Below are positions 1 through 32,826 of a stretch of 32,826 nucleotides of DNA, one piece after another. The DNA comes from Hyphomicrobiales bacterium (lineage in GTDB: Bacteria; Pseudomonadota; Alphaproteobacteria; JAPOUT01), in assembly GCA_026708545.1 (NCBI GenBank), contig JAPOUT010000044.1, forward strand, positions 1-32,826, given 5' to 3'. The notes beneath the pieces are model-generated. The model saw only the letters and a program-made list of their open reading frames with translations, had not been told where the DNA came from and did not search any database. Every line of letters starts with the position of its first letter. The stretch's first letter is position 1. The position numbers were made by a program, and so were the translations under genes.

Positions 1-79
1 CGCCTGATTCCCCATCGATTCGCAAAGAAAACCGTCCATTTTCCGGCAAAAATCCAACTGATTCGCTCAAAATCGGCAT
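1..79 (-). CDS. Possible N-terminus of a gene running off the left edge
   Basis: An ATG at 79-77 is preceded on the minus strand by a clear Shine-Dalgarno (CAGGAGAAATTATG, 90-77). The frame stays open for 26 codons to the window edge, beginning MPILSESVGF. The peptide is too short to assign and I recognise no family. Against it: the first dozen codons overlap a segment that resembles intergenic DNA near 29410-29450 (repeat copy B), so the open frame may be fortuitous. The ribosome site is the only positive evidence. Confidence 0.3.
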   Translation of the reverse strand, partial: MPILSESVGFLPENGRFSLRIDGESG

Positions 80-155
80 AATTTCTCCTGTGGCATATCA
101 AGGACGTTCCTATCCCTGCCATGTAAGTTCGCGGATTAGCCGCAAAAAAGCTTGA
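41..155 (+). repeat. Dispersed intergenic element, copy A
   Basis: This stretch is similar to 29410-29544, in the same orientation. The best block is 119-154 against 29508-29543, with 4 differences in 36 bases. A weaker block (ttccggcaaaa, then tgattcgc) lies about 75-95 bases upstream in both copies. The strong block folds into nested hairpins: outer stem 124-127/151-154 and inner stem 131-134 (GCGG) / 140-143 (CCGC) around an ATTAG loop. In copy B the inner stem is CCGG/CTGG, so one G-C pair has become C-G and one G-C has become G-U. A plus-strand terminator follows at 249-290. The element may be a small structured RNA or a REP-like repeat; no coding function is apparent. Confidence 0.5.
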
Positions 156-248
156 TTTCCTGTTGAATGTGCGGACCCATGGCATCCGTCTACAAGACCA
201 ATCAAGGTTGTCTGTAAGCCACCAAAACAAACCCAACTCGAAGGGAGG

Positions 249-290
249 AGCCTCGACATTATCCAAAAGATTTTGTCGGGGCTTCTTTTT
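249..290 (+). terminator. Rho-independent terminator reading rightward
   Basis: A 10-bp stem (agcctcgaca at 249-258 with tgtcggggct at 274-283, one G-U pair) is followed by tcttttt. The T-run lies only on the plus-strand side. No plus-strand protein gene lies upstream within the window, so the terminator may serve the repeat element at 41-155 as a transcript, or RNA starting left of the window. Confidence 0.6.
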
Positions 291-460
291 GCAACAGCTT
301 CGGTATCACGTGGAAAGAGACCAGTAATGACAATCCCAAATGCAACAAATCTCAAACCTTCCAATAACGCTCTAAACGGCACAGATGGAAAATTGTAGAG
401 GCAGATTCACATACAAAACGAAAGCAAACCCGTTAGGTTCTGGACACTGGCAGCTGAAAT

Positions 461-531
461 TGCCGGGACCAGGATTCGAACCTGGATTGACGGAGTCAGA
501 GTCCGTAGTCTTATCGTTAGACGATCCCCCA
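461..531 (-). tRNA. tRNA-Gln(CTG)-like gene, probably degenerate
   Basis: The minus strand carries a tRNA-like cloverleaf. The D stem is GTCT/AGAC. The anticodon arm is ACGGA-CTCTGAC-TCCGT with anticodon CTG, which reads Gln codon CAG. The T arm is CCAGG-TTCGAAT-CCTGG. Positions 8-9 (TC), T33 and the T loop are normal. Two features are wrong for a working tRNA. The 5' acceptor strand TGGGGGA pairs with the 3' strand TCCCGGC over only four of seven positions, where TCCCCCA would be expected. The D loop (AACGATA) also lacks the invariant GG. No CCA is encoded. Bases just outside pair perfectly (453-458 GCTGAA with 532-537 TTCAGC). It is probably a pseudo-tRNA or a tRNA-like domain of a longer RNA. 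Confidence 0.55.
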
Positions 532-610
532 TTCAGCGGGCCGTTGGCGTCTTTTTGACACACTCAGGTAATGCTCAAGATTAGAGGGCTTTGCGAAAAA
601 ATCAACTTTC

Positions 611-2194
611 TTACTCGTGGTCTTCGCAAATCATATCGGCAGCTTTTTCGCCGATCATCATCGCTGCCGCGTTGGTGTTGGATGAAATAATAGTCGGCAT
701 AACCGAATTATCCACTATTCGTAGCCCCTTGATGCCGTTAAAGCGCAGACGAATATCTACGACGGCTTCTGCGTCCGGACCCATTCGGCAGGTGCCCACG
801 CAATGGTGCGTGGTTTTTGAATGTTCGCAGATAAAATCAAAATGTTCCCGGTCGGTCTTTACGTCCGGACCGGGCAAACGCTCCGCCTTGATGAAGGGCC
901 TCAGCGATTCCTGTGCCAGAATCCGCCGAGTAATCCTGAGTCCTTCAATGGAAAGTTCGCGGTCACGCGAATCCTGCAGGTAGTTTGGGTCAATCCGCGG
1001 CGCTGTGGATGGATTGGCGCTTTGCAGGCGCACCGAACCACGTGAACGCGGACGCAAATAACAAGAATTTAGCGTGATGCCCCCTTGAGGCATAGCCGCG
1101 ACGCCATGTTCAATTCCGGTTCCGAGGCCGAGGTGAAATTGAATGTCCGGCGATCGGGCATCGGGATCGGCGTACCAAAACCCGCCTGTCTCAAAGAGTG
1201 AAGAAGCTGCCGGCCCCTTGCGCCCGGCAAGATATTGCAAGCCTGCCAGCACGGCCCAGTGCGGTTTAGCGTAGCGGTCATAACTGTAAGGGCCGGAAAG
1301 TTCGCAAATGCAATAGAGATCGAGATGATCCTGCAGATTTTCTCCGACATTCGGCTGATCATAGACAACATCAATGCCGAGTTCAGACAGATGGTCTGCC
1401 GGACCAATTCCCGATAACTGCAACAGCCTCGGCGAACCGATAGCACCTGCGGAAAGCACAACTTCGCCGGAAACATTCAAGCAGGCTCCGTCAAGCATCT
1501 CTATACCGGTCGCGCGTCCCTTTTCCACAATCAACCGCTTTACCTGTGCATTGGTTCTGACCGTCAAATTTTTTCGTCCCCGGTTTGCCCTGATATAAGC
1601 CATCGCCGCCGAAGCGCGCCGCGCGTTGCGTTGCGTCAGTTGATAAAAGGCAACGCCGTCCTGTCTTTCACCGTTTACATCCATGTTGCGCGGAATGCCA
1701 AGCGCGGCTGCGGCGTCGAAATAGGCTTCGCAAATCGGCAACGGAGCCGCAGGCCGGCTGACACCCAGCGGCCCGCCTTTGCCATGATAGCGGTTGTCAA
1801 AAGTGTCGTTGTCTTCGGCTTTTTTAAAATAAGGCAAAACGTCTTCATACGCCCAACCCTCGCAACCCATCTGCCGCCAATCATCATAGTCTTGGGCATT
1901 GCCACGAGTGTAGATTTGCGCGTTTATAGTTGAGCCACCCCCGATTACCTTTGCCTGTGTATAACGGAAGATCTTGTCTTTCATATACCGTTGCGGGACG
2001 GTATCCCAGCCCCAGCTACCTATGCCTTTGGTCATTTTCGCGAAACCCGCGGGCAGGTGGTAGAACGGATGCCGGTCTTTACCGCCGGCTTCAAGAAGCA
2101 GAACCTCGACACGGGAATCTTCCGAAAGCCTTGAGGCCACAACCGAACCCGCCGACCCTCCTCCGATAACGATAAAATCAAATGTGGTTTTCAC
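611..2194 (-). CDS. GMC-family FAD-dependent oxidoreductase (choline/alcohol dehydrogenase-like)
   Basis: This 527-residue protein has the usual length for a bacterial GMC flavoprotein, which oxidises an alcohol or sugar hydroxyl with FAD. The N-terminal ADP-binding motif GGGSAG lies near residue 12 and is followed by LLLEAGG. The GMC signature KVIGGGSTINAQIYTRGN lies near residue 85, and a second GMC signature (LSAGAIGSPRLLQLSGIGP) near 250. The C-terminal active-site region shows HHCVGTCRMG and IISSNTNAAAMMIGEKAADM. No signal peptide is seen, so it is probably cytoplasmic. The start is GTG. It lies 92 bases after the ABC ATPase gene on the same strand and probably belongs to that operon, which suggests action on a sugar, polyol or related alcohol. 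The substrate cannot be read from sequence; the choline dehydrogenase label is only a family resemblance. Confidence 0.9.
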   Translation of the reverse strand: MKTTFDFIVIGGGSAGSVVASRLSEDSRVEVLLLEAGGKDRHPFYHLPAGFAKMTKGIGSWGWDTVPQRYMKDKIFRYTQAKVIGGGSTINAQIYTRGNAQDYDDWRQMGCEGWAYEDVLPYFKKAEDNDTFDNRYHGKGGPLGVSRPAAPLPICEAYFDAAAALGIPRNMDVNGERQDGVAFYQLTQRNARRASAAMAYIRANRGRKNLTVRTNAQVKRLIVEKGRATGIEMLDGACLNVSGEVVLSAGAIGSPRLLQLSGIGPADHLSELGIDVVYDQPNVGENLQDHLDLYCICELSGPYSYDRYAKPHWAVLAGLQYLAGRKGPAASSLFETGGFWYADPDARSPDIQFHLGLGTGIEHGVAAMPQGGITLNSCYLRPRSRGSVRLQSANPSTAPRIDPNYLQDSRDRELSIEGLRITRRILAQESLRPFIKAERLPGPDVKTDREHFDFICEHSKTTHHCVGTCRMGPDAEAVVDIRLRFNGIKGLRIVDNSVMPTIISSNTNAAAMMIGEKAADMICEDHE

Positions 2195-2286
2195 GGGCTT
2201 CGCCTTTTACGGTGACGAGTCGGCGATGCCGGAATCGATTCCCCGCCGACCGCCTGCGGCAAGAACGACACGAATCATAGGGCGAA

Positions 2287-3402
2287 TTACCCTTCGGTAA
2301 TCCGTTCTTCGGTCTCAGGATCGAAAACCACAGCCTTGTCCATGTTAACGGCAAAGTCGAAAACATCGCCGGCCGCTACGGATACATCCGCCCGCATCCG
2401 GGCAATGGTGTCCCTGTCGGCGAGCGTCATGGTTACGAACGTATCGGAGCCGGACGGCTCGGTTACATCCACGCGATTTTGCAGATTAACGATGTTGCTT
2501 GATTTGCGGTCGGCTCCATCCAGATCGGTGATCGCCTCCGGCCGAATTCCAAGGAGAATGTCCTTGCCCTGCCACGCGGCGAGATTGGCTTGTGAGAAAG
2601 GAAGCAACACCGTATTCCCTTCGGAGGTTGCGACGGACGCATGCGGACGATTGTCTTGCACAACGACTTTCGCCGGAAGGATATTCATGGCCGGCGACCC
2701 CATAAACGTCGCCACGAAGAGATTTGCAGGCGTGTCGTAGATTTCCTTAGGCGTGCCCAACTGCTGCACATAACCCTGATACATCACCGCAATCCGGGTC
2801 GAGAGCGTCATGGCTTCAATTTGGTCATGAGTCACATAAACAATTGTTTTCTTCAGTTTTTCATGAAGCTTTTTGATCTCGGTTCGCATATTGACGCGCA
2901 GTTTGGCGTCAAGGTTGGAAAGCGGTTCATCGAAAAGGAACACGTCCGGATTCCGCACCAACGCACGCCCCATCGCGACCCGCTGGCGCTGTCCGCCCGA
3001 CAACTGCCAGGGCTTGCGGCCCAGAAGTTGCTCGATCTGCAATAATTTTGCGACATCGTTCATCGCCTTCTCGCGCTCGGGAGCAGGCACACCATGCATT
3101 TCCAACCCGAAGGTTATGTTTTGTCCAACTGTCATGTTCGGATACAGCGCGTAACTCTGAAACACCATGGCGATATTACGATTGGACGGATGCACGCCGT
3201 TCACGATCCGGTTGTTAATTGAAATGTCCCCGGATGTGATGTCCTCAAGCCCTGCAATCATGTACAGGAGCGTCGATTTCCCGCAACCCGAGGGCCCGAC
3301 AAGGACGAGAAACTCGCCCTCTTCCACCGAGACGTTAATTTGATGGAGAACCTCAATGGAGCCGTAAGATTTTGTGACGTTGTTGATGTTAAGAAAACTC
3401 AT
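2287..3402 (-). CDS. gtsD: Sugar ABC transporter ATP-binding protein (UgpC/MsmK/GtsD type)
   Basis: This 371-residue ATPase energises a CUT1 carbohydrate importer. The Walker A motif GPSGCGKST is at residues 36-44, the Q-loop is in VFQSYALYP, the signature LSGGQRQ is near 134, the Walker B is VFLFDEP followed by the D-loop SNLDAKLR, and the switch histidine is in VTHDQIEAMT. A C-terminal TOBE/MalK-like regulatory domain of about 130 residues follows, containing LGIRPEAI. The start is supported by AAGGA seven bases upstream, and four bases separate it from the upstream permease stop. ATPases of this type can serve several CUT1 systems. This one may also power the agl transporter at 25381-29205, which has no ATPase of its own here. 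The symbol is by resemblance of the whole operon to GtsABCD. Confidence 0.93.
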   Translation of the reverse strand: MSFLNINNVTKSYGSIEVLHQINVSVEEGEFLVLVGPSGCGKSTLLYMIAGLEDITSGDISINNRIVNGVHPSNRNIAMVFQSYALYPNMTVGQNITFGLEMHGVPAPEREKAMNDVAKLLQIEQLLGRKPWQLSGGQRQRVAMGRALVRNPDVFLFDEPLSNLDAKLRVNMRTEIKKLHEKLKKTIVYVTHDQIEAMTLSTRIAVMYQGYVQQLGTPKEIYDTPANLFVATFMGSPAMNILPAKVVVQDNRPHASVATSEGNTVLLPFSQANLAAWQGKDILLGIRPEAITDLDGADRKSSNIVNLQNRVDVTEPSGSDTFVTMTLADRDTIARMRADVSVAAGDVFDFAVNMDKAVVFDPETEERITEG

Positions 3403-3406
3403 GAGC

Positions 3407-4285
3407 TTATCCTTTAACGGAGCCCGCCATCAGGCCGCGCACGAAATAACGACCGGCCACGATGTAGACGAGCAGGGTGGGCAGGGCGGCGAGAATCGCA
3501 CCCGCGAAGTGAACATTATACTCCTTCACGCCCGTGGAGGACTGAACGAGATTATTTAGGGCGACGGTCATTGGCGCGCCCGATCCCGAAGCAAAAGACG
3601 CTCCGAAAAGGAAGTCGTTCCAGATGTTTGTGAACTGCCAGATGACGCAGACCACGATGATCGGCCCCGACGAAGGCAGAAGAATTCGATAAAATATTTG
3701 GAAAAAGCCGGCGCCATCGATTTGTGCGGCGCGCACCAGTTCCGTCGGGAAGGCGGCATAGTAATTGCGGAAATAGAGCGTGGAGAAGCCGACACCATAA
3801 ACCACGTGCACCAAAATCAGGCCGTAGGTGGAACCGGAAAGGCCTACAATTCCGAGAATGCGCGCCATTGGAATCAAAACTATCTGAAACGGAATGAAGC
3901 AAGAAAACAACATGAGCCCAAACAGGATGGTGTCATATTTGAAACGCCACTTGGTTAGCACGTAACCGTTCAAAGCACCGAGGATGGTCGAAATAAATAC
4001 GGCGGGAACGACCATTTTAATCGAGTTCCAAAAATAAGGCCTAAGGCCCGTCGGTTCGACTCCGACTTGCGCCGTGGACCACGCCGCCTTCCAGGCTTCC
4101 AGCGTGAAAACTTCCGGCATGGCCATCATGTTGCCACCGGTGATTTCGCCGAGCGGTTTCACCGAGTTCAACAGCATGATGAAGAACGGCAGCAGATAGA
4201 ACAATGCACTGACAAGCAGGAACAAGTAGATGAAACTGCGCGTGACACGCCCCGTCCGAACAGACTGCGTTTGAGCCGAGGACAT
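3407..4285 (-). CDS. gtsC: Sugar ABC transporter permease, MalG-like
   Basis: This 292-residue inner-membrane permease is of the MalG class. It has an N-terminal membrane anchor (LFLLVSALFYLLPFFIMLL), a periplasmic stretch, then several further membrane segments. The cytoplasmic EAA coupling motif ELVRAAQIDGAGFFQIF is followed by RILLP, and the protein ends in the typical RGLMAGSVKG. Its start codon shares one base with the upstream permease stop (TAATG), indicating translational coupling. With the preceding gene it should form the heterodimeric channel of a glucose/mannose-type CUT1 importer. Confidence 0.93.
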   Translation of the reverse strand: MSSAQTQSVRTGRVTRSFIYLFLLVSALFYLLPFFIMLLNSVKPLGEITGGNMMAMPEVFTLEAWKAAWSTAQVGVEPTGLRPYFWNSIKMVVPAVFISTILGALNGYVLTKWRFKYDTILFGLMLFSCFIPFQIVLIPMARILGIVGLSGSTYGLILVHVVYGVGFSTLYFRNYYAAFPTELVRAAQIDGAGFFQIFYRILLPSSGPIIVVCVIWQFTNIWNDFLFGASFASGSGAPMTVALNNLVQSSTGVKEYNVHFAGAILAALPTLLVYIVAGRYFVRGLMAGSVKG

Positions 4286-5178
4286 TAGCTCTTCTCCTTC
4301 AGTTCGGCATACAGATAAGGCACCATGATTGCGGCGATTGTCATCAGCATGATTACGGCCGAGGACGCACCGATTCCCATCTGGTTTCGAGTGAATGTAT
4401 AGGAATACATGAACGTGGCGGGCAATTCGGTCGCGCGACCGGGTCCGCCGCCGGTCAGGGCAATAACAAGGTCATAGCTCTTGATTGCCAGATGAGCGAG
4501 AATGACAAAAGCGGACAAGAAGGCCGGACGCAACAACGGAATGACGATGCGACGATACAGATTCCAGTTGGATGCGCCGTCAATTTGGGCGGCTTTCATG
4601 ATTTCATTGTCGATGCCTCGCAAACCTGCAAGAAACATAGCCATAACGAAACCGCTGGTTTGCCAAACGGCTGCCAAGACGATCGTGTAGATTGCAAAAT
4701 CCCGATTCTTAATCCAATCGAATTTGAAACTTGTCCATCCCCAGAGATGCATTGTGTGCTCAAGCCCGATGCCCGGGTCCAAAAACCACTTCCACGCAGT
4801 ACCCGTCACGATGAAACTGAGCGCCATGGGGTAGAGGTAAATTGGTCGAAGGACGCCTTCCCCCCGAATTTTCTGATCCAGAAAAATCGCAAGCGCCAAA
4901 CCGAGGGCGGTGCAGACCGTTATGTAGAAAAAAGCAAAGATGCCAAGGTTTGTGAGGGAAGTGGTCCAGTGACTGAGCCGCCAGAGCTTGGAATAATTTT
5001 CCATCCCGACCAAACCGAAACTGGGAAGGATGCGACTGTCCGTGAAGGACAGATAAATCGTGAAAAAGATGAAACCGTAAACGAAGACAAGAACCATCGC
5101 CAGAGAAGGACTGAGAACCACCTTTGGTATCCAGTTCTGGAGTCTCGTCCTAAAGTCAACTTCCCCTTGCCGGATCAT
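4285..5178 (-). CDS. gtsB: Sugar ABC transporter permease, MalF-like
   Basis: This 297-residue inner-membrane permease has about six hydrophobic segments, starting with LSPSLAMVLVFVYGFIFFTI. The EAA loop EIMKAAQIDGASNWNLYRRI is followed by VIPLLRP. The start is supported by AAGG six bases upstream on the minus strand. It is the second gene of the operon, after the binding-protein gene and an 83-base spacer with a strong hairpin. It pairs with the following MalG-like permease. Confidence 0.92.
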   Translation of the reverse strand: MIRQGEVDFRTRLQNWIPKVVLSPSLAMVLVFVYGFIFFTIYLSFTDSRILPSFGLVGMENYSKLWRLSHWTTSLTNLGIFAFFYITVCTALGLALAIFLDQKIRGEGVLRPIYLYPMALSFIVTGTAWKWFLDPGIGLEHTMHLWGWTSFKFDWIKNRDFAIYTIVLAAVWQTSGFVMAMFLAGLRGIDNEIMKAAQIDGASNWNLYRRIVIPLLRPAFLSAFVILAHLAIKSYDLVIALTGGGPGRATELPATFMYSYTFTRNQMGIGASSAVIMLMTIAAIMVPYLYAELKEKS

Positions 5179-5209
5179 TTTGACCTTCCCGTCATTGGTT
5201 CTTGAAGGC

Positions 5210-5237
5210 TCCGGGAGCGGTCGTTGCCGCTCCCGGA
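5210..5237 (-). promoter_or_regulatory. Intercistronic stem-loop between binding-protein and permease genes
   Basis: A perfect 11-bp stem (5210-5220 with 5227-5237, tccgggagcgg / ccgctcccgga) closes a 6-base loop. It lies between the stop of the binding-protein gene and the start of the first permease. Neither strand has a real T-run directly after it. It is therefore more likely an RNA-stabilising or attenuating hairpin that keeps binding-protein mRNA in excess over permease mRNA, as known for other binding-protein operons, than a full terminator. Confidence 0.6.
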
Positions 5238-5261
5238 ATCCTTTTGGTTATACGCCCGCGA

Positions 5262-6512
5262 CTACTGAGCCAGATCGACGGCAGTAACGAGCTCCTCAGT
5301 GGCAGTCTCGGCATCATACTCACCGTTGAAATGGGCGGTAACGACGTCGTAGATTGCGTTTTTGACCGCCGCGCGGTTGGCGTGACCGTGGGCCATCGAA
5401 CCGACAAGCGTGCCCCTTGCAGAAGCCGCCGCGAGTTCCGTCATGCCTTTCTTGCCGCAGGCATCGAAGTCGTCATTCGGCACATCGGTACGAGCAGGAA
5501 CCGAGCCCTTAACCACGTTGAAGGCCGACTGGAATGTCGGTGACATGATCGCCCGGGCCATTTCGCCCTGAGCGGCCTGAGCCTCGGGGCTCGAAACGTT
5601 GAACATCGCGAATTGGTCGGAGTTGAAGCTGACGGCGCCAGCCGATCCGGGCACGCGGAAGCAAAGGAAATCCCTGTCCGGAACCTTGCCGGCGTTCAGG
5701 AATTCACCCTTGGCCCAGTCGCCCATGATTTGGAAGGCGGCTTCGTCATTGATGACCATGGCCGATGCCAGGTTCCAATCGCGGCCGGAGAAGTTGTCAT
5801 CGACAAAACTACGCAACGTCGCCATCCGGTTGAACGCCTCGACCATCTGCTGCGAGCCAAGCGCCGCAGGATCCAGATCGATAAAGGCTTTGCGGTAAAA
5901 GTCCACGCCTCCGACGGAAAGCACAACGCCGTCAAACATGGTGGCTTCCTGCCACGCCTGTCCGCCGTGGGCCAGCGCGGTCTTGCCGCTGTCTTGGACC
6001 TTCTGCATGGCCGCAACGAATTCTTCCCAACTGGAAGGCTCATCAATGGAGAGATCATCCAGAATACCCTTGTTGGCCCAAACCCAGTTGGTCGAATGCA
6101 CGTTGACCGGTGCCGATATCCAATGGCCGTCATACTTTGCAAAGTTTTGCAACGCGGGAGGAACGACGGCATCCCAACCTTCTTGTGCGGCGACCGCGTC
6201 AAGATTGGCCAGAGCGCCTTCGGCGGCCCAGTCCAGAATGTCAAAGCCGAGCAGTTGGACGGCGGTGGGCGCATCGCCGGCGGTAACACGGGCGCGCAGT
6301 ACGGTCATGGCGCTTTCACCACCACCACCGGCAACCGGCATGTCGTTCCAGCCGATGTCCTGATTCGCCAAGTCGTCTTTCAAGACGTTCAGGGCTGCGG
6401 CTTCACCGCCCGAAGTCCACCAGTGCAACACCTCCACATCGGCGGCTTGCGCTGTGCCTGTCGTTGCCATTAGGGCCGCGACTATCACGAGTTTCTTGTT
6501 AAAATAACGCAT
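5262..6512 (-). CDS. gtsA: Periplasmic sugar-binding protein, glucose/mannose (GtsA) type
   Basis: This 416-residue CUT1 solute-binding protein begins with a Sec signal peptide: MRYFNKK, a hydrophobic core, and cleavage after AQA. The mature N-terminus contains [18 protein letters not shown], and [19 protein letters not shown] and [13 protein letters not shown] follow; as I recall the family, these are hallmarks of the Pseudomonas GtsA glucose-binding group. It should bind glucose or mannose in the periplasm and deliver it to GtsB/GtsC. It is the first gene of a minus-strand operon that continues through the permeases, ATPase and GMC oxidoreductase. AAGGAG lies seven bases before the ATG. Two inverted repeats upstream (6548-6565 and 6569-6580) may be regulatory. 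Confidence 0.92.
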
Positions 6513-7097
6513 TAGGTTTCTCCTTGAAATTTGCGTGTTGGATTTTTCTCTGAAAAGTTTCAGAGGCTCTTCGCTCGAAGTGTGCGGGCGCGTTCAATGT
6601 GCACACCCGACGATTTTTACCTTCGAGGAATTCTTCAAGGCCGCAATGGCCGATTTTCCGTTCCCGTACGGACTGTTTCACCCTGCCAAAACAACTTCCG
6701 GGAAATTGCTCGTAAGGTGCAACAGCCTTGATATCGGGTTTGTTCGTTTCTCGCGAGCACAACGCCGATACGGGAGCGTCACGCCGTGCCATGCAAAATA
6801 ATCCCCGCTCTCCGTCGGAAATCAAAACCGACGCGGTCTCGTGGACTTCCCGGATGCGAGTCCCGTCAATCATGTATTGCAACACCTTGCATTTGTACTG
6901 ATTCGCCTCCACTCCATAACGCGAATCCCCTCACGAAATTTTCAAACCGCCTATTCTCCCCTTGGAATGCCATAATTGTCAAGGCTCGGGCCCAAACTTG
7001 TCCGTAAGATTTATTTTGACCAATTCTTAAATCGCCCGGCCTGACCTTGAATCGGAAAACCGGCCACGCTTCCACTCTCAAGGACGCCGCGAACGAA
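6513..7097. other. Intergenic region upstream of the sugar ABC operon
   Basis: These 585 bases separate the first gene of the sugar ABC operon from the MFS gene stop, both on the minus strand, so they should hold the operon promoter. Next to the start are AAGGAG and two inverted repeats. A minus-strand frame (6912 down to 6499, GTG start) stays open for 137 codons. It resembles no family I know and runs into the binding-protein start, so I do not call it a gene. I could not place a convincing -35/-10 pair. Confidence 0.5.
6548..6565. promoter_or_regulatory. Perfect 18-bp palindrome upstream of gtsA, candidate operator
   Basis: CTCTGAAA-AG-TTTCAGAG is an 8-bp perfect inverted repeat with a 2-base centre, located 36 to 53 bases before the gtsA start codon. 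Right beside it is a second inverted repeat, CTTCG-CT-CGAAG (6569-6580). The position suits a repressor operator overlapping a promoter or the early leader; the pair could alternatively be mRNA leader hairpins. No regulator gene for this operon is adjacent. Confidence 0.4.
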
Positions 7098-8345
7098 TCA
7101 TCTTTTAAAATGTCGTTGAACTTTAGTCCCGTAAAAAGCCCACACTAACGCGACCAATTGCATGACAACAATGCATGCTATGGCAGTCTGGTGAGCTACA
7201 GCGGGATATGTGCCTATTTTAACGGGTTGCCATAAGTCCAGTATAAACCCTACGCCGTATTGCAAACAAAAACCTGCCAACGTGGCAAAAAGATTTAGAA
7301 TGCTCACGGCACGTCCGGCCACGCCTGTTGGCAGAGCGTTTGAAAGAAGGGCATACGTGATAATGGACCCCGATACACAAAACCCGAACAAACCCCATAA
7401 ATAAGGGGAAATGTTTTCCATGTTCATCAAAATAAATACCTGCACCAAAATGTAAACGAAGCAAATAACCAGCGAAATGTTCACCCTCGAATAACCTTTT
7501 TCACCCAAACGGTCCGTAACAGCACCCAGAATGAAATTTCCCGAAATAACACAAACCGCCAACAACAAGAGGAAGGCGGCCGCCTCCGCAGAAGGCAATT
7601 GGTCCACTTGGCGCAACCACTCGCCCGCCCACAATCCTTGATACGACAGCCACACGCCCTGGCAAACAATCGAGAGAGGAGCAATCCAAACGAATACATG
7701 GTTTTTAAAAACAACGGAGTATCCTTTTATCTCATCAAACAAATTTTTAGGTGTGTTGTGGATATCGTCTTCATGGTCGGGTGCAACCAAATAAACATAG
7801 GCGGCAATGCATGCCGTAAAACCCGAAAGCCCTTGAAACAGCTCCTGCCATGTAATAAAGGACAGAATATATTGGGTGGGCAGCGTGGAGCAGAGTGCCC
7901 CGATGCCCGCAAAACTAATAATCGCTCCGTTGGCAAACGCCAATTTGTTTTTAGGCCACCATTGCGCGTTCACTTTGAAAGCCGCCGTCCAACAGCCGGC
8001 CATGCCCAAACCCAGCAGGAAGCGTCCCGCGCCCATTAATGTAAAAGTACCGAATGAAAACAAGAATGCTCCCACAGCACCCACCAAAAGCAATACGGAT
8101 ATCGTGCGGCGTGCACCATAACGATCAAGACAAATACCAACGAATAATTGCGATCCCGCGATCGATATAAAAAACAAACTTGTTAGGAAGCCCAATTCCG
8201 TGGCACTTAACTGCAACTCCCTTCCAATATTTTCCCCTATTACACCGTTAATGTTTCTAAACAGCTCCGACAGGAAATAGGCAGCCATAAAAGGAATAAA
8301 AACATTAATGATTATGTAAACGGCATTATGCTTGTTTTTCACCAC
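7098..8345 (-). CDS. MFS transporter
   Basis: This 415-residue membrane protein has about twelve hydrophobic segments. The MFS motif A-like loop after TM2 is GICLDRYGARRTI, with a related loop GAVTDRLGEKGYSR in the second half. The N-terminal half also shows GRFLLGLGMAGCWTAAFK. Segment WWPKNKLAFANG resembles motifs in nitrate, oxalate or hexuronate transporter relatives, but the substrate cannot be assigned. The start is GTG (8345) or the next GTG (8342), with AGGGA upstream. Codon use is more A/T-rich than in the neighbouring genes. It stands alone between the CckA-like gene and the sugar operon, on the same strand as both. Confidence 0.88.
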   Translation of the reverse strand: MVKNKHNAVYIIINVFIPFMAAYFLSELFRNINGVIGENIGRELQLSATELGFLTSLFFISIAGSQLFVGICLDRYGARRTISVLLLVGAVGAFLFSFGTFTLMGAGRFLLGLGMAGCWTAAFKVNAQWWPKNKLAFANGAIISFAGIGALCSTLPTQYILSFITWQELFQGLSGFTACIAAYVYLVAPDHEDDIHNTPKNLFDEIKGYSVVFKNHVFVWIAPLSIVCQGVWLSYQGLWAGEWLRQVDQLPSAEAAAFLLLLAVCVISGNFILGAVTDRLGEKGYSRVNISLVICFVYILVQVFILMNMENISPYLWGLFGFCVSGSIITYALLSNALPTGVAGRAVSILNLFATLAGFCLQYGVGFILDLWQPVKIGTYPAVAHQTAIACIVVMQLVALVWAFYGTKVQRHFKR

Positions 8346-8431
8346 ACCAAAATTCCCTGACTGGCAATACGTTGTAAATAAGGGTTTAAATTATTTCGCG
8401 ATAACATTTAAAGCACGCAAACCTCTATCTA

Positions 8432-9625
8432 TCAACCGATTTCGAGCGTCTGCTCGATGCGCGTTATGAGTTGCTTGAGACTGAAGGGTTTTGCGAGAAA
8501 TTCAACCCTGTTTCCGTTCTCGAGAACTTCGCGAAATTTACCGGACTCGTATCCGGACATGAACAGCACACGAATGCCGGGATGGGTTTTGCACAACCGC
8601 ATCGCCAATTGCGGTCCGTCGATTCCGGGCATGATGACATCGGAAAGCAGCAACGCGATTTTCCTTGCATCGGGGTTTTTTTCCAGCAGTTGTAGAGCCT
8701 CCTCGGCGCTTGCGGCCTGGGACACGAAAAAGCCTCGGCGTTGCAGCGCTCGAACCGCAAAGCGTCTCACGCCCTCTTCGTCCTCAACAACAAGAATGTG
8801 GTGCGGCCGTTTCGATGCAAGATTTGCGGGGACGGGGGTTTCAAAGTTTTCAAAACCAACGGATGCGTCTGCGTTTATGTTCGCGGAACCGTTCGCCACA
8901 AACCTCGGCAGATAGACTCGAAAGGTCGAACCTTGTCCGGGCGTGCTTTCAGGGAGAATGAACCCGCCGGATTGCCGGACAATCCCAAGCACGGTTGCAA
9001 GTCCCAGGCCGACTCCCCGCCCCCGTTCCTTGGTGGAAAAGAAAGGCTCAAAAATCCGCTGCATGTTTTCGCGTGAAATCCCGCTGCCGGTGTCACTGAC
9101 TTTGCAGAGCACATATTCGCCGGCGGGCAGGGCATCATCATGCGCATCAATGCGAACATTGCCGGCATGGATGGCAACGTCTCCGCCGTTCGGCATAGCA
9201 TCTCGGGCATTGACGGCGAGGTTGACGATGACCTGTTCGAATTGATTGATATCAGCACGCACGGGCCAAAGATCATCCTGACAATGCACTTGAAGTGTTA
9301 CTTTTTCGCCGAGCAAATGTCGTAACAGATTTCCCAAGTCTGCAAGCACATCGACCAATGAGACTTCTTGCGGCTGAATGGATTGCTGCCGGGAAAACGC
9401 AAGCAGTTGCTGCACGAGTGCGGCTGCGCGTTTGGAGTTGCGGCGGATTTCCTCGACCTCGTCATTGTCGGTTCGTTGGAGCGTCCTGTTTTGCAAAAGC
9501 AAATCGCAAGAGCCGATGATTGCGGTTAGGAGATTTGAGAAGTCGTGGGCAATGCCTCCGGCGAGTTGTCCGATAGCCTGCATTTTTTGTGCTTGTGCGG
9601 ATTTCTCGTCGTGGCGTTCCGGCAT
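8432..9625 (-). CDS. CckA-like hybrid histidine kinase core, sensor region missing
   Basis: This 397-residue protein has three domains. A HisKA dimerisation domain carries the phospho-accepting His in GGIAHDFSNLLTAIIG, near residue 27. The HATPase has an N-box VNLAVNARDAMPNGG and G-boxes DTGSGI and GVGLGLATVLGIV. A C-terminal receiver has LLLSDVIMPGIDG and KPFSLKQL. The order and wording match CckA, the alphaproteobacterial kinase that phosphorylates ChpT and through it CtrA and CpdR. Full CckA is roughly 700-850 residues, with two N-terminal membrane segments and PAS domains. Here the protein begins at MPERHDEKSAQAQKMQ, immediately before the H-box, and upstream DNA is ahcY. It would be cytoplasmic and sensorless. 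Its ATG lies five bases after the ahcY stop, so it is probably translationally coupled. Whether a full CckA exists elsewhere is unknown. Confidence 0.85.
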   Translation of the reverse strand: MPERHDEKSAQAQKMQAIGQLAGGIAHDFSNLLTAIIGSCDLLLQNRTLQRTDNDEVEEIRRNSKRAAALVQQLLAFSRQQSIQPQEVSLVDVLADLGNLLRHLLGEKVTLQVHCQDDLWPVRADINQFEQVIVNLAVNARDAMPNGGDVAIHAGNVRIDAHDDALPAGEYVLCKVSDTGSGISRENMQRIFEPFFSTKERGRGVGLGLATVLGIVRQSGGFILPESTPGQGSTFRVYLPRFVANGSANINADASVGFENFETPVPANLASKRPHHILVVEDEEGVRRFAVRALQRRGFFVSQAASAEEALQLLEKNPDARKIALLLSDVIMPGIDGPQLAMRLCKTHPGIRVLFMSGYESGKFREVLENGNRVEFLAKPFSLKQLITRIEQTLEIG

Positions 9626-9630
9626 GCGCG

Positions 9631-11499
<1,869 letters not shown>

Positions 11500-14301
11500 T
11501 TATTGCGGCGAATCGCCGCCGTTTTGTTTTGGCTGCAGGAAATCGCGGGTTCGAGTAACGGCGTCTTTGAGAGTGAGGGATTCGGGCACGACATCTACAG
11601 GAAAGGCTTCACGAAATCTTGAAGAAAGATTTCCGAGCAGAATGAAAATACCTTTATCGCCTTCGGCCCGAATGAGTCGTCCGAAGGCTTGGCGCAAACG
11701 GAATCGTACGAGCATGTTATCGTAAGCCGATCCGCCGAAACGTTTGCGGCGTGCTTTGTGGAGAACATCACTTCTCGCAAACGGAATTTTGTCGAGAACA
11801 ACGATGCGAAGCGAGCGCCCGGGCACATCAACGCCGTCGCGCATAGCATCGCAGCCGAGCAGACAGCTGGATTCGATGGTTCGGAAAATATTCATGAGAG
11901 TAGCGGTATCCATGGCATCGACATGTTGTGCAAAGAGATTGATGCCTTTGTCTTGGAGTCGGGAAGCGATGCGCGGATGAGCTTGCTGAAGTCTTCTGAC
12001 GGCAGTGAAAAGTCCGAGTCCTCCGCCTCCGGCAGCGAGGAAAAGTTGGCTGTATGCGTTTGCGACGGCGGTGTCGTCTTTGTGGTCGATATCACTGACG
12101 GTAAAAATTTTGGCCTGTTGCGAATAGTTGAAAGGCGAGTTGATGGAGAATCGTTTCGGCGGGGATGCAAGGTGCACCGCGCCGGTTCGCATTTCCGCGA
12201 TTTTCCAGTCAAAATCGTTTTCGCTTGCATTGTCAGCACTCATCTCGGAATTGGAATCGTGAAGGGTTGCCGATGTGATGAGGGCGCCTTGTGAGGGTTC
12301 GAGCAACTGCCGCGCAAAAGGTTCGGTCGGATCAATCCAATGTCTGTGCATGCCGATATCGATGATTCGCCCCTGGTTACGTTCGATGGAGAAGAGATCG
12401 AGGAATTTATTTTCGGTGTTTTCTTGCGGGACGATGGGATTTTCGAGCATCTTGCACCACTGCGACAGTTGCGTGACAGAGTTTCGGTGGATGTTACTAA
12501 CGAGAGTCTCGATGCTTTGGCCGTTATCATCGTTACCGGCGGCGGCGTCGGCCTTTGCGAGTTGTTCGCAAAGTTGCTCGAGAAGGCTTTGCAAAAACTT
12601 CATCTCTCCCCCTAAATCCGCTGCACTCTCGAGCAAGGATTCGGGAAGGTCAACGCAGGGGATATCAATGCTGTAGAAGTCGCTCTGTTCGTTCCGGTTT
12701 CCCTCAATGGTTGCTTGTTTGACTTCGCTGAGAAAGGTTTCACCCTCGGTTTTGGGCCCTTCCTTTTCGAGATTTTTGCGCCATTCGGGGCTCGCGAGCG
12801 TACGCGCTTGCGTCGAGATTTCCGCAAGCAGTTGTTCGATGTCTTCGTTTATGTGTTTCAGGATGTCAAAAACGCGCGCGCGCAATCCCCGCACCTTTGC
12901 CCGGCTTCGACGCGACGATGTACCGACGAGCCAATGGCGTAACCGCACCATTTCCAAACCTGAACAATGCGACGAAAAGACTCCGTCGGAAACATCGAAA
13001 AGGTGTTGCGCCTCATCAAAGATGAATCGCGGCGGGAATTCCGCGCCGGGTTTTTCATACTTTTCTTTATCCACCATGTCGGTTTGCGAGCGCGCCAGAC
13101 GCGTCATAACGAGGGCGTGATTAGCGAGCACGAAAGGAGCCTGGCGTGCGCGTCTTGCGATGGACTCGGCAAAACATTTTCGATAATGCGGACACGACGC
13201 ATGGGTGCATTCCCGGTTCTTGTCTCGAATATCATCAATGGGGTTGTTCCTATCACTCATCAACCAGTTCGGAAAGTCTCCTCCGTCGAGTGCGCCGTCG
13301 GCGGTTTGCGCCGCCCATCGTGCAATCAGTCCCGCCTGGACCATTTGCGTCGTATCCAGCGACGCGTGGCCCAACCACTCTTCCAGCCGCAACAAACAGA
13401 GATAGTTGCTTCGACCTTTGCGCAGGACGACTTCGTTTCTTTGCTCGTATTCGTTGGTGAAAAGAAGACGGGTTTCCCTTTGCAGCTGGGCTTGCAGGTT
13501 TTTGGTGTACGTGGAAACCCACACTTGCGCCCGGCTTCGACGCGCCCAGACATCCGCACCGGAGAGATAGCCGAGCGTCTTGCCGATGCCCGTTCCCGCT
13601 TCCGCAAGGACGATTTGCGCGGGATCGTGCTCCTGGCGCGGCGCGAACGCTTTGGCGACGCCTTCGGCATATTCGAACTGCCCGTTCCTGGGCGAGCGTT
13701 GATTTTTTGCGAGCAGTTGCTCGAGACGCCCGCTTGCTTCACCGTCTTTAATTTGATGGGTTTCCTCGGCGTTTCGCGCCGGAACTTCTTTCCATTCGGG
13801 CAGGGCGTTCCAGACATGCAGGGGATTGTGTGACATTTCCGGAACCCCGGGGTTGCCGAGAGCTTCAAGAATGCTTTCGCCCCAAATCCACCCCGCATCG
13901 TTCATGACGTGAGCAATGGCAACGCAGGAGTCCGACACCGACACCCCGGCGAGACATTTGAGCAATTCGCCCGCGCCTTGATAAAGAAAGGACGCCGATG
14001 CTGTCGCGTCTCGCGGCGGGGACATCCCCAACGCCTGCGCCAGACCTTCGGGGGACGGCGCGCAGAATCGTGCGGGAAAAACGAAGGCAAAGAGTTCCAA
14101 GACATCGGCGCTTTGTCGATGGAGATTTATTTTTTCGAAGTGCTTGCGGATGCTCGGCTTGTGGCAAAGGATGTGCGGTTCGCGCTCGAGTTGTTCACGT
14201 GCGGCGTCAAGTTCGAGAGTTTGGATTTCGCCCTGAGTTGTGATTTGGACGGCGCCGCTTGTATTGAGAATGATGGCGGGAAGATCTGGGAGGGATATCA
14301 T
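11500..14301 (-). CDS. DinG/Rad3-like (XPD family) ATP-dependent DNA helicase
   Basis: This 933-residue superfamily 2 helicase is of the iron-sulfur XPD/DinG type. Walker A is AEAGTGIGKTLGYL, near residue 235. The four cysteines expected for a 4Fe-4S cluster are in NYLCLL and in CTHASCPHYRKCF. The DEAH-box variant is FDEAQHL. The C-terminal helicase domain includes LLGCDAMRDGVDVPG and the motif VI-like RQAFGRLIRAEGDKG. An N-terminal extension of about 230 residues precedes the helicase core, as in the long alphaproteobacterial DinG-like helicases. It probably unwinds damaged or structured DNA such as R-loops. It lies 129 bases upstream of the receiver-AhcY frame and 57 bases downstream of the Gfo/Idh/MocA gene, all on the minus strand. 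Confidence 0.9.
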   Translation of the reverse strand: MISLPDLPAIILNTSGAVQITTQGEIQTLELDAAREQLEREPHILCHKPSIRKHFEKINLHRQSADVLELFAFVFPARFCAPSPEGLAQALGMSPPRDATASASFLYQGAGELLKCLAGVSVSDSCVAIAHVMNDAGWIWGESILEALGNPGVPEMSHNPLHVWNALPEWKEVPARNAEETHQIKDGEASGRLEQLLAKNQRSPRNGQFEYAEGVAKAFAPRQEHDPAQIVLAEAGTGIGKTLGYLSGADVWARRSRAQVWVSTYTKNLQAQLQRETRLLFTNEYEQRNEVVLRKGRSNYLCLLRLEEWLGHASLDTTQMVQAGLIARWAAQTADGALDGGDFPNWLMSDRNNPIDDIRDKNRECTHASCPHYRKCFAESIARRARQAPFVLANHALVMTRLARSQTDMVDKEKYEKPGAEFPPRFIFDEAQHLFDVSDGVFSSHCSGLEMVRLRHWLVGTSSRRSRAKVRGLRARVFDILKHINEDIEQLLAEISTQARTLASPEWRKNLEKEGPKTEGETFLSEVKQATIEGNRNEQSDFYSIDIPCVDLPESLLESAADLGGEMKFLQSLLEQLCEQLAKADAAAGNDDNGQSIETLVSNIHRNSVTQLSQWCKMLENPIVPQENTENKFLDLFSIERNQGRIIDIGMHRHWIDPTEPFARQLLEPSQGALITSATLHDSNSEMSADNASENDFDWKIAEMRTGAVHLASPPKRFSINSPFNYSQQAKIFTVSDIDHKDDTAVANAYSQLFLAAGGGGLGLFTAVRRLQQAHPRIASRLQDKGINLFAQHVDAMDTATLMNIFRTIESSCLLGCDAMRDGVDVPGRSLRIVVLDKIPFARSDVLHKARRKRFGGSAYDNMLVRFRLRQAFGRLIRAEGDKGIFILLGNLSSRFREAFPVDVVPESLTLKDAVTRTRDFLQPKQNGGDSPQ

Positions 14302-14358
14302 TGCGGCGGAACAGGGGTTTGGAGTGCGGGAATTTTTAAAATGCCGACGGCGGCCCGG

Positions 14359-15444
14359 CTAAAGGCTGACGGCCTCCCCCGTAAGGGCGGATGCCTGGGC
14401 GGCCATGCCCATTCTAACAGCCCAGACGCCATCTTCAAGGCTTACCTCGACATTGCCTTTCCCGCACACAACATCAAAGAAACGCTGGTGCTGGTGATAG
14501 GTTGAACCGTTATGGTCGCCGGCATCCAAAATTGCTTTATCTATCGGACAGACGGTACGAACAGGATTACAATGCGCGCGCGGACTCTCGATGATAACGG
14601 GAACAGGTTGTTTGCCTTCCGGCCCCGACCATAACCGCGCCGGACCCGGCAGTTTCACCTCTATCTTGCCCGAAGGACCGACGGCATGGACCATTGCCTG
14701 GTATTCAGACCCTTCCGCAAACATGGACAGTTCCAGTGACGCACGCGTGCCGTCGGCAAAATCAACTATCACATAACCGCAATCCCAAATATCCGAAGAC
14801 TGCCCGTTGTAAGTCTCGTCCAGATGGTTTACCTCCTGACCGCCGCTTGCCATGACCCGCACGGGGTCGCTCTTCAAAATAACACGCATTAAATCAAAGA
14901 AATGACAGCATTTCTCGACAAAGGTGCCGCCCGAATTTCCATTAAACCGGTTCCAATTGTTTACTTTGGCAAGGAAAGGAAAACGATGCTCGATAATGGT
15001 CAGCATTTTGATTCCGCCGGTGACGGTTTGTGCACGGTTAATAAATTGCTTCATAGGCGGCATATAGCGATATTCCATCGCCACCCATACGGGCGCTCCA
15101 TAACCGGCTTTCAAATCCTCAACGCGCTTCAAATCATCGGGATTTGTAAACAACGGCTTTTCGACCAGAATCGGCAATGTTACCTTTGCGGCAACCGCTT
15201 CAAGTTGCGTTACATGGCAATGGTTCGGGCTGGCAATCACAAGGCAATCAAGGGGCCGGTGGCCAAGCAACGCATCAACCGAGTTTACAAAAACGGCCTC
15301 CGGAACAAGTTCGGCAGCCGCACGCGCCATGTCCTTATCCGGCTCGTAGATGGCGGATACCGCCGCATCTTCAAGCAGGGCAATATTGCGCAGGTGTTCC
15401 TGCCCCATCATGCCGCAACCAATTAAACCATAAAAAGCCGTCAT
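14359..15444 (-). CDS. Gfo/Idh/MocA-family NAD(P)-dependent oxidoreductase or NAD-dependent glycosidase
   Basis: This 361-residue protein has an N-terminal Rossmann fold with GLIGCGMMGQEHLRN, the family motif VEKPLFTN near residue 96, and a C-terminal alpha/beta domain containing GGTFVEKCCHFFDLMR. The family includes sugar dehydrogenases, and also glycosidases that work through transient NAD-dependent oxidation (GH4-like chemistry; GH109 and the sulfoquinovosidase family GH188). Its position seven to ten bases after the GntR regulator, divergent from a sulfo-SMO-like trio, makes the release or oxidation of a sulfosugar plausible, but the sequence alone does not prove it. The start is ATG at 15444 with AAGGA upstream; a GTG three bases earlier is equally possible. 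Confidence 0.88.
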   Translation of the reverse strand: MTAFYGLIGCGMMGQEHLRNIALLEDAAVSAIYEPDKDMARAAAELVPEAVFVNSVDALLGHRPLDCLVIASPNHCHVTQLEAVAAKVTLPILVEKPLFTNPDDLKRVEDLKAGYGAPVWVAMEYRYMPPMKQFINRAQTVTGGIKMLTIIEHRFPFLAKVNNWNRFNGNSGGTFVEKCCHFFDLMRVILKSDPVRVMASGGQEVNHLDETYNGQSSDIWDCGYVIVDFADGTRASLELSMFAEGSEYQAMVHAVGPSGKIEVKLPGPARLWSGPEGKQPVPVIIESPRAHCNPVRTVCPIDKAILDAGDHNGSTYHQHQRFFDVVCGKGNVEVSLEDGVWAVRMGMAAQASALTGEAVSL

Positions 15445-15454
15445 CACCCTTTCC

Positions 15455-16195
15455 TTACTTTAACCTGGCAACATAGCGCGCCGCGCCGGCATCGTACCAT
15501 GTGCGTGAGTATTCCACTTTGCTTTCATCTTGCGACCAACCAAACCTTTCCACAAATCCAAAGACCGCGTTCTTCCCCGGCGGAAATATTTCCTCCGCCC
15601 ATTCGGGCAACGGAGAAACGCTAACCCAATCTTCGGCGCGGGCGATCCAAAAACCAAGATGCTCTTTATAGAATTTATACAATGATTGAGAGATTTGGGC
15701 TCTGTTAATTTTTTCGGCACAGGATTGGTCAAGCCAGATTTCTTCTATCGCGACGGGAATATCGTCAAGAAAACGCAGGCGCCGAAACCTGTGGGCAAAA
15801 CCGGATGCGCCGAATTCGGGCAGGTCGGCGGGCTTTTTGACGGTCTCGGCAGACAACATTTGCGCCGAAGGTAATCCGCCGCCTTGCGGCAGCTCAAGTC
15901 TGAAAAAGAAATAAATGGATTCGGAATTTTCATTCTTTCGAATGTAATTGCCGGACCCTTGTTTGCGGACAAGCAAACCCTGTCTTGCTAACTGCGCAAG
16001 TGATTTTCGCAAGGTTCGAACGGTGACTCCGTAATCACGGGCAAGCCGTCTCTCCGGCGGCAGCCGCTGCCCATCGATAAGCAGTCCTGCACTTATTTCT
16101 CGCGATATCTGCTCGGCTATCTGAGAGTAAACCGGCAGTTTACCTGGGTGGATTTTATTTTCTCCTGTCTCGTTCATGGTAAATTGATACACCAT
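15455..16195 (-). CDS. GntR-family transcriptional regulator, HutC/UTRA type
   Basis: This protein of up to 246 residues has an N-terminal winged helix: PVYSQIAEQISREISAGLL, then GQRLPPERRLARDYGVTVRTLRKSLAQLARQGLLVRK, and the wing GSGNYI. A C-terminal UTRA effector domain follows (RFRRLRFLDDIPVAIEEIWLD), which in this family binds sugars, sugar phosphates or related acids. It probably controls both its own operon (with the Gfo/Idh/MocA gene) and the divergent monooxygenase-TRAP operon, because only 51 bases separate the two starts. The start may be the ATG at 16195 or the ATG at 16177 (MNETGENK); neither has a clear Shine-Dalgarno. Confidence 0.9.
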   Translation of the reverse strand: MVYQFTMNETGENKIHPGKLPVYSQIAEQISREISAGLLIDGQRLPPERRLARDYGVTVRTLRKSLAQLARQGLLVRKQGSGNYIRKNENSESIYFFFRLELPQGGGLPSAQMLSAETVKKPADLPEFGASGFAHRFRRLRFLDDIPVAIEEIWLDQSCAEKINRAQISQSLYKFYKEHLGFWIARAEDWVSVSPLPEWAEEIFPPGKNAVFGFVERFGWSQDESKVEYSRTWYDAGAARYVARLK

Positions 16196-16246
16196 TGATT
16201 TATCTCTGGCTAGATGTATAATTCGACGGAGAAACAGGAGAAGTTG

Positions 16247-17404
16247 ATGACAACCGTACCAATCACAAGTCCCGATTTGGACGCTACCGAGGTTAGTTTT
16301 TTTTCGGCCCTTTGTGCCGACGACTACCGTTATCTGGGAGTTCCGGACGGCAGCCTTCGTTCAAACTGGGCCCACTGTTCGGAAATCGTCAAACGATCCG
16401 AGGCAAACGGCTTCCGCAACATTCTCTGCCCCTCTTCCTACCAGGTCGGGCAGGATACGCTTTCTTTCGTAGCCGGATGCGCACCGGTCACTAGTAAAAT
16501 AAACTTGCTCGCGGCGGTGCGCTGCGGGGAAATGCAGCCAATCATGCTCGCACGAACCGTTGCCACGCTGGATCACATGCTGGAAGGACGGCTGACCATC
16601 AATATTATCAGTTCCGATTTCCCGGGCCAGGTTGAAGACAGTGCCTATCGCTATCAACGTTCGCGGGAGGTGGTCGAGATTTTGCGGCAAGCCTGGACGT
16701 GCGACGAGATAAATTACCAGGGAGAAATTTATCAATTCGAAGGAGTGACCACCGACCCGGCGCGGCCCTACCAGCAAAACGGCGGCCCGCTTCTTTATTT
16801 CGGGGGGTACTCGCCGGCGGCAGTTGAACTATGTGCCCAGCATTGCGATGTATATCTGATGTGGCCGGAGAGCAAAGAAGATTTGGCAAATCGCATGAAA
16901 ACCGTCAACGAGAGGGCGGCAAGCTACAACCGCACCCTGGATTATGGTTTGCGGGTTCACATGGTCGTCCGTGAAACCGAGGCCGAAGCCCGTGAATACG
17001 CGAGCGAACTTGTGTCCAAACTTGATGACGACACCGGCAAGACGATTCGTGAACGGGCTCTTGATTCCACCTCTTATGGTGTGGCGCGCCAGGCCCGCAA
17101 CCGCGACCTCGCGGACATGGATGGTTTCATCGAACCGCATCTTTGGACGGGAATCGGCCGGGCCCGATCCGGCTGCGGGGCGGCGCTTGTCGGATCCGCA
17201 GACCAGGTTTTGTCGGAAATTGAAAGTTACCTGAAAATGGGCATGCGTTCGTTTATCTTCTCCGGTTATCCGCACCTCGACGAATGCGACTATATCGGCA
17301 AGCTTGTAATGCCTCATTTGAAGACCTGTTCCCTGCCGCACGAGTACGGACGCGTGCCGGCGCAAATACCGGACACTCCGCTTGGATCAGGAGAAAGGAA
17401 ATAA
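16247..17404 (+). CDS. LLM-class flavin-dependent sulfonate monooxygenase (SsuD/SmoC-like)
   Basis: This 385-residue protein is of the bacterial luciferase-like class and close in length to SsuD alkanesulfonate monooxygenase. It would use FMNH2 and O2 to cleave a C-S bond, releasing sulfite and an aldehyde. The N-terminal barrel shows KINLLAAVRCGEMQPIMLAR, then DHMLEGRLTINIISSDFPGQ and SREVVEILRQAW, and later GGYSPAAVELCAQHCDVYLMW. The C-terminus has the expected SADQVLSEIESYLKMGMRSF. The start at 16247 is chosen because AGGAG precedes it by about six bases; the in-frame ATG at 16214 lacks one. Partners follow at once: an aldo-keto reductase and a flavin reductase, the same three enzyme classes as SmoC, SmoB and SmoA of sulfoquinovose degradation in Agrobacterium. 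Another sulfonate remains possible. Confidence 0.87.
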   Translation: MTTVPITSPDLDATEVSFFSALCADDYRYLGVPDGSLRSNWAHCSEIVKRSEANGFRNILCPSSYQVGQDTLSFVAGCAPVTSKINLLAAVRCGEMQPIMLARTVATLDHMLEGRLTINIISSDFPGQVEDSAYRYQRSREVVEILRQAWTCDEINYQGEIYQFEGVTTDPARPYQQNGGPLLYFGGYSPAAVELCAQHCDVYLMWPESKEDLANRMKTVNERAASYNRTLDYGLRVHMVVRETEAEAREYASELVSKLDDDTGKTIRERALDSTSYGVARQARNRDLADMDGFIEPHLWTGIGRARSGCGAALVGSADQVLSEIESYLKMGMRSFIFSGYPHLDECDYIGKLVMPHLKTCSLPHEYGRVPAQIPDTPLGSGERK

Positions 17405-18297
17405 TGGAAAAAATCGCTTTAACCGAGACTCTGTCCCTGTCACGTCTTGTCTACGGGATGTGGCGCCTGGGCGACGACGAAGACACCTCACCTTCCCATG
17501 TTCAGGCGAAGATCGAAGGTTGCCTTGCCCAAGGCATCACCTCTGTTGACCTGGCGGATATTTATGGAGGTTATCAAGTTGAGGAAATTTTCGGCGCCGC
17601 CGTCAAACAGGCTCCGCATTTGCGCGGGCAGCTGGAAATTGTTACAAAGTGCGGCATCGTTGCTCCCGTCGGACGTCATGCCAATGCGCGGGTTAAGCAT
17701 TACGACACCAGCGCCGCACATATCAAAAAGTCTGTGGATGACAGTCTGCGTTTGATGGGAATCGAGCAGATAGATTTGCTGCTTATCCATCGCCCTGATC
17801 CCTTTTTGGACCACCATCAAACAGGTGCCGCGCTGGACGGATTGATTGCCTCGGGTGCCATCAAGGCCGTGGGCGTTTCCAATTTCAAACTCCATGACTG
17901 GACGCTGTTGCAATCCGCAATGACAAACAAATTGGCCACCAACCAGATTGAAATCTCCGTGATGGTCAATCAGGCGTTTACCAACGGCGACATCGCATAT
18001 TTGCAGGAATGCGGCGTAGCCCCCATGGCCTGGTCTCCTCTGGCAGGCGGCGCATTGTTCGAATCCGGACACCCGAAGTTGGTTTCCGCGCTTGAGGCCA
18101 AAGCCGCCGAGGCCGGCGTGGACATTGGTGCCGTGGCGGTTGCCTGGCTCCTGGCGCATCCGGCGCGAATCATCCCTGTTTTGGGAACCAATAATCTGGA
18201 ACGAATCGGACGTATATCCGAGGCGTTGAAAGTGTCGATAGACCGACAGAGCTGGTTTGAAATTTACGAAGCCGCCAACGGACGGGAAGTGCAATGA
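17404..18297 (+). CDS. Aldo-keto reductase, YdhF/SmoB-like
   Basis: This 297-residue NAD(P)H-dependent reductase starts at 17404, sharing one base with the stop of the monooxygenase gene (TAATG) and preceded by GGAG and AAAGGAA. Catalytic tetrad residues are visible: Asp and Tyr in DLADIYGGY, Lys in IVTKCGI and His in LLLIHRPDP. GVSNF and the C-terminal VLGTNNLERIGRI form the cofactor site. DIYGGYQVEE and LLIHRPDP place it in the YdhF subgroup that includes SmoB, which reduces 6-oxo-glucose to glucose after oxidative desulfonation of sulfoquinovose. By analogy it would reduce the aldehyde made by the upstream monooxygenase. The substrate is inferred from context. Confidence 0.88.
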   Translation: MEKIALTETLSLSRLVYGMWRLGDDEDTSPSHVQAKIEGCLAQGITSVDLADIYGGYQVEEIFGAAVKQAPHLRGQLEIVTKCGIVAPVGRHANARVKHYDTSAAHIKKSVDDSLRLMGIEQIDLLLIHRPDPFLDHHQTGAALDGLIASGAIKAVGVSNFKLHDWTLLQSAMTNKLATNQIEISVMVNQAFTNGDIAYLQECGVAPMAWSPLAGGALFESGHPKLVSALEAKAAEAGVDIGAVAVAWLLAHPARIIPVLGTNNLERIGRISEALKVSIDRQSWFEIYEAANGREVQ

Positions 18298-18878
18298 GCA
18301 ATCTTTTGCCGCAGGAAGAAACCAGCTTTGTTCCGGGAAGGGAAAATTCTCGTGAATTCCGCTCCGCGCTTGCCCAGTTTCCAACAGGAGTGACCATCGT
18401 CACCTGCAATAGCGAGATTGGACCGCTCGGCGTAACCGCAAACAGTTTTACCAGCATCTCGCTTGATCCGGCGCTAATCATGTGGTGTCCGACCAAATCT
18501 TCCAAGCGCTACAGCGCCTTTATGGCGGCGAATCACTTTGCCGTTCATGTCATGCCCGTGGAAGAAAAGGAATTATGCCTGTCTTTTTCACGGTCCGGAC
18601 AGGCTTTTGATGATGTTGACTGGCATTTTAGCAGCAAGCAGGTGCCGCTTCTTGATTGTTCCCTTGCCCGCTTTGAATGCAAGCGCTTTGCGGACTATGA
18701 TGGAGGCGACCATTCTTTGCTTTTGGGTCTGGTCGAGAAAGCATCTGTTTTTGAGGGCGTGCCGCTGACCTTTTCACAAGGCGGATTCAATACGCCGGAG
18801 AAGGAAAAGGAGAGACATTTGAATGCATGGCGCGATGCAGATCTTACTGAAACTTATCAGACCGCTAGAAATATTTAA
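18294..18878 (+). CDS. Flavin reductase (FMN reductase, SmoA/HpaC-like)
   Basis: This 194-residue flavin reductase of the split beta-barrel type would supply FMNH2 to the two-component monooxygenase encoded two genes upstream. The family motif FRSALAQFPTGVTIVTC lies near residue 25, followed by GVTANSFTSISLDPALIMWC and HFAVHVMPVEEKELC, with GGDHSLLLGLVE as the later conserved segment. Its ATG overlaps the aldo-keto reductase stop by four bases (ATGA). A C-terminal tail of about 20 residues overlaps the start of the TRAP small-subunit gene by 56 bases. Confidence 0.9.
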   Translation: MSNLLPQEETSFVPGRENSREFRSALAQFPTGVTIVTCNSEIGPLGVTANSFTSISLDPALIMWCPTKSSKRYSAFMAANHFAVHVMPVEEKELCLSFSRSGQAFDDVDWHFSSKQVPLLDCSLARFECKRFADYDGGDHSLLLGLVEKASVFEGVPLTFSQGGFNTPEKEKERHLNAWRDADLTETYQTARNI

Positions 18879-19422
18879 TGATGTAGCCGGTCGGATTGGC
18901 CGCAACATAGCGGTGGTTGCAATGGGATTGATGGTGGTCGTCATCCTGCTGCAGGTCTTCTTTCGATACGTTCTCAATAACGCGCTGCCCTGGCCCGACG
19001 AAGCCGCGCGGTTTTTCATGCTCTGGCTGGTCGGCCTGATGGGCCCGATTGCGATGCGCCGCGGAAGCATGGTAGCGATAACGGGCCTGCAAAAACTGCT
19101 TCCCGGCGCCGTCTGCCAAGGTCTCCTCTTCCTCCTTCTGCTCCTGTCGTTATTTGTACTGGTCGTTGCGATCAAGCTCGGCTGGGCGCATGTCAATTCG
19201 GGATGGCTGTTTGCCAGTTCGTCGCTGAAATTACCGTTGCACCTCATAGGGATGGAATCCGTAAAGTTAAAATTGGCGTGGGCATACATGTCTTTATTCG
19301 TCGGCTTCTGCCTGATGCTTGTGGTTAATCTTGAATTGCTGCTGCGGATGCTGGTGACAACTCTCGGCGGCGGAGATGCAATGAGGCCCATCGAACGCGA
19401 ACGGCCGGCGGGGATTGACTGA
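18823..19422 (+). CDS. dctQ: TRAP transporter small membrane subunit (DctQ)
   Basis: This 199-residue protein has four hydrophobic segments: NIAVVAMGLMVVVILLQVFF, a second around FFMLWLVGLMGPIAM, a long one in LLFLLLLLSLFVLVVAI, and a last in MSLFVGFCLMLVVNLELL. The DctQ-typical RYVLNNALPWPDEAARF follows the first. It forms the inner-membrane complex with DctM. AAGGAG lies nine bases before the ATG at 18823; an ATG four codons later is an alternative. The gene overlaps the flavin reductase, so enzymes and transporter are one transcriptional unit. Confidence 0.9.
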   Translation: MHGAMQILLKLIRPLEIFNDVAGRIGRNIAVVAMGLMVVVILLQVFFRYVLNNALPWPDEAARFFMLWLVGLMGPIAMRRGSMVAITGLQKLLPGAVCQGLLFLLLLLSLFVLVVAIKLGWAHVNSGWLFASSSLKLPLHLIGMESVKLKLAWAYMSLFVGFCLMLVVNLELLLRMLVTTLGGGDAMRPIERERPAGID

Positions 19423-20711
19423 TGCTTTTATGGTTTTTGCCCATATTTTTGATTCTTCTTCTAATCGGCCTGCCGGTCTTCTTTGCGTTGCTTGCGGCGC
19501 CGGGAATCGCGCTTTGGTTGAACGGACAGGAACGCGACATCACGCTGTTATACCGTAATGTTTACAACGGCATCGACAGTTTTCCCCTCATGGCGATTCC
19601 GTTTTTCATGCTCGCCGGGGAATTGATGAACAGGGGAGGCATCACCGAACGGCTGGTTGAGTTCGCCCAAGCAATGATGGGACATCTGCGCGGAGGCCTC
19701 GCGCATGTGAATATTTTATCGTCGATGTTGTTTGCCGGCTTGTCCGGTTCGGCGGTAGCCGATACATCGGCACTCGGCTCGATGCTTGTGCCGGCAATGG
19801 TTAAGCAGGGTTACAGCCGACGGTTTGCCGCGGCAGTCACCGCCGCAAGTTCGGTCATAGGACCAATCATTCCGCCCTCCGGCATCATGATTATTTACGC
19901 CTACGTCATGGGGGAAAGCGTTGCCGCCTTGTTTTTGGCGGGAATTGTACCGGGCATTCTTGTCGGGGTCGGCTTGATGCTGGTGGTTAAATTCATGGCC
20001 AACATAAAAGACTTTCCCGTCGCCAGCCGACGTTATACATGGCCCGAACGCGGCGAAGCTTCACTCAAAGCCTTCTTCCCGTTGTTAACACCGCTAATCA
20101 TACTCGGCGGCATTTTGCTGGGAGTGTTTACGCCGACCGAAGCCGCCGCCGTCGCTGTCGGATATGCGGTTTTTATCGGTTTTTTCATCATGCGTACGCT
20201 GCGGGTCTCGGACATGCCCGAAGTTCTGAGTCGTGCGGCGATGACCTCGGCCGTCGTTCTTCTTCTTGTCGGTGCGGCACTGGCATTTAAAACGGTCGTC
20301 AGCCTGAGTCATGCCCCGGAATATCTTGCCGGTTTGATTCTATCGGTTTCGGAGAACCCGCTGATTTTGTTGTTCTTGATCAATGTTCTCCTGTTCATCG
20401 TCGGCATGTTCCTTGATGCCGGCCCGGCAATTATCATCCTCGGGCCGATTTTGGGCCCGATATTCGTGGATCTCGGCATCCATCCGGTTCATTTTGCCAT
20501 TATCATGAGCGTCAATTTGACGGTCGGACTGGCGACACCGCCCATGGGGCTGGTATTATTCGTGGCATCCTCGGTTTCGGGAGAGCCCATTGAGGCCATC
20601 ACCCGCGCCATTCTGCCCTTGCTTTTGGTGGAAATTGTGGTTATTTTCCTAATAACTTTCATCCCTGCTATTTCCATGACGATTCCAACGTTAACAGGAT
20701 TTGTCTCATAG
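19422..20711 (+). CDS. dctM: TRAP transporter large membrane subunit (DctM)
   Basis: This 429-residue inner-membrane protein has many hydrophobic segments and DctM hallmarks: FPLMAIPFFMLAGELMNRGGI, HVNILSSMLFAGLSGSAVAD, SSVIGPIIPPSGIMIIYA, and FLDAGPAIIILGPI followed by VNLTVGLATPPMGLVLFV. It is the sodium-driven translocation subunit. Its ATG shares two bases with the DctQ stop (TGATG), so the two subunits are coupled. Confidence 0.95.
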   Translation: MLLWFLPIFLILLLIGLPVFFALLAAPGIALWLNGQERDITLLYRNVYNGIDSFPLMAIPFFMLAGELMNRGGITERLVEFAQAMMGHLRGGLAHVNILSSMLFAGLSGSAVADTSALGSMLVPAMVKQGYSRRFAAAVTAASSVIGPIIPPSGIMIIYAYVMGESVAALFLAGIVPGILVGVGLMLVVKFMANIKDFPVASRRYTWPERGEASLKAFFPLLTPLIILGGILLGVFTPTEAAAVAVGYAVFIGFFIMRTLRVSDMPEVLSRAAMTSAVVLLLVGAALAFKTVVSLSHAPEYLAGLILSVSENPLILLFLINVLLFIVGMFLDAGPAIIILGPILGPIFVDLGIHPVHFAIIMSVNLTVGLATPPMGLVLFVASSVSGEPIEAITRAILPLLLVEIVVIFLITFIPAISMTIPTLTGFVS

Positions 20712-20743
20712 CATCTTCAATAATCCACCAAAGGGAGAAAAAC

Positions 20744-21802
20744 ATGATGAAGATAATCAAACCACTAATACTGGCTACCTTGCTGCTGGCGGTCACGTCG
20801 GTTGCCGCGCAGGCGCAGGACTACACAATCCGAGCCACAGCAAACTCAAACGAAAACGATGAAGACTATGACGGTCTTATCGTTTTTAAGAATTATGTCG
20901 AGAGTGCTTCCAACGGAGCAATTGGCGTCGAATTATTCATCGGCACGCAGCTATGCTCCAAAGGGGCCGAATGCCTTCAAGGCATAGCGGACGGGTCGAT
21001 TGATGTTTACATTTCGACGTCCGGCGGCGCCGCGGGAATCTTCCCTTATGTGCAGATTCTCGACCTTCCCTACTTGATGTCCGACGACAGAATTGCCGAA
21101 CATGTGCTTTCGGGTGATTTCACCCGTGAATTGCGCGAGATAGCGCTGGAAGACTCGGACGACAAGATCAGGTTGATGACTATCGGCAACACGGGCGGGT
21201 GGCGCAACTTTGCCAACACCAAACGCCGCGTGCAGAACCCCGAAGATATGAGCGGTTTAAAGATTCGCACCGTGGTCGCCGACTTGCCGCAGGAACTGGT
21301 TAAGGCGCTTGGCGCATCACCCACGCCCATTCCGTGGCCGGAACTGTTCACGAGTTTCCAGACCGGTGTTGTCGAAGGTTCCAAAAACGGCATTACCGAC
21401 ATCATGGGCATGAAGTTCCCGGATGCCGGATTGCAGTATGTGACGCTTGACGGCCACGCCTACATGGGAGCGTTGTGGTGGATGAACAATGAAAAATTCT
21501 TGTCCATGCCCGACGACCTGAAAAAGATTGTTGTGGATGGTTTCTACCAACTTCAGCAGGCTACTTTTGCTTCGCCAAAGCGTAAGTCGATACAAGCTTA
21601 TGCCGATTTTGTCGCCGGCGGCGGTGATCTTTATGTACCAACGCCCGAGGAGAAGGAGGCTTTCAAGGAAGCGGCTTCACCCGTGTATGATTGGTTCAAG
21701 TCAAACATCGATGGCGGCGAGGAAGTGTTTGACGCTTTCACTTCGGCCATCGCCGAGGCGGAGGATAACGTTAACGGCGGACGCGACAGAGACATTGAAT
21801 AA
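20744..21802 (+). CDS. dctP: TRAP transporter periplasmic solute-binding subunit (DctP)
   Basis: This 352-residue protein has a Sec signal peptide (MMKIIKP, hydrophobic core, cleavage near AQAQ) and a DctP fold: EKFLSMPDDLKKIVVDGF, DIYISTSGG-like segment DVYISTSGGAAGIFP, and GLKIRTVVADLPQELVKALG. The Arg of GLKIR normally contacts the carboxylate or sulfonate of the ligand. The segment GVVEGSKNG replaces the more usual Glu-Asn pair. AGGGAG precedes the ATG. The usual TRAP ligands are acids; with the sulfo-SMO-like enzymes next door, a sulfonated sugar is a reasonable guess. It is the last gene of the operon and is followed by a hairpin. Confidence 0.92.
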   Translation: MMKIIKPLILATLLLAVTSVAAQAQDYTIRATANSNENDEDYDGLIVFKNYVESASNGAIGVELFIGTQLCSKGAECLQGIADGSIDVYISTSGGAAGIFPYVQILDLPYLMSDDRIAEHVLSGDFTRELREIALEDSDDKIRLMTIGNTGGWRNFANTKRRVQNPEDMSGLKIRTVVADLPQELVKALGASPTPIPWPELFTSFQTGVVEGSKNGITDIMGMKFPDAGLQYVTLDGHAYMGALWWMNNEKFLSMPDDLKKIVVDGFYQLQQATFASPKRKSIQAYADFVAGGGDLYVPTPEEKEAFKEAASPVYDWFKSNIDGGEEVFDAFTSAIAEAEDNVNGGRDRDIE

Positions 21803-21815
21803 CCTTTAGATGATG

Positions 21816-21850
21816 TTTCCCCGGGCACCGTCCGCTTGGTGCCCGGGAAA
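21816..21850 (+). terminator. Hairpin after dctP, probable end of the operon
   Basis: Stem tttcc-ccgggcacc (21816-21829) pairs with ggtgcccgg-gaaa (21838-21850), leaving one bulged C and an 8-base loop. It lies 14 bases after the dctP stop. There is no T-run after it on the plus strand, so it may act as a transcript-stabilising 3' hairpin or in a Rho-assisted end. Confidence 0.5.
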
Positions 21851-21888
21851 CTCATCGGGATAATTCTGCTCGCCCGTCCGCCATGCCG

Positions 21889-22380
21889 CTACCGAAACGG
21901 ATAAAGCCAGACGCGGTAGTCATCAATCATGCGGTTGGCTTGCTCAATCTGGCTTGGTGTCATTTTTTTGATTACTTCTTCCTGGCTTATCGCCGCGTCC
22001 GGGTCGCCGCCGATGGCAGACAGCACGTACCACATATAGGCACGGACAAGGTCGGGGGCAGGCATGCCTAGGCCGAGTTCGTAATACCAGCCGACACCAG
22101 ATTGAGCGCCAGGATGACCCTTCATTGCCGAGCGCAGATACCAGTCAAAAGCCCGTTGATGATCCCGCTCAACACCAAGCCCCATAGCATACATAACGCC
22201 GATCAATTCTTCGGCATCGGCATTACCCGACCGCGCCGCCGGCCACAACTCGCTAAGAGCTTCTTCAAATTTATTATCTTCCATCAAGTCGCGGGCATGT
22301 TCAATCTCGGCCGTGGAGATCTGCGGCAAGGAAAAGACAAAGAAACTAAAAAAGAAAAGAAAAACCCGTTGCTTGTTCAT
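21889..22380 (-). CDS. Small secreted Sel1-repeat protein
   Basis: This 163-residue protein starts at MNKQRVFLFFFSFFVFSLP, a clear signal peptide with cleavage likely after ISTA. The mature part carries Sel1/TPR-like helical repeats: EEALSELWPAARSGNADAEELIGVMYAMGLGVERD, HQRAFDWYLRSAMKG, and RAYMWYVLSAIGGD. Such repeats mediate protein-protein contacts in the periplasm. A longer frame starting at 22428 would add 16 residues before the signal peptide and is not preferred. It is divergent from, and overlaps the start of, the MauG-like gene. Confidence 0.8.
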   Translation of the reverse strand: MNKQRVFLFFFSFFVFSLPQISTAEIEHARDLMEDNKFEEALSELWPAARSGNADAEELIGVMYAMGLGVERDHQRAFDWYLRSAMKGHPGAQSGVGWYYELGLGMPAPDLVRAYMWYVLSAIGGDPDAAISQEEVIKKMTPSQIEQANRMIDDYRVWLYPFR

Positions 22381-23703
22381 TTTTATCTCTTGTTTTTTGT
22401 CATGACGGCAGGCGTTCCGTCCTCCCAAATTTTCGCTTCGGAATTACCGACGCCCCTAACATCGTCAGATTATCATGAATTTTCACTGGAGCAGGCAAAA
22501 ATAGGCCAGTTGCTTTTCTATGATAAAATTCTTTCCGGCAATCAAAACATCTCTTGCGGCACCTGCCACCATCCGCGTTTCGGCAGCAGTGACGGATTGT
22601 CACTCGGCATCGGCGAAGGCGGGCAGGGAGTAGGGCACGATCGCGTCCCGGGGTTTGGCGACACCAGGATTAAAAAGCGTATTCCGCGAAATTCATCCGC
22701 CTTATGGAATCTGGGAGCAAAGGAATTTGAGGTGCTGTTCCATGACGGGCGCCTTTCCGTGTCTGATGATTTCGGTAACAAATTTAACAGCCCGGCAGAA
22801 GAACGATTGCCGCCAGGATTGAAAACGATTCTCGGCACGCAGTCAATTTTTCCCATGGCCTCACAATTTGAAATGGCGGGAAACCCCAAGGAGAACGAAA
22901 TTGCCGGCGCCCTGCATGACCGCATGGATTATGTATGGCCCATTCTAGCCAAACGCGTTCGAACGATTCCCGAATACGGCAAGATGTTCGTTAGTGCCTT
23001 TCCGGACGTTCACAGGCCCGAAGACGTGACAATCGCCCATATCGGCGAAGCGCTCGCCGCCTACATCGCGCTTGAATTTGAATCCCGCGATTCGGCATTT
23101 GACGCTTTTCTGGCCGGGGATTCCGCGGCACTTAACGACCGTCAAAAAAAGGGCATGGAACTTTTTTACGGCAAGGCCGGATGTGCCCGGTGTCATTCGG
23201 GTTCGCTTCTAACAGATCAAAAATTTCACGCTCTTGCCATTCCACCTTTCGGCCCCGGCAGAACAAGACGTTTTGATCCTTTTGTTCGCGATGTCGGACG
23301 AATGGGCGAGAGCGACCGCATTGAGGATGCCTACCGGTTTCGCACACCTTCCCTGCGCAACGTCGCGCTAACGCCGCCTTACGGACATAACGGCGCGTAC
23401 CCCACCCTCGAGGGAATTATTCGCCATCATCTCAACCCATCGAAATCAATTAAGGAATGGACGCGGCAATCAGCAAATTTGCCGACTGTTCCCTGGTTGG
23501 CGGAAATTGATTTTTTGGTTTGGGACGACCGGATGGAAATGGAACGCTATAAAGCCAAGTTTGATATCGATCCTTTGGACCTGTCGGACGGGGAAATTTC
23601 TTACCTGGTCGAATTTATGCACGCTCTCACAGGTAAATCATCTGAAAAACTTAGATTCGGCGTTCCCGAGACTGTTCCTTCGGGATTGCCCGTAGACAAA
23701 TAA
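22369..23703 (+). CDS. MauG-like di-heme cytochrome c peroxidase
   Basis: This protein of about 444 residues has two c-type heme motifs: CGTCH in ISCGTCHHPRFG and CARCH in GCARCHSGSLL. It also has the family segments GQLLFYDKILSGNQN, AKEFEVLFHDGRLS, and near the C-terminus TPSLRNVALTPPYGHNGAYPTLEG. It would be periplasmic, reducing peroxide or oxidising a protein partner as MauG does. The start is uncertain. A signal-like stretch (LLVHFYLLFFVMTAG ... IFA) implies a start at or before TTG 22369, which would overlap the start of the divergent Sel1 gene by 12 bases. The first ATG, 22402, falls inside that signal. No partner substrate gene is recognisable beside it. Confidence 0.85.
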   Translation: MLVHFYLLFFVMTAGVPSSQIFASELPTPLTSSDYHEFSLEQAKIGQLLFYDKILSGNQNISCGTCHHPRFGSSDGLSLGIGEGGQGVGHDRVPGFGDTRIKKRIPRNSSALWNLGAKEFEVLFHDGRLSVSDDFGNKFNSPAEERLPPGLKTILGTQSIFPMASQFEMAGNPKENEIAGALHDRMDYVWPILAKRVRTIPEYGKMFVSAFPDVHRPEDVTIAHIGEALAAYIALEFESRDSAFDAFLAGDSAALNDRQKKGMELFYGKAGCARCHSGSLLTDQKFHALAIPPFGPGRTRRFDPFVRDVGRMGESDRIEDAYRFRTPSLRNVALTPPYGHNGAYPTLEGIIRHHLNPSKSIKEWTRQSANLPTVPWLAEIDFLVWDDRMEMERYKAKFDIDPLDLSDGEISYLVEFMHALTGKSSEKLRFGVPETVPSGLPVDK

Positions 23704-23740
23704 AATTCGAAACCCTTCCCGGTGCACTTAGCGGACGCCT

Positions 23741-25378
23741 CTAACCGCCCTCCCGCTCGGCCCAGGCGGCACCAAATCCGCAAACCTCCACATATGCGTC
23801 CTGCCAGTCCGCCGTAAAATGCCCCGCCTTGATTGGACGCCACTTCTTATCAACGGGAAGATTAAAACGCGCCGCCTCTCCACCCATGTTGAACAGGCAC
23901 AATATTGTTTGCGATTCCGACCTGCGCAGGAAAACCAGCAGGTCATCCTCCGTCGTCTCCAAAAATTCAATGCGGCCGTTGCGCAGTGCCGGATTTGACT
24001 TCCGCATAGCCAGCAATTCGCGGTAATGCACCAGCATGCTGTCAGCCCGGTCAGTTTGGCTGCTCACCGCCTTCGGCAGATGCTCCTCGCAAACGGGCAA
24101 CCATGTTTGAGGGGCCTCGGAAAAACCGCCATGCGGTGCGGCACCGTCCCACACCATGGGTGTTCGACAACCGTCACGCCCCTTGAATTCAGGCCAGAAA
24201 GCGATGCCGTAAGGATCCTGTAACGCTTCGAAAGGTACGTTGGCTTCCTCAAAACCCAGTTCCTCGCCTTGATAGAGACAGATGCTGCCATCAAGCGAAA
24301 GCAACAACCCGGCGAGCATGCGTGCCTCCGAATCGGCGGTCGCGTCATCTCCCGTCAGCCGCGTCGCATGACGCATAACATCGTGATTTGACAGAGCCCA
24401 GCAAGGCCAACTGTCCGGAGCGGTGCTGTAAAAATTACTCATCATTTGTCGGACGCGTGCCGGATTCAATTTTTTGGGTCCCAGTAAATCAAACGCGTAG
24501 CACATGTGCATCCGGTTATCGCCTTGCGTATATTCGGCAATGAGATCGAGACCGCGGATGGCATCGCCAACTTCGCCCACCGCCGCACGGTCCTCATATT
24601 TGTCCATGACGGCACGCAACGCCTCCAAAAACTTCAGGTTCTCGGGGCGGTTTCGGTCGTAGACATGGTCCTGGTGGTTATAGGGATTAACCGCCGGTGC
24701 GATATTGCTGTTGCGTTGTTCGGGCGGCATAATAGGATTGTCGCGTAAAAGATGGTCATGAAAATAAAAGTTGATTGTATCGAGGCGGAATCCATCAACT
24801 CCCCGCCTCATCCAGAAATCCGCAATTGACAGAATTTCCCTTTGCACTTCCGAATTATGGAAATTGAGGTCGGGCTGCGAGGTTAGAAAATTATGCAGAT
24901 AATACTGGCAGCGCGTCGTGTCCCATTGCCAGGCGGGACCGCCAAAGACGGACAGCCAGTTATTCGGCGGCGTGCCGTCCGGCGACGCATCGGCCCAGAC
25001 ATACCAATCGGATTTCGGATTGCCGGAACCGCGTCGGCTTTCAATAAACCATGGATGCTGATCGGAAGTGTGAGAAATCACAAGATCCATCATCACCTTG
25101 ATATCCCGTTCATGCGCTTGCGCGATCAACTTGTCGAAATCATCCAAAGTGCCAAAGATACCGTCAACATCACGATAATCCATGACATCGTACCCGAAAT
25201 CCTTCATGGGTGATTTTAGGAAAGGCGAAATCCAAATCGCGTCAACTCCCAATTCGGCAATATAATCCAGACGGGAAGTGATACCGTTGAGATCGCCACA
25301 GCCGTCGCCGTTGCTGTCCTGAAAAGAGCGGGGGTAGACCTGATAAATCACGCCGCCCCGCCACCAACTGTCACCCAT
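23741..25378 (-). CDS. aglA: GH13 alpha-glucosidase
   Basis: This 545-residue cytoplasmic glycoside hydrolase is of family GH13, oligo-1,6-glucosidase/alpha-glucosidase type. Conserved regions in order: WWRGGVIYQVYPRSFQDSNG and GDLNGITSRLDYIAELGVDA at the N-terminus; MMDLVISHTSDQHPWF; nucleophile Asp in GVDGFRLDTINFY; acid/base Glu in AAVGEVGD; transition-state Asp in LSNHDVMRH. It should release glucose from sucrose, maltose, trehalose-like or isomalto-type substrates brought in by AglEFG. It is the last gene of the operon, two bases after the aglG stop, and converges with the MauG-like gene. Confidence 0.94.
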   Translation of the reverse strand: MGDSWWRGGVIYQVYPRSFQDSNGDGCGDLNGITSRLDYIAELGVDAIWISPFLKSPMKDFGYDVMDYRDVDGIFGTLDDFDKLIAQAHERDIKVMMDLVISHTSDQHPWFIESRRGSGNPKSDWYVWADASPDGTPPNNWLSVFGGPAWQWDTTRCQYYLHNFLTSQPDLNFHNSEVQREILSIADFWMRRGVDGFRLDTINFYFHDHLLRDNPIMPPEQRNSNIAPAVNPYNHQDHVYDRNRPENLKFLEALRAVMDKYEDRAAVGEVGDAIRGLDLIAEYTQGDNRMHMCYAFDLLGPKKLNPARVRQMMSNFYSTAPDSWPCWALSNHDVMRHATRLTGDDATADSEARMLAGLLLSLDGSICLYQGEELGFEEANVPFEALQDPYGIAFWPEFKGRDGCRTPMVWDGAAPHGGFSEAPQTWLPVCEEHLPKAVSSQTDRADSMLVHYRELLAMRKSNPALRNGRIEFLETTEDDLLVFLRRSESQTILCLFNMGGEAARFNLPVDKKWRPIKAGHFTADWQDAYVEVCGFGAAWAEREGG

Positions 25379-25380
25379 TA

Positions 25381-26598
25381 TCAGCCTCCTTTGACCGAAC
25401 CGGCAAGAAGACCTCGAACAAAATAACGCTGCAACGTAAGGAACACGATTAGAGGCACCACCATCGAAATAAAGGCGCTGGCGTTAAGACGCTCCAATTC
25501 TGATTTGAAGGTGCCTATCTGTTTCTGGATAACGATCGGAAGCACCAAATCATTTGACGGCCCCAGTATCAATGCAACCAAAAGGTCGTTCCAAACCCAT
25601 AAGAACTGGAAAATGCCGAACGAAGCCAATGCCGGCACCGAAAGCGGCACGACAATTTTTACGAAAATCTGCAAATGGGAAGCTCCGTCCACGCGCGCAC
25701 TTTCGAGAAGTTCACGCGGAAGACCCACAATATAATTGCGCAACAGATAAATGGCCAACGGCAACCCGAAAGCCGTGTGCGCGGCCCACAAACCGGCAAA
25801 ATTCTTGGCATCGACTTCACAACTTTGGTTTTCACATTCCCCAATCCATTGGTTGAGCGCGGTCGCCCATTCGGCAAACTGGGCATACATGGACAATACC
25901 GGAATAAAAGCCAGCTGCAACGGCACTACCATCAACGCTACGGTAGCCATAAACAGAAAGTCGCGGCCGGGAAATCGCATCCACGAAAAGGCGTAAGCCG
26001 CAAAGGCGGCAATGGTAATGGGAATTATCGTCGCCGGAACGGTGACAATGAACGAATTGACCAAAGCCGACAGAATTTTGTCATCCATGAAGGCGCGTAT
26101 GTAGTTGCGCAACCCAAGGACCGGAGGATGCGCAATGATTACACCGATCGTCTTGCCTCCTTTTTCATAAGGCTCGGGAAAAACCCATTTGTAGTCGCCG
26201 TTCTCCTGAACGGTCAATTCGCCTTCGCGTATGGTAATGCTCTCGCCCGGGAGCGCCTCGCGTGGCTTGCTGGCGCCGCGTCCAAAGGCAACAATCTCGC
26301 CCACCACCCGAAAGGGCGCGGCATCGCCCGCCTTTGTGGCAAGAGCCAGCGCCGCGGCGTTGAATTCATCAAACAAATTGCCGGCAATAACGTAAGCACC
26401 ATCCGTTTCAACCATTGCTTCCTTTCCGGAAGTCTTCATACTGTATCCGATTTCCGATGTCACGATGCTCCGCCAAAAACCCGTTTCATTCGCATGCTTG
26501 GTATCGCGCAGACTCGTTAGAAGCAACCCGGTAAAAGGCACAACCCAGACAAGGACAATTAACAACAGGGTCAGGTTTGTCATGGCGCGGCGAAACAT
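25381..26598 (-). CDS. aglG: Alpha-glucoside ABC transporter permease AglG
   Basis: This 405-residue MalG-class permease is longer than the typical 280 residues because a periplasmic domain of about 125 residues is inserted between TM1 (LTLLLIVLVWVVPFTGLLL) and TM2, as in AglG relatives. The coupling loop is ELLESARVDGASHLQIF with KIVVPLSVP, and the end is RGLLAGSVKGG. A second periplasmic loop has two cysteines five residues apart (ECENQSCE), a possible disulfide. The gene starts three bases before... that is, three bases separate the aglF stop from its ATG. Confidence 0.92.
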   Translation of the reverse strand: MFRRAMTNLTLLLIVLVWVVPFTGLLLTSLRDTKHANETGFWRSIVTSEIGYSMKTSGKEAMVETDGAYVIAGNLFDEFNAAALALATKAGDAAPFRVVGEIVAFGRGASKPREALPGESITIREGELTVQENGDYKWVFPEPYEKGGKTIGVIIAHPPVLGLRNYIRAFMDDKILSALVNSFIVTVPATIIPITIAAFAAYAFSWMRFPGRDFLFMATVALMVVPLQLAFIPVLSMYAQFAEWATALNQWIGECENQSCEVDAKNFAGLWAAHTAFGLPLAIYLLRNYIVGLPRELLESARVDGASHLQIFVKIVVPLSVPALASFGIFQFLWVWNDLLVALILGPSNDLVLPIVIQKQIGTFKSELERLNASAFISMVVPLIVFLTLQRYFVRGLLAGSVKGG

Positions 26599-26601
26599 GG
26601 A

Positions 26602-27798
26602 CTAATCCTCCCGCCTTGTGCGCCAAACATTGAACAACATCACTGGAATTATCGTCAGCATCAGGACGATCGCCACGGCGGCGGCCAACTCTTCCTCGCG
26701 CTGCGCAGTCCTCGTCTGTTCCATCAAAGTTGCCAGAAGCAATTTATCGGACTTGTTTGCGGTCAGCGCGTAAGGAATGTCAAAAACCTTGAGCACCAAT
26801 ATCACCAAAGTTGTCCAAACAACGAGAACGGTGCCGGTGATTTGCGGCAGAGTAACACGAAAGAAAATCTGGAACTCTGTAGCGCCATCTATGCGCGCCG
26901 CCTCAAGGGTCTCCGCAGGAACGGACCGCAACGCAGCCGAGAAAATCACCATGGCAAGGCCGGTCTGTATCCAGACCATAATGCTCATCATGAAAAAATT
27001 GCCCCAGAATTCGGTTTCATACCAGAAACGCGGTTCGACCCCGAAAGGCCGCAACAGCGCATTGACCAGCCCGAGTTCAAACCCGCCCGCACCGCCGGCG
27101 GCATAGATGTTGCGCCATATTACTGCGGCGCCAACGAAAGAAATGGCCAGCGGCACAAAAATCAACGATTTTGCGGCGGTGCCCCAGACAAGCCGGTCTG
27201 CTAGAACGGCAATCAACATTCCAAAGGCAATGCAACAAGTCGGCACAACGAGCAGCCAGAGGACGGAGTTGCGAATGGCAAACCAAAAATCATCCGACTT
27301 CATCAGAAACGCATAATTGAAGAAGCCGACAAAACCTTTTTCCGTCATTGTGACGCCTGCATCATTTAGAAGAATCGCGCCGGATATGTCGCGAAGCGGA
27401 ACATCACTCGTCAAACTTAGACGAAAAGTTTCCAAAGCCGGAATAATTAGAAACACCGCCACCATGAACAGAGCCGGCCCCACAAACAACCAAGGCTGGA
27501 AATCTTCAATGCGTTGCCGACCGCCCGGATCAGCACCGTTTATGCGCCTGGACAACCAATCCGAGATAACATAATAAGACAGGCTGACAACCACAGCGAC
27601 AATAACGGCTCTCAGAGCAAAGAGAATCTTTGCGCTAATTGCCTCATAGCCGGGCACCAAGTCTGCAAACACATTCAAGAATGACGACAGACTAAACAAC
27701 ACAACCGCCAACACAGGCATGATAACGAGAAGGCTGGCTACCAGCGCCAACGCCCGCATTAAGGTCGGAAATGAAGAAACTCCGCTACGCATCATCAC
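26602..27798 (-). CDS. aglF: Alpha-glucoside ABC transporter permease AglF
   Basis: This 398-residue MalF-class permease begins with two to three extra N-terminal membrane segments (LALVASLLVIMPVLAVVLFS; ALRAVIVAVVVSLSYYVISD) before the core segment WLFVGPALFMVAVFLIIP. The EAA loop is ETLEAARIDGATEFQIFFRV with TLPQITG. With AglG it should form the membrane channel for alpha-glucosides. It follows the binding-protein gene after a 72-base spacer holding a large inverted repeat. Confidence 0.92.
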   Translation of the reverse strand: MMMRSGVSSFPTLMRALALVASLLVIMPVLAVVLFSLSSFLNVFADLVPGYEAISAKILFALRAVIVAVVVSLSYYVISDWLSRRINGADPGGRQRIEDFQPWLFVGPALFMVAVFLIIPALETFRLSLTSDVPLRDISGAILLNDAGVTMTEKGFVGFFNYAFLMKSDDFWFAIRNSVLWLLVVPTCCIAFGMLIAVLADRLVWGTAAKSLIFVPLAISFVGAAVIWRNIYAAGGAGGFELGLVNALLRPFGVEPRFWYETEFWGNFFMMSIMVWIQTGLAMVIFSAALRSVPAETLEAARIDGATEFQIFFRVTLPQITGTVLVVWTTLVILVLKVFDIPYALTANKSDKLLLATLMEQTRTAQREEELAAAVAIVLMLTIIPVMLFNVWRTRRED

Positions 27799-27824
27799 CC
27801 TTGTGCGTTAAACGATTAATTCAT

Positions 27825-27876
27825 AAATAGACCCGCCTCCGCCGGAACGAGCGGTTTTATTACGGTTGGTCTATTT
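27825..27876 (-). promoter_or_regulatory. Intercistronic stem-loop between aglE and aglF
   Basis: A perfect 9-bp inverted repeat, aaatagacc (27825-27833) with ggtctattt (27868-27876), encloses a G/C-rich inner part that can pair further (ccgc with gcgg). The outer arm includes the aglE stop codon. Placement mirrors the hairpin after the other binding-protein gene (5210-5237) and suggests transcript stabilisation upstream and reduced permease expression downstream. Confidence 0.5.
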
Positions 27877-29205
27877 GATAGCGTCCCATGCCGCCTGGAT
27901 TTTGTCGGCCGTGGTGTCCGTGTCCTGACCTTGGGTAAAAGCCGTCATCTCGGTCCAGAACGCACCGGCGCCAATTGGTCCCGGCATCAAATCCGACGCA
28001 TCAAAGCGGAACGTGTCGGCATTGGTGAGAATCTCACCCTGCTTGCGAAGCGCGTCATTGGCATAGGCTTTCGGGTCAACACCTTTGTGCGGAGTCAGGA
28101 AGCCCGACTGGGCCATCCAGATTTCATGTGCAACGGGCTCTTGCAGGAATTTGAAAAGCGCACGCGTTGCAGGAGAATCCTTGGTCATTGCCCACAGGGT
28201 ACCGGCACCTAAAACCGGGTTGCCGAGCGCTCGTTTCGATGCGAAAGGCGGAAAGTAGAAAAAGTCTGCCTCACCGCTACTCAACTCTTCACCCTCGTTC
28301 GGAAAGAAGGAAGGAATGAAAGATGCCTGGCGGTGCATATAGCACTGCGGCGGTGTCGTGAACAAGCCTTTCGGACTGTCGCCGAAGAAAGTCGAAGCGA
28401 TTGACGCGGTGCCGCCAGCAACATAAGCATCGTTTTTGGCAAATTGGCCGAAAACGTCCATGGCATTCTTGACTTCGTCGCTATTGAACGGCAGTTCGTT
28501 GGTCACCCAGCGGTCATAGACGTCCGGCGTCTGGGTCCGCAACATGATGTCCTCCATCCAGTCGGTGGCCGCCCAGCCTGTGGCCCCGCCCGATTCAATG
28601 CCGATGCACCATGGCGTGCCGCCGTCGGCAACGATCTGGTCGGAGAGAGCTATCAGTCCCTCCATCGTTTCGGGGACTTCATAGCCCGCATCCTCAAAAA
28701 CTTCAGGCTTGTACCAGACGAGCGATTTCAGGTCGACTTTGAAAGCAAAGGCGTAGAAATTCTTACGGCCGTCCTCATCGGCATAAGTGCCGAGGTCGAC
28801 CCATGACTGACCCGCGCCGTAATTGTCCTTCATCCAGTCGGCCGCATCGTTCCCGAGAGGAACCAACCCGCCCTCGGCAGCCATGTCGGCGGCAAGACCA
28901 GGTTGCGGAAACGTAGCCACATTCGGCGCCGACCCTGAACGGATATCGGTGACGATTAGCTGTTCAAACTCACCCGAGCCGGCATATTCAACGGTTGCTC
29001 CGGTTGATTCTTCAAAACAGTCGAGGACGGAGTTGACCAGAACCTCGTCCTGCCCCTCCCAAGGACCGGCAATGGTTACGGTCTGGCCGGAAAAATCACC
29101 GAGGCCAAGTTTGCCAGCATCACAACGGTCGTCCGCCAGCGCAGAACTAAACGGAACCACCAAAGCCACCGACATTGCAAGGATTGCAGAACGAAATAAA
29201 CTCAT
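27871..29205 (-). CDS. aglE: Alpha-glucoside-binding periplasmic protein AglE
   Basis: This 444-residue CUT1 solute-binding protein has a signal peptide (MSLFRSAILAMSVALVV, cleavage after ALA). The mature part contains the AglE-like VTIAGPWEGQDEVLVNSVL, YAGSGEFEQLIVTDIRSG, APNVATFPQPGLAADMA, KSLVWYKPEVFEDAGY and WCIGIESGGATGWAATDW. It should bind sucrose, maltose, trehalose or related alpha-glucosides. It is the first gene of the agl operon, with GGAG eight bases before the ATG. An 8-bp palindrome CGATATCG (29233-29240) lies 28 bases upstream of the start. No ATPase (aglK) follows aglA. Confidence 0.93.
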   Translation of the reverse strand: MSLFRSAILAMSVALVVPFSSALADDRCDAGKLGLGDFSGQTVTIAGPWEGQDEVLVNSVLDCFEESTGATVEYAGSGEFEQLIVTDIRSGSAPNVATFPQPGLAADMAAEGGLVPLGNDAADWMKDNYGAGQSWVDLGTYADEDGRKNFYAFAFKVDLKSLVWYKPEVFEDAGYEVPETMEGLIALSDQIVADGGTPWCIGIESGGATGWAATDWMEDIMLRTQTPDVYDRWVTNELPFNSDEVKNAMDVFGQFAKNDAYVAGGTASIASTFFGDSPKGLFTTPPQCYMHRQASFIPSFFPNEGEELSSGEADFFYFPPFASKRALGNPVLGAGTLWAMTKDSPATRALFKFLQEPVAHEIWMAQSGFLTPHKGVDPKAYANDALRKQGEILTNADTFRFDASDLMPGPIGAGAFWTEMTAFTQGQDTDTTADKIQAAWDAIK

Positions 29206-29409
29206 TGGGGAAACTCCCTTGTGTTAGTGAAACGATATCGCAGGGCGATTCTACCAACTCCTCGGCGGTAGTCAATCATCCCTGCAAATTCTATCGAAAC
29301 GGCACCAGCGTCTCCGTTCAACGCTTTGCCGATCGCCTGGAAATACCATCCAAAAAGGAATCGCGCCGGTGAGCCCGAAATCCTGTGGAACCGGGAAATT
29401 ATGCCGCTC

Positions 29410-29544
29410 TTCCGCCAAAATTCGATGTGATTCGCAAAATTCCACCGGATTGCGACGGTTTTCAAACCTCCCAAAACCATCCAAATATCGCCGAAAATCT
29501 CTCAAAACCATGCAAGTTCCCGGATTAGCTGGAAAAAAGCTTGC
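29410..29544 (+). repeat. Dispersed intergenic element, copy B
   Basis: This is the second copy of the element at 41-155, in the same orientation about 29.4 kb away. Its core hairpins are outer stem 29512-29516 (gcaag) with 29540-29544 (cttgc) and inner stem 29520-29523 (ccgg) with 29529-29532 (ctgg), loop ATTAG. Differences from copy A preserve pairing, including one pair swapped on both sides. A further small hairpin, GTTTC-CGGA-GAAAC (29545-29558), follows, and then the terminator at 29591-29629. It may be a structured RNA. Confidence 0.5.
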
Positions 29545-29590
29545 GTTTCCGGAGAAACCGGGACCTGATGGCGATGCAGACCAACCTAGA

Positions 29591-29629
29591 AAACGCCCCG
29601 GCATTTCAGTGATTCGCCGGGGCGTTTTT
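29591..29629 (+). terminator. Strong Rho-independent terminator, usable in both directions
   Basis: A perfect 12-bp stem (aaacgccccggc, 29591-29602, with gccggggcgttt, 29616-29627) is followed by two more T. The A-run on the left arm gives a shorter T-run for the minus strand. It lies between divergent genes and about 46 bases after repeat copy B, so it probably ends a small plus-strand RNA. Confidence 0.75.
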
Positions 29630-29836
29630 GTGAATTTGATTCAATAGGAGATTCGGCGCGCCGGCCAGCCACGCGACAAGACCCGTAAAGAATTCTCAAA
29701 AAGGGAATCTTGTAAAACATGGCAACGGCGCCTAATTCTTGAAATCGCTTGCGATTAAAATTGACGTGAGACGCACAATCGGCAAACTTACACATACGGA
29801 AAAAACAATGACGGCCGCTTTTTAACAGGAGGCACC

Positions 29837-29908
29837 ATGACCGAAAACCGGATAAAAAAGATACCCCTCGGTAAATCCGTCTGCGCCGAGCCCGGCGTGT
29901 CGGCATGA
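29837..29908 (+). CDS. 23-residue leader ORF upstream of the beta-glucosidase
   Basis: A perfect AGGAGG (29827-29832) lies four bases before ATG 29837. The frame encodes 23 residues (MTENRIKKIPLGKS..., ending GVSA) and its TGA overlaps the beta-glucosidase ATG (ATGA at 29905-29908). The beta-glucosidase itself has no good ribosome site other than translation of this ORF, so the peptide probably acts as a leader that couples ribosome entry. It could also be the remnant of a longer gene. I recognise no family. Confidence 0.6.
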   Translation: MTENRIKKIPLGKSVCAEPGVSA

Positions 29909-31239
29909 CACTTGCCGCCGCTATCCGTAGTTTGCCGGATGGTTTCACCTTCGGCACGGCTACCAGCAGTTATCAGATCGAAGGCAATTCATTTGGCGGT
30001 TGCGGTCAATCGCACTGGGACGATTTCTGCCGTCAGGACGGACGAGTCGCCAACGGAGAAAATGGTGCCGTAGCTTGCGCCCACCACCATCACTGGGCAT
30101 CCGATTTAAACCTTGTTGCAGATGCGGGCTTTGACGCCTACCGCTTTTCCTTTTCCTGGCCGCGCCTGCTCCCGGAAACACACCAAGGGATCAATCCTGA
30201 CGGCATCGACTTTTATGACAGGCTGATCGATGGCATGCTGGCGCGCAATCTGCGCCCTTTTGCCACGCTCCATCACTGGGACCTGCCAAGCCGGTTGGCA
30301 AACAACGGCGGCTGGCAGAAACGCGACACCGCCAATTATTTTGCCGATTACACGGATCTCGTAATGCGCCATTTCGGAGACCGGCTGGCAGCAGTAGTAC
30401 CGATTAACGAACCTTGGTGCGTCGCCTGGTTAAGTCATTACTGGGGACATCATGCTCCCGGCTTGACCAGTTTGGCCGCAACGGCAAAAGCCATGCATCA
30501 TGTACAACTTGCACATGGACTTTCAGTGGCCGTTATGCGTGAACACGGACATAAACAGGTTGGCGCCGTACTCAATAAAGAATTTCCGCAGCCGATAGAC
30601 GACAGCCCGTCGGCGGTCGCAAAAGCCGAATTGTTTGATGGTATCTATAACCGCTGGTTCGAGGACTCGATTTTCAAAGGACGCTATCCCGAAGACGTAT
30701 TGGCGCTGTTTGACGGTCAAATGCCCGGAAATTTTGAGGCCGACATGGAACTCATCGCCGCCCCGCTGGACTGGGTTGGAGTCAATTACTACACCCGCAG
30801 TTTAATCAAACCTGATGCCCGCGAACCCCATATCGGATTTGAATGCGTGCGTGGCGACCTGCCAAAAACAGACATGGGGTGGGAAATTTATCCCGAGGGG
30901 CTGGCCTACTTCCTCAAGCGTCTTGCCGCGGATTATTGCCCCAACCTGCCGATATATGTGACGGAAAACGGCATGGCCAATAAAGACATGATGGTCGACG
31001 GTGCTGTTAATGATGTCGAGCGCATTGAATTTTTGACCGCACACTTGGAGGTGGTTGTCGGCCTGGTTGCCGAAGGTTTGCCCATCCAAGGCTATTTCGT
31101 TTGGTCGCTTCTGGATAATTTTGAATGGAGTTATGGATATGACAAACGATTTGGCATCGTACATGTCGATTATGAGACGCAAAAACGAACACCGAAGGCG
31201 TCATGGCATGCGTTTCAACAAAGCCTGAAGCCGGAATAA
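29905..31239 (+). CDS. GH1 beta-glucosidase
   Basis: This 444-residue cytoplasmic family GH1 glycosidase has normal full length. The N-terminal signature is FTFGTATSSYQIEG; the substrate site includes HHWDLP; acid/base Glu lies in PINEPWCVAWLSHYWGHHAPG; the nucleophile Glu is in YVTENGMA; the aglycone-side motif is WSLLDNFEWSYGYDKRFG. It hydrolyses beta-glucosides or cello-oligosaccharides to glucose. No transport gene is attached, but the agl operon is divergent from it. Expression probably depends on the overlapping leader ORF. Confidence 0.95.
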   Translation: MTLAAAIRSLPDGFTFGTATSSYQIEGNSFGGCGQSHWDDFCRQDGRVANGENGAVACAHHHHWASDLNLVADAGFDAYRFSFSWPRLLPETHQGINPDGIDFYDRLIDGMLARNLRPFATLHHWDLPSRLANNGGWQKRDTANYFADYTDLVMRHFGDRLAAVVPINEPWCVAWLSHYWGHHAPGLTSLAATAKAMHHVQLAHGLSVAVMREHGHKQVGAVLNKEFPQPIDDSPSAVAKAELFDGIYNRWFEDSIFKGRYPEDVLALFDGQMPGNFEADMELIAAPLDWVGVNYYTRSLIKPDAREPHIGFECVRGDLPKTDMGWEIYPEGLAYFLKRLAADYCPNLPIYVTENGMANKDMMVDGAVNDVERIEFLTAHLEVVVGLVAEGLPIQGYFVWSLLDNFEWSYGYDKRFGIVHVDYETQKRTPKASWHAFQQSLKPE

Positions 31240-31266
31240 TTGAACAAGCAGGCGGCAGTGCGCGGA

Positions 31267-31309
31267 GCGGCAGGATTAAACATAGGCTTTTGAATACCCG
31301 TCCTGCCGC
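31267..31309 (+). terminator. Possible terminator after the beta-glucosidase
   Basis: A 9-bp perfect stem gcggcagga (31267-31275) with tcctgccgc (31301-31309) has a long 25-base loop and is followed by cttt. An alternative left arm (aggcggcag, 31249-31257) could compete. The poor T-run makes it a weak call. Confidence 0.35.
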
Positions 31310-31402
31310 CTTTCATCCCGAACGCATTTCAAAAATTGCCAGCAACCAATTTCCGATAAATTTTCTACCGGAAGCTGGCATGGTTTCGATTCAAAATTGA
31401 CC

Positions 31403-31732
31403 TCAAAGTCCGGAGAACAAATCCCCTGTGAATTTAATTATCCGCATCGTGAGTTCCTTGTCACAAGAAATTCTGTATTTGTCGCCGTCGCGAGAAATGA
31501 TTTTAAACAAAGTTATACCGTCGCCATGAAAATATAACTCAAAATCTTTTTCTTCATATTGATCGGCAATTCTCTGCGCTTCCCGGTGGCATTCTTCATA
31601 AGTCACTTCATGCGCAACACCATACTCAATCATCTTTGGTCTTAGTTCGGTCAACATCGAACCGGATATCGCCGTTTGCCATCCAAGAAAAACAAAGGCA
31701 GCGGCGAATGCTAAAATTATCGTTCTCATCAT
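31403..31732 (-). CDS. Small secreted protein of unknown function
   Basis: This 109-residue protein has an N-terminal signal peptide (MMRTIILAFAAAFVFLGW, cleavage around AISG). The mature part is about 85 residues, with CHREAQRIADQY and a beta-rich end (FELYFHGDGITLFKIISRDGDKYRISCDKEL). Two cysteines could form a disulfide. AAGG six bases before the ATG supports the start. I recognise no family. It stands alone on the minus strand, facing the beta-glucosidase gene. Confidence 0.65.
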   Translation of the reverse strand: MMRTIILAFAAAFVFLGWQTAISGSMLTELRPKMIEYGVAHEVTYEECHREAQRIADQYEEKDFELYFHGDGITLFKIISRDGDKYRISCDKELTMRIIKFTGDLFSGL

Positions 31733-32144
31733 CGTAACCTTTCAAGTTTTTGTTTCGGACGTCGGCAAAGCATCATCGAGAATCGCTGTCGCTGCGCCGT
31801 TGTCCAAAGGCAATGAACAAACAACAAGAATGAAGCATCGGAGGAAACCACACCGTGGCCAATGCCTTGCTACTGTTTTCAATATAGCACGAAATTTCCC
31901 GACGGTTTTTGAATTCCCGCTACCGGATTTTGGAGGACAAGAAGGGTTTATCGTTAAAACATCAGAATCAAACGCGTGCCTTAAATAAGGAAAACCTTAT
32001 CTACGGAATCGAAAATCTTTGAAACCAAATCAAGTGCCTCTTGCGCAAATTCAACGACATTCCGAAAGGCGGCGTTCCACTATATTTGAAAGAATGCAGG
32101 CGGCAATTAAAAATATTGGGTCAACGGGACAGAAAGCATACAGA
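31733..32144. other. Intergenic region with no recognised gene
   Basis: These 412 bases lie between two minus-strand genes. A plus-strand frame at 31800-31988 is open for 62 codons but has no ribosome site and no recognisable protein. I see no clear terminator, repeat or RNA gene here; the DNA is more A/T-rich than the rest of the window. Confidence 0.5.
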
Positions 32145-32612
32145 TTAGTTATCCGGGTGCAGCTTTGAGAGTTTTTTCATCGTCGCCTTCAAGGCTTTGC
32201 TGTAAGCATTATCAAGAAGATTCTTACAGTCCTCGAAAGTCTCATGACTTGGGTTTAGAACACAAGCCCATCCCATCCAGCCATAAACAGGGTGCGGCAA
32301 TATCGCATCGATTTTTTGAAAGTCATAACCCCCCTCAATAAAGCACCCTTTAGCCGGTCGTTTCGGCAGATGTGAAAACAAAGACAAATAACGCCTTTTG
32401 CTAACACCCATGTTCAGCCTGAAAACACCATCACGGTCCAAATGCGACGCCTTGTCATTTTCACCATCCTTTTCTTTCAACGTGGCAAAATATGTTCCGC
32501 GCTTCAATTGGCGGCCAGGATTAAGAAAAAAACTCCTCTCACCCCAACTGTCCAAGGGGTGAACATCTTCAAAATTTTCCAAAACATAGGCCTCGATGTT
32601 ATTCCTATTCAT
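32145..32612 (-). CDS. DUF6194-like protein
   Basis: This 155-residue cytoplasmic protein resembles the DUF6194 family known mainly from actinobacteria: WGERSFFLNPGRQLKRGTYF, FRLNMGVSKRRY and ILPHPVYGWMGWACVLNPS match the remembered pattern of WGDTFF, FRVNI and LPHPVYG...GW...NP. The function of the family is unknown; it is distantly similar to small MmcQ/YjbR-like DNA-binding-fold proteins. It starts 13 bases after the stop of the DUF1905-like gene, so the two form a probable operon. Confidence 0.8.
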   Translation of the reverse strand: MNRNNIEAYVLENFEDVHPLDSWGERSFFLNPGRQLKRGTYFATLKEKDGENDKASHLDRDGVFRLNMGVSKRRYLSLFSHLPKRPAKGCFIEGGYDFQKIDAILPHPVYGWMGWACVLNPSHETFEDCKNLLDNAYSKALKATMKKLSKLHPDN

Positions 32613-32625
32613 TTTTCAGTTCCAA

Positions 32626-32826
32626 TTATTTCACGTTGCGGTCAATAAAAAGCATAACCTCTGCTTGATTCCCTGCCGACAAGCCTTCTTTCTTCCTAAC
32701 GCCAGCCTTTACAGGCAACAAAAATGAATCTGACGCCTTATCGGGAAAAAGAGAAGTTTGCCACTCTGTGCTGCCAATCACTGCTCTCACACGAACAGTT
32801 CCAAATCCGTGGTGCTTCTCGCGAAA
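32626..32826 (-). CDS. DUF1905-domain protein, C-terminal part
   Basis: The frame is open from the right edge for 66 residues to a TAA at 32626. It contains GFGTVRVRAVIGSTEWQTSL, FPDKASDSFLLPVKAGVRKK and EGLSAGNQAEVMLFID, which match the C-terminal half of DUF1905 domains (about 95 residues, often found with YdeI/OmpD-associated proteins). The start lies outside the window. Function of the family is not established. Confidence 0.75.
   Translation of the reverse strand, partial: FREKHHGFGTVRVRAVIGSTEWQTSLFPDKASDSFLLPVKAGVRKKEGLSAGNQAEVMLFIDRNVK

Follow-up and report, generated by a model that had tools for sequence, protein, structure and literature searches.

In Alphaproteobacteria, CckA stands at the top of the CtrA circuit. 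How PAS domains, c-di-GMP and DivL control it is a textbook example. In Caulobacter, the kinase is switched by polar crowding acting through PAS-A, by c-di-GMP acting through PAS-B, and by DivL together with DivK. The window analyzed here, a stretch of 32,826 nucleotides from a Hyphomicrobiales bacterium (contig JAPOUT010000044.1), carries a CckA-like gene that encodes catalytic domains without a sensor and begins directly behind ahcY, and the question is what this gene is and how it could work. The reading that we favor on comparative grounds, at a probability of roughly 0.6, is that it represents the only CckA of its genus, pared down to the catalytic core and moved to the place of divL in a collapsed chvI-...-ahcY-divL cluster. 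A circuit usually ruled by membrane and messenger signals seems in this organism to run without its known inputs. The gene and its parts are located as follows:

8432..9625, minus strand: CckA catalytic core, whole gene (complete open reading frame with ATG start, 397 aa; grouped with the CckAs in the tree; congener copy 85% identical)
9380..9571, minus strand: HisKA/DHp domain (PF00512 match; residues 19-82 in Pfam)
9547-9545, minus strand: codon of the phospho-acceptor His27 (codon checked; DxxN phosphatase motif intact, with Asp28 and Asn31)
8906..9253, minus strand: HATPase_c domain (Pfam, residues 125-240)
8989-8987, minus strand: codon of Leu213, which aligns to the c-di-GMP residue Tyr514 of other CckAs
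8453..8797, minus strand: C-terminal receiver of CckA (PF00072 match; Response_reg, residues 277-391; phospho-acceptor Asp329 and Lys379 conserved)
9626..9630, minus strand: five-base gap CGCGC between ahcY (stop TAG at 9633-9631) and cckA (ATG at 9625), equal in length in the congener

HisKA, HATPase_c and Response_reg are the sole domains that Pfam recognizes in the 397-residue frame, with no PAS domain among them. Against NCBIfam's Brucella-type CckA model, the protein scores 470.7 bits, and the match spans only the C-terminal half of the model (positions 469-868 of 868). As the score lies below the whole-protein equivalog cut-off of 1000 bits, with the C-terminal 400 of 868 positions present, the protein is termed here a CckA core and not a canonical CckA. 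A hydrophobicity scan found no membrane helix: the Kyte-Doolittle maximum over 19 residues is 1.37, with the peak inside the ATPase domain, compared with 2.37 for the full-length CckA of another genome of the set (G012). The catalytic features are intact in the alignment, including His27, the DxxN motif, the N and G boxes of the ATP-binding site, and Asp329 and Lys379 of the receiver. The nearest solved structures are the DHp-CA bimodule 5idj (191 bits), the CA domain 5idm and the receiver 6tne, and the chain of 5idj starts at about the first residue of the natural core. An AlphaFold model of moderate confidence (mean pLDDT 71.4, pTM 0.46) shows the receiver, the ATPase domain and two long DHp helices that begin at residue 3. 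A first-pass annotation of this DNA had proposed a cytosolic CckA-like kinase devoid of membrane, PAS or other sensor regions, starting five bases past the ahcY stop; the domain searches, the half-length NCBIfam match, the hydrophobicity scan and the stop and start positions all agree with that description. Together they support a cytosolic, sensor-free core set for translation coupled with ahcY. The further proposal that the kinase is constitutive, or tied to methionine-cycle gene expression, may hold as well.

The kinship of the core was assessed in a tree of 63 kinase cores, in which several outgroup branches are long and the bootstraps, by the tool's own note, had not settled. The window protein groups with its counterpart in the congener (100/100), then with the CckA of a genome of the same order, G002 (97/88), inside the CckA clade (100/98), and the kinases found beside ahcY in other genomes fall separately. 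Sequence identity is about 50% to CckA cores versus 27-32% to the ahcY-side kinases. The gene is thus supported as a CckA core, and a kinase native to the ahcY locus is rejected by tree and identity alike. Closer kinship to kinases that sit by ahcY in relatives, which the first-pass annotation had named as the observation that would count against it, was not seen; those neighbors are DivLs.

Much of the surrounding circuit is missing. The window genome (G000) is a draft metagenome-assembled genome (MAG) with 139 contigs totaling 2.26 Mb and a completeness of 90.8%, and was compared with that of a congener (G001, locus L039; JAPOUU010000006.1, Hyphomicrobiales bacterium CLI1_bin_4), likewise a draft MAG, 93% complete. 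HisKA matches in the window genome comprise an NtrY-like kinase, the CckA core, two regulator-paired kinases (C50 and C121), ChpT and an orphan kinase, C16; the HATPase matches agree with this inventory and add non-kinases. There are seven receivers: NtrX-like, a receiver fused to AhcY, C25, C121, CtrA (C59), C50 and that of CckA itself. In neither assembly did these inventories contain DivL-, PleC- or DivJ-like kinases (HisKA and HATPase) or a free-standing receiver comparable to DivK or CpdR. GGDEF proteins number zero in G000, G001 and G003, two in G002 and 11 in G012. The output side of the pathway, for which a search had been advised, is retained. ChpT is present (PF10090 above cut-off; dN/dS 0.20) and is divergent, its full-length NCBIfam match of 141 bits lying below the cut-off of 240, and CtrA exceeds its curated cut-off (359.7 bits against 350; dN/dS 0.12); purifying selection acts on both. 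CtrA-like sites in the window are not above chance (four found versus 8.7 expected), and no sigma-70-like promoter was found in 8300-11700. Elsewhere in the order, G002 has CckA and CtrA (54% identity) and no ChpT match, and G003 has a ChpT match and neither a CckA nor a clear CtrA, a patchy pattern of CtrA phosphorelay loss. G002 also has a GMP synthase gene (L083:3596-4102) with about ten tandem 51-base units (95% matches) lying in frame between its two halves.

The position equivalent to Tyr514, numbered from the alignment to 5idj with what we take to be His322 of Caulobacter CckA as anchor, is Leu in both congeners and Tyr in all 31 other distinct sequences of the CckA clade. One study reports impaired c-di-GMP binding when Tyr514 of Caulobacter CckA is changed to Asp (PMC5189948). 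The apparent losses of the messenger, of Tyr514 and of the PAS domains fit together.

The gene upstream of the core is itself altered, with these parts:

9631..11370, minus strand: receiver-AhcY fusion open reading frame (579 aa from ATG 11370; 602 aa from TTG 11439; 578 aa in the congener)
11032..11361, minus strand: ChvI-type receiver of the fusion (PF00072 match; DNA-binding half missing)
10924..11004, minus strand: linker, residues 146-172 of the 602-aa frame (holds ahcY's own ATG at 10929-10927 and AAGGAAG at 10940-10934)
9634..10923, minus strand: AhcY (S-adenosylhomocysteine hydrolase) part (TIGR00936 637.9 bits, cut-off 497.6; dN/dS 0.039)

The receiver that had been annotated at 11370-10930 is real, but it is not a separate gene; it runs in frame with ahcY, with no stop, over 579 codons from ATG 11370. 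Its best matches outside the genus are ChvIs, 54-62% identical (61% to the ChvI of L140), and Trans_reg_C, the C-terminal DNA-binding domain of ChvI, was not found by Pfam in the fusion frame. The receiver is under strong purifying selection between the two congeners (dN/dS 0.070) and keeps its phosphorylation residues, and its first, kinase-contacting helix is unlike that of all six aligned ChvIs. The linker differs from both flanks: its protein sequence is unconstrained (dN/dS 1.13 on 26 codons), and its synonymous sites are unusually conserved (divergence 0.13, against 0.46 in the adjoining coding sequence; P about 0.006). The motif AAGGAAG-TTTT-ATG within it constitutes ahcY's own start, so free AhcY is probably made alongside the fusion. 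Among the matches listed for 385 genomes of the class, the fusion occurs in the two congeners only, and no report of a receiver fused to adenosylhomocysteinase was found in the literature searched, a body of work from which subscription journals are mostly absent. Its AlphaFold model is of low confidence (pLDDT 63.6, pTM 0.48, 14 sequences). Arguably, this fusion is odder than the CckA core itself.

Of the competing explanations, the one that survives best is that the two neighbors have been rewired into a pair, the CckA core acting mainly with receiver-AhcY, either by phosphorylating it and so controlling S-adenosylhomocysteine (SAH) hydrolysis or by being inhibited by it. We regard this as unlikely. 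The five-base adjacency recurs in both congeners, and the receiver has stayed conserved in its phosphorylation residues despite the loss of the DNA-binding half, with a first helix of its own. Furthermore, there is no chvG at the locus, so that by elimination the free kinases are CckA and C16, of which C16 may pair with the C25 regulator. There is also a precedent (PMC9430884): in Rhodobacter sphaeroides, DivK has been lost, DivL is reduced to a PAS domain, and CckA is inhibited by Osp, a receiver-like protein that binds the transmitter domain of the kinase. However, conservation extends to both ChpT and CtrA, and the original output is therefore probably still used; ahcY also has a start of its own inside the fusion, and the free enzyme is probably made as well. 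The most developed form of the idea, a new two-gene circuit in which the core and receiver-AhcY act on each other and set SAH clearance and the CtrA phosphorelay together, with receiver-AhcY either replacing DivL/DivK as regulator of CckA or serving as its second, enzymatic output, is similarly doubtful. Were the pair real, methylation capacity would be tied to the CtrA circuit. SAH inhibits methyltransferases and is removed by AhcY, and a DNA methylase gene (PF01555) adjoins recA in the window genome; on these grounds a link to methylation is an attractive conjecture.

It is improbable that a second, full-length CckA is missing from both drafts and that the core is an accessory paralogue. The genomes are drafts, and at 90.8% and 93% completeness such a gene could be missing; the search for it that the first-pass annotation had called for returned none in either assembly. 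However, the absence holds in two independently assembled species, and the site where the gene would be expected is assembled in both. In G002 and G012, cckA immediately precedes recA. In the window genome and the congener, no cckA stands beside recA; the stretch of 2.4 kb that leads up to recA can be aligned between them and carries other genes, presumably SmpB- and uracil-DNA-glycosylase-like. A search for a cckA remnant at this locus found none. On the favored reading, cckA has therefore left its old place and lost its 5ʹ half.

Still less probable is that the gene is a decaying, non-functional cckA fragment that landed behind ahcY, as a truncated gene in a lineage with much of the pathway lost might suggest. 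The congener has the same 397-residue cckA, 85% identical, in the equal place behind the same five-base gap and a likewise fused ahcY. Between the two species, the overall dN/dS of the core is 0.107 at a dS of about 0.8, with values of 0.065 for the DHp domain (residues 10-83), 0.064 for the ATPase domain and 0.117 for the receiver (residues 274-397); the linker before the receiver is the only loose part (0.51). A frame kept open over this divergence, with dN/dS of 0.06-0.12 in three domains and intact catalytic residues, argues against decay; the core is under purifying selection and is thus taken to be functional and to have existed in its present form for a long time. A frameshift or assembly error is rejected, since gene, gap and fusion recur in a second, independently assembled species. 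As had been anticipated, ahcY occupies the upstream DNA, so no N-terminal half of CckA can be hidden in another frame. A gene split between loci is rejected as well: a full-length CckA query (G012, 867 aa) gave no match to its N-terminal half in G000 or G001.

The position behind ahcY has a usual occupant. Of the 23 genomes searched outside the genus, 19 contributed their ahcY loci to a comparison, leaving out three with weak matches (G008, G009 and G057; best E 2.5e-18, 2.5e-15 and 8.3e-16) and one contig fragment (G035). By tblastn, ChvI precedes ahcY in 10 of the 19 loci, DivL follows it in 11 (one, L139, cut by a contig end), and eight have both. NCBIfam offers no DivL model for these kinases, and they were recognized as DivL by the structure match of one (L133; 192 bits to 4q20, next 147), by Tyr in place of the phospho-acceptor His in six of the seven examined (L121 has His), and by the published Brucella gene order. 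The latter (PMC9491525) is a bvrR-bvrS-hprK-...-ahcY-...-divL arrangement in Brucella abortus described as one operon. In the window, the cluster is reduced to the ChvI receiver-AhcY fusion with the CckA core directly after ahcY, a DivL-like position, and chvG was not found at the locus by tblastn. Receiver-AhcY is accordingly best read as a remnant of a chvI-chvG-hprK-ahcY cluster. That the core might be a shortened DivL, as this slot would imply given DivL behind ahcY in the 11 loci and the B. abortus operon, is refuted by its His in place of Tyr, its C-terminal receiver, its tree position and its sequence, which is closer to CckAs (about 50% identity) than to the ahcY-side kinases (27-32%).

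How a lone CckA core could work can be proposed from what is known of PAS-deleted CckA. Mann et al. describe CckA without PAS-A and PAS-B as kinase-active in solution and inactive on liposomes (PMC4853435); in the same study, no Caulobacter strain with the double-PAS deletion as its sole copy could be obtained. With no membrane anchor in the natural core, inactivity on liposomes ceases to be an obstacle, and a soluble kinase/phosphatase is therefore proposed. Given the five-base gap, the core and receiver-AhcY would be made together by coupled translation. The core would then act as a soluble, cytosolic autokinase that hands phosphate to its own receiver, from there to ChpT and finally to CtrA, and would remove phosphate when ATP or flux falls. 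With the known Caulobacter switches gone, output would depend on how much of the protein is present, on ATP and on the load of the phosphorelay itself, possibly also on the neighboring receiver-AhcY. Since the double-PAS deletion was not obtained as the sole copy in Caulobacter, a lone sensorless CckA would need a changed circuit. If this account is right, a natural lineage appears to live with the CckA core only, and the sensor, DivL, the stand-alone receivers, c-di-GMP and Tyr514 would be jointly dispensable. The core would also offer biochemistry a soluble, natural CckA, and the receiver-AhcY next door raises the question of whether SAH metabolism is a new input or output of the circuit.

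Sensor reduction of CckA has precedents in the class, as frames of two other genomes (G017 and G049) indicate. CckA-like matches at E up to 1e-90 occur in 202 of 385 genomes, of which the best 150 were examined. Among these 150, frames shorter than 450 aa belong to the two genus members only; the next shortest are of 455 and 473 aa, both cut by contig ends, and of 476 aa, with a FlgB-like start and possibly chimeric. Contig ends truncate the short frames of G224 and G179, and in G381 (L203:3133-4561) a FlgB-like N-terminus continues in frame into a CckA core immediately ahead of the phospho-acceptor His, in either a chimeric contig or a real fusion. The CckA of G002 (512 aa) has no membrane helix, and that of G017 (548 aa) has one PAS-like region and no membrane helix. 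The CckA of G049 (L205:1154-2543), from another family and outside the 150, is a 463-aa frame that has one hydrophobic segment and leaves no space for a PAS domain, which looks like a half-way stage of sensor loss. Unlike the core, the reduced CckAs of G002, G017 and G049 each keep a PAS-like region or a membrane segment. In the comparison with these short frames (G224, G179, G381, G017 and G049), loss of membrane and PAS regions together was seen in this genus only. In the literature searched, with subscription journals mostly outside it, no report was found of a natural CckA without a sensor or of full sensor loss with a move to the divL slot.

Set against known systems, the core resembles the CckA of Caulobacter and Brucella (NF046026, NF046020; 5idj, 5idm, 6tne) in its HisKA-HATPase-receiver order, in about 50% core identity and in its catalytic residues. 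It differs in having no membrane helix, PAS-A or PAS-B and in having Leu for Tyr514; moreover, it adjoins ahcY, not recA, and DivL and GGDEF partners were not found in the genome. The PAS-A/PAS-B-deleted laboratory CckA, described in PMC4853435 as active in solution, is like the core in lacking PAS sensors. However, Caulobacter with that construct as its only CckA was not obtained, and the core is natural and apparently the only CckA. With DivL (4q20) the core shares the gene slot after ahcY and the histidine-kinase superfamily, but DivL is a pseudokinase (Tyr for His in 6/7) with PAS domains, a membrane anchor and no receiver. The Osp system offers a parallel (PMC9430884), with a receiver as possible CckA regulator where DivK is lost and DivL reduced. 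Osp, however, is a single-domain protein; the receiver here is ChvI-derived and fused to AhcY, and an interaction with CckA is only proposed. The CckA of Wolbachia (PMC4426382) has like the core lost part of the sensor. By these comparisons, the CckA locus is best regarded as a known system in reduced form, not as a system of a new kind.
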